This document shows positions 1-35,191 of a stretch of 35,191 nucleotides of DNA, one piece after another (position 1 is the stretch's first letter; the number at the start of each line of letters is the position of its first letter). The DNA lies in the NCBI GenBank assembly GCA_020346765.1, contig CP070788.1:2638162-2673352 (forward strand), written 5' to 3'. The translations under genes and the position numbers were made by a program. The DNA is from Nitrospiraceae bacterium. Its GTDB lineage: Bacteria > Nitrospirota > Thermodesulfovibrionia > UBA6902. The notes under the pieces were generated by a model that was not told the origin of the DNA, made no database searches, and worked only from the letters and a program-made list of their open reading frames with translations.

Positions 1-118
1 CGCCGTCTTCTGCCTCCTCGATGTGTACGTATCCGATTTGCTTGAGCAGATTTTTCACAATTCGCCTCATTGTTGAAAAATCATCAACAACAAGCAGTTT
101 CATGTTCAGGTCAGACAT
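1..118 (-). CDS. cheY: CheY-type response regulator, N-terminal part (cut by window edge)
   Basis: The minus strand reads 39 codons starting [20 protein letters not shown] and continues off the left edge. This is the first beta strand and acidic pocket (DD at residues 12-13) of a receiver domain, and the [11 protein letters not shown] helix is very typical of true chemotaxis CheY. The phospho-accepting aspartate lies outside the window. In this family the phosphorylated protein binds FliM to switch flagellar rotation. The ATG overlaps the end of the upstream receiver gene by 8 bases, so the two are probably translationally coupled. Confidence 0.9.
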
Positions 119-506
119 GCTGCATTCCTCCTTTTGGTGATGTATCTTTGATGATTCTCAGTATATGTTGTTCGATTGTATCTGCCGTCACCGGTTTTAC
201 AAGAAAGCCCCTGGCCCCTGTTCTGAATGCCTCGTCCCGCTCCACCTCATCATTGTTGCTGGTGACCATGAGAACAGGTATCCCGGAAAGGCGGGAGTTG
301 CCCTGCAGGGTTTTAATCAGCTCAAGGCCGTCCATGTAGGGCATGTTCAGATCGGTCATGATCAGGTTGACGGTGGCTGACCCCAGTTTTTCAATCGCGT
401 CGAGTCCGTTTTCCGCAAAGACAACCGAATAACCCTTTGATGTGAGATAATGACCCAGAAGTTTTCTCGTGATCTGACAGTCGTCAACAATCATGATTTT
501 CAGCAT
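111..506 (-). CDS. Single-domain response regulator (CheY-like receiver)
   Basis: The 131-residue protein is one receiver domain with no output domain. The acidic pair is D8-D9, the likely phosphorylation site is D52 in [11 protein letters not shown], and the conserved T82 and K104 (VKPV) are in place. The start is supported by a GGAGG 7 bases upstream of the ATG. It lies between cheR and a second CheY in a minus-strand chemotaxis operon, so it probably takes phosphate from a CheA-type kinase outside the window. It could be a phosphate sink or an adaptation regulator rather than the switch-binding CheY, because the neighbouring cheY has the more classical N-terminus. Confidence 0.9.
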
Positions 507-564
507 GTGTGCCCCTCCTCATGCAAAGGGGGATTGCCCGTTCCTGTGCCTGTCCCCGTTGTTG

Positions 565-1386
565 TCATCTCTGTACCTTCTGATAGGCGATAACCCTGTT
601 GATCACAACGGGCCTGAACGCCCGTGTGACGTTATGCAGGCTTTCTGAAGAGCCGATGATCAGGTATCCGCCAGGATTCAGATTGTCATAAAGGTTTGAA
701 ACTGCTCTTTGCTTGGACCTCGCGTCAAAGTAGATAAGCACATTCCGGCAGAGGATGATATCCATGCCCCGCAGCTGTTTCAGCTCCCTGTTGTCCATGA
801 GATTGGCCCTCATGAACCTCACCGATTTTCTTACCTCTTCGTTCAGAACATGGTCCTGTCCGCGTATCGAGAAGTACCTTTTCAGATGCTGCGGAGGCGC
901 ATTTCTTACTGAATAGGAACTAAAAATGGCCTTTTTGGCAGACTCCAGGACTCCCTGGCTCAGGTCAGAAGCGAACATCTGGATCCTTTTTGGCAGAGTG
1001 GGCTTCTCCATGAGCATGATGGAAATCGTATAGGGTTCTTCTCCCGTAGAGCAGGCGGCTGACCAGATTTTTACACTCTGCGCTGCATGCAAGCTCCGGA
1101 TGACTTCCGGAATGATCTCCTCGACGAGAACAGTCAGCTGATGGGGCTCCCTGTAGAAATACGTCTCGTTCGTGGTAACGGCGTCAAAGAGCCGGGACAG
1201 TTCGGTGCCGTTTGAGCTGTATTTGATGATCCTCAGGTATTCCTCGAAGCTGGTCAGGTTCTTTTCCTGAAGAACACGGGACAATCTGTTGTCGATTAGA
1301 TACTTTTTAGTATCTGCAATAAAGATACCGCTCTTTTCGTAGATATAGTCACGGATTTCACGGAAGGTGCTTTCTGACAGATGCAT
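565..1386 (-). CDS. cheR: Chemotaxis protein methyltransferase CheR
   Basis: The 273-residue product is a SAM-dependent glutamate methyltransferase that methylates chemoreceptors for adaptation. An N-terminal helical domain (about 1-75) is followed by the SAM-binding domain. CheR hallmarks are TNETYFYRE (72-80), SAACSTGEEPYT (109-120, SAM motif) and CRNVLIYFD (213-221). There is no C-terminal TPR extension and no receptor-tethering domain. I chose the ATG at 1386 because the longer open frame (to 1515) runs through the HEAT gene and its extra residues look non-coding. This ATG lies 2 bases past the HEAT gene stop and gives the normal family length. No cheB is in the window. Confidence 0.95.
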   Translation of the reverse strand: MHLSESTFREIRDYIYEKSGIFIADTKKYLIDNRLSRVLQEKNLTSFEEYLRIIKYSSNGTELSRLFDAVTTNETYFYREPHQLTVLVEEIIPEVIRSLHAAQSVKIWSAACSTGEEPYTISIMLMEKPTLPKRIQMFASDLSQGVLESAKKAIFSSYSVRNAPPQHLKRYFSIRGQDHVLNEEVRKSVRFMRANLMDNRELKQLRGMDIILCRNVLIYFDARSKQRAVSNLYDNLNPGGYLIIGSSESLHNVTRAFRPVVINRVIAYQKVQR

Positions 1387-1388
1387 AT

Positions 1389-2813
1389 TCAACGGACTGT
1401 CTCCGGGACGAGGTGCGCCATCCTCTTCTCTATCTGCCTGGCAAGTGGGTCCGTGCGTTGCCTGACGCGGAGGGCGAGCGATACAGGGTCGATATTCATG
1501 AGGGCCCTGATGCATTCATCGACCACGTCGCTGTACTGCTCATGTTCGAGCATTCCCATCAGAGGATTGAAGGCACGAGGGTGTCCTATTTTCCCGAGTG
1601 CGGTGGCAGCGGCTTTCCTTACGTGACTGTCACGATCGGCGACTGCCTCGATAAGCACAGACTCCGCTTCTTCGCTTCTGATTCTCCCCAGGGATTCAAT
1701 GCTTTTACGCCGGACGTCCCTGCAGTCCGTTTTGAGCATCCTGATCAGGTCGGGTACGGCATCTGGGCATTTCATGTCTCCCAGTAATTCTATGGCCAGG
1801 GTTTTCCCCCGGTACCGGATGCTGCGGTCACGGAGCAGGGCAATGAGCTGAGAGGAACAGTCCATTTTAAGTAACGCGGACCTTATCTCCATGGTTTTTT
1901 CCTCCGTGTCAGGGGATGAGGGGTCAAGGGATCCGGTCCTGTCTATTATCTTGTGCAGTGAAGCCGCGTCATTCAGTGCGGCAAGCCCCCTGACGCTGGC
2001 AATTACATCAGACCACTCATCGCTTACGAGCAGGTCAAGAAGTGCCTCCCTCACGCCCGGCAGTGGCGGCACAGAGCCCGCTGTTACCAGACTCTTGACA
2101 GTCATGACATGTTCCCGGCCTCCTGCCCGGGACAGATGCGCTACGAGGCCCCGGATTGCGCCGGGCGAAATGATATTGCCCAGGGCTTCCACAGCCGCTG
2201 ACCGGATTGTTCCCGACGGATTTCCGAGAAGCCTCACCAGGGGTTCCACGGCCCCTTCGTCTCCAAACTGCGCAAGCGCCTCCAGAGCTGAAAAACATAC
2301 CCACTCTTCATCATCGAGGGCCTTGATCAGGAGGGGGAGAGCCGCTTTGTATCTGACCTTGCCCAGTGCCCGCGCAGCAGCAGCTCTCACATTGGCGTTG
2401 CTGTCCTGTTCAAGAAGTTTCGCGACCATCCCGGGAAAACTGCAGGAGCCCGCATCGTGAATGAGGTTCAGGGCGTACTGCCGTACTTCATCATCCCTGT
2501 CTTGGAGGAGCGATTCGAGTAACGGCGTGGCAGTGACGCCCATTTCTCTGAGGATCGCCATGGCAGTGTTACGCAGGAATGTGCTGGCCCGGAGAAGGGG
2601 AAGAAGCATGTAGGCGGCAGCTTCACTTTTTATGCTCATGAGAGACTGCATTGCAGCATCCTGTACCCCGAGGTTTTCGTCCTTCAGTGCCTTGACTAGC
2701 GGGTAGACCGCACGGTCGTCACTTCCGGCAAGGGCTTCTGCTGCAGCGCGTCTCTTGACGGCATCGCCGCTCTGTATGTCCTTCAGCAGTTTGTTCAGCC
2801 GTGCTATATGCAA
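1389..2813 (-). CDS. HEAT-repeat protein in the chemotaxis operon
   Basis: The 474-residue protein consists almost entirely of about a dozen HEAT/PBS-lyase-type helical repeats of roughly 31 residues. Examples are the repeats ending in RAAAARALGKV, RSAAVEALGNI and RKAAATALGKI. No catalytic residues, signal peptide or membrane segment are visible. Such alpha-solenoids usually act as protein-binding scaffolds; the partner here is unknown. The start appears to be TTG: no in-frame ATG lies near the beginning of the repeats, and no clear Shine-Dalgarno precedes it. An 8-bp perfect inverted repeat lies 20 bases upstream. It sits between a diguanylate cyclase and cheR, so it may scaffold signalling proteins, which is inference. 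Confidence 0.85.
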   Translation of the reverse strand: MHIARLNKLLKDIQSGDAVKRRAAAEALAGSDDRAVYPLVKALKDENLGVQDAAMQSLMSIKSEAAAYMLLPLLRASTFLRNTAMAILREMGVTATPLLESLLQDRDDEVRQYALNLIHDAGSCSFPGMVAKLLEQDSNANVRAAAARALGKVRYKAALPLLIKALDDEEWVCFSALEALAQFGDEGAVEPLVRLLGNPSGTIRSAAVEALGNIISPGAIRGLVAHLSRAGGREHVMTVKSLVTAGSVPPLPGVREALLDLLVSDEWSDVIASVRGLAALNDAASLHKIIDRTGSLDPSSPDTEEKTMEIRSALLKMDCSSQLIALLRDRSIRYRGKTLAIELLGDMKCPDAVPDLIRMLKTDCRDVRRKSIESLGRIRSEEAESVLIEAVADRDSHVRKAAATALGKIGHPRAFNPLMGMLEHEQYSDVVDECIRALMNIDPVSLALRVRQRTDPLARQIEKRMAHLVPETVR

Positions 2814-2832
2814 TGTTGTCTCGAAGCATGAA

Positions 2833-2853
2833 GAACACAGATTTCCTGTGTTC
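2833..2853 (-). repeat. Perfect inverted repeat before the HEAT-repeat gene
   Basis: GAACACAG and CTGTGTTC form an 8-bp perfect stem around a 5-base loop. On the minus strand it lies 20 bases before the TTG start of the HEAT-repeat gene. No run of T follows, so it does not look like an intrinsic terminator. It could be an operator or an RNA hairpin affecting initiation at the unusual start codon. Confidence 0.5.
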
Positions 2854-3010
2854 AGTGATACACAAAATCAGCCTGTGTCAGACAGACCTTGTGATGAAAA
2901 ATCCCGTGATCTCCTATGCATGGATATCGGAACATAGGGAAATCTTCTTTAACTCACAACGGGCCATCCAGGCAGGCGGCGGGGGGCCAGGCAATCGGAA
3001 TGGGAAAAAG

Positions 3011-4288
3011 TCAGGCAGGCAGGTCCGCCGGTATGTCATCTTCGCAGCGGACCCTGTTGCGGCCCGACCGTTTTGCAAGGTAAAGGGCTGCGTCCGCACG
3101 TTCAAATACGCTCGCGCTGCTGTCCCCTCCTCTGAACAGGCTGACGCCGATGCTGATGGTGAGGGGTATTTTCAGGTCTTTGTAGGCGAAGATGGCCGAT
3201 GCAATGTAGGAGCGGATACCTTCAGCGGTACGAAGGGCGCCTTGCATATCAGTGTGCGGCATGATTATAGCAAACTCTTCACCGCCGTACCGCGCCACAA
3301 AGTCATTAATCCTCAGCCGCTCCCTGATCAGGGATGCAAGCTTCTTCAGGGCAAGGTCCCCGATCTTGTGGCCGTAGGTGTCATTGATTTTTTTAAAATA
3401 ATCGATATCGCAGACCATGAGCGACGCAGTGATGCCGTAGCGCTTGACATGGGCCAGCGTCTCAGTCATCCTCAGGTCGTAGGCCCTTCTGTTGTAGAGG
3501 CCCGTGAGGTAGTCATGGACCGACTGGAACTCTATTTCTTCCGATCTCTTCCTCATTGCATCGGCCTCTTTTTTTATTTCCGTCATGCGCCGGGTCATAT
3601 CCTCAAGGTTTTTTTCGGTCTCCCTGAACTGCTCCCTGTCCTTTTCCCGCTTCATATCAATGCCTTTTTTGATATTCTCAATCGTGCTCATAACCGCCAT
3701 TTTCACGGCATTAAAGTCCTCAGACACGGTTATGTTGTCCTTGATGCAGGCCATGTTGTGGGAAATATTTTCTTCGAAATCTCTGTCATCCTGGAACTTC
3801 TGCTGATTAAGGGACATTTCGGAAAGGATATGCCTCTCCGTTTCCGTCAGATAACTCATGGTCTGCTTGGTAAACTCCTCCAGTTCACTGTTCCTCTTTT
3901 TCTCCCTGTTCAGGTAGTCTTTGATGACCTGGAACGGCAGTTCAATCCACTCGCGGAAATCCTGGCGTTCTGGATTAAAGTGCAGGCCCGAGCCTGATCT
4001 GCCCTGGGTCTCCGAAAGGGATTCCGGGACAATCTCAACCAGTTTTTTGACGATTATTGCTGAAACCACGGACAACCTCTCAGGTGACGGGCATGAGGAT
4101 CTGATTTCGTTTATGATGCGTATGATGGCATCACAGGAGGTCATCTTTTCTGTCAGGGTATGACTGTCTATCTGCTTCCTGCTTTCCCGGTGGAGTTCTT
4201 TGAGGATGCCAAGGACTGCTTCCGCAATACCCCGGATCTCAAGAAATATCCTTTCAGGGTCAGAACCGCCTGAAACCCCGACGTTCAA
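3011..4288 (-). CDS. Diguanylate cyclase (GGDEF domain) with long helical N-terminus
   Basis: The 425-residue protein makes cyclic di-GMP from two GTP. The C-terminal GGDEF domain (about 255-415) starts with HDYLTGLYNRRAYD, has the metal-binding segment CDIDYFKKINDTYGH, and carries an intact GGEEF active site at 335-339. RIND at 326-329, five residues before it, is an RxxD product-inhibition site. The N-terminal 250 residues are helical and charged, with probable coiled coil at 210-255, and match no sensor domain I can name. There is no membrane segment. The TTG at 4288 is preferred over the TTG at 4294, because a GGAGG ends 7 bases before the former and directly abuts the latter. It is the first gene of the minus-strand chemotaxis operon. 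Confidence 0.93.
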   Translation of the reverse strand: MNVGVSGGSDPERIFLEIRGIAEAVLGILKELHRESRKQIDSHTLTEKMTSCDAIIRIINEIRSSCPSPERLSVVSAIIVKKLVEIVPESLSETQGRSGSGLHFNPERQDFREWIELPFQVIKDYLNREKKRNSELEEFTKQTMSYLTETERHILSEMSLNQQKFQDDRDFEENISHNMACIKDNITVSEDFNAVKMAVMSTIENIKKGIDMKREKDREQFRETEKNLEDMTRRMTEIKKEADAMRKRSEEIEFQSVHDYLTGLYNRRAYDLRMTETLAHVKRYGITASLMVCDIDYFKKINDTYGHKIGDLALKKLASLIRERLRINDFVARYGGEEFAIIMPHTDMQGALRTAEGIRSYIASAIFAYKDLKIPLTISIGVSLFRGGDSSASVFERADAALYLAKRSGRNRVRCEDDIPADLPA

Positions 4289-4606
4289 GAGCAAACCTCC
4301 TTCCGGCTGGCTGGTGATTCAGGAGTGCACAGGGCCGCTCCTCCTATTACTCCCTTGTTCCCATCGGTATTTTATTGCATTTCTTGAGTGGACAGGCAGT
4401 TTCAGAAATGCCAGCCTCTTTGATGCCTGAGACAATAATCTATCTCAAAGTCATATATTTGACGCCATGGCTTGCAAATTAAATGAATAGAAACAAGAGG
4501 TTTTATTGGGCATGGTATTTGTATAGTAATGAGCAATTCAATACGGCTGAAAGGAGATGCCGGAATAGAGAACCGGGAATACCATGATGAACGGAGGAAG
4601 CTCATA
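4289..4606. promoter_or_regulatory. Divergent intergenic region between chemotaxis and fliL operons
   Basis: This 318-base stretch holds no credible gene. It must contain the promoters of two divergent operons: the cyclase-HEAT-cheR genes leftwards and fliL onwards to the right. Visible contents are the cyclase ribosome binding site (4296-4300, minus strand), a weak sigma-54-like site for fliL (4508-4523) and the fliL ribosome binding site (GGAGG at 4593-4597). I found no convincing promoter for the minus-strand operon. Confidence 0.5.
4508..4523 (+). promoter_or_regulatory. Weak sigma-54-like promoter upstream of fliL
   Basis: GGGCATGGTATTTGTA matches 13 of 16 positions of the -24/-12 consensus (TGGCACGRNNNTTGCW), with GG and the TTG trio at the right spacing but GT in place of GC at -12. 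The expected transcript would start near 4534, giving a 5' leader of about 73 bases before fliL. Three stronger sigma-54 sites elsewhere in the window make it more plausible. Confidence 0.4.
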
Positions 4607-5092
4607 ATGGCCGAAGAAAAAGATGATCTGCAGGAGGATTTAAACCGGGCTCCCAAAATGGGAGGAAAGGCCCTGATCATAATCATTGCCGCTGCCGTGA
4701 TTGTTCTCGGTGCCGGAGGATTTGCGGGATACAAGCTGATGGCGGGCAAGCCCGGGGGGGAAGAAAAGGCGGATGTAAAGAAAGAGGAGAAAACGTCCAT
4801 GGTTGCCCTCGACCCTTTTGTGCTCAACCTTGCTGACCACGGCAGATATCTCAAGGTGACCATCCAGTTTGAAATTTCCGATCTCTCGTCTATCGAGCAG
4901 GTCAAGAGCAGGACTCCCCAGCTTCGCGACACTATTATCACGCTTGTGAGCAGCAAGACGCTGAGCTCCATAGCAAGCCCCGAGGGCAAGTTTCAGCTGA
5001 AGGATGAAGTGCTCTTCAGGGCAAACCAGGTAATGGGTCTTGAAAAAGACATTTTCAGAAACCTCTATTTCACTGAATTTGTAATGCAATGA
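4607..5092 (+). CDS. fliL: Flagellar basal-body-associated protein FliL
   Basis: The 161-residue inner-membrane protein has a short cytoplasmic N-terminus, one transmembrane segment (about 22-41, KALIIIIAAAVIVLGAGG) and a charged linker. The periplasmic FliL domain (about 63-161) begins with the typical LDPFVLNLAD. FliL rings surround stator units and support torque. I chose the ATG at 4607, preceded by GGAGG 9 bases upstream; the longer frame from 4529 adds 26 residues without family similarity. It opens the fliLMNOPQR operon, and its stop overlaps the fliM start (ATGA). Confidence 0.95.
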   Translation: MAEEKDDLQEDLNRAPKMGGKALIIIIAAAVIVLGAGGFAGYKLMAGKPGGEEKADVKKEEKTSMVALDPFVLNLADHGRYLKVTIQFEISDLSSIEQVKSRTPQLRDTIITLVSSKTLSSIASPEGKFQLKDEVLFRANQVMGLEKDIFRNLYFTEFVMQ

Positions 5093-6063
5093 GCGACAAG
5101 ATACTTTCACAGGATGAGGTTGATGCCCTTCTGAAAGGTGTTGCCTCCGGCGAAATTGACACAGATGACGCCCGGGACAAGATTCTCGCAGGGGTCAGGT
5201 CTTACGATTTTACCAACCAGGAGAGGATCATCAGAGGCAGGATGCCGGGGCTTGAGATGGCAAACGAAACCTTTACTCGGATGTTCAGGGGCTCTGTATC
5301 CAATCTTATCATGAAGTTTGTCGACATAAGCGTCCAGAATATGGACACCATCAAGTTCGGTGATTTTATAAAAGCCATTCCCGTCCCATCAAGTATCAAT
5401 GTATTCAAGATGGAGCCCCTCAAGGGCTACTCACTCCTTGTGCTGGAAGCCCCCCTTGTGTTCGCCTTTATTGAGTTTTTTTTCGGCGGTGCGAACGCCC
5501 AGAACATCAAGTCCGAGGGACGATCCTTCACGCATATTGAACAGAGGGTGATCCAGCGGGTGGTAAATATGGCGTTGTCGGACATGAAAAAGTCCTGGGC
5601 CAGCATTTCTCCCATCGAGGCGGAATATGTCAGTTCGGAGATCAATCCCCAGTTTGTTACGATCGTGACTCCCGCGGAAATTGTTATTAATATTGAGATC
5701 CTCATAGAAATAGAAGATTTTGCTGGCAGGATGTTTTTCTGCATCCCCTATTCACTCATTGAACCGGTCAGGGAGAAGCTCTACTCAGGAATACGGGGAG
5801 ATAATGTTGAGACAGACCAGCGGTGGACGAATGTGATGAAAAAGCTCCTCAACGATACGCCTGTGGAGGTTTCTGTTGAACTGGGGCGGCTCATGCTGAC
5901 TTTTGCCGACGTTATGAAATTCGAGGTGGGCAGCGTCCTGAACATGGGCAAGTCTGCGTCCAGCGAACTGGAGATAAAGGTTGAAGGGCATTCCAAGTTC
6001 AAGGGTGTACCGGGATACTGCGGGGGGGCCCAGGCAATCAAATTGACAGGAGTTGCAGATTAG
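5089..6063 (+). CDS. fliM: Flagellar motor switch protein FliM
   Basis: The 324-residue C-ring subunit binds CheY-P and sets rotation direction. The N-terminal CheY-binding motif ILSQDEVDALLKGV is at 5-18, followed by the CheC-like middle domain containing FFGGANAQ (131-138, the GGxx segment that contacts FliG). The C-terminal SpoA domain (about 245-315) packs with FliN. Length and all landmarks are normal. It overlaps fliL by 4 bases and lies 11 bases before fliN. Its partner cheY is at the left end of the window. Confidence 0.98.
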   Translation: MSDKILSQDEVDALLKGVASGEIDTDDARDKILAGVRSYDFTNQERIIRGRMPGLEMANETFTRMFRGSVSNLIMKFVDISVQNMDTIKFGDFIKAIPVPSSINVFKMEPLKGYSLLVLEAPLVFAFIEFFFGGANAQNIKSEGRSFTHIEQRVIQRVVNMALSDMKKSWASISPIEAEYVSSEINPQFVTIVTPAEIVINIEILIEIEDFAGRMFFCIPYSLIEPVREKLYSGIRGDNVETDQRWTNVMKKLLNDTPVEVSVELGRLMLTFADVMKFEVGSVLNMGKSASSELEIKVEGHSKFKGVPGYCGGAQAIKLTGVAD

Positions 6064-6074
6064 AGGAGCACTCA

Positions 6075-6452
6075 ATGGAGGGTACTATGGAAGACCAGAA
6101 ATCGGATAACAAGGAGAACGGCAAGGCGAAGGGCACTGCGGTGAAGGATCATGAGTTTGCTGACCTGAATAATGAAAGCAGTCATGCCACACAGAGAGAC
6201 ATCGAATTTCTTCTGGACATCCCGGTTGAGATAACAGTCCAGCTTGGCAGGGCCAAGATGCTGATAAAGGAACTCCTGCAGCTTGGTCAGGGCTCTGTTG
6301 TTGAGCTGGAAAAGCTGGCCGGCGAACCCATGGAAATCCTGGCAAACAATCGTCTCATAGCGCGGGGAGAGGTGGTTGTGGTCAATGAGAAGTTCGGTGT
6401 CAGGCTGACGGACATCATGAGTCCCTCGGAAAGGTTGACACAGCTGAAATGA
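6075..6452 (+). CDS. fliN: Flagellar motor switch protein FliN
   Basis: The 125-residue protein has a hydrophilic, charged N-terminus of about 40 residues and a SpoA domain (about 45-122) with IPVEITVQLGRAKMLIKEL and the C-terminal FGVRLTDIMS typical of FliN. FliN forms the base of the C-ring and also recruits export cargo complexes. GAGGAG lies 6 bases before the ATG at 6075; a second ATG at 6087 also has a nearby GGAGGG, so the first four residues are less certain. The stop overlaps the fliO start (ATGA). Confidence 0.97.
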   Translation: MEGTMEDQKSDNKENGKAKGTAVKDHEFADLNNESSHATQRDIEFLLDIPVEITVQLGRAKMLIKELLQLGQGSVVELEKLAGEPMEILANNRLIARGEVVVVNEKFGVRLTDIMSPSERLTQLK

Positions 6453-6760
6453 CAGGCGCTTATCTGCAGGCAGCAGCAGCCCTTGCCATTGTGATCCTCC
6501 TGATCGCCGGGATTGGCCATGTACTGAAAAAGAAGCAGAACAGGTCAGGACTCATGAAAGTGGTCGGCTATCACCCCTTCGGTCCCCGGAAAGGCGTAGC
6601 TGCCATGAAAATCGGAAAGGAAATCCTGATCCTGGGTGTGAGCCAGAACGACATGAGGTTGCTGAAGTCGTTCAGGGAGGACGAGGTTGAACTGGAGGAT
6701 TCCACCGGGTTTCCGGGGAAATTTCAGGGTCTGCTGGGTGCTGGTTCACAAAAGAACTGA
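6449..6760 (+). CDS. fliO: Flagellar export apparatus assembly protein FliO
   Basis: The 103-residue protein has one N-terminal transmembrane segment (about 5-25) and a small cytoplasmic domain with VVGYHPFGPRKGVAAMKIGKEILILGV, the pattern of FliO. FliO is a short-lived scaffold that promotes assembly of the FliP pore. Family sequences diverge strongly, so the position between fliN and fliP adds much of the confidence. The start overlaps the fliN stop (ATGA), and fliP starts 2 bases after its stop. Confidence 0.93.
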   Translation: MTGAYLQAAAALAIVILLIAGIGHVLKKKQNRSGLMKVVGYHPFGPRKGVAAMKIGKEILILGVSQNDMRLLKSFREDEVELEDSTGFPGKFQGLLGAGSQKN

Positions 6761-6762
6761 TC

Positions 6763-7527
6763 ATGAAAGAACTAAGGAATAACAACGCCGGTCGTTATCT
6801 GCAAAGAAAAGGCACGGGGCGCATTATCGCGGCGTCAGCAGCATTCATTGCTGTCACGGCAGCGATGATAACACCGGCACATGCCATTGACCTGAAAGAT
6901 ATCAACAACCCCCTGATCGAGACGTTTCTTATCATCAGCTTTCTCTCGTTCCTGCCGGCCGTCCTCATCATGCTGACTTCCTTTACGAGAATTGTGGTTA
7001 TCCTTTCTTTTTTGCGCCATGCCTTCGGCGGTCAGAGTGTGCCGCCAAATCCCGTGGTGATAGGGCTTTCCCTGTTTCTTACCTTTTTTATCATGTCTCC
7101 GACGATTACCGTAATCAATGAGAAGGCCGTTGCGCCGTATCTGCAGGACGACGTGTCTCTGGGCGAGGCCATTGAAAAGGCCGTACCGCCGCTGAGGACG
7201 TTCATGCTGAAACAGACGCGTCAGAAGGATATTGCCCTGTTTACCGGGCTATCGAGACAGAGCACCCCGGAAAAGGCTGAAGACGTGTCCATGGCCGTCC
7301 TGATTCCGGCCTTTGCCATCAGCGAACTGAAGACGTCCTTTGAAATAGGGTTTCTCCTGTTCCTGCCTTTTCTGATTGTTGACATGGTCATCGCGAGCAT
7401 ACTGCTGAGCATGGGAATGATGATGCTGCCGCCTGTCATGATATCACTGCCCTTTAAATTGCTGCTTTTTGTCCTTGTGGACGGGTGGAGCCTGGTCATC
7501 GGGTCCATGATGAGGAGCTTTCAATGA
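6763..7527 (+). CDS. fliP: Flagellar export gate protein FliP
   Basis: The 254-residue integral membrane protein has an N-terminal signal-like segment (about 20-41, ending near AHA) and four further hydrophobic segments. FliP family landmarks are TSFTRIVVILSFLRHAFG and the C-terminal LPFKLLLFVLVDGW. Five FliP subunits, with FliQ and FliR, form the entry pore of the flagellar type III export system. Length is normal for the long, signal-peptide-bearing form. It overlaps fliQ by 4 bases. Confidence 0.98.
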   Translation: MKELRNNNAGRYLQRKGTGRIIAASAAFIAVTAAMITPAHAIDLKDINNPLIETFLIISFLSFLPAVLIMLTSFTRIVVILSFLRHAFGGQSVPPNPVVIGLSLFLTFFIMSPTITVINEKAVAPYLQDDVSLGEAIEKAVPPLRTFMLKQTRQKDIALFTGLSRQSTPEKAEDVSMAVLIPAFAISELKTSFEIGFLLFLPFLIVDMVIASILLSMGMMMLPPVMISLPFKLLLFVLVDGWSLVIGSMMRSFQ

Positions 7528-7793
7528 CACTTGAGACAATCAACGGGATTTCCGCGGAGATGTTCAAGACCATACTCTATGTGGCCGGGCCGCCTCTTAT
7601 TGCCGGACTTGTGGTGGGGCTGCTCATCGGGTTTTTTCAGACAATAACGCAGATACAGGAATTCACTTTGACATTCGTGCCTAAAATGCTCGTCGTATTT
7701 ACCTGTCTTTTTATCCTCATGCCATGGATGTCAGAAAAGCTGATAACGTTTACGACAAACCTGATTTCGCAGATACCTTCCTATATACGGTGA
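7524..7793 (+). CDS. fliQ: Flagellar export gate protein FliQ
   Basis: The 89-residue protein is two hydrophobic hairpin helices separated by a short polar turn, with the family motif GFFQTITQIQEFTLTFVPKM. FliQ subunits wrap the FliP-FliR pore. The ATG at 7524 fits the normal size, overlaps the fliP stop in an ATGA arrangement, and has GAGGAG upstream. The longer frame from 7485 would overlap fliP with unrelated residues. An 88-base gap separates it from fliR. Confidence 0.97.
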   Translation: MTLETINGISAEMFKTILYVAGPPLIAGLVVGLLIGFFQTITQIQEFTLTFVPKMLVVFTCLFILMPWMSEKLITFTTNLISQIPSYIR

Positions 7794-7881
7794 AGGGCGC
7801 GGGTGCCTTCGGGAAGTGTCTGCCAGGCAGCGGCAGAAAGGCCATAAGTATGACGTGCATCAACGAGGCAAGGAGAACGTA

Positions 7882-8661
7882 ATGATCAGTGAAATAGCCG
7901 CAGGGGACGTTACAGCGATGAGCCGGTATGCCGGGAATTTTCTCCTCATTCTCCTGCGGGCCGGCATCTTTCTAAGTCTTCTTCCGGTAATCGGCGCCAA
8001 GCAGCTGCCTGCCCAGTTCAGGCTAGGCCTTGCCGTATTTATCTCGCTGCTCCTGACGCCTGTTATCAACGTGCCTGTTGCCGAATACAGCATTGCACTT
8101 CTTGTGCTCAAGGAGATGATCGTCGCTGCTGCTCTCGGTCTCACCGTCAGGTTTGTTTTCCTTGCCGTCAACATGGCAGGGACATTCATGAGCTATGCCA
8201 TGGGGCTTTCCATGGCCAGGGTATTCAATCCCGAAGTGGGGCAGGACACCCTTGTTGCCGAGGTTTATGGTATTTTTACCATGCTTATTTTTCTCAGTCT
8301 CGATGCGCACCATGATCTGATCTATGTCTTTGTAAAAAGCTTTGAGCTTCTGCCTGCAGGACATTTCCGTCCTGAACCGCTCCTGCCTGAGATCGTTTCG
8401 ATGGGAACGGGGCTCTTTGCCCTGGCACTGAAGATCAGCGCCCCTGTCATGGTAGGGTTGTTAATTGTTCACCTTCTGTCGGGGTTTCTGTACAAGGTCG
8501 CTCCGCAGATGAATATATTTTTTATAACCATGCCGCTGAACATACTCCTGGGTATCGTGCTCATGCTCCTCACCATACCGGTCTTTGAGCATGTCCTTGG
8601 CATAAGCTTCAGTGATCTCAGGGCGGAAATGTCACGGCTCATCATAACGACCAGGGGATGA
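7882..8661 (+). CDS. fliR: Flagellar export gate protein FliR
   Basis: The 259-residue multi-spanning membrane protein is one copy per export gate and completes the FliP5-FliR pore. Several hydrophobic helices are visible, with the FliR-typical FLLILLRAGIFLSLLPVIG near the N-terminus, a middle PEVGQDTLVAEVYG loop, and APQMNIFFITMPLNILLG near the C-terminus. The ATG at 7882 is chosen because AAGGAG lies 6 bases upstream; the longer frame from 7816 gives an unlikely polar extension. Confidence 0.97.
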   Translation: MISEIAAGDVTAMSRYAGNFLLILLRAGIFLSLLPVIGAKQLPAQFRLGLAVFISLLLTPVINVPVAEYSIALLVLKEMIVAAALGLTVRFVFLAVNMAGTFMSYAMGLSMARVFNPEVGQDTLVAEVYGIFTMLIFLSLDAHHDLIYVFVKSFELLPAGHFRPEPLLPEIVSMGTGLFALALKISAPVMVGLLIVHLLSGFLYKVAPQMNIFFITMPLNILLGIVLMLLTIPVFEHVLGISFSDLRAEMSRLIITTRG

Positions 8662-8702
8662 TGGAGGACGTTGTGAGACACGAGGAACAGGGAGAGCGGT
8701 AA
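8658..8702 (+). other. 14-codon mini-ORF between fliR and flhB
   Basis: An ATG overlapping the fliR stop (ATGATG) opens a frame of 14 codons, rich in acidic residues, that ends with TAA 10 bases before the flhB ATG. It is too short to recognise. It may simply keep ribosomes moving towards flhB by termination-reinitiation, or it may be chance. Confidence 0.25.
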
Positions 8703-8712
8703 GAGGCAGGAA

Positions 8713-9750
8713 ATGGCTGACGAATTTCAGGAAAAAACAGAACGCGCGACTCCGCGAAAAAAGCAGAAGGCGCGGGAAAAAGGCCAGGTTGCCAGAAGCC
8801 GTGACCTTACATCAATGATTACCATGGGCGGGATCATCATGATATGTTACTTTGGCGGCAAACACTTTATTAGCGGTCTTTCGGACATGACCGGCGGGGT
8901 CCTCAGCATGAAATATGGAAGCAATCCCGTTCATGTGTCGCGGATTGCCATTCTCCACGGCCTCCAGCTCCTTGCCCCGTTTCTGCTCATGTCGGTTGTG
9001 CTCGCTGTTGCAGCAAGCGTGATGCAGGGCGGGATTGTCCTGAAACCGATAAAGATTGAATTCGACAAGATAAACCCCCTTGAAGGCGTGAAAAGGCTCT
9101 TTTCCCTCAAAGGGCTCACAGAGCTTCTGAAGAGCATCATCAATTTCACTATTGGCGGATGGGTCGTCTACTATGTCATGAAAAAAAATCTTGACGTGCT
9201 TCCGTCCCTTGCGGCAATGGAGATCGGTGAGCTGGCCCGGGTGTCGGGAAAGCTTGTCATGGATGCAATCATCATTGCCTTTTCCTTTTACTTTATTGTG
9301 GCGCTTGCCAGCTACTTCCTGGAAAAGTGGCAGTATGAACGGTCACTGAGAATGACGAAGCAGGAGATCAAGGACGAATTCAAGGAATCGGAAGGTGACC
9401 CCATGATCAAGTCCCGGATACGGAGCGTCCAGAGGGAAGCCGCACGGAAGCGCATGATGCAGGAGGTGCCCACCGCGTCCGTGGTTATCACCAACCCGAC
9501 ACACCTGGCAGTGGCCATAAAATATATTGACGGAAAAATGGCGGCACCGCAAATCGTTGCAAAGGGAGCCGGACTGGTCGCCCAGAAGATAAAAGACATA
9601 GCCGGAGAACATGGTGTTCCCATTGTTGAAGACAAGCCGCTGGCGCGGGCGCTCTACAAGCTGGAATTGAACGCATACATTCCCGAGGGGCTCTACGTTG
9701 CGGTAGCACGCATCCTGGCATACATTTACAAACTCAGGGGGAGGATCTGA
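8713..9750 (+). CDS. flhB: Flagellar export substrate-specificity switch protein FlhB
   Basis: The 345-residue protein has four membrane helices in its first 210 residues and a cytoplasmic autocleavage domain. The cleavage site NPTH is at 261-264 in VVITNPTHLAVAIKY. Self-cleavage between N and P switches export from rod/hook to filament proteins. The N-terminus (EKTERATPRKKQKAREKGQVARS) is the classic start of this family. Everything needed for function is present. The stop overlaps the start of a 22-codon ORF that leads into flhA. Confidence 0.98.
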   Translation: MADEFQEKTERATPRKKQKAREKGQVARSRDLTSMITMGGIIMICYFGGKHFISGLSDMTGGVLSMKYGSNPVHVSRIAILHGLQLLAPFLLMSVVLAVAASVMQGGIVLKPIKIEFDKINPLEGVKRLFSLKGLTELLKSIINFTIGGWVVYYVMKKNLDVLPSLAAMEIGELARVSGKLVMDAIIIAFSFYFIVALASYFLEKWQYERSLRMTKQEIKDEFKESEGDPMIKSRIRSVQREAARKRMMQEVPTASVVITNPTHLAVAIKYIDGKMAAPQIVAKGAGLVAQKIKDIAGEHGVPIVEDKPLARALYKLELNAYIPEGLYVAVARILAYIYKLRGRI

Positions 9751-9818
9751 TGAGAACGGTGCAGGCGGGCGCCCTCATAACAGAGCGGTTCTCTGTGCAG
9801 GGGAGTAACAGGCGATGA
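9750..9818 (+). CDS. 22-codon coupled mini-ORF between flhB and flhA
   Basis: The ATG overlaps the flhB stop (TGATG) and is preceded by a strong GGGGGAGG 5 bases upstream. The frame stays open for 22 codons, and its TGA overlaps the flhA ATG (ATGA). The peptide starts MRTVQAGALITERF and matches nothing I know. The exact fit between two genes, with a good ribosome binding site, suggests a translated coupler from flhB to flhA. A conserved functional peptide is less likely. FlhA also has its own weaker GGGGAG upstream. Confidence 0.4.
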   Translation: MRTVQAGALITERFSVQGSNRR

Positions 9819-11845
9819 AGCTCCTGGCACTGCTCCAGAAGAGGGAAGAAGTGGTGGTGGCACTAATGATGGTATCCGTCATCGGGGTGATGCTGCTGCC
9901 CCTGCCGTCCTTTCTTCTTGATATCATGCTGACCCTGTCCATTTCACTGTCAATTACCATCCTTATCACGTCCATCTATATCAGAAAGCCTCTCGACTTC
10001 TCCGTCCTGCCGTCGCTGCTGCTCATGGCGACCCTCTTCCGACTCTCGCTCAATGTGGCTACGACGCGGCTTATTCTCCTGCGGGGAAACGAGGGAGTAG
10101 ACGCCGCCGGGCAAGTAATCAGGTCCTTCGGAAGTTTTGTCGTCGGCGGCAACTATGCCGTTGGGATCATCATATTCCTGATTCTGGTCATTGTGAATTT
10201 CGTGGTCATTACAAAGGGATCGGGAAGAATTGCCGAGGTGGCCGCCCGGTTTACCCTCGATGCCATGCCGGGCAAGCAGATGGCAATTGATGCCGATCTC
10301 AATACGGGCCTGATCGACGAGGCAGAGGCGCGTAGCCGGCGGGAGACCATTGCCCGTGAGGCCGACTACTACGGGTCCATGGACGGTGCCAGCAAGTTTG
10401 TCCGGGGAGATGCAATAGCCGGCCTCGTCATTACCGCAATAAATATTATCGGGGGCCTGATCATCGGAACGCTCCAGAAGGGGATGCCCGTGGTGGAAGC
10501 GGCTACAACCTACACGATTCTCACCATCGGTGACGGACTGGTCTCGCAGATGCCGGCGCTGCTCATATCAACGGCAGCAGGTATCGTCGTCAGCCGGGCC
10601 GGCAAGGAGAGCGATATCGGGAAAGACATTACCCGTCAGGTGCTGGTCAATCCCAAGGCCCTCGTGACCGTGGCAGGGGTTCTCATGGTCCTCGGCTTGG
10701 TGCCGGGGCTTCCCCATACGCCTTTTTTTCTTCTTTCGCTCATTGCCGGCGGACTTGCCTTTCTGGTTACGCGCATTCCCGAGGAGGAGCAGGCTGAGGC
10801 GGCCTCGGCGGGCAAGGCCCAGGAAGAACAGAAGATCGAGTCTTTTCTTGAGCTTGACCCCCTGAGCCTTGAAATCGGCTACGGTCTGATCCCTCTTGTT
10901 GATGAGACAAGGGGGGAACTCCTGGGAAAAATCAAGGCAATGAGACGGCAGCTCGCTTCTGACCTTGGGTTTGTCGTTGCCCCGATCCACATAAAGGACA
11001 ATCTTCAGCTTCGTCCCCATGAATACAGCTTCCTCATCCGGGGCATTGAAATTGCCCGGGGAGAGGTTATGATGGGCAGCTGGCTTGCCGTTGCCTCGGG
11101 CAATGCCGGGAAAATTGAGGGCATCCCCACCAAGGAGCCTGCCTTCGGGCTTCCGGCATACTGGATCGAGGAAAAGGACATGGAGAACGCGCAGATGGCT
11201 GGGTATATGGTTGTTGATACCGCAACAGTAATCGGAACGCACATCACTGAGTTGATCAGGGAGTACGCGTGGGAACTCCTCACGAGGAGTGAAACTCAGA
11301 AGCTGCTGGACAACGTATCAAAGACATACCCCAAGATCGTCGAGGAACTGACGACTGCCAGTATCACCCTGGGCACGATCCAGCGGGTGCTGCAGAACCT
11401 GCTCAGGGAGCGCGTTCCCATCAAGGACATCATAACCATCTTTGAAACGCTTCTCGATTATTCTTCTGCCAGCAAGGATCCGGAGACACTTACGGAATAT
11501 GTGCGACAGGCATTGTCGAGGACGATAACCAGGCAGTATGTGAATGACGAGGGGAAACTCACCGTCTTCACGCTGGATCCGAGATATGAAAAACTTCTCA
11601 CTCAGGGAGAGGGTGGTGGCGTCACTCCCGACGTGATCAACAGGCTGGTGAAGAGCATCGAGGTCGTGCTGTCCTCGGGTAAGCTCAAGGGGGCGCAGCC
11701 GATCATTCTCTGCTCCGCAAACATCAGAAAGTACATCAGGAAAATAGTGGAGAGGATCTCGTCATCATTCATCGTGCTCTCCACATCGGAAATCCTTGCA
11801 AAGACTGATCTTGATGTTCGGGGAATGGTGAAGTATGAAAATTAA
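9815..11845 (+). CDS. flhA: Flagellar export apparatus protein FlhA
   Basis: The 676-residue protein forms the nonameric export gate ring that docks chaperone-cargo complexes and uses the proton motive force. It has about eight membrane helices in the first 320 residues. The FHIPEP signature lies at about 136-175 (KGSGRIAEVAARF, MPGKQMAIDADLN), and the cytoplasmic domain covers about 340-676. Length is normal. The ATG is supported by GGGGAG upstream and by the family-typical LLPLPSFLLDI helix. It overlaps flhF by 11 bases. Confidence 0.98.
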   Translation: MKLLALLQKREEVVVALMMVSVIGVMLLPLPSFLLDIMLTLSISLSITILITSIYIRKPLDFSVLPSLLLMATLFRLSLNVATTRLILLRGNEGVDAAGQVIRSFGSFVVGGNYAVGIIIFLILVIVNFVVITKGSGRIAEVAARFTLDAMPGKQMAIDADLNTGLIDEAEARSRRETIAREADYYGSMDGASKFVRGDAIAGLVITAINIIGGLIIGTLQKGMPVVEAATTYTILTIGDGLVSQMPALLISTAAGIVVSRAGKESDIGKDITRQVLVNPKALVTVAGVLMVLGLVPGLPHTPFFLLSLIAGGLAFLVTRIPEEEQAEAASAGKAQEEQKIESFLELDPLSLEIGYGLIPLVDETRGELLGKIKAMRRQLASDLGFVVAPIHIKDNLQLRPHEYSFLIRGIEIARGEVMMGSWLAVASGNAGKIEGIPTKEPAFGLPAYWIEEKDMENAQMAGYMVVDTATVIGTHITELIREYAWELLTRSETQKLLDNVSKTYPKIVEELTTASITLGTIQRVLQNLLRERVPIKDIITIFETLLDYSSASKDPETLTEYVRQALSRTITRQYVNDEGKLTVFTLDPRYEKLLTQGEGGGVTPDVINRLVKSIEVVLSSGKLKGAQPIILCSANIRKYIRKIVERISSSFIVLSTSEILAKTDLDVRGMVKYEN

Positions 11846-12950
11846 GAAATTCCGCGCACGAAATTTCAGCGAGGCCCTCTCTGTGGTGAAACGGGAAATG
11901 GGGGCCGACGCCGTAATCCTGTCGTCAACGGACAAAAAAGGGGCCGCGTCATATGTGGAGGTTACGGCCGCTGTGGACTATGATATGGATATGAGCGCCG
12001 GAGATGCCCTTTCCGGCCCACGCCAGTTCAACGGTGCAGTGTCAGCGGGGGGAGAGGAAAGGGGAGGTGCTGCATATCCGGTCCCACAAGAAATAACTGA
12101 CCTGAAGCAGGAGATCATGAACATTCGCGGTTCGCTGGAGACCATGAAGAACTGCGGTTTCAGGCTGGACCTTCCCAGGGAAAGACGGCACATGTTTCAG
12201 TTCCTCAGGGAACGGTCCATCAAAGATGAATTCGCATTGAAGCTCATTGCAAGGGCAGGGGAAATAGAACAGATCGAACAGGTCATGTGCGAGGACCTGT
12301 CCCTGGTGCGCACTGACGGCCGTTCATTCGCGGTGCAGCCTGAACAGCACGGCAGGAAAGGCAGAAGGATCGCAATGCTCATCGGGCCAACAGGGTCAGG
12401 CAAGACGACCACCGTTGCCAAGCTTGCGTCCATGGCCATTCGGGAGGGTAAAAAGGCGGCAATGATCAGCATCGATACCTACAAGATCGGGGCAGCAGAG
12501 CAGATCAGGATCTATTCACGGATGATAGGAATTCCCCTTGACATTGTCTCAAGTGTGGAAAACTTCAAAAAGAGTATCGCACGGTTCTCTGACAGGGACC
12601 TGATTCTTGTTGACACAGCCGGCCAGAACCCCCGTGACGAACGGTACATCGGGGACCTCAAGGGCATCTACAACAGCGGCATCCCCGTAGAGACCCACCT
12701 CCTTCTGAGCATGTCAAGCGACTGTGATTTTCTTATTGATGTGCACAGGCACTATCAGGCCTTCCCCGTGGACTTCGTGGGCTTTACGAAAACTGATGAA
12801 GCCGTGAGGCTGGGCAAAATGTATACCCTCTGCTGTCTCTACCAGAAGCCCGTCGCCTATATAACGACGGGGCAGCAGGTGCCTGGGAACATCGAATATG
12901 TGGACGGGAAGAAACTGACCGAACTGATCTTAAAAACAGGGAGCGCATGA
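11835..12950 (+). CDS. flhF: Flagellar placement SRP-type GTPase FlhF
   Basis: The 371-residue protein has an N-terminal basic B domain (MKIKKFRARNFSEALSVVKREMGADAVILS), an N domain and an SRP-family G domain. The P-loop is GPTGSGKT at 184-191, the switch segment is DTAGQNPRDE, and the guanine-specificity motif is TKTDE. FlhF marks the site where a new flagellum is built and often sets a polar position. It overlaps both flhA (11 bases) and flhG (ATGA), so the three are translated together. The usual DTAGR is DTAGQ here, a mild variant. Confidence 0.97.
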   Translation: MKIKKFRARNFSEALSVVKREMGADAVILSSTDKKGAASYVEVTAAVDYDMDMSAGDALSGPRQFNGAVSAGGEERGGAAYPVPQEITDLKQEIMNIRGSLETMKNCGFRLDLPRERRHMFQFLRERSIKDEFALKLIARAGEIEQIEQVMCEDLSLVRTDGRSFAVQPEQHGRKGRRIAMLIGPTGSGKTTTVAKLASMAIREGKKAAMISIDTYKIGAAEQIRIYSRMIGIPLDIVSSVENFKKSIARFSDRDLILVDTAGQNPRDERYIGDLKGIYNSGIPVETHLLLSMSSDCDFLIDVHRHYQAFPVDFVGFTKTDEAVRLGKMYTLCCLYQKPVAYITTGQQVPGNIEYVDGKKLTELILKTGSA

Positions 12951-13771
12951 TGGAGACTGCAGAAAAAAAGACGGTGAGAACAATCGCGGTAGCAAGCGGC
13001 AAAGGAGGTGTGGGGAAGACAAACATCACGGCCAACCTTGCCATCGGATTAAGCAGACTGAACAAGAAGGTCCTTGTTCTTGACGCCGACCTCGGGCTGA
13101 GCAATATCGATGTCATCCTGAATCTTGCCACCAAGTACAATATCAGGCACCTCTTCTCAGGAGAAAAGAGGCTGAAAGACCTCATTGTTGAAGGGCCGCA
13201 GGGAATTCAGGTGCTTCCCGCCAGCTCGGGGATTCAGGAGCTTACCGCCCTTGACGAGTTCCAGCGGCTGCGGCTCATTGAAGAGTTTGATTCCTACGAC
13301 GGCCATGTTGACTATCTCCTCATTGACACCTCATCGGGGATCTCGACCAACGTGGCTTTCTTCTGTATGGCAGCCCAGGAAATTATCATCATCACGTCTG
13401 CAGAACCAACGGCAATGACTGATGCCTACGCCCTGATCAAGGTGCTCTTTACAAAATACCAGGAGAAATATTTCAAGGTCCTCGTAAATAATGTGAGCAA
13501 CGACAGGGAGGCGCGCGACGTCTACCGCCGTCTCGCCACGGCAGCCGAACGGTTTCTGAGCATATCCCTAGACTACATAGGATTCGTTCCTCATGACAGT
13601 TGTGTCCCGAAGGCAGTGCGGCAGCAGAGGGCGCTCATAGAGGCATACCCGGGGTGCGAGGCAACAAAGAGCATATTAAGAATATCTGAGAAAATGGACA
13701 ACGATAATATTAACCATATGAAAGGGACGCTTCAGTTCTTTTTGGGAGGTCTGTTAAAGGTACGATGCTAA
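12947..13771 (+). CDS. flhG: MinD-like ATPase FlhG (flagellar number control)
   Basis: The 274-residue ParA/MinD-family ATPase has the deviant Walker A motif GKGGVGKT (18-25), followed by VLVLDADLGLSNIDV and a DTSSGIS switch. FlhG stimulates FlhF GTPase and limits flagellar number; in some species it also acts on FlrA/FleQ-type activators. A MinD-like amphipathic C-terminus (residues ILRISEKMDN onwards) is plausible. The start overlaps the flhF stop, and the end overlaps fliA by 7 bases. Two ATGs in a row make the first residue ambiguous. Confidence 0.96.
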   Translation: MMETAEKKTVRTIAVASGKGGVGKTNITANLAIGLSRLNKKVLVLDADLGLSNIDVILNLATKYNIRHLFSGEKRLKDLIVEGPQGIQVLPASSGIQELTALDEFQRLRLIEEFDSYDGHVDYLLIDTSSGISTNVAFFCMAAQEIIIITSAEPTAMTDAYALIKVLFTKYQEKYFKVLVNNVSNDREARDVYRRLATAAERFLSISLDYIGFVPHDSCVPKAVRQQRALIEAYPGCEATKSILRISEKMDNDNINHMKGTLQFFLGGLLKVRC

Positions 13772-14496
13772 AATACAAGACCGAAATAAAGGAAGACAAG
13801 AGAGAGCAGGTAATAAAAGAGTTTCTGCCTTATATCAAGTACACTGCCTATCGTCTGTCGTGGAAACTCCCCCAACACGTCACCATCGATGACCTCATCA
13901 GCGTAGGCCTTATGGGCCTGATGGATGCGCTCAACAGGTTTGAGCCGGGGAAGGTCAAACTCAAGACCTATGCCGAGCTGAGAATCAAGGGCGCCATGAT
14001 CGACGAACTGCGGGCAACGGCATGGATACCGCGGTCAATGAGGAAGAAGATCGAGGTCATTAACAAGGCCCGTATGAAACTTGAGAAGAGGTATGGAAGG
14101 ATGCCTGATGACGCCGAGGTTGCCAAATCGCTGAAAATGCCACTTGACGAGTATTTCAAGACTCTTCAGTATGCCACATCATCTAACCCGGTACGACTGG
14201 AGGACTTCCGGAACAATAAGTACGCTGACAGCGATCTCAATATTTCGGAGTGCATTGCCGATCCTTCTGCCAAAACGCCTCTGGCGCTCCTTGAAGAAAA
14301 GGACACGGCGGAAAGGCTTGCCGGTCTGATCGATACCCTTCCCAAAAAAGAGAAGACCGTGCTTGCCCTCTATTATTACGAAGAGCTCACCATGCAGGAA
14401 ATAGGACGGGTGCTGAGCATTACGGAGTCGCGGGTGTGCCAGATCCACAGCCAGGCGCTCCTGAAGCTCAAAACAAAGATAGCTCAGCTCGGCTGA
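13765..14496 (+). CDS. fliA: Flagellar sigma factor FliA (sigma-28)
   Basis: The 243-residue protein is a sigma-70-family group 3 factor. Region 2 contains TIDDLISVGLMGLMDALNRF and YAELRIKGAMIDELRA. Region 3 has WIPRSMRKK and RYGRMPDDAEVAKSL. Region 4 holds YYYEELTMQEIGRVLSITES with the recognition helix. It directs RNA polymerase to TAAA-N15-GCCGATAA promoters, two of which are in this window (19519 and 23878). The anti-sigma factor FlgM is encoded downstream. The start overlaps flhG by 7 bases. Confidence 0.97.
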   Translation: MLKYKTEIKEDKREQVIKEFLPYIKYTAYRLSWKLPQHVTIDDLISVGLMGLMDALNRFEPGKVKLKTYAELRIKGAMIDELRATAWIPRSMRKKIEVINKARMKLEKRYGRMPDDAEVAKSLKMPLDEYFKTLQYATSSNPVRLEDFRNNKYADSDLNISECIADPSAKTPLALLEEKDTAERLAGLIDTLPKKEKTVLALYYYEELTMQEIGRVLSITESRVCQIHSQALLKLKTKIAQLG

Positions 14497-14521
14497 ACGG
14501 TGGGAGGAGGTATACAGCACC

Positions 14522-14689
14522 ATGGCAATCGATGGACTGAACAGCACCTACGGCATACCGGCCGTAAAGGAAGAGCAGAGACCGGGAACGCACACGAAGA
14601 AGAAAGAGCAGAGACGGCAGAAAGAGAGAAAGAAGAAGCAAGAGCATGAGCAGAAAGAGCAGCAGGGCAGAGTGGACATCCGGGTGTAG
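14522..14689 (+). CDS. Small basic protein (55 residues) between fliA and flgF
   Basis: An ATG preceded by GGAGGAGG (11 bases upstream) opens a 55-codon frame ending in TAG. The product starts MAIDGLNSTYGIPAVKEEQR, has a highly charged K/E/Q-rich centre that is probably one helix or coiled coil, and ends GRVDIRV. No signal peptide or membrane segment is seen. I do not recognise a named family. Position in the flagellar operon and the good ribosome binding site argue that it is real. It could be a small export or assembly accessory protein, which is speculation. Confidence 0.65.
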   Translation: MAIDGLNSTYGIPAVKEEQRPGTHTKKKEQRRQKERKKKQEHEQKEQQGRVDIRV

Positions 14690-14693
14690 GAAG

Positions 14694-14716
14694 ATATTTT
14701 CACTGTGGGAAAATAT
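14694..14716. repeat. Inverted repeat upstream of flgF
   Basis: ATATTTTC and GAAAATAT form a perfect 8-bp inverted repeat around ACTGTGG. It starts 5 bases after the small basic gene and about 110 bases before the sigma-54-like element ahead of flgF. No T-run follows, so a terminator is unlikely. An operator or activator site is possible. Confidence 0.4.
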
Positions 14717-14827
14717 TTCCGTGCCGGGATTTGACAGAGCAGGCGGGCGGGAATGGAGATCGAACAGGAACTGCGGAAACATCGGCGATTAAGGCAGACC
14801 ATGCCGGGAGGAGTTTATATTCCTGCC

Positions 14828-14844
14828 CTGGCACCGGGATTGCA
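14828..14844 (+). promoter_or_regulatory. Near-consensus sigma-54 site overlapping the flgF start region
   Basis: CTGGCACCGGGATTGCA matches 16 of 17 positions of YTGGCACGRNNNTTGCW, with correct GG-GC spacing. The predicted transcript start (about 14855) lies only two bases before the flgF ATG and downstream of its AAAGGAG ribosome binding site. A transcript from here would leave flgF almost leaderless. It may serve flgG and later genes, or be a chance match. Confidence 0.55.
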
Positions 14845-14856
14845 ATAAAGGAGATT

Positions 14857-15564
14857 ATGTACAAAGGTATATATATAGCCCTTTCCGGGGCGGTCATGAA
14901 GAAAAGAAATATTGATATCCTGGCGCAGAACATCGCCAACGCAAACACATCAGGGTATAAGAAGGAACGAGTCTCATTCAGGGACCACCTCATCCCTGCT
15001 GACAATACACAGATCAACGGTGGGGACGGACGGGTCATGGCGAAACTCAACGCCGTGGATATTGATTTTACTGCGGGAAGCCTGAAGCCGACGGGAAACA
15101 CCCTCGACCTGGCAATTGACGGGGACGGGTTCTTTTCCCTTGAAGACGGAAAAGTTACACGGAGCGGAAGTTTCACCATTGACGGAGAGGGATATCTCAC
15201 GACCAAGAGCGGTGAAAAGGTGCTCGGTGATGGCGGGCCCATTGCACTCCTGGGCGGCAGCATTGAGGTAACCTCAGAAGGGGAATTCATTGTTGACGAC
15301 ATCCCCGTGGGAAAACTGAGGATCGTTGACTTCACTGACAGGTCGGTCCTCAGGAAGCTGGACGGCAGCATGTTTGCCGCCGATGAAGAGGGGGAGATCG
15401 TAGATGCCAGGGTGAGCCAGGGGTATCTTGAAGATTCAAACGTAAACGCCCTGAGAGACATGATCCAGATGATCGAATCACACAGGGAGTATGAGAGCTA
15501 CCAGAAAATTATCATTGCCTTTGATGAGGCTTCCTCCAAGACAATCAACGAGATGGGGAGGTAG
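14857..15564 (+). CDS. flgF: Flagellar basal-body rod protein FlgF
   Basis: The 235-residue rod protein starts MYKGIYIALSGAVMKKRNID, the standard FlgF N-terminus, followed by the rod-family motif AQNIANANTSGYKKERVSF. The C-terminus (EDSNVNALRDMIQMIESHREYESYQKII) is the second half of the D0 coiled coil shared by axial proteins. FlgF forms the proximal part of the rod and is exported through the type III gate. The ATG has AAAGGAG 3 bases upstream; the longer frame from 14731 runs through apparent non-coding DNA. Confidence 0.95.
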   Translation: MYKGIYIALSGAVMKKRNIDILAQNIANANTSGYKKERVSFRDHLIPADNTQINGGDGRVMAKLNAVDIDFTAGSLKPTGNTLDLAIDGDGFFSLEDGKVTRSGSFTIDGEGYLTTKSGEKVLGDGGPIALLGGSIEVTSEGEFIVDDIPVGKLRIVDFTDRSVLRKLDGSMFAADEEGEIVDARVSQGYLEDSNVNALRDMIQMIESHREYESYQKIIIAFDEASSKTINEMGR

Positions 15565-15631
15565 CCGGTGCCAGCGGGAAATCATGGACATACAGTATTT
15601 CAATAGGTAAGACCGGACAGGAGGAGAAAGA

Positions 15632-16420
15632 ATGGACAGGGCGTTATTTATTGCAGCAACGGGAATGGAGGCGCAAAGGATCAATATCGATGTGATATCG
15701 AACAACCTCGCCAATGTTAACACCACGGGATTCAAAAAGAGCAGGGCTGACTTCCAGGAAATGCTCTACCAGGGCCTGAAAACGGCAGGTGCTTTGTCAG
15801 CGGAAGGGACGGAAGTGCCGACGGGCATACAGATTGGTCTTGGCGTAAAGCCGGCGGCTGTCCAGAAAATGTTCCAGCAGGGTGACTTTGTATCAACGGG
15901 AAATACCCTCGACCTGGTAATCGAGGGGAAGGGGTTTTTCCAGGTATCCATGCCGGACGGTGAACTGGCATACACCCGGGCCGGGGCATTCAAGCTCGAC
16001 AGCGAGGGGAACGTGGTCAACTCCGACGGCTACCCCCTGGAGCCTTCAATTACGATTCCGGCCAATACGTTAGAGGTCACCGTCACCCCTGACGGAACAG
16101 TGTCGGCGCTCGAGGCAGGGTCCAGCACTCCCGTGGAGATCGGCCAGATAGAAATAGCCCAGTTTATAAATCCGGGAGGACTGAAGGCAATCGGCAAGAA
16201 CCTCTTCCTCCCAACGGGTTCATCGGGCGATGCAACAACGGGAACTCCCGGTCTGGAAGGGCTGGGCACGGTCAATCAGGGTTTTCTGGAACTGAGTAAC
16301 GTGAATGTCGTTGAGGAAATGGTAAACATGATTGTTAGCCAGCGGGCCTACGAACTGAATTCAAAGGTGATTCAGTCAACAGATGAGATGCTGGCCCTGA
16401 CCAATAATCTAAAGAGATAG
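15632..16420 (+). CDS. flgG: Flagellar distal rod protein FlgG
   Basis: The 262-residue protein has the FlgG N-terminus [39 protein letters not shown] and the C-terminal [30 protein letters not shown]. It forms the distal rod that passes through the P and L rings. Length equals the family norm. GGAGGAG lies about 9 bases before the ATG. It follows flgF by 67 bases and precedes flgA by 13 bases in one operon. Confidence 0.98.
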
Positions 16421-16433
16421 GAGCTGATAAATA

Positions 16434-17165
16434 ATGACGACGATTGAAGCAGGGAGCGGAGCACACAGGATCACTGAAAAGAAAGGGGGCCGCAGGTTTC
16501 TGGCTGCGGTACTGCTCCTCATCCTGGTCAGCATCTGTCTTATCGCTCCGCCAGGGGCTCTCGGTGAAGCTCCATGGAAGCCGGCCGACGCGCTCAAGAC
16601 CTACCTGCTTGACAACTACCCCTGGGAGGAAATCGAAGTGAGCAACATCCTCATGACGGGAGACATGAAAGAGCAGCCTCCGGTAAAGATTATCGTTGAA
16701 AAAGGCCCGATTGGAAGCAGCGTCTTTACTTTTGTCTTCAAAGATAAAACCAGGAATATCGTGAGGGCAAACGTAAGGGCTTTTGGGTGGGTTGTAATGA
16801 CACGACGAGCATACCAGAGAAGACATACTATCGGTGACAGCGATATCTATCGCGCCAAGATGGATGTGCGAAAAATGCCACGGAGCGCTATCAGAGACCC
16901 ACAGAAAGTATTGGGCAAATCACTGAAAAGGTCCGTTGCAGCCAACCTGCCCCTTGTGGAAGGCATGATTGAGAATTCACAGGTAGTGTCCCGGGGAAAA
17001 CTGGTGGTACTCCTGATCAGCAATGAGGGAATGAGCGTGAGGGCAGCCGGCAAAACAAAGGAGAAGGGATATGTGGGAATGCCTGTGACTGCCATTAACC
17101 TGTCGTCAAAAAAGGAAGTCAGCGGCATACTTGTCGATGAAAGCACTGTCAAGGTAGAACTTTAG
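16434..17165 (+). CDS. flgA: P-ring assembly chaperone FlgA
   Basis: The 243-residue protein begins with a basic stretch and a hydrophobic signal segment (about 22-43), consistent with Sec export to the periplasm. A SAF/FlgA domain follows: TRRAYQRRHTIGDSDIYRAKMDVRKMP, then SLKRSVAANLPLVEGMIE and GYVGMPVTAINLSSKKEVSG-type beta segments. FlgA chaperones FlgI during P-ring formation. The N-terminal extension before the hydrophobic core is slightly long, so a later start is possible, though no better ribosome binding site is evident. Confidence 0.93.
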   Translation: MTTIEAGSGAHRITEKKGGRRFLAAVLLLILVSICLIAPPGALGEAPWKPADALKTYLLDNYPWEEIEVSNILMTGDMKEQPPVKIIVEKGPIGSSVFTFVFKDKTRNIVRANVRAFGWVVMTRRAYQRRHTIGDSDIYRAKMDVRKMPRSAIRDPQKVLGKSLKRSVAANLPLVEGMIENSQVVSRGKLVVLLISNEGMSVRAAGKTKEKGYVGMPVTAINLSSKKEVSGILVDESTVKVEL

Positions 17166-17181
17166 AAGAAAGGTGAATCAG

Positions 17182-17943
17182 ATGACAGTTGAAATAAAGA
17201 AAGGAATCAACAGCAAAGCGGGCGCAGGGCTATGCTGGCAGCTTTTTCTGCTGGCACTTTCAGCCCTCATATTTCTGTCATCCTGCGCCACTCCATCGGC
17301 AAAGCTGCCGCCTCCGCCCCCAAAGTATGTGGACTATTCTGATCAGGCTGATCAGATGCTTTCGCGGAACTCCCTCTGGGTAGACCGCGGCAACCTTTTT
17401 GATGACAGAAAGGCCCGAAGGCTGAATGACCTTGTGACGATACAGATCGTGGAGAACCTGTCCGGGTCGGGCACAGCCGACACAGAGACCAGCAAAGACT
17501 CAACGCTTGAGTACAAGCTGGAGGAGTTCTTCGGCATGAACCTTGACTTCGGTATTCAGGACTGGCCCCTGATGAAAGACTTGTACAAAAACGGCAATGT
17601 ATTCAAGCCTGAAATCAAGAGCACTTCGGCATCAGATTTCAAGGGGGAAGGGGACACGAACCGTGAGGGAAAACTGATCGCTACCATAACAGCAAAAGTT
17701 GTGGAAGTCATGCCCAACGGGAATCTCGTGCTTGAGGCCCGGAAAGAGCTGACGATCAACAGCGAGACACAGATTCTTGTGCTTACGGGAATGGTGAGAC
17801 CTGATGACGTGACATCGGACAACACGGTATTCAGCAACAAGATTGCCGATGCCCGGGTGTACTATGTCGGCGACGGAGTTTTGCAGGAGAAGCAGAGTCC
17901 CGGATGGTTCGTGAGGGTACTGGACCATGTATGGCCATTCTGA
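17182..17943 (+). CDS. flgH: Flagellar L-ring lipoprotein FlgH
   Basis: The 253-residue protein has a lipoprotein signal with the lipobox LSSC (cysteine at residue 35 from this start). FlgH-specific segments are SLWVDRGNLFDDRKARRLNDLVTIQIVENLSGSGTADT and the C-terminal LVLTGMVRPDDVTSDNTVFSNKIADARVYY. FlgH forms the outer-membrane L ring, proof of a Gram-negative envelope. I prefer the ATG at 17182, 8 bases after AAAGG; a GTG at 17173 would add three residues. It lies 16 bases after flgA. Confidence 0.95.
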   Translation: MTVEIKKGINSKAGAGLCWQLFLLALSALIFLSSCATPSAKLPPPPPKYVDYSDQADQMLSRNSLWVDRGNLFDDRKARRLNDLVTIQIVENLSGSGTADTETSKDSTLEYKLEEFFGMNLDFGIQDWPLMKDLYKNGNVFKPEIKSTSASDFKGEGDTNREGKLIATITAKVVEVMPNGNLVLEARKELTINSETQILVLTGMVRPDDVTSDNTVFSNKIADARVYYVGDGVLQEKQSPGWFVRVLDHVWPF

Positions 17944-17962
17944 TGAAGGCAGGCGAAACGGT

Positions 17963-19120
17963 ATGAACAGCTCTGAAGGAGCAGCACCGTATCTTACGTC
18001 AGGAAAGGATCCCGGGAGAGTTTGGGGAGCTGCGCGGTATTTTCTTTTTATTCTGCTGTGTGCTTTCCTTGCTGTGCCGGAATTGAGGGCAGAGCGCATC
18101 AAGGATATCGCGAAGTTCGAGGGGGTCCGGGAGAATCAGCTCATCGGCTACGGCATTGTCGTCGGCCTTGACGGAACGGGCGACAAGGGGAAAACAGCCG
18201 TCCAGGGCATAGCAAACATGCTCACACGAATGGGTGTGACTGTGGATCCGAAAGATGTTAAATCGAAAAGCATCGCAGCCGCAGTCGTAACAGCAACGCT
18301 GCCGCCCTTTGCAAAGCCGGGCATGAAGATAGATGCCCTTGTATCTACAATCGGCGATGCAGGCAGTATTCAGGGAGGTACGCTCCTTCTCGCTCCGCTG
18401 AAAGGTCCTGATGGAATGGTCTACGGACTTGCCCAGGGGCCGGTATCCATCGGCGGATTTGCCGCGGAAGGGGAAGGTGCTTCGCTGCAGAAAAACCATC
18501 CCACTGCGGGAAAGATACCAGAAGGTGTAACGATCGAACGGGAGCCACGCTTCACCCTTGGCAATGGAGATGAAATCAGGCTGTTCCTCCAGAAGGCTGA
18601 CTTTGCCACTGTGGACGGCATTACCAGAAAGATCAACGAGGAGTTTCAGGGGGAGTACGCGTTCCCCATTGATCCCTCGGCCGTGAAGGTGATTGTGCCG
18701 CCCCACTTTAGAGAAAATCTCATCGGCATGATAACGAGAATTGAAGATATGGATGTACCCGTTGACATGACGGCACGGGTTATTATTAATGAACGCACGG
18801 GAACGATAGTTATCGGCAACAATGTCAGGATATCTCCTGTTGCCATTGCCCATGGCTCTCTTGCCATAGAGATTATGGAACAGCCTGAAGTGTCACAGCC
18901 GCTGCCCTTTGCTCCCAGAGGCTCTGAAACGGTCGTTGTCCCTCGCACAGGCATATCAATAAACGAGCAGAAGGCCTCCCTTGTTCAGGTGTCCGGCGTT
19001 ACGCTGGGTGAGGTTGTGAGGGCACTGAATACACTGGGCGTTACCCCCCGGGACCTCATATCTATCCTTCAGGCCTTAAAGGCCGCGGGCGCACTGCGTG
19101 CCGAACTGGAGATCATATGA
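17963..19120 (+). CDS. flgI: Flagellar P-ring protein FlgI
   Basis: The 385-residue precursor has a Sec signal (about 25-42, ending near LRA) and then the conserved mature start ERIKDIAKFEGVRENQLIGYGIVVGLDGTGDK. Later FlgI segments include TLPPFAKPGMKIDALVSTIGDA and the final SLVQVSGVTLGEVVRALNTLGVTPRDLISILQALKAAGAL. It forms the peptidoglycan P ring. I chose the ATG at 17963, because the open frame's first ATG (17927) would overlap flgH by 17 bases. The upstream ribosome binding site is modest. The stop overlaps flgJ (ATGA). Confidence 0.95.
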   Translation: MNSSEGAAPYLTSGKDPGRVWGAARYFLFILLCAFLAVPELRAERIKDIAKFEGVRENQLIGYGIVVGLDGTGDKGKTAVQGIANMLTRMGVTVDPKDVKSKSIAAAVVTATLPPFAKPGMKIDALVSTIGDAGSIQGGTLLLAPLKGPDGMVYGLAQGPVSIGGFAAEGEGASLQKNHPTAGKIPEGVTIEREPRFTLGNGDEIRLFLQKADFATVDGITRKINEEFQGEYAFPIDPSAVKVIVPPHFRENLIGMITRIEDMDVPVDMTARVIINERTGTIVIGNNVRISPVAIAHGSLAIEIMEQPEVSQPLPFAPRGSETVVVPRTGISINEQKASLVQVSGVTLGEVVRALNTLGVTPRDLISILQALKAAGALRAELEII

Positions 19121-19494
19121 TAGATCATCTTTCACTGATACGCCATGAGCCGCCTGTTTCTGGTGATACGGCGCGGTCGGCAAAGCAGAGCACACTGCCC
19201 TCTGCGGTTTCAGGACTGAATGACAATCCTGTCAACAGGAGCGATGATATAAAGAAGGTGGCAAAGGATATGGAGTCGCTCTTTGCCTACCAGCTTCTGA
19301 AGACCATGAGGGAAACGTCTCAGAGCCTGTCAGGTGAAAGCCCGGGCTATGGCAACGATACATACATGAGCCTCTTTGATATGGAAGTTTCAAAGATCAT
19401 GGCAGATCGGGGGCTCGGGCTGCAGGATGCAATACTGAAGTGGCTGGACAGGACCCAGGAGAACCGAATCGATGAAAATAATCAGACTAAATAA
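19117..19494 (+). CDS. flgJ: Rod-binding scaffold protein FlgJ (without muramidase domain)
   Basis: The 125-residue protein carries only the rod-binding domain: KKVAKDMESLFAYQLLKTMRETSQ (about 46-69), then YMSLFDMEVSKIMADRGLGLQDAILKWL. It lacks the C-terminal peptidoglycan hydrolase of the two-domain enterobacterial FlgJ, as is common outside Gammaproteobacteria. A separate lytic enzyme must then open the wall; none is in the window. The start overlaps the flgI stop. A sigma-28 promoter follows 25 bases after its end, so the operon probably ends here. Confidence 0.9.
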   Translation: MIDHLSLIRHEPPVSGDTARSAKQSTLPSAVSGLNDNPVNRSDDIKKVAKDMESLFAYQLLKTMRETSQSLSGESPGYGNDTYMSLFDMEVSKIMADRGLGLQDAILKWLDRTQENRIDENNQTK

Positions 19495-19518
19495 TGCACC
19501 TTACCGGAAAGGACACGC

Positions 19519-19545
19519 TAAAGAATTCATGGGGCCTGCCGATAA
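19519..19545 (+). promoter_or_regulatory. Sigma-28 (FliA) promoter for flgM-flgN-flgK-flgL
   Basis: TAAAGAAT, 11 bases, GCCGATAA: the -10 element is a perfect match to the FliA consensus and the -35 TAAA is present at canonical spacing. It lies 113 bases before the flgM start. A short inverted repeat (CCTGCC at 19535-19540, GGCAGG at 19550-19555) overlaps the -10 element. Expression of the anti-sigma factor from a FliA promoter is the usual late-gene feedback arrangement. Confidence 0.88.
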
Positions 19546-19658
19546 GACAGGCAGGAATTGTAAAATGAATTTACAGCCAGGGAGGGCAGGCTCCGATCAG
19601 CACGTAACAGGAGTCACGGCGATTGACAGAGAGCGTGGACACAAAAGGGGGAGGGCAT

Positions 19659-19952
19659 ATGAAAATTAATGGTAACAACCCTGTTGAAGGAAAGGATCTG
19701 TACAACAAGGTACGGGAGACCAATACATATTCCGAGGCCGAACGGTCTGACAGTGCCAGAAACAGTGATGCAGATAAAGACAGGATAAGCCTTTCGGGCA
19801 ATGCCCGGAAGATTCATGAGCTCAAGGGCCTCATTGAACAGCTCCCCGACATACGGACAGACCGGGTTGAAGAGCTCAGGAAGGCCCTTGATGCGGGTCA
19901 GTACAACGTGGATCCTCTCAAGATAGCGGAAAAAGTACTGGAAGAGATATGA
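19659..19952 (+). CDS. flgM: Anti-sigma-28 factor FlgM
   Basis: The 97-residue, mostly disordered protein has the FlgM family N-terminal MKINGNNP and a C-terminal sigma-binding region (about 43-97): DRISLSGNARKIHELKGLIEQLP, then RVEELRKALDAGQYNVDPLKIAEKVL. It binds FliA and is exported once the hook is complete, freeing the sigma factor. The ATG at 19659 is preceded by GGGGGAGG; the longer frame from 19623 adds unrelated residues. The stop overlaps the flgN-like start (ATGA). Confidence 0.95.
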   Translation: MKINGNNPVEGKDLYNKVRETNTYSEAERSDSARNSDADKDRISLSGNARKIHELKGLIEQLPDIRTDRVEELRKALDAGQYNVDPLKIAEKVLEEI

Positions 19953-20404
19953 CACCGGACAGCGCGATTATAAGCATACTGAGTGAACAGGTCAACTCAT
20001 ACAAGAATCTTCACGCGCTGCTGAGCAGGGAACGGGAATGTCTCGTTGCAATTGACTCAGAGAGGATTGAAACGATATCAAAGGAGAAAGACACGGTAAT
20101 CATGAGACTGAGGCTGCTTGAAGAGGAGCGGCAGAGACTTCTCCGGGAGTTTGCCCGTGATCACAGCTGCAATGACGACATAAATCTCGACGATCTTGCG
20201 GAAATAACGGGGAACGGGCTCTTCAGGGATCTCCGTTTGCAGCTGCGGTCACTCCTGCAGAGCATTGAGGAGATAAACAGGTTTAATGCCATCCTCATCG
20301 ACCGCTCGCTGAGCCATTTGAAAACGAACTCGAACTTTCTCCGCCTCTTCAGGTCCGGCCCTCACCCTCAATCCACCGGCGTTCTCTTATCAAAGGAGAC
20401 ATAG
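19949..20404 (+). CDS. flgN: FlgN-family flagellar export chaperone
   Basis: The 151-residue protein is predicted to be almost all helix, with long heptad-like stretches (ISILSEQVNSYKNLHALLSRERECLVAIDSE; KEKDTVIMRLRLLEEERQRLL), the FlgN fold. FlgN chaperones the hook-filament junction proteins FlgK and FlgL, which are encoded immediately downstream. Sequence conservation in this family is low, so the call rests on helical character, length and position. It overlaps flgM by 4 bases and abuts flgK directly. Confidence 0.88.
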   Translation: MTPDSAIISILSEQVNSYKNLHALLSRERECLVAIDSERIETISKEKDTVIMRLRLLEEERQRLLREFARDHSCNDDINLDDLAEITGNGLFRDLRLQLRSLLQSIEEINRFNAILIDRSLSHLKTNSNFLRLFRSGPHPQSTGVLLSKET

Positions 20405-22027
20405 ATGTCGCTTTCCGGACTATTTGATATTGGCAAATCTGCGCTTTTTGCCAGCCAGACCGCGCTGAATGTTGTCAGCAATAACATTGCAAACGTCAAT
20501 ACGCCGGGCTACAGCAGGCATGAAGCAATTTTGGAAGTGGCCAATCCCGTTCAGGTCAACGGCCAATTTATCGGCAGGGGAGTGGGTGATGTGGAAGTCA
20601 GGAGGCACTTTGACAAATTCATCTTTCTGCAGATCATCGGCCAGAACCAGAGCTACGGGAAATCATACTCTCTGGAGCGGGGGTTGAGCCATATCGAACA
20701 GATATTCAATGAAGCGCAAAACCTCGGACTGGGAAGCTCACTCAAGGAGTATTTCAACGCATGGCAGGAGGTTGCCGGCAATCCTGACGGTGAGCCGCAG
20801 AGAACATCGCTTCTCCATAGGACGCGCGCACTCCTCCAGCGCTCCCAGCAAATGGAGCACGATATCAATAACGCGCTCAAGGGAATCAACGACGACATCG
20901 GTAATGCCGTCAATGATATCAACGACATTACTGCAATGATTTCATCGCTGAACGAAAAGATCTCCCAGCTTGAGGCGGGTCTGACCACAGAGCAGGCAAG
21001 CTACTTCAGAGACCAGAGGGACAGTCATCTCACCGCCCTGGCAGAATATATGGATTACACATGGTATGAAGACAAGAATGGCCGGGTTTCAATTTTTGCG
21101 GGCGGCAGGACGCTTGTCAACGAGATGGCAGCGTATACGCTCACCACAGTGGTTGACCTTGACGGACACAGGAATGTCTACGCCGGGCAGGATGACATAA
21201 CCTCTGCGATCAGCAGGGGCAGGCTGGGAGGCCTTCTTGCAGTGAGGGGAGAGATTGAAACAAACTCCCTCCACGATCTCAGAAAACTGACGGCATCAAT
21301 CATTAAGGAAACAAATATGGTCCACCGTACGGGGTACGGGCTTGACGGATCTACGGACAGGGATTTTTTCAGCGGCCTTCAGGTATATACACGCGAGTAC
21401 TCGTCATCAGGGTATGTAACCTCTGCTTCGGTTAGCGACGTGACATCCCTTACCCTGAATGAGTACGACATTCAGTTTGACAGTGCAGCCACCTACGAAG
21501 TCTATAATCGCCAGTCAGGGGCCCTGGTGACTTCAGGGGCCTTTACGGCCGGCGGCACCATCAGCTTTGAGGGAATAGATGTTGTAATCGACGGTGCGCC
21601 TGCTGCGGGCGACAGCTTTCTCGTCAGCCCTCTGATGGGTGTGATAGAGGACGCAGCTGTTGCAATAACGGACACAAATCACATAGCAGCTGCGTCTTCA
21701 GACCTGACACTGCCCGGTGACAACAGGAAGGCACTGGAGATCGTTGATCTTAACCAGGGCAGCATCGCGGACCTTGGTGGAGGAACCTTTTCAGAGTATT
21801 ATCAAGGAATCGTCACCGATATCGGCATCATGAGCAGGGCAGCCTCTGACAGCCTTACCTATGACGATAACCTGAGATTTGAGCTTGAGACAAAACGGGA
21901 AGCTGTTTCAGGCGTCTCACTTGATGAGGAGGCCGCCAACCTGGTGAGATTCCAGCGCATGTATGAGGCCGCAGGAAGGGTGCTGAAGGTGGCCGACGAC
22001 CTGATGGAGATGATAATAAATTTATGA
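20405..22027 (+). CDS. flgK: Flagellar hook-filament junction protein FlgK (HAP1)
   Basis: The 540-residue axial protein has the FlgK N-terminus LFDIGKSALFASQTALNVVSNNIANVNTPGYSRHEA and C-terminus SLDEEAANLVRFQRMYEAAGRVLKVADDLMEMII. The centre (about 330-440) is a variable surface domain. It joins the hook to the filament with FlgL. The ATG lies directly after the flgN stop, with AAAGGAG about 6 bases upstream. It overlaps flgL by 4 bases. Confidence 0.97.
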   Translation: MSLSGLFDIGKSALFASQTALNVVSNNIANVNTPGYSRHEAILEVANPVQVNGQFIGRGVGDVEVRRHFDKFIFLQIIGQNQSYGKSYSLERGLSHIEQIFNEAQNLGLGSSLKEYFNAWQEVAGNPDGEPQRTSLLHRTRALLQRSQQMEHDINNALKGINDDIGNAVNDINDITAMISSLNEKISQLEAGLTTEQASYFRDQRDSHLTALAEYMDYTWYEDKNGRVSIFAGGRTLVNEMAAYTLTTVVDLDGHRNVYAGQDDITSAISRGRLGGLLAVRGEIETNSLHDLRKLTASIIKETNMVHRTGYGLDGSTDRDFFSGLQVYTREYSSSGYVTSASVSDVTSLTLNEYDIQFDSAATYEVYNRQSGALVTSGAFTAGGTISFEGIDVVIDGAPAAGDSFLVSPLMGVIEDAAVAITDTNHIAAASSDLTLPGDNRKALEIVDLNQGSIADLGGGTFSEYYQGIVTDIGIMSRAASDSLTYDDNLRFELETKREAVSGVSLDEEAANLVRFQRMYEAAGRVLKVADDLMEMIINL

Positions 22028-22908
22028 GAATTACATCGTTTACCATATTTAATCAGCTCACACGGTCTCTGAACAGCAATATACGGGACATGTACCGTCT
22101 GAGCAACAGTCTGGCCACTGGGAAAAAGATCAACAGTCCTTCAGACGATACATCGGGAATGATGAAAGCCATGGACTACAAGGTGAGCATTAATGAAATA
22201 GAGCAGTACCGGAAAAACATCAACGAGGCCGAATCCCGTTTGGGGTTTACGGACAGTACCCTGTCCTCGGTATCGAATGCCCTGATTCGGGCGCGGGAAC
22301 TGGCACTTAAGGCGTCAAATGGAACCGAAACAGCGGGGTCACGAGCTGCAATAGCGGCAGAAGTGGATGACCTGAGGGATGAGATCCTGAAAATGTCCAA
22401 CACGAAGTTCAGAAACCGCTTCCTCTTCTCTGGATTCAAGACCGATACCACTGCATTTGATCCTGCCGCAGGATATGCCTATCAAGGCGATTCAGGTGAA
22501 ATCAATCTGAAAATTGACAAAGGTGTCACTATGGCAATCAATATCCCCGGCGATACAGTATTTGGTTCAGGGCCTTCGAGCGTTATGGCAGTACTTGATG
22601 ACCTCTATAACAATCTGACGAACAACAGCCTGACAGGTATCCAGACAGCCTTGACAGAGATTGACACTGCACTGGACCAGGTCAATAGTGTACGGGCCGA
22701 TATCGGTGGAAGGCTGAACCATCTGGAAGGTCTCAGGAGCAACCTGGACGACAGGGACCTGACCTGGAAGACATATCTTTCTGACACAGAAGATACGGAC
22801 ATTGCTGAAACCGTGAGCGAGATATCAAAAATCGAGGTGGCACTGCAGTCATTAAGACAATCCGGAGCTGAAATTCTTTCCCAGTCCCTGTTAAACTTTC
22901 TCAGATAA
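22024..22908 (+). CDS. flgL: Flagellar hook-filament junction protein FlgL (HAP3)
   Basis: The 294-residue protein is flagellin-like at both ends: RITSFTIFNQLTRSLNSNIRDMYRLSNSLATGKKINSPSDDTSG at the N-terminus and VSEISKIEVALQSLRQSGAEILSQSLLNFL at the C-terminus. The segment KFRNRFLFSGFKTDTTAFD is typical of FlgL. The start overlaps the flgK stop (ATGA). A 119-base gap to csrA follows, in which I see no clear terminator or promoter. Confidence 0.97.
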   Translation: MRITSFTIFNQLTRSLNSNIRDMYRLSNSLATGKKINSPSDDTSGMMKAMDYKVSINEIEQYRKNINEAESRLGFTDSTLSSVSNALIRARELALKASNGTETAGSRAAIAAEVDDLRDEILKMSNTKFRNRFLFSGFKTDTTAFDPAAGYAYQGDSGEINLKIDKGVTMAINIPGDTVFGSGPSSVMAVLDDLYNNLTNNSLTGIQTALTEIDTALDQVNSVRADIGGRLNHLEGLRSNLDDRDLTWKTYLSDTEDTDIAETVSEISKIEVALQSLRQSGAEILSQSLLNFLR

Positions 22909-23027
22909 TCGAGGGTAGTCCGCGGCATCAATGATAATCTCCCCATTCAATGACCCGTTGGGGTAAAATACGGGGTGTGCTGTGCAGAGACAGACAGGAT
23001 CTCATCGGGTAGTAAGGGAGGAGCAGG

Positions 23028-23258
23028 ATGCTGGTATTGACACGGAAGTCAAATGAGTCTGTAAAGCTTGGAGATGAAATCACTGTGACGATCATCGAAG
23101 TAAAAGGGAATTCTGTCAGGCTGGGGATAGAGGCGCCGGCTGATATCAGGGTGTTCAGGAAAGAGCTCTATGAGAAAATCAGAGAGGAAAACTTCAGGTC
23201 TTCTAATCTCTTTATGGATGAATTTACCAAGATACGTAACGTGCTGAGGCCGAAATGA
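23028..23258 (+). CDS. csrA: Carbon storage regulator CsrA
   Basis: The 76-residue RNA-binding dimer represses translation by binding GGA motifs in mRNA leaders. The RNA-contact residues L4 and R44 (VFRKELYEKI) are present. The long C-terminus contains IREEN with N55; the same IxxEN segment is linked to FliW control in Bacillus subtilis CsrA. GGAGGAG precedes the ATG by 6 bases. The stop overlaps the fliW start (ATGA), and the flagellin gene is the next gene downstream, so flagellin mRNA is the likely main target. Confidence 0.96.
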   Translation: MLVLTRKSNESVKLGDEITVTIIEVKGNSVRLGIEAPADIRVFRKELYEKIREENFRSSNLFMDEFTKIRNVLRPK

Positions 23259-23674
23259 TAAAGGTACAAACGTCCCGCTTCGGAGAGCTGGCCGTAAGGG
23301 AAGACCGGGTGGTGAGTTTCCCCTCGGGCCTGATCGGCCTCCCGCGGTTGCAGCGTTTCTTCCTCATTGACCACAAGGATACACCGCTCAGCTGGCTCCA
23401 GGCCGTTGACGACCCTGACATCGCGTTTATTGTTGCCTCGCCCACGCTTATTGTCCAGGACTATTCATTGAACCTCGACAGCTCAGTAAAAAAGTATATC
23501 GAACTGCAAAATGACGATGATCTTGCTGTCCTTGTCACGGTGAGGGTTGAGGGGGACGATGTTATTGCCAATTTTCAGGGGCCTCTTGCGATAAATTCCC
23601 GAACCATGAAGGGTGTGCAGGTTGTTCTCGACCAGACCCCTGAGTCACCAAGGGAGCCGGGGAGCCCCCTATGA
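23255..23674 (+). CDS. fliW: Flagellar assembly factor FliW
   Basis: The 139-residue protein has the FliW pattern: SRFGELAVREDRVVSFPSGLIGLPRLQRFFLIDH, then LSWLQAVDDPDIAFIVASP and a final GPLAINSRTMKGVQVVLD. FliW binds flagellin or, when flagellin is exported, binds CsrA and relieves its repression. The start overlaps csrA by 4 bases, so both proteins are made together. A GAGTCA/TGACTC inverted repeat (23642-23677) spans the stop codon and may be a weak terminator or mRNA-stabilising hairpin. Confidence 0.96.
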   Translation: MIKVQTSRFGELAVREDRVVSFPSGLIGLPRLQRFFLIDHKDTPLSWLQAVDDPDIAFIVASPTLIVQDYSLNLDSSVKKYIELQNDDDLAVLVTVRVEGDDVIANFQGPLAINSRTMKGVQVVLDQTPESPREPGSPL

Positions 23675-23877
23675 CTCACTGACGAGATGTCTTTTATCAC
23701 AATAAACGTCATAAGCACACCCTATTTTGGTACAGAGCCGTTTCTCCCACTCATCGTCAATTGAGCCTATCCCTTTGAAATATAGTTGTAAAATGCTTCT
23801 TTCCCCCTGAGCTCCCGCCTTTATAGTCATGTAAAAATACCATTCTTACAATTGGAAATAATATTTACAGTAACGTC
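23675..23877. other. Intergenic stretch between fliW and the flagellin promoter
   Basis: About 200 AT-richer bases with no credible gene on either strand. Apart from the inverted repeat that ends in the fliW stop codon, I see no clear terminator, promoter or repeat here. The sigma-28 promoter follows immediately, and a 216-base transcribed flagellin leader lies beyond it. Confidence 0.5.
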
Positions 23878-23904
23878 TAAAGTTTTTATCGTGAATGCCG
23901 ATAG
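23878..23904 (+). promoter_or_regulatory. Sigma-28 (FliA) promoter for flagellin
   Basis: TAAAGTTT, 11 bases, GCCGATAG: the -35 is a full consensus and the -10 matches 7 of 8 positions. It lies 216 bases upstream of the flagellin ATG, so the mRNA has an unusually long leader of about 205 bases. This is the late-class promoter expected for flagellin. Confidence 0.9.
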
Positions 23905-23935
23905 GAAACCTAAAGACAGAGAACGGGAGACGGTC

Positions 23936-24115
23936 AGGAAGGAGGTGATGAAAGCACAGAGAAGCATGATGGCAGCAGCACCGCCCCTGCTTCAGCAAAT
24001 GACCTGATCCATGAGCACTGCAGCAGCGGCGGGCATAAGCCTGCTGAAACGGCACGGATGCCGGACAAAGTCGGGGTCTGAAAGAAACGCAGAATTCCGG
24101 CTTACATCAAGGAGG
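23936..24115 (+). promoter_or_regulatory. Flagellin leader with two GGA-rich sites (putative CsrA targets)
   Basis: The leader contains AGGAAGGAGGTGAT at 23936-23949, of which AAGGAGGTGAT fully complements the usual 16S rRNA 3' end, and CAAGGAGGA at 24108-24116, which includes the flagellin ribosome binding site 5 bases before the ATG. CsrA binds GGA motifs, and in Bacillus two such sites in the flagellin leader allow CsrA to block translation. The upstream site could also start a 19-residue peptide (ATG 23948, stop 24007), but it sits only 2 bases from that ATG. Confidence 0.5.
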
Positions 24116-24120
24116 ACACC

Positions 24121-24966
24121 ATGGGTTTAATAGTAAACACCAACCTTTTTTCTCTGAACGCTCAGAGAAACGTCAAGAACACACAGAACAGCCTCGGAAC
24201 GTCAGTAGAAAGATTATCTTCTGGTCTGAGAATCAACTCAGCCAAGGACGATGCCGCTGGTATGGCACTGTCCATGAAACTGACCGCCCATATCAGGAGC
24301 ATCAATCAGGCAGTCAGAAACGCACAGGACGGCATCAGTGTGGTTCAGACTGCTGAAGGCGGCATGAACGAGATTCACAACATCCTCACCCGGATGAGAG
24401 AACTCGCCATTCAGGCAGCTACGGGAACTTTGTCATCGAGCGACAGAACCTCTCTCCAGACAGAGTTCAATGACCTCAAGACTGAAATAACCAGAATATC
24501 GGATACCACCGAGTTCAACGGCCTGAAGCTCCTGAACGGAACCCTGAGCGGCAGCGGTGTGTCACTGCAGGTAGGCATTAATAACACCGTCAATGACAGG
24601 ATAGCAGTAACAGGCGGGGCCCTCGCGGACATCGATTCCTCTTCCCTTGGACTGAGCGGGACCGTTTCAAGCATTGACACGGCAGGCAACGCCCAGTCGA
24701 TGCTGGCCCTGGTTGACAGCGCTATCAGCACCGTCTCCACGAGGAGAGGCAACCTTGGCGCCGCACAGAACAGGCTTGGCAGCACCATTGCGAACCTTGA
24801 GATCGCCGCTGAGAACCTTTCCGCAGCAAACTCAAGGATCAAGGATGCTGATTTCGCCATCGAAACTGCGAACCTGACGAGGAGTCAGATCATCCTTCAG
24901 GCCGGCGTTGCCGTGCTGTCGCAGGCCAATGTAATGCCGCAGTATGCTCTGCAGCTTCTGGCGTAA
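24121..24966 (+). CDS. fliC: Flagellin
   Basis: The 281-residue filament subunit has conserved D0/D1 ends and a short central region (about 140-190) rich in serine, glycine and threonine, possible O-glycosylation positions. The N-terminus NTNLFSLNAQRNVKNTQNSLGTSVERLSSGLRINSAKDDAAGMA and LTRMRELAIQAATGTLS are classic. The C-terminus (DFAIETANLTRSQIILQAGVAVLSQANVMPQYALQLLA) deviates slightly from the usual NQLPQ ending. It is exported with FliS help. Controlled by the sigma-28 promoter at 23878 and probably by CsrA/FliW. It is the only flagellin gene in the window. Confidence 0.98.
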   Translation: MGLIVNTNLFSLNAQRNVKNTQNSLGTSVERLSSGLRINSAKDDAAGMALSMKLTAHIRSINQAVRNAQDGISVVQTAEGGMNEIHNILTRMRELAIQAATGTLSSSDRTSLQTEFNDLKTEITRISDTTEFNGLKLLNGTLSGSGVSLQVGINNTVNDRIAVTGGALADIDSSSLGLSGTVSSIDTAGNAQSMLALVDSAISTVSTRRGNLGAAQNRLGSTIANLEIAAENLSAANSRIKDADFAIETANLTRSQIILQAGVAVLSQANVMPQYALQLLA

Positions 24967-24991
24967 CAGCTCGCAGGGATAATGTAATCAG

Positions 24992-25016
24992 CCCGGGGCA
25001 GGTGGGCTGCCCCGGG
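24992..25016 (+). terminator. Strong hairpin after flagellin
   Basis: CCCGGGGCAG and CTGCCCCGGG form a perfect, very GC-rich 10-bp stem with a 5-base loop, 25 bases after the flagellin stop. No T-run follows (TCTAATAAG), so it is not a classical intrinsic terminator. It may attenuate read-through to flaG-fliD and protect the abundant flagellin mRNA 3' end. Confidence 0.65.
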
Positions 25017-25047
25017 TCTAATAAGAGGACGGGCAGAGGTGAACACA

Positions 25048-25413
25048 ATGATTAGCAGCATATCCATAGAAGCAAAGGTGGAGCGGCTGCCAGCGGATAC
25101 TCAACGAAAGGACAGAGGTACCACTATTGCTTCACAGGCTGAAAAAAAGCGGGGAAAGGATGCAGGCAGTGAAGTGTTCAGATCCGAAGGAAGGACTGAC
25201 ATTGATGAAGCTGTAGAGAAAATTATAAGCACTGCCAGATTCCTCAATCGCGAGATACACCTGGAAATAGACAGGGAACTGGATATTATGATTGTAAAAG
25301 TGATTGATGGTGAAACAGAAAAGGTTATACGCCAGATTCCTCCGGAAGAGCTGGTTGAGCTGTCAAAAAACGCTAGAGATTTGAAAGGTCTCCTCATAGA
25401 CAAGGAGGGTTAA
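25048..25413 (+). CDS. flaG: FlaG-family protein
   Basis: The 121-residue protein has a hydrophilic N-terminal half and a C-terminal FlaG domain (about 50-121): VEKIISTARFLNREIHLEIDRELDIMIVKVIDGETEKVIRQIPPEELVEL. The IRQIPPEE motif is diagnostic. FlaG is associated with filament length in several bacteria. I prefer the ATG at 25048 with AGAGG 8 bases upstream; a GTG at 25039 would add three residues. It lies 2 bases before fliD. Confidence 0.93.
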   Translation: MISSISIEAKVERLPADTQRKDRGTTIASQAEKKRGKDAGSEVFRSEGRTDIDEAVEKIISTARFLNREIHLEIDRELDIMIVKVIDGETEKVIRQIPPEELVELSKNARDLKGLLIDKEG

Positions 25414-25415
25414 AC

Positions 25416-26786
25416 ATGTCAAGCTTCACCGTCGGCGGTCTGGCAACGGGAATAGACTACAATGATCTTATTTCAAAACTTATAGAGGTAAAGCGCAGGC
25501 CCATAGATATTCTGGAGAGCAAGAAATCATCGTACAATGAGAAAATGAACTCCTATAGTGAGCTTTCCTCGAAGCTTGCATCTCTGAAAAGCGCCGTCAA
25601 CAAGCTCAGGCTGGGTGCCACATTCTACGTCAGGACCGCTACGACGAGTGATGAAACGGTAGTTGAATCCACCGCAACAGGCGCAGCCTCTGTCGGCAAT
25701 TATGCCATAACTGTTACGACCCTTGCGTCGGCAGAAAAAGAAGTTCACAATGGCACAGGGCTTGCCTCACCATCTGATGTTGTTAACAGCAGCGGCAGCG
25801 ACAAGGTCTTCCAGTACACCTATGACGGAACGCAGCGCACTCTCTCTGTGCCGGAGGGGACGACCCTGGAAGGGCTTAAAAACCTCATCAATGATGACAT
25901 AGATAACCCAGGTATTTCTGCCACCCTCGTCAATGACGGGAGCAACGAGCGCATGGTTCTTACCGGGAATGACACAGGATCGTCAAAAAATATTACTGTT
26001 GATGCCGGGACAACTCTGGACGGCAGCGGCGGCACTTCAGACTTTACGGCAGCGGCGTTTACGGAAAACAAGACTGCAGCAAATGCTGATTTCACCATTG
26101 ACGGGCTTCAGATATCGAGAGAGACGAATTCCATCGCCGATGTAATCTCCGGAGTGACCATCACTCTGAAGAAAGAAGATTCGACGGCAAATATTTCCGT
26201 TGCCTCCGATAATGAGGAGATCAAGAAACAGATAGAGGAATTCGTCACTGCCTATAATGACGTCATGTCCTTTATTGCTGACAATACAGCCTATGATTCA
26301 ACAACCAAGGAAAGCGGCATACTCTCCGGAGAGGCAACGGTCAGGAACATTCAGAACAGTATGAGGTCTGCCGTATCGGGCAGCGTATCCGGTCTTTCAG
26401 GGGCGCTTAGCCTGCTTGCAGAAATCGGCATTACCACCGACTACAAGACAGGCAACCTCGAGATGAACAGCACAACGCTTGAGACAGAGCTCGGATCACA
26501 CCTTGATGACGTTGCTGATCTTTTCACGGACAGCTCCAATGGTATTGCAAAACAGATCTATGACTATACAGGAACCATCACCAGCTCAATTGACGGATCA
26601 ATCACGCTGAGGAAAGACGGTTTGCAGGACGTCATCAAGAACATCAGTGACACGATAAGAAACATGGAATTCAGGCTTGAAAAAACTGAGGACGATTTGG
26701 TGAGGAAATTCACTGCCCTCGAATCACTTGTGAGTAATTACACCACGATCGGGAACTTTCTGACAAACTTTTCAACTCGCGCTTAG
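25416..26786 (+). CDS. fliD: Flagellar filament cap protein FliD (HAP2)
   Basis: The 456-residue protein starts SSFTVGGLATGIDYNDLISKLIEVKRRPIDIL, the FliD N-terminal signature. It ends with a coiled-coil D0 region (LQDVIKNISDTIRNMEFRLEKTEDDLVRKFTALESLVSNY). The centre contains the D2/D3 domains, with a VASDNEEIKKQIEEFVTAYNDVMSFI-type helical stretch. FliD caps the filament and folds incoming flagellin. AGGAGGG lies about 7 bases before the ATG. Downstream fliS follows after 12 bases. Confidence 0.97.
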   Translation: MSSFTVGGLATGIDYNDLISKLIEVKRRPIDILESKKSSYNEKMNSYSELSSKLASLKSAVNKLRLGATFYVRTATTSDETVVESTATGAASVGNYAITVTTLASAEKEVHNGTGLASPSDVVNSSGSDKVFQYTYDGTQRTLSVPEGTTLEGLKNLINDDIDNPGISATLVNDGSNERMVLTGNDTGSSKNITVDAGTTLDGSGGTSDFTAAAFTENKTAANADFTIDGLQISRETNSIADVISGVTITLKKEDSTANISVASDNEEIKKQIEEFVTAYNDVMSFIADNTAYDSTTKESGILSGEATVRNIQNSMRSAVSGSVSGLSGALSLLAEIGITTDYKTGNLEMNSTTLETELGSHLDDVADLFTDSSNGIAKQIYDYTGTITSSIDGSITLRKDGLQDVIKNISDTIRNMEFRLEKTEDDLVRKFTALESLVSNYTTIGNFLTNFSTRA

Positions 26787-26798
26787 GAGGCAGCACAG

Positions 26799-27197
26799 AT
26801 GGATATTACAGGTTACAAAAAGACCGTTCTTGCGACGACTGACAAAGTTCAGGTTATTTTCATGCTCTATGAGGGAGCACTGAATCACATGAAGATTGCG
26901 AAAAAGAAGATTGAGTGTGGCGACATCACGTCAAAGGGTAAACATTTTTCCAAGGCCACTGCCATCATTACGGAACTTTCCAATGTGCTTGATATGGAAA
27001 AGGGCGGAGACATATCCCGGAACCTTAGAAGCCTCTACGAGTATGTGCTTAACCGGCTCCTCCATGCCAACCTTAACAATGATACTGAAGCACTGGAGGA
27101 CTCTGAGCGCGTCCTTGAGACACTCAAGAGCGGATGGAAAGAAATGATGGAGGGGATGAAGCAGAAGCAGACCCAAGAGGTCCGTATGGGAGCATGA
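26799..27197 (+). CDS. fliS: Flagellin export chaperone FliS (first copy)
   Basis: The 132-residue helical protein has the FliS core: YKKTVLATTDKVQVIFMLYEGALNHMKIAKKKIE (6-39), LSNVLDMEKGGDISRNLRSLYEYVLNRLLHAN and a last helix. FliS binds the flagellin C-terminus in the cytoplasm, prevents polymerisation and delivers it to FlhA. GGAGG lies about 10 bases upstream. A related second copy is encoded at 31910, beyond the large glycosyltransferase gene. This copy is in the standard position after fliD and is presumably the main chaperone. Confidence 0.95.
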   Translation: MDITGYKKTVLATTDKVQVIFMLYEGALNHMKIAKKKIECGDITSKGKHFSKATAIITELSNVLDMEKGGDISRNLRSLYEYVLNRLLHANLNNDTEALEDSERVLETLKSGWKEMMEGMKQKQTQEVRMGA

Positions 27198-27359
27198 TGC
27201 ATGGACGGTTCCATTGAACCACTTCTTCCTTTAAAAAAGTCAATGTTCTGACGCGATGTGCTGCTCTCATTTCCTGAAGCACAACACAATGCGGTATCCC
27301 GCCTGATAGAAGTCCTGATTATATCATTAAATCATTAGGTTAAGAGTTGCTTGTTCCGT

Positions 27360-27373
27360 AGGGCATTTGCCCT
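27360..27373. promoter_or_regulatory. Palindrome next to the sigma-54 promoter
   Basis: AGGGCATTTGCCCT is a perfect 6+6 palindrome with a 2-base centre, ending 15 bases before the -24/-12 element at 27389. It is well placed for an operator or a DNA-bending protein. Nearby, ATCATTA occurs twice in tandem with one base between. No regulator can be assigned. Confidence 0.35.
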
Positions 27374-27388
27374 TCTCTCATCCTAGTA

Positions 27389-27405
27389 CTGGCAAGGTAA
27401 TTGCA
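27389..27405 (+). promoter_or_regulatory. Sigma-54 promoter for the large glycosylation gene
   Basis: CTGGCAAGGTAATTGCA matches 16 of 17 positions of YTGGCACGRNNNTTGCW with exact GG-GC spacing. The expected transcript starts near 27416, giving a 5' leader of about 56 bases before the GTG at 27472. A GCCGGA/TCCGGC hairpin (27427-27443) lies within that leader. A separate promoter here means this gene need not depend on read-through from fliS. Confidence 0.8.
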
Positions 27406-27471
27406 AAATAATAAAGAGTTCTCCCCGCCGGAAGCAGTCCGGCAGGCATTCATTGAGGAGCTGCTGACAGG

Positions 27472-30400
27472 GTGTCTATGAAAAAGATGCGTCTTGAAGA
27501 CTTCCGTGGCGATACGTCAGGGGTCATGGTAAGTGGCGGCAACGGTACACCCGCAGGCTACATGGACGGTGCAGAGAGTTATCTCTCCTCTGTCCTGCAG
27601 AAAAGCCTGGACCTGAGTATCTTCTCCCGTGAGTTGAAGGCAGCGGTCAAAGACTGGCCCAGCCTCTACCATCTCAGCCCGTATCGGACCACGATCATGG
27701 ACTGCCTTGGCCTGCGCAGCGGAACTGCACGGGTGCTTGAACTGGGAGCAGGCTGCGGAGCTGTGACCCGCTGGCTCGGGGAGAAATTTCACCATGTCGT
27801 AGCCGTTGAGGGAAACTACCAGCGGGCGAAGATCGCCAGGCAGCGGTGCCGGGATCTCTCCTCCGTGAATGTCTATGGAGCGAACTTTCTGGACCTGGAC
27901 CTGAAAGGACGATTTGACATAGCGACACTCGTCGGTGTTCTCGAATACAGCCATCTCTACCACCCTCTGTTCAGGAACGACCCTGATGGTGCTGCCTTTT
28001 CGATACTGAACATGGTCTTCGAATCATTGGCGGACCGCGGGATTCTGGTACTTGCACTGGAAAACCGGCTGGGGTTGAAATATTTCAGCGGTGCCAGGGA
28101 AGACCATTCGGGGAAGATATTTGACGGGATACAGGGGTATCCGTCAAAGAAATCAGCGGTGACCTTCAGCGCGGCCCGGCTTGAGGACATGATCATAAAG
28201 GCGGGTTTTTCTTCGGCTTCCTTTTATCTCCCCTTCCCTGACTACAAACTGGCATCGACGATCTTCAGAGGGGACCGGCTTTCCCGCGATTATTTCCTTC
28301 ACAACTGGATTGAAACACCCTTTCCGGACCGGAGTGATGTCCGGAGGACCCTTCTGTTCAATGAGAGCCTCGTTATGCGGGAGGTAGGACGGGCAGGACT
28401 GCTCAGAGACATAGCCAATGCATTTCTCATCGTTGCAACTAAGGGGGAAAAGACAGCAGTTCAGGACGTGCTTTTTTCAGGAGATGAGGACTGGATTGCA
28501 CGCCATTATTCACTGGGGAGGCACACTCCCTTTCACAAGATAGCAACGCTGCGGCAAATCCAGCCTGGAGAACTCATCATTGAAAACGCCTCGCCCCATG
28601 CATGCGCGGAGCCGGAGCATGCCGTAGATTCGTGTTTCACACACCGCTTCACCCGTGAACAGTATTGCCGGGGGGACCAGCTGATCTATCAGGTATTCGA
28701 AATGCTTGCGTCAGGCCGCTTTGAGACAGACTTCATCAATATTGTCAGACAACTCAACTCATATCTTCTTGAACGATATGCAACAGGTGAAAAAGACGCA
28801 GAGGGAATCCCCTTGCTCAAGGGAGATGCGCTGGATGCCCTGTTTTGGAACATCATTATCACGGATGGTACGGGTGAATGGACCTGTATTGACCGGGAGT
28901 GGTCATTTGAGGGCAGTCTCCCGGCGGACATTATCCTGTGGCGCAATCTCTACCACCTGCTGATGAGGTATCACCGCTACATCGAGGACGCTATCACCGA
29001 TCAAATGAAGCATGACTTTATCATGGCATGCCTGCGAGCGATCTACCCCGCATTCAACGAGGTAAGGTACGCACAGGCGCAGCGCGTGGATGACTATTTT
29101 CAGGACTACGCCCATCATGGTATTGCAGCGGACAGGGCCTCACTGCAGGGCAGTTATAAAGGAGGGCTGAAGGTGGAATCAGGAACAGGGGAAAAGAACG
29201 ATGCTCCTGCATACATTTCAGCTGCGGGCAGTCATACGGCCGGACCCTGGAAGCAGGGAAGGGATACCATAAAGGAGCTGGTATCGATCATCATCCCTGT
29301 ATTCAACAAAATGGAGTACACGCAGAATTGCCTTGAAAACATCGCGCTGAACACCTCCTATGATCCCTATGAAGTGATTATCGTTGACAATGGGTCCTCT
29401 GACGGGACAAAAGACTTATTGAGAGGGATTAAGGGAGATGTAACGACCATTACGAATAAGGAGAACCTTGGTTTTGCCATGGCATGCAATCAGGGAGCCA
29501 GAGCTGCCCGGGGAGAGTATCTGGTATTTCTGAATAATGACACGGCCCCCCAGCCGGACTGGCTCGAAAACCTTGTAAAAGCCATCACCGCGAGACCTGA
29601 TGTCGCTGTCGTAGGATGCAAGCTTATCTATCCTGACAAACGGATCCAGCATGCCGGCGTAGTATTCGGACATTGCGACAAGGGCCCCAGTGTCTATCAC
29701 ATATACCGGGGACTCCCCCATGATCACAGGGCAGTGAACCGTGTAAGGGAATTCAACGCCGTAACTGCCGCCTGCATGCTTGTGAAGAGCAGCATCTTTT
29801 TTGAGACAGGCATGTTTGATGAAGGATTTAGGAACGGGTACGAGGACATTGATTTCTGCCTGCGAATACGGCAGCAGGGCATGAAAATCCTCTATACTCC
29901 GGACAGTGTCCTCTATCACCATGAAGAGACAACCGAAGGCAGGCGTTCCCATGGGGAACATAATACGCGCTACTTTTTGCAGAAGTGGAGTAAAAGGATC
30001 GTCTCCGATGACCGGGAGAAGGCGTGCGAGGACGGATTCCGGATAGAATGCCCGTCCGGGACAGAAGTTCAGCTGATACCAATAGAGGTGCAGGAGGTGG
30101 AAAAGACTCCTCCGCACCCGGGAAATGAATGCGGCCTCAAGCACGCGGCAGCGTCCGGCAAGAAAAAGATTGCCATTGTGCGCGGGGCGAACCTGAACAA
30201 GTGGGAAATGCAGAACTATGAGCCGCTTGCAGACAAATATGACCTCATTGCCTATACAACGAAAGGGCATATGTACGATACCGGCACGGTGAAATTGCCG
30301 GTCAGGGAAGTCCCTTCCCGTTCACAGGGTTTGCTGCTGGAAATGGAAGGACTGGAAGAGCATCTCGCGGACATGGACCTGGTTTTTTCCGCTGACATCA

Positions 30401-31662
30401 CGTACCGGTTTTCTGCCCAGGCAGTCATGGCGAAGCAGAAATACGGAACCAGAGTTGTCTGCCTTGAATGGGAAAACATCCCCTTTAATTATGAAGAGCA
30501 TCAGGCCGTAGGCGCAATAAAGGAGACGGTCAGGTACGGGGCCGACCACTTTATAGCCGTTACAGAGCGGGCGAAGGAGGCGCTGATGCTTGAGGGCGTC
30601 CCTTCCGGAAAGATTGATGTTGTTCCCATGGGAGTTGATCTTACTGTCTTTCGTCCTGATGAAAGGTACGTGGAGACAGACAGGGAGAGGTTGAGGATCG
30701 GCAGGAATGACATTGTGATTCTCTGCATAGGCAGGATGGTATGGGAGAAGGGGATTTATGATTACCTTCATGCCGCTGCCACTATTATGAGAGATCCCGC
30801 GCTGAAAGACTGCCCGGTAAAGTTTCTCGTTGTCGGGAAAGGGCAGGAACTGCAGGGGGTTCATGAACGGGCTGCACGGCTCTCCCTGGGAGACACGTTT
30901 GTCTTAAGGGAAGAGTATCCCTATCAGCAAATCTGCAGGCTGCACAATCTCTGCGATATATTTGTTCTACCCAGCATTGCGACGAAGACATGGCAGGAGC
31001 AGTTCGGCATGGTGCTTATCGAGAGTATGGCCTGCGGCAAGCCTGTCATCTCCACGCTGTCAGGGTCAATCCCAGAGGTGGTAGGAGATGCCGGTATTCT
31101 GGTGCAGCCTAATGACCACCTGTCTCTTTACAAGGCGGCAAAACAGCTTATGCTTGACAGGGAACTGAGAGCAGAGCTTGGCAGAAGGGCCCTTGAGAGG
31201 GCCCGGGAGAGGTATGACTCCCGAAAAACGGCTGAGCGCATAGGGCAAATATTTGAAAAAGTTCTGTGCCGGTGCAGCGATAAAGAGGACCCTGACGGTA
31301 TGTATGAAGAAGGGATGGCCACATGGAACAGGGGGCACAGGCTGCGAGGATTTGACACAGTCCGCAAAGCATTTTTCATGGACCCTGACAGGGCAGATGT
31401 TATTGACTCGCTTGTCAGGATGGGGATGGAGTTAAAAAGATATGAAACCGTGGAAAAGGCGTTACGGGAATACCTGTCCTATCACCCGGTAAACTTTGAT
31501 GCACTCATATCTCTGTCAGAAGTGCTTGTCTGTCTCGGAAGAACCAGGGATGCTGAAGAGGAACTCAGGAAGGTTTTCATCTTCAACAAAGAGCACAGGC
31601 GCGCCTGTGAACTGAGAGACAGGCTGAGCAGCATCTCACCTGCGCAGAATACGCCCGTATAA
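27472..31662 (+). CDS. Giant fusion: methyltransferase, kinase-like segment, GT2 and GT4 glycosyltransferases, TPR-like tail
   Basis: The 1396-residue protein has at least five parts. (1) SAM methyltransferase, about 75-250, with motif VLELGAGCG (88-96). (2) A segment at about 300-560 containing DALFWNIII (455-463) and IDREW (473-477), resembling the catalytic and metal loops of aminoglycoside-kinase-like folds. (3) GT2 glycosyltransferase, about 603-830, with SIIIPVFN, IVDNGSSDGT, FLNNDT (686-691) and YEDIDFCLR. (4) GT-B/GT4 glycosyltransferase, about 897-1265, with GRMVWEKG and the E-x7-E motif at E1176/E1184. (5) TPR-like helices, about 1275-1385. No signal peptide or membrane segment is seen, so it is probably cytoplasmic. 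Position between two fliS genes suggests flagellin or surface-glycan modification. The start could be GTG 27472 or ATG 27478. Confidence 0.88.
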   Translation: MSMKKMRLEDFRGDTSGVMVSGGNGTPAGYMDGAESYLSSVLQKSLDLSIFSRELKAAVKDWPSLYHLSPYRTTIMDCLGLRSGTARVLELGAGCGAVTRWLGEKFHHVVAVEGNYQRAKIARQRCRDLSSVNVYGANFLDLDLKGRFDIATLVGVLEYSHLYHPLFRNDPDGAAFSILNMVFESLADRGILVLALENRLGLKYFSGAREDHSGKIFDGIQGYPSKKSAVTFSAARLEDMIIKAGFSSASFYLPFPDYKLASTIFRGDRLSRDYFLHNWIETPFPDRSDVRRTLLFNESLVMREVGRAGLLRDIANAFLIVATKGEKTAVQDVLFSGDEDWIARHYSLGRHTPFHKIATLRQIQPGELIIENASPHACAEPEHAVDSCFTHRFTREQYCRGDQLIYQVFEMLASGRFETDFINIVRQLNSYLLERYATGEKDAEGIPLLKGDALDALFWNIIITDGTGEWTCIDREWSFEGSLPADIILWRNLYHLLMRYHRYIEDAITDQMKHDFIMACLRAIYPAFNEVRYAQAQRVDDYFQDYAHHGIAADRASLQGSYKGGLKVESGTGEKNDAPAYISAAGSHTAGPWKQGRDTIKELVSIIIPVFNKMEYTQNCLENIALNTSYDPYEVIIVDNGSSDGTKDLLRGIKGDVTTITNKENLGFAMACNQGARAARGEYLVFLNNDTAPQPDWLENLVKAITARPDVAVVGCKLIYPDKRIQHAGVVFGHCDKGPSVYHIYRGLPHDHRAVNRVREFNAVTAACMLVKSSIFFETGMFDEGFRNGYEDIDFCLRIRQQGMKILYTPDSVLYHHEETTEGRRSHGEHNTRYFLQKWSKRIVSDDREKACEDGFRIECPSGTEVQLIPIEVQEVEKTPPHPGNECGLKHAAASGKKKIAIVRGANLNKWEMQNYEPLADKYDLIAYTTKGHMYDTGTVKLPVREVPSRSQGLLLEMEGLEEHLADMDLVFSADITYRFSAQAVMAKQKYGTRVVCLEWENIPFNYEEHQAVGAIKETVRYGADHFIAVTERAKEALMLEGVPSGKIDVVPMGVDLTVFRPDERYVETDRERLRIGRNDIVILCIGRMVWEKGIYDYLHAAATIMRDPALKDCPVKFLVVGKGQELQGVHERAARLSLGDTFVLREEYPYQQICRLHNLCDIFVLPSIATKTWQEQFGMVLIESMACGKPVISTLSGSIPEVVGDAGILVQPNDHLSLYKAAKQLMLDRELRAELGRRALERARERYDSRKTAERIGQIFEKVLCRCSDKEDPDGMYEEGMATWNRGHRLRGFDTVRKAFFMDPDRADVIDSLVRMGMELKRYETVEKALREYLSYHPVNFDALISLSEVLVCLGRTRDAEEELRKVFIFNKEHRRACELRDRLSSISPAQNTPV

Positions 31663-31694
31663 GGCAAACAGGAGCGGCAAAAAAGTACTGCAGT

Positions 31695-31709
31695 GGGAAA
31701 CCTTTTCCC
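31695..31709 (+). terminator. Possible hairpin after the large glycosyltransferase gene
   Basis: GGGAAA and TTTCCC pair around CCT, 32 bases after the stop. The stem is short and followed by CCTG rather than a T-run, so it is at best a weak terminator. Confidence 0.25.
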
Positions 31710-31782
31710 CCTGTGTATCACACCATGCACTTTCCCTGGCACATGGATCCTTTATTTTGTTCATCCCGCTGTGAGTACCCAG

Positions 31783-31799
31783 CAGGCATGCATATTGCT
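31783..31799 (+). promoter_or_regulatory. Possible sigma-54 promoter for the second fliS
   Basis: CAGGCATGCATATTGCT keeps the essential GG and GC at the correct spacing and matches about 14 of 17 consensus positions. The expected transcript starts near 31810, about 100 bases before the second fliS. It is weaker than the sites at 27389 and 32598. Confidence 0.45.
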
Positions 31800-31909
31800 G
31801 TCTGACTGATCATTGCTGGAGTTGCTGCCTTTCGCGATGACCGCAGCAAAGGCGGACGGACAATGAATGGACAAAAGACGGCATAAATTGTTCAAAGGAG
31901 GAAACTGCC

Positions 31910-32278
31910 ATGGAAGGAACGGCTTTGAATCAGCAGGTTAAGACGGATGTATCAGACGGGCTGGAAATAGTATCAATGCTCTATGACGGTGCTCTCAGGT
32001 TTATCGATAAGGCCAAAGAGAAAATAAAGATTGGTGACGCAGTCGGGAGATCCCACTTTATTAAAAAGACATCGGCCATTGTGAAGGAACTTTCAATGTC
32101 GATTAACAACGATGGCGGGGAAATTGCACTGAACCTGAGAAACCTCTATGACTTTGTTCTGGAAAGTCTCGTGAAGGCCGATGCTGACAATGACATGAAC
32201 GCTCTCATCAATGCAGAACGGGTCCTGGACATACTCCGCAGTGCCTGGACGGACATGCAGGCGGCAGGAAAAATATAG
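31910..32278 (+). CDS. FliS-like flagellin chaperone (second copy)
   Basis: The 122-residue protein is a FliS paralogue: LEIVSMLYDGALRFIDKAKEKIKIGDA (about 18-44), LSMSINNDGGEIALNLRNLYDFVLESLVKADADND and VLDILRSAWTDM. MLYDGALRF is closer to the family consensus than the corresponding segment of the first copy. The N-terminus lacks the usual aromatic YxxxxV start and reads TALNQQVKTDVSDG, so flagellin binding may differ. AAAGGAGG precedes the ATG. It may serve flagellin, a second secreted substrate, or the glycosylation step; none of this is shown by sequence. Confidence 0.9.
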   Translation: MEGTALNQQVKTDVSDGLEIVSMLYDGALRFIDKAKEKIKIGDAVGRSHFIKKTSAIVKELSMSINNDGGEIALNLRNLYDFVLESLVKADADNDMNALINAERVLDILRSAWTDMQAAGKI

Positions 32279-32680
32279 ATATTCTTTATGAAGTCCCATG
32301 TTTCAAAAGATTGACGGTTACCACGTCTTTGACATGGAAATCCGCTTGTAGATATATGAAGTGGATACCTGCTGCAGAATAAACGCGTACGCGTAAAGAG
32401 ACTACAGACCGGTGCAGGACAATTCTCAACAAGCAGCAGGATGTGAATGATTTCTCTCATGTACAATGCAATTACCGATTATTACGCATAAACACTCATG
32501 CATTCCCTTGACAGCAACAGTCCCGTCATGAAGTTTTGGCACATGTCTTATTGACGTTTCAACGAACGGCCAATGTAGCTTCCCTTTTCCCCTTTTTATG
32601 GCACAGATATTGCATCCAAACTTAAAGTAATCTTTAAATTTAATGTGATACTGCTGATATGCCGGCGTGCAGAAGGATAG
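32279..32680. promoter_or_regulatory. 402-base regulatory gap before the MerR-type gene
   Basis: No credible gene is present on either strand. Contents are the 12-bp palindrome ACGCGTACGCGT at 32383-32394, the strong sigma-54 site at 32598-32614, and a TTAAAG/CTTTAA inverted repeat at 32622-32637 that overlaps the predicted transcript start. The palindrome lies about 205 bases upstream of the promoter, a reasonable distance for a sigma-54 enhancer. That role is inferred only. Confidence 0.5.
32598..32614 (+). promoter_or_regulatory. Sigma-54 promoter for the MerR-GT2-cyclase-cytidylyltransferase operon
   Basis: ATGGCACAGATATTGCA contains the core TGGCAC-N5-TTGCA and matches 15 of 17 consensus positions. 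The expected transcript starts near 32625, 56 bases before the MerR-type gene. An AT-rich inverted repeat covers the start site and could be the binding site for an autoregulator. Confidence 0.8.
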
Positions 32681-33028
32681 ATGAAGAAAAAACTGGCCTA
32701 TACCATACATGAAGCAAGCGTGATCACCGGCGTTCCGCCGCATACAATACGTTTCTGGGAAAAAGATTTCCACGAATACCTCAGACCGGCCAAGACGTCC
32801 GGGGGGCAGCGTCGGTACTGCGCAGGAGACATGGATGTGATCAGGAGAATAAAGGATCTGCGCTATCGGGAAAAGTATACCGTTGCGGGAACGTTGAAGG
32901 AGCTGAAAAGCAATGATGAAAAAAGAGGCATGCTGAGGGAAGGTAAATCATCACGGAAAACATCAGGGGCCCTGAAACAACGTGGTCGTACGACACAGCA
33001 GTTCCAGGGGGCTGGCCGGATATTGTAA
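32681..33028 (+). CDS. Short MerR-family DNA-binding regulator
   Basis: The 115-residue protein has a MerR-type winged helix-turn-helix at about 6-70: YTIHEASVITGVPPHTIRFWEKDF, then TSGGQRRYCAGDMDVIRRIKDL. The usual long dimerisation helix and effector domain are missing. The C-terminal 45 residues are basic and low-complexity (K/R/S/G/Q) and probably disordered, perhaps extra DNA contacts. It is first in an apparent operon with glycosylation genes behind a sigma-54 promoter, and may regulate that operon. The ribosome binding site is AGAAGGA just before the ATG. Confidence 0.88.
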   Translation: MKKKLAYTIHEASVITGVPPHTIRFWEKDFHEYLRPAKTSGGQRRYCAGDMDVIRRIKDLRYREKYTVAGTLKELKSNDEKRGMLREGKSSRKTSGALKQRGRTTQQFQGAGRIL

Positions 33029-33071
33029 TAAGTCATGAAGGTATTGACACTCATAAACGGAAACAGGACTG

Positions 33072-34061
33072 ATGACTAAGCCGGGGGTGTCCATTATCAT
33101 CCGGTGTTTCAATGAGGAAGCCCATATAGGGCGGCTCCTTACCGGTGTTTACGAGCAAACTGTTGATAACGTTGAAGTCATCATCGTTGATTCCGGTTCT
33201 ACGGATCGTACGTTATCCATTGCCTCATCGTTTCCCGTTATTATCCGTACAATCCCGTCTGAGGAATTCTCGTTCGGACGGGCCCTCAATGCAGGCTGTG
33301 GGGCAGCACGGGGAGAGTACCTTGTTTTTGCAAGTGCACATGTCTATCCCAACCACCGCCGGTGGCTGGAATATTTAATTGCTCCCTTCCGGCATCATAA
33401 GGTTGCCCTTACCTACGGACGGCAGAGGGGGAACAGACAGAACAAGTTTTCTGAGCACCGGATATTTGCTGCGTGGTATCCGGATCAGTCCGTCCATATC
33501 CAGAATTCGCCGTTCTGCAACAATGCCAATGCTGCGATACGAAAGAGATTGTGGCATGACATACCGTTCAACGAAAGCCTGACCGGGCTGGAGGACCTTG
33601 AATGGGCAAAGAGGGCGATCGGCGCCGGTTACTGCCTCTCCTATGTTGCCGAAGCTGAAGTTGTTCACGTCCATAATGAGCGATACACCGGGATATTCAA
33701 CCGCTACTACCGGGAGTCAATCGTCTTCTATCAGCTCTTCCCGGAACAGAAGTTTAATCTGCGGGATTTCTGCTGGCTCTGGTTCATGAATACGGCCACA
33801 GATTATCTCCATGCCGTGAGGGAAAGATCATTCATGAGAAACGCCTTTGCAATCCCCCTGTTCCGGATGATGCAGTTCTGGGGAACCTACAGGGGGTATT
33901 GCCGCCGTGATCCTGTCAGCGCTGCACTGAGGGAGCGGTTTTACTACCCCAACGGACGGAACCATCGGACTCCGTCTCAGGGAATCTCCTGTACTTCCGA
34001 TGATGACTATATCGATTATCTCAAGGTGAATAATGAAAACAATGTCGGACAGTCTCATTGA
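33072..34061 (+). CDS. Family 2 glycosyltransferase
   Basis: The 329-residue protein has a GT-A/GT2 fold: GVSIIIRCFNEEAHIGRLL (5-23), VEVIIVDSGSTDRT (34-47) and GEYLVFASAHVYP (81-93). The segment that normally carries the DxD metal motif reads ASAH, as in some rhamnosyltransferase-like GT2 enzymes. GLEDLEWAKRAI (172-183) supplies the probable catalytic ED. The C-terminal third is aromatic-rich without an obvious membrane anchor. The sugar donor and acceptor are unknown. Its end overlaps the cyclase gene by 29 bases, suggesting one translation unit. Confidence 0.93.
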   Translation: MTKPGVSIIIRCFNEEAHIGRLLTGVYEQTVDNVEVIIVDSGSTDRTLSIASSFPVIIRTIPSEEFSFGRALNAGCGAARGEYLVFASAHVYPNHRRWLEYLIAPFRHHKVALTYGRQRGNRQNKFSEHRIFAAWYPDQSVHIQNSPFCNNANAAIRKRLWHDIPFNESLTGLEDLEWAKRAIGAGYCLSYVAEAEVVHVHNERYTGIFNRYYRESIVFYQLFPEQKFNLRDFCWLWFMNTATDYLHAVRERSFMRNAFAIPLFRMMQFWGTYRGYCRRDPVSAALRERFYYPNGRNHRTPSQGISCTSDDDYIDYLKVNNENNVGQSH

Positions 34062-34701
34062 TATCTCTGTCCCGTTAGGTCCATCCCTGCCCATCTGGCC
34101 GGGAAGCACGGGACTAACGATTGAGCGCGTGAGCTCCTTTGAAAAGGGAAATGACGTTAACGTTACCGGTCTGAGCTGCGATGTCCACACGGGCACGCAT
34201 ATAGAGGCCCCGCTGCACTTTATCCCCGGAGGATCGGGAGTTACAGAAATTCCTCTCGATGTATTAATCGGCGATGTCCTGGTGGCCTGTACCGCCGATG
34301 CAGATGTGATCACCTCTCAGGTGCTTGATTCACTCCCTATCCCCCGGCGCACGAAAAGGCTGCTGCTCAGGACGAAGAATTCAGGGCTGTGGGATGATGC
34401 GAACGGGACCTTTGTCCGTGAGTATGCGACCCTGAACAGGGAGGCAGCCCGGTGGATCGTTGACCGTGGCATCAAACTCCTGGGTGTGGATTACCTCTCC
34501 GTCGAGACATATGGTGACGCCGGCTGCCCGATCCATAAAACGCTGCTTGCCGGAGGTGTCATCATCGTAGAATCATTAAATCTGTCCGGAATCAGTCCGG
34601 GAATGTATGAGCTGATCTGCCTGCCTCTCAAACTGACAGGAGCAGAGGCCGCGCCTGCACGGGCAGTGCTCCGCGTGATGAAGGGAGAACATAACGGGTG
34701 A
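34033..34701 (+). CDS. Cyclase-family metal-dependent hydrolase (kynurenine formamidase-like)
   Basis: The 222-residue protein belongs to the cyclase family (Pfam Cyclase, kynurenine formamidase fold). The metal-binding motif HTGTHIEAPLHF is at 52-63, with H52, H56, E58 and H62, where the third ligand is E instead of the more usual D. An N-terminal DISVPLGPSLPIWPG and GVDYLSVE (near 159-166) are also typical. Family members hydrolyse amides or formamides. Here it is translationally coupled to a glycosyltransferase and a sugar cytidylyltransferase, so a sugar or formamido-sugar substrate is more likely than a tryptophan metabolite, which is inference. ATG 34033 or 34042 may be the start. Confidence 0.88.
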   Translation: MKTMSDSLIDISVPLGPSLPIWPGSTGLTIERVSSFEKGNDVNVTGLSCDVHTGTHIEAPLHFIPGGSGVTEIPLDVLIGDVLVACTADADVITSQVLDSLPIPRRTKRLLLRTKNSGLWDDANGTFVREYATLNREAARWIVDRGIKLLGVDYLSVETYGDAGCPIHKTLLAGGVIIVESLNLSGISPGMYELICLPLKLTGAEAAPARAVLRVMKGEHNG

Positions 34702-35191
34702 AACGTGCAGACCGCTCAGGAAGGCCCACAATTGCGGCACTTGTTCCCATGAGACATACCAGTGAGAGAGTTCCGGGGAAGAATTACCGTTTCCTGGGCA
34801 ACAGGCCGCTCTATCATCACATCGTTGAGAGCCTGATTGCATGTCCCCATATCTCAGAGGTCTGCATTGACACGGACAGCCCCTTCATCGTCTCGGACGC
34901 TCCTGCCCATTTCCCCGTGCGCATTATTGAGCGTCCTGAACGGCTCAGGTCAGGGTTTGAACCCATGAACAATATCCTGTTGTATGATGTCTCGCAGATC
35001 AACGCCGACTTTTATCTGCAAACACACAGTACTAACCCGCTTCTTAAGGCTGGAACGATTTCAAGGGCAATAGAGACATTTCTTTCACCGGGGGGGCATG
35101 ATTCGCTCTTTGGCGTCAGCCGGCTTCAGACCCGCCTCTATGACGCAGAGGGACGCCCGCTCAACCACGATCCCCATGTGCTGGAAAGGAC
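34698..35191 (+). CDS. Acylneuraminate-type cytidylyltransferase, N-terminal part (cut by window edge)
   Basis: A GTG overlapping the cyclase stop (GTGA), with AGGGAG 10 bases upstream, starts a frame that stays open to the window edge (164 codons). It has the signature ALVPMRHTSERVPGKN (14-29), then LGNRPLYHHIVESL and VCIDTDSP, which match CMP-sialic acid, legionaminic or pseudaminic acid synthetases. These enzymes join a nonulosonic acid to CMP. FYLQTHSTNPLL corresponds to the family's usual LQPTSPL-like segment. The exact sugar cannot be told from this part. CMP-activated nonulosonates often decorate flagellins. Confidence 0.88.
   Translation, partial: MKRADRSGRPTIAALVPMRHTSERVPGKNYRFLGNRPLYHHIVESLIACPHISEVCIDTDSPFIVSDAPAHFPVRIIERPERLRSGFEPMNNILLYDVSQINADFYLQTHSTNPLLKAGTISRAIETFLSPGGHDSLFGVSRLQTRLYDAEGRPLNHDPHVLER

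Follow-up and report, generated by a model that had tools for sequence, protein, structure and literature searches.

The window analysed here is a stretch of 35,191 nucleotides from the genome of a Nitrospiraceae bacterium, which comprises 2.69 Mb in a single contig and has an estimated completeness of 80%. It contains a flagellar run in the order flgL, csrA, fliW, fliC, flaG, fliD and fliS. Every gene in this run is supported by Pfam except flgL, which was seen merely as flagellin-like and was named from its place and length. Both csrA and fliW were found once in the genome, and the nearest relatives of the encoded FliW come from Nitrospirota metagenome genomes: the first ten among the matches listed share 56-72% identity with it, under the record titles Thermodesulfovibrionia (4), Nitrospirae (3) and Nitrospiraceae (3). 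Downstream of fliS lies an open reading frame of 1396 amino acids (27472-31662) which, reading it by eye, we take to be a fusion of a methyltransferase and a glycosyltransferase, possibly for surface or flagellin glycosylation. The genes at the centre of this analysis, and a hairpin inside the first of them, are as follows.

23028-23258, plus strand: csrA, 76 amino acids (Pfam PF02599, E 1.8e-24), with L4, R44, I51 and N55.
23037-23052, plus strand: CsrA-type hexaloop hairpin TTGAC-ACGGAA-GTCAA at csrA codons 4-9, identified by codon-level conservation.
23255-23674, plus strand: fliW, 139 amino acids (Pfam PF02623, E 3.9e-32; PDB 5dmb FliW, E 5e-17).
24121-24966, plus strand: fliC, flagellin, 281 amino acids (Pfam PF00669, E 9.6e-47, and PF00700, E 2.7e-24).

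A preliminary description of this DNA had csrA and fliW overlapping each other immediately before flagellin. The overlap is real, with 4 nt shared between the csrA end at 23258 and the fliW start at 23255, and an overlap of this length is seen in 44/58 locus rows (duplicates counted). The order of the genes also stood, but their adjacency to flagellin did not, as fliW and fliC are separated by a 446-nt gap with a sigma-28-type promoter in it. Across relatives, the length of this gap varies from 282 to 660 nt. In the window it also holds a 53-codon open reading frame on the minus strand (23669-23830), for which there was no Pfam match.

The same description had singled out L4, R44 and the I51/E54/N55 segment of CsrA, and all of these were confirmed directly in the translation. 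Comparison of 44 distinct aligned CsrA proteins revealed L4 and R44 in every one and N55 in 43, while position 51 is occupied by isoleucine in 36, leucine in 4, valine in 3 and alanine in 1. In Campylobacter CsrA, the V51A and N55A mutations are reported to abolish FliW binding, and R44 to be crucial for RNA binding (PMC7829508). The structure matched by the window's FliW (PDB 5dmb) also contains a CsrA chain, and the window's CsrA matches that chain. Present in the window, then, are the protein parts of a FliW-CsrA-flagellin switch: a FliW family protein, and a CsrA with the RNA-contact residues and, in its extended C-terminus, the FliW-contact residues I/V51 and N55.

Turning to the RNA, a scan of the whole window for hairpins with an ANGGAN hexaloop and a stem of four or more pairs, two or more being G-C, returned just four on the plus strand and two on the minus strand. 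Two of these six are P2, which lies in the flagellin leader discussed below, and the hairpin at the start of csrA, a coincidence beyond what chance would give. When hairpins of this type were counted upstream of each gene in the same loci, they were found for fliC in 17/18 cases, for csrA in 2/44, for flgL in 1/33, and for fliD, flaG and fliS in 0/12, 0/8 and 0/2, respectively. For fliW the count was 32/44, and it was these cases that pointed to the hairpin inside csrA.

This csrA-start hairpin is present in 25/37 distinct csrA starts, where resampling of synonymous codons leads one to expect 0.2. It might owe its presence to shared ancestry or codon bias rather than to CsrA autoregulation, given that the LTRK protein motif is nearly invariant, that the csrA sequences are related, and that synonymous resampling ignores phylogeny. 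As relatedness inflates the figure of 25/37 against 0.2, the within-gene entropy is the better control. Across 44 distinct csrA sequences, normalised synonymous entropy has a mean of 0.41 at codons 4-7 as opposed to 0.84 at 16 other conserved codons of the gene, all of them past codon 9; values equally low are found solely at codon 43 and in the last column, and codons 2 and 3 have values of 0.58 and 0.90. Codon 4 itself is TTG in 33/43 distinct sequences, against a background of 11%. Both observations argue against ancestry or codon bias, which we therefore consider a rather unlikely source of the hairpin. The CsrA-type site that autoregulation calls for near the csrA start is present, and the hairpin at codons 4-9, together with the 4-nt overlap between csrA and fliW, suggests joint repression of csrA and fliW by CsrA. 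In the literature searched, we found no report of such a hairpin inside csrA codons.

Because the gap upstream of fliC holds a sigma-28-type promoter, spelled TAAAGTTT-N11-GCCGAT, fliC probably has its own transcript. The promoter was called using the sigma-28 consensus; the strict pattern occurs upstream of fliC in 12/18 distinct loci and a looser pattern in 14/17, and a sigma-70 scan is uninformative here, the promoter being sigma-28-type. An element TTTACAG, located at 23864-23870 on the 5' side of the promoter, recurs by eye in many relatives and is a candidate upstream promoter element or regulator site. With the transcription start placed from the promoter, the flagellin leader is indeed long, as the preliminary description had it, at about 210 nt rather than about 205 nt. 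The promoter and the parts of this leader are as follows.

23878-23904, plus strand: sigma-28-type promoter TAAAGTTT-N11-GCCGATAG, from the sequence pattern.
23926-24010, plus strand: P0, with outer pairs 23926-23927/24009-24010 and the stem GGTCA 23932-23936/TGACC 24000-24004, from stem covariation and de novo RNAalifold.
23935-23950, plus strand: extended Shine-Dalgarno-like element CAGGAAGGAGGTGATG in the P0 loop, from its duplex with the 16S tail.
23948-24007, plus strand: possible upstream open reading frame of 19 codons, from the sequence.
24029-24044, plus strand: P1, hairpin GCGGGC-ATAA-GCCTGC, from covariation.
24050-24063, plus strand: P2, or BS1, CsrA-type hairpin CGGC-ACGGAT-GCCG, from its ANGGAN loop and covarying stem.
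24069-24102, plus strand: P3, putative spacer hairpin AGTCGG ... CCGGCT between BS1 and the Shine-Dalgarno sequence (SD), from covariation, spacing and RNAalifold.
24106-24116, plus strand: BS2, the fliC SD ATCAAGGAGGA, from the alignment of 17 leaders, with the site proper at 24109-24114.

The leader has CsrA-type sites, one of them over the SD. As RNA, P2 reads CGGC-ACGGAU-GCCG and presents its hexaloop (BS1) at 24054-24059; we take this loop to be that of the classical high-affinity CsrA/RsmE sites. High-affinity apical hexaloops are given as CANGGANG in a Campylobacter study (PMC4894983). The preliminary description had instead listed two GGA-rich sites, at 23936-23949 and at the SD. Both stretches are there in the sequence and the SD is kept as a site, but 23936-23949 has been reassigned (see below) and the better site, at 24050-24063, was missing from that list.

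To assess the conservation of these parts we aligned 17 distinct flagellin leaders at full length, namely that of the window and 16 that adjoin fliW in relatives. The P2 loop is an ANGGAN hexaloop in 17/17 and the fliC SD ATCAAGGAGGA is likewise invariant in 17/17. A hand-drawn structure of 21 pairs in five helices fits these leaders, with 97.2% of cells pairing and 10/21 pairs changing on both sides (in P1, 4/6 pairs are altered on both sides in some relative). Ten such pairs were reached in 0/500 shuffles, and slid controls, which matter too because related sequences can exceed shuffles without any structure, gave at most 4. In 31 distinct rows aligned to a covariance model, 14/21 pairs vary on both sides, in an alignment that leans to the model. 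Moreover, RNAalifold, unaided, recovered the same main helices plus an inner helix in P3. The preliminary description had proposed folding the leader to see whether its GGA motifs lie in hairpin loops. The stretch 23936-23949 does fall almost wholly within the P0 loop, but the window leader folded alone was no better than shuffles (z -0.92), with P1, P2 and P3 in its centroid, so that the case for the structure rests on covariation.

The covariance model of the leader found 29/61 relatives at E < 1e-6 and 35/61 at E up to 0.1, all of the listed matches being full-length. The 30 matches that were fetched (the 29 and one at 4.8e-4) all directly precede a flagellin start, which in one case (L084) was called by reading MGLIVNSN downstream of the match; in 12/30, csrA and fliW are absent from the fetched flank. 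Of 395 genomes sampled across the phylum, 19 had a match to the leader model, and four matches from this sample that lie outside the window's family also sit before flagellins.

In the window, BS1 and BS2 are separated by 55 nt in sequence and by an unpaired path of about 19 nt once P3 folds. By a strict criterion both sites were found in 52/88 leaders (L055 and L101, an identical leader, are both counted in the 88). The sites are 18-36 nt apart with an unfolded linker in 21 of the 52, and 41-95 nt apart in the other 31, where a hairpin intervenes; along the unpaired path, the distance is 15-36 nt in all 52 leaders. The hairpin-bearing linkers, of which 30/31 were analysed (L075, a near-duplicate of L025, being omitted), are more stable than their shuffles, with a mean z of -4.1 and 28/30 below -2. 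An unpaired spacing of 15-30 nt was observed in 30/30, against 20.5/30 with shuffled linkers, a figure that makes the spacing argument only partly independent, since any folded linker shortens the path. Bridging by a CsrA dimer has been reported for sites 10-63 nt apart, with an optimum of 18 nt (PMC3856055), printed as >18 in another source (PMC7652899). In light of the linker stability, the unpaired spacing, this bridging range and the 21-nt plan of Campylobacter flaA, the most fitting reading of P3 is that of a spacer that would bring BS1 to the SD. This geometry also provides a rule for finding candidates: two ANGGAN sites separated by about 20 nt of unpaired path, with a hairpin inserted where the sequence gap is longer.

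The 5' part of the leader is of a different nature. All duplex calculations used an assumed 16S 3' tail; a 17-base pattern ending in the anti-SD had no match in the window's own genome. With this tail, the element at 23935-23950 forms a duplex of -23.2 kcal/mol, against -11.2 kcal/mol for the true SD. Over 68 leaders (a set that omits L082, L127 and L148, too short past the promoter, and 17 of L102-L120), the best non-SD match has a mean of -17.9 kcal/mol, whereas the true SD averages -11.2 and shuffles -11.1. It reaches -14 kcal/mol or lower in 61/68 leaders against 55/408 shuffles, and it beats the leader's own SD in 62/68. The leaders L102-L120 were reached through fliW and come from Magnetobacterium, Magnetocorallium, Nitrospirae bacterium nDJH13bin1, a Bdellovibrionaceae and others. 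Of the 17 set apart here (all but L107, and L102/L119 are one gene counted twice), just 7 reach -14 kcal/mol, one of which (L106) repeats the L079 leader, and the mean is -11.9, so the 5' element is not universal. Elements at -16 kcal/mol or lower were found before fliC in 17/18 cases and before other genes in 2/143.

The position of the element was determined in 54/71 leaders, the others being dropped because they had no recognised sigma-28 element, were short or, in the case of L121, lay above -14. Its core is a median of 37 nt past the -10 element (24-90) and 73-217 nt before the start codon. The distance is held to the promoter and not to the start codon, and the element can therefore be said to keep step with the 5' end.

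Could this 5' element, as the preliminary description implied, be a CsrA site? As the main one, it would give the leader three sites and engage more than one dimer. Its GGA motifs sit in the P0 loop, and GGA lies within the best 16S-matching window in 61/68 leaders. However, GGA belongs to any SD, and the spacing to the promoter rather than to the start codon also speaks against such a role, as do four GGA-less windows that still pair with the 16S tail, in L014 (-18.8 kcal/mol), L026 (-18.7), L083 (-18.7) and L136 (-15.9). The remaining 3/7 GGA-less windows (L128, L129, L134) have no strong 16S-pairing element. Because the former four pair without GGA, 23936-23949 reads more as an extended SD, and it is unlikely to be the main CsrA site.

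An extended SD might instead start a short upstream open reading frame that controls fliC or is translationally coupled to it, and in E. coli iraD CsrA is reported to work via a short upstream open reading frame (PMC5574718). The window does have an ATG frame of 19 codons here, and in three other leaders (L021, L023, L030) ATG frames end, by eye, near the P0 3' arm. Against this, a start codon is found 5-9 nt past the core in only 7/68 leaders (ATG in 5 of them), and the ATG of the window is just 3 nt from its GGAG core, making such coupling or control improbable. A leader peptide is not conserved, 61/68 leaders being without a start codon in that interval.

From these start codon counts, the extended SD appears mostly not to initiate. 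Its most likely role would be to bind 30S subunits and in this way stabilise or load the abundant flagellin message, a proposal that we hold at about even odds. By analogy it may act like a STAB-SD, but we have not filed it as one, since RNase J was not found in the window's family (0/25 genomes over the TIGR00649 cut-off); RNase J as a partner of the element was thus rejected there, while 7/16 other genomes searched, including those of the class relatives G048, G051 and G052, have it over the cut-off. No earlier description of a 5'-proximal extended SD before flagellin was found in the literature searched. Flagellin and STAB-SD do occur together in the description of a Bacillus expression system, whose construct combines the hag promoter with the cry3A STAB-SD as two separate elements.

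How widely are these leader features shared? In the window's family (37 genomes), fliW was found in 30, csrA in 30/30 of these and the leader in 28/30; the two exceptions (G001, G022) have fliW but solely FlgL-like flagellin matches. In the 7 family genomes that lack fliW, csrA, flagellin and leader were all not found. A genome from another family (G044, 82% complete) has leader and flagellin (L085), and csrA and fliW were not found in it, which may reflect a gap in the assembly. The covariance model gave no match in G048, G051 and G055, distant Nitrospirota whose leaders (L092-L094) were found by direct reading of the regions upstream of flagellin. Their hairpins read GCGC-AUGGAA-GCGC or AGGC-ACGGAA-GCCU, and two of the three have the SD itself in a hexaloop hairpin 18 nt downstream.

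We then took 59 further flagellin leaders, which had been fetched regardless of structure except for L088-L091 (from model matches), and counted ANGGAN hexaloops in their final 220 nt. The set includes several leaders per genome, one gene twice (L102/L119) and two leaders that repeat others (L106 that of L079, L101 that of L055). With hairpins at the SD counted too, hexaloops were present in 27/59; shuffles would give 0.5, and the reverse strand gave 1. The 32 without the hairpin are 17 of L102-L120 (16 without the repeat L106), 6 Nitrospirota leaders (L090, L091, L095-L098), some of which have shorter or other GGA loops, and 9 from Desulfobacterota. The latter phylum was chosen as that of the L055 genome, a Desulfobulbaceae record, and was sampled by one leader each from the best 30 of 39 flagellin-bearing genomes, 59 genomes having been searched. 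There, a hexaloop upstream of the SD was found in 19/30 genomes, comprising 17/24 with fliW and 2/6 lacking it, a weak association. With L107 set aside for its shorter AGGAU loop, none of the 17 leaders of L102-L120 had the hexaloop hairpin, which is therefore not general among FliW bearers.

Some further observations concern the leaders that differ from the window's. Magnetocorallium, Magnetobacterium and nDJH13bin1 have several flagellins per FliW-bearing genome (L102, L103, L105, L109-L111, L115, L116, L119), and these leaders have no strict hexaloop and often miss the 5' element. Several of them have SDs of the form TACATGGAGGTG, which may form weaker hairpins. In L095 and L096, from family f13 of the same class, P0 appears by eye to be rewritten around the same AAAGGAGGTGA element, as GGGTG/CACCC versus GAGTG/CACTC, and an AGGAG loop hairpin can also be seen.

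That the leader is a ligand-sensing riboswitch or a protein-independent RNA switch with a coincidental GGA hairpin is very improbable: P0 and P1 carry conserved non-GGA positions and an internal loop, but the window has no Rfam match over the gathering score, 16 loci searched at E up to 1 gave one chance snoRNA match far below that score, distant lineages share the CsrA-type parts while the intervening hairpin comes and goes, and the leader co-occurs with csrA and fliW in the window's family.

Taken together, the protein parts, the FliW-contact residues, the covarying leader hairpin and the GGA over the SD support the FliW-CsrA-flagellin switch proposed in the preliminary description, and we consider it very probable that the locus is a homeostasis switch of this type, with CsrA binding and an effect of FliW predicted. 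In such a switch, fliC would be transcribed from the sigma-28-type promoter, giving it a leader of about 210 nt. A free CsrA dimer would place one face on the P2 hexaloop and the other on the SD, with the folding of P3 shortening the gap from 55 nt to about 19 nt, close to the reported optimum for bridging by CsrA, and the bound dimer would keep the ribosome off the fliC SD. If events follow those in Bacillus and Campylobacter, flagellin export would free FliW, which would take CsrA at its I51/N55 helix, and translation would resume. CsrA would probably also bind the hairpin at csrA codons 4-9, and csrA and the overlapping fliW would be autoregulated together.

A more tentative extension, which we rate as less likely than not, brings in the 5' end of the message: 30S subunits docking at the 5' SD might keep the flagellin mRNA stable and loaded while CsrA, clamped on the P2 hexaloop and the true SD, blocks translation until FliW acts, with CsrA limiting csrA-fliW through the hairpin in csrA codons 4-9. 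If this were true, flagellin mRNA would be a stored, poised message for many flagellins of Nitrospirota and Desulfobacterota (at least two phyla), with a non-initiating extended SD about 30 nt from the 5' end of a three-part leader. Message stability and the FliW:CsrA balance could find an explanation in two features, the extended SD at the 5' end and the hairpin in the csrA codons. The leader offers exact candidate sites for mutation, and it adds the RNA counterpart of the FliW-CsrA switch in phyla for which the literature seen had listed mainly the proteins.

The switch is of a known kind, because its site plan equals that of the Campylobacter jejuni flaA leader, which is reported to have a pair of ANGGA hexaloops, with the ribosome site covered by the second, and to be controlled by a CsrA that FliW antagonises (PMC4894983). 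The flaA sites are 21 nt apart, a spacing shown experimentally, and its leader is 45 nt long (PMC4894983), whereas here the spacing is 18-36 nt or bridged by a hairpin, and the leader of about 210 nt has P0, P1 and the P3 spacer hairpin in addition. FliW control having been demonstrated in Campylobacter (PMC4894983, PMC7829508), the Gram-negative setting, presented earlier as a point of interest, loses that standing. The Hag-FliW-CsrA system of Bacillus subtilis is similar in its FliW, in a CsrA with a C-terminal extension, and in the two sites of its flagellin leader, of which one is on the SD (PMC6529632, PMC7652899), as well as in N55 of CsrA (PMC7829508). It differs in that fliW precedes csrA (PMC6529632, PMC7652899), whereas in the window csrA comes first and bears a CsrA-type hairpin of its own. 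In E. coli, too, CsrA is reported to repress translation of its own message, through four leader sites, one of them on the SD (PMC7652899), as opposed to the hairpin within the coding sequence seen here. The nearest parallel to the 5' element is the STAB-SD of Bacillus thuringiensis cry3A, an SD-like sequence close to the 5' end, capable of pairing with 16S rRNA and of binding 30S subunits without directing initiation; its known effect is against RNase J1 (PMC4113751). The element described here, by contrast, lies in a hairpin loop, on a flagellin message and in Gram-negative phyla, with RNase J not found in the 25 family genomes. A survey from 2015 lists Nitrospira among the groups that may use FliW (PMC4682653). 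In this comparison, the type of switch is known, and the group had already been named as likely to use it, while what appears to be new is the leader architecture together with the two additions, the 5' extended SD and the hairpin in the csrA codons.

Follow-up and report, generated by a model that had tools for sequence, protein, structure and literature searches.

A methyltransferase, kinase-like and glycosyltransferase fusion with a TPR tail at a Nitrospirota flagellin locus: a candidate enzyme for capped flagellin glycans

Background

In the flagellar cluster of a Nitrospiraceae bacterium, one reading frame lying between two fliS genes joins a methyltransferase, a kinase-like region, two glycosyltransferases (GT2 and GT4) and a TPR tail. 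What does such a protein build, and on which acceptor? Flagellin enzymes of the TPR-glycosyltransferase kind are already known, and so are methyltransferase-kinase-glycosyltransferase chain terminators and flagellin glycans that bear phosphate. In the literature searched, most subscription journals excluded, neither the union of TPR-glycosyltransferase and methyltransferase-kinase modules at flagellin loci nor a flagellin carrying methylphosphate was found; the preliminary description of this DNA knew of no described system with the full combination beside fliS. The window protein is proposed here to be, probably, a cytosolic single-chain flagellin O-glycan enzyme, which docks its substrate through the TPR tail, builds a short glycan and ends it with a methyl-phosphate cap.

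The fusion gene and its neighbourhood

The window is the whole stretch of DNA analysed (35,191 nucleotides of contig CP070788.1, assembly GCA_020346765.1, positions 2638162-2673352). Its features around the fusion gene are listed in Table 1; the remainder is a large flagellar cluster.

Table 1. Features of the window around the fusion gene, with the evidence for each
Feature	Position	Strand	Evidence and remarks
fliW	23255..23674	+	PF02623
fliC, flagellin, proposed substrate	24121..24966	+	PF00669 9.6e-47, PF00700
flaG	25039..25413	+	PF03646
fliD, filament cap	25416..26786	+	PF07195 2.9e-55
fliS1, flagellin export chaperone	26799..27197	+	PF02561 3.9e-37
Giant GT2/GT4 fusion ORF	27472-31662	+	GTG start, 1396 aa, internal stops absent
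Module 1, class I SAM methyltransferase	27472..28296	+	residues 1-275; Pfam Methyltransf_25 at residues 88-160, 1.9e-7; glycine motif ELGAGCG, residues 90-96
Module 2, kinase-like domain	28357..29130	+	residues 296-553; invariant D455-x4-N460...D474
Module 3, GT2 glycosyltransferase	29263..30021	+	residues 598-850; PF00535 (Glycos_transf_2) 1.4e-31, residues 605-723
Module 4, GT4 glycosyltransferase	30154..31281	+	residues 895-1270; PF00534 (Glycos_transf_1) 3.3e-31, residues 1068-1241; Glyco_transf_4, residues 942-1058; E-x7-E motif EQFGMVLIE at residue 1176
Module 5, TPR tail, proposed flagellin docking	31282..31659	+	residues 1271-1396; TPR_19 in 12/12 homologues
fliS2, separate conserved FliS paralogue	31910..32278	+	PF02561 1.7e-25
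MerR-type HTH protein, first of downstream cassette common with L022	32681..33028	+	PF13411, synteny
GT2 glycosyltransferase, accessory glycan gene	33072..34061	+	PF00535; orthologue in L022
Arylformamidase/cyclase-like protein, glycan cassette	34033..34701	+	PF04199; orthologue in L022
CMP-sugar cytidylyltransferase-like gene	34698..35189	+	PF02348; runs past window edge into assembly N run

The Pfam searches recovered the methyltransferase and both glycosyltransferase folds that had been read directly from the sequence, as well as the FliS family on either side of the gene. The helical-repeat tail is matched weakly in the window protein alone (TPR_19, E 0.0019); since all the GT4-TPR homologues searched match TPR_19 (best 4.5e-10), it is nevertheless secure as a family feature. 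Residues about 276-598 matched no Pfam family.

The two fliS genes are not the result of a recent duplication, as nine FliS2 sequences group together in a clade of their own, separate from FliS1 (SH-aLRT 100). Residues 141-196 of the flagellin contain 15 Ser/Thr. The N run interrupting the cytidylyltransferase leaves the downstream glycan cassette only partly visible, and no sugar-donor pathway was identified within the window. No Rfam families were matched in the window, and sigma-70-like sites near the giant gene were fewer than expected by chance.

The N-terminal methyltransferase-kinase pair

In an alignment of 26 homologues, Y30, Y66, G92, G94, E113 and Y159 of the methyltransferase are invariant, and so are D455 (the predicted catalytic residue, encoded at 28834-28836), N460 and D474 of the kinase-like domain. 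A Citrobacter homologue outside this set carries E in the D474 column of our own alignment. An Asp separated by four residues from an Asn, with a further Asp 14 residues on, is the spacing of protein and aminoglycoside kinases.

The functional guide is ORF6 of Klebsiella pneumoniae O7, in which a methyltransferase and a kinase domain lacking annotation are followed by a coiled coil and two GT2 domains. ORF6 places methyl-phosphate on the terminal rhamnose and thereby ends the chain, the product having been shown by NMR (PMC11231755). Its reported functional residues are Y28, Y66, G91, G93, E112, Y158 and D441, and the D441A mutant is inactive (PMC11231755). The comparison with ORF6 was made through L101, a homologue from a Pseudomonas plasmid, and the published residue numbers. 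L101 has Y28, Y66, G91, G93, E112 and Y158 at exactly the published positions and D443 for D441, and the same alignment columns are occupied in the window protein by Y30, Y66, G92, G94, E113, Y159 and D455, the counterparts of all seven ORF6 residues. Judged from these alignments, the N-terminal pair is homologous to the methyltransferase-kinase of the O7-ORF6 type; the alignment and the invariant triad together support module 2 as a putative kinase.

AlphaFold2 modelled residues 1-553 with pLDDT 89.5 and pTM 0.91 from the 26 sequences; only three sequences gave a low-confidence model (pLDDT 41.6). A profile of the kinase region found no kinase match in PDB or Pfam, and the matches listed by Foldseek were all of the methyltransferase type. 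The PDB and viral fold lists were filled by methyltransferases and say nothing about the kinase half. For ORF6, likewise, its authors found no sequence match between the kinase and known kinases (PMC11231755). There was no PDB sequence match to WbdD at E<=1, and kinases were absent from the PDB profile and fold lists, themselves filled by methyltransferases. The preliminary description had named methyltransferase-kinase terminators of the WbdD type as known; the predicted capping pair stands, and its likelier type is that of O7 ORF6, whose kinase is different from that of WbdD (PMC11231755).

The coiled coil was not seen after the kinase in the window protein (heptad score 0.60 on a home-made scale) or in the relative L021, as against mostly 1.0-1.4 for exporter-type proteins on the same scale. 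Its absence from all flagellar types was considered and rejected, Nitrospira-type flagellar proteins having a heptad-rich stretch.

The pair could also modify flagellin by another chemistry, for example sugar O-methylation, N-methylation or phosphorylation of side chains, or the handling of phospho-amino acids as in the Pseudomonas b-type and C. difficile type A systems. In C. difficile type B, the GT2 carries a methyltransferase domain for which rhamnose methylation has been proposed (PMC5207246), and the b-type glycan contains phosphate and dimethylthreonine (PMC11833859). However, all the reported SAM-site and catalytic residues of O7 ORF6 are kept in the window protein, and the known phospho-threonine systems use separate genes of the PA1088-PA1090 type, none of which was identified here; we regard this alternative as unlikely and favour methyl-phosphate capping.

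Flagellar and exporter contexts of the pair

Profile searches for the methyltransferase-kinase pair had matches in 17 of the 396 Nitrospirota genomes (in some, to the methyltransferase part only), in 3 of the 399 genomes sampled from Pseudomonadota and in 12 of the 297 genomes in the phylum of a Deltaproteobacteria-labelled MAG. Homologues are rare in the class (5/231 genomes, one of these a weak methyltransferase-only match). Plasmids carry them in Citrobacter braakii (pF217-3) and Pseudomonas asturiensis (pCC1524); no relatives were found in viral contigs, nor any DNA match to the Citrobacter homologue in E. coli genomes.

Among 28 loci examined for context, 12 adjoin Wzm/Wzt exporters, 12 lie at flagellin genes (window, L021, L064, L065, L092-L095, L132, L133, L138, L141) and four have neither within the sequence examined; the flagellar set is uneven, mostly Nitrospirota with two from another phylum. 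The capping pair thus belongs to exporter-dependent polysaccharide clusters as well, which qualifies the first reading of the locus.

An enzyme for making or capping an O7-like surface polysaccharide on a lipid carrier, placed in a flagellar locus by chance or through co-regulation, would agree with the 12 exporter-linked homologues and with the description of the family as an O-antigen terminator (PMC11231755). Several observations speak against it. Wzm/Wzt was unmatched at the flagellar-type loci scanned, and no such exporter adjoins the giant gene, the neighbours of which are flagellar genes and the glycan cassette. TPR repeats occur in all seven flagellar-type methyltransferase-kinase proteins tested and in none of the 11 exporter-type ones. 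Flagellar loci are found in two phyla and at several positions of the tree, and the same fliS slot is occupied in many genomes. A surface polysaccharide is therefore quite improbable as the product, and flagellin is the preferred acceptor. The preliminary description had held that its reading would fall if homologues were mostly in O-antigen or exopolysaccharide clusters with no flagellar link. This is not the pattern seen: 12 of the 28 loci are flagellin loci, and fliS was the only setting in which the GT4-TPR core turned up.

On the tree of 29 methyltransferase-kinase pairs, the well supported branches require the context to have changed four times or more, so the surroundings of the pair have switched repeatedly. 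A single transfer to flagella is not supported, these branches forcing four changes.

The fliS1-fliS2 slot

One scan found the order fliW-fliC-flaG-fliD-fliS1-gene(-fliS2) again, to the contig limits, in thirteen further loci, complete or partial, and G220 has it as well; the arrangement fliS1-gene-fliS2 was seen in ten loci with both flanks visible. The slot is conserved across genera. Its constant part is the GT4-TPR core (53-61% identity to the window protein in 11 relatives), around which the N-terminal modules are swapped between genomes. The window protein and L021 carry methyltransferase-kinase-GT2, L022 (1798 aa) a methyltransferase and two GT2 domains, L023 a methyltransferase with a TPR-like region, L024, L026 and L032 a methyltransferase only, and L029 and L030 no N-terminal module. 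In G220 the methyltransferase-kinase is fused straight to the TPR tail, both GT2 and GT4 missing.

In the class, fliS is no more than 1.5 kb away in all 13 loci of GT4 homologues with a TPR tail, against one of ten loci of those without it (our own count, two contig-end fragments omitted); the exception, L032/L157, fills the slot without a TPR tail. The TPR tail goes with the flagellar location, and the first reading is corrected for the N-terminus, which is the swapped part.

The nearest relatives are Nitrospirota MAGs, several of which bear the class label Thermodesulfovibrionia. L021/G013 has the identical five-module order in one frame of 1395 aa at 54% identity to the window protein; the fusion is therefore no assembly accident and is under constraint, and the uninterrupted polypeptide read at the outset is confirmed as a real observation by the stop-free frame, Pfam and relatives. 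The L021 protein begins MRLENF, which bears on the start of the giant ORF, for which an ATG 6 or 15 bases 3' of the GTG is a possible alternative. A functionless fusion produced by decay or misassembly, for which the MAG origin of the sequence, the N run just past the window end and the gene split over two places in the relative G219 might be cited, is highly improbable and was already disfavoured by this full-length relative and by catalytic residues conserved across modules.

Proposed mechanism

On the reading favoured here, the C-terminal TPR tail would hold flagellin before its export; the TPR domain of Caulobacter FlmG binds flagellin (PMC7591256). The GT4, which adjoins the TPR tail and is nearly constant in the slot, is on these grounds the best candidate for setting the first sugar on Ser/Thr, and the GT2 would add the next. 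The kinase domain may then phosphorylate the outer sugar and the methyltransferase methylate the sugar phosphate, the resulting methyl-phosphate cap ending growth. Glycosylated flagellin would pass to FliS1/FliS2 and on to the flagellar export gate. In Aeromonas, glycosylation of flagellin precedes its binding by the chaperone (PMC4065374), which fits the co-location of the giant gene with fliS.

The slot variants modify this scheme. The G220 protein implies that attachment does not always fall to GT4 and suggests that the TPR tail can bring the capping pair to flagellin already glycosylated; the L032 variant shows that the TPR is not indispensable. Most simply, flagellar versions would have kept the cap and lost the exporter, with flagellin brought in as acceptor by the TPR tail. 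The initial prediction, in which one flagellin-linked protein combines several glycan-building enzymes with a methyltransferase-kinase cap, is supported; as a whole, that first reading appears largely right and is partly supported.

On a wider scale, flagellin glycosyltransferases with a TPR may have acquired polysaccharide chain-terminator modules on several occasions, in two phyla or more, which would have given a class of flagellin glycans ending in methyl-phosphate. The fliS1-fliS2 slot would then be a place where modules are swapped and the flagellin glycan is diversified around a constant GT4-TPR core; we hold this with about equal belief and doubt. The protein connects the field of flagellin glycosylation with that of the methyl-phosphate enzymes which terminate exporter-dependent polysaccharides. 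If the reading is right, a new flagellin modification, a capped sugar, is predicted in environmental Nitrospirota and their relatives, glycan machinery would have been re-aimed from lipid carriers to protein through a TPR dock in place of the ruler, and a one-protein system would be available for glyco-engineering.

Comparison with known systems

The window protein resembles Klebsiella pneumoniae O7 ORF6 (PMC11231755) in having a methyltransferase followed by an unannotated kinase, with the seven functional residues kept, fused to glycosyltransferase modules. ORF6 works with an ABC exporter, has a coiled-coil ruler and ends in GT2-GT2 (PMC11231755), whereas the window protein is encoded at a flagellin locus, continues as GT2-GT4-TPR and has no coiled coil seen after the kinase. 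E. coli O9a WbdD is also a bifunctional methyltransferase-kinase and makes a terminal methyl-phosphate; its kinase differs in sequence and structure (PMC11231755), and it is separate from the glycosyltransferases and has a coiled-coil ruler.

Among flagellin enzymes, Caulobacter FlmG (PMC7591256) likewise combines TPR and a GT-B glycosyltransferase in one chain, is encoded with flagellin and acts on it in the cytoplasm. FlmG has a single glycosyltransferase using a pseudaminic acid donor, without methyltransferase, kinase or GT2 (PMC7591256), and its TPR is N-terminal, unlike the C-terminal TPR of the window protein. In Pseudomonas aeruginosa b-type (FgtA/PA1088-PA1091) and C. difficile type A, a GT2 of the flagellin locus is similarly fused to a second activity and the glycan carries phosphate and methyl groups (PMC11833859). 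There, however, the phosphate is linked to a methylated threonine for which other genes are responsible, the proposed phosphotransferase is different and there is no GT4-TPR fusion (PMC11833859).

Variation in the module content of the slot proteins

Proteins occupying the position between fliS1 and fliS2 do not always carry the full set of modules. In L064, from genome G220, the TPR tail is fused directly to the methyltransferase-kinase pair with neither GT2 nor GT4, and no GT4-TPR core was found elsewhere in that genome. The L032 protein lacks the TPR tail and is nonetheless placed between the two fliS genes. The homologue in G219/G471 (CP070644) appears to be divided over two distant chromosomal sites, with the methyltransferase part at 1.966 Mb and the GT2 and GT4-TPR parts at 0.63 Mb, reflecting either an inversion with a breakpoint inside the gene or an error of assembly.

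Coordinates of slot proteins, relatives and neighbouring genes
Feature	Locus	Position	Remarks
Slot protein	L064 (G220:C69)	5446-7596	716 aa
Slot protein	L032	9332-11227	methyltransferase and GT4, no TPR tail
Split homologue	L065 + L031	12237-13118 + 9818-12704	G219/G471
CxxCxxCC (PF03692) metal-binding-domain ORF	L021; L028	8386-9723; 7775-9004	409-445 aa
FliS2	window	31910-32278
Cytidylyltransferase gene	window; L066	34698-35189; 3860-4486	enters run of N near window end
Flagellar-type protein	L092	7175-11485	extra N-terminal CDP-glycerol glycerophosphotransferase-like region (PF04464)

Genes around the slot

In L021 and L028 the PF03692 ORF is inserted between fliS1 and the large gene. FliS2 of the window belongs to a conserved paralogue clade apart from FliS1 (nine loci) and may serve glycosylated flagellin. 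As the cytidylyltransferase gene runs into undetermined bases, the downstream glycan island may extend unseen; further cassette genes follow downstream in L022, a slot relative sharing the cassette.

Other methyltransferase-kinase architectures

Nitrospirota family f32 has giant ORFs of ~2500-3500 aa (L126-L129, L134, L142) that combine the methyltransferase-kinase pair with several GT2-like stretches; of these loci, L134 and L142 were read, and neither showed fliC or Wzm/Wzt. The PF04464-like region of L092 precedes the methyltransferase-kinase pair.
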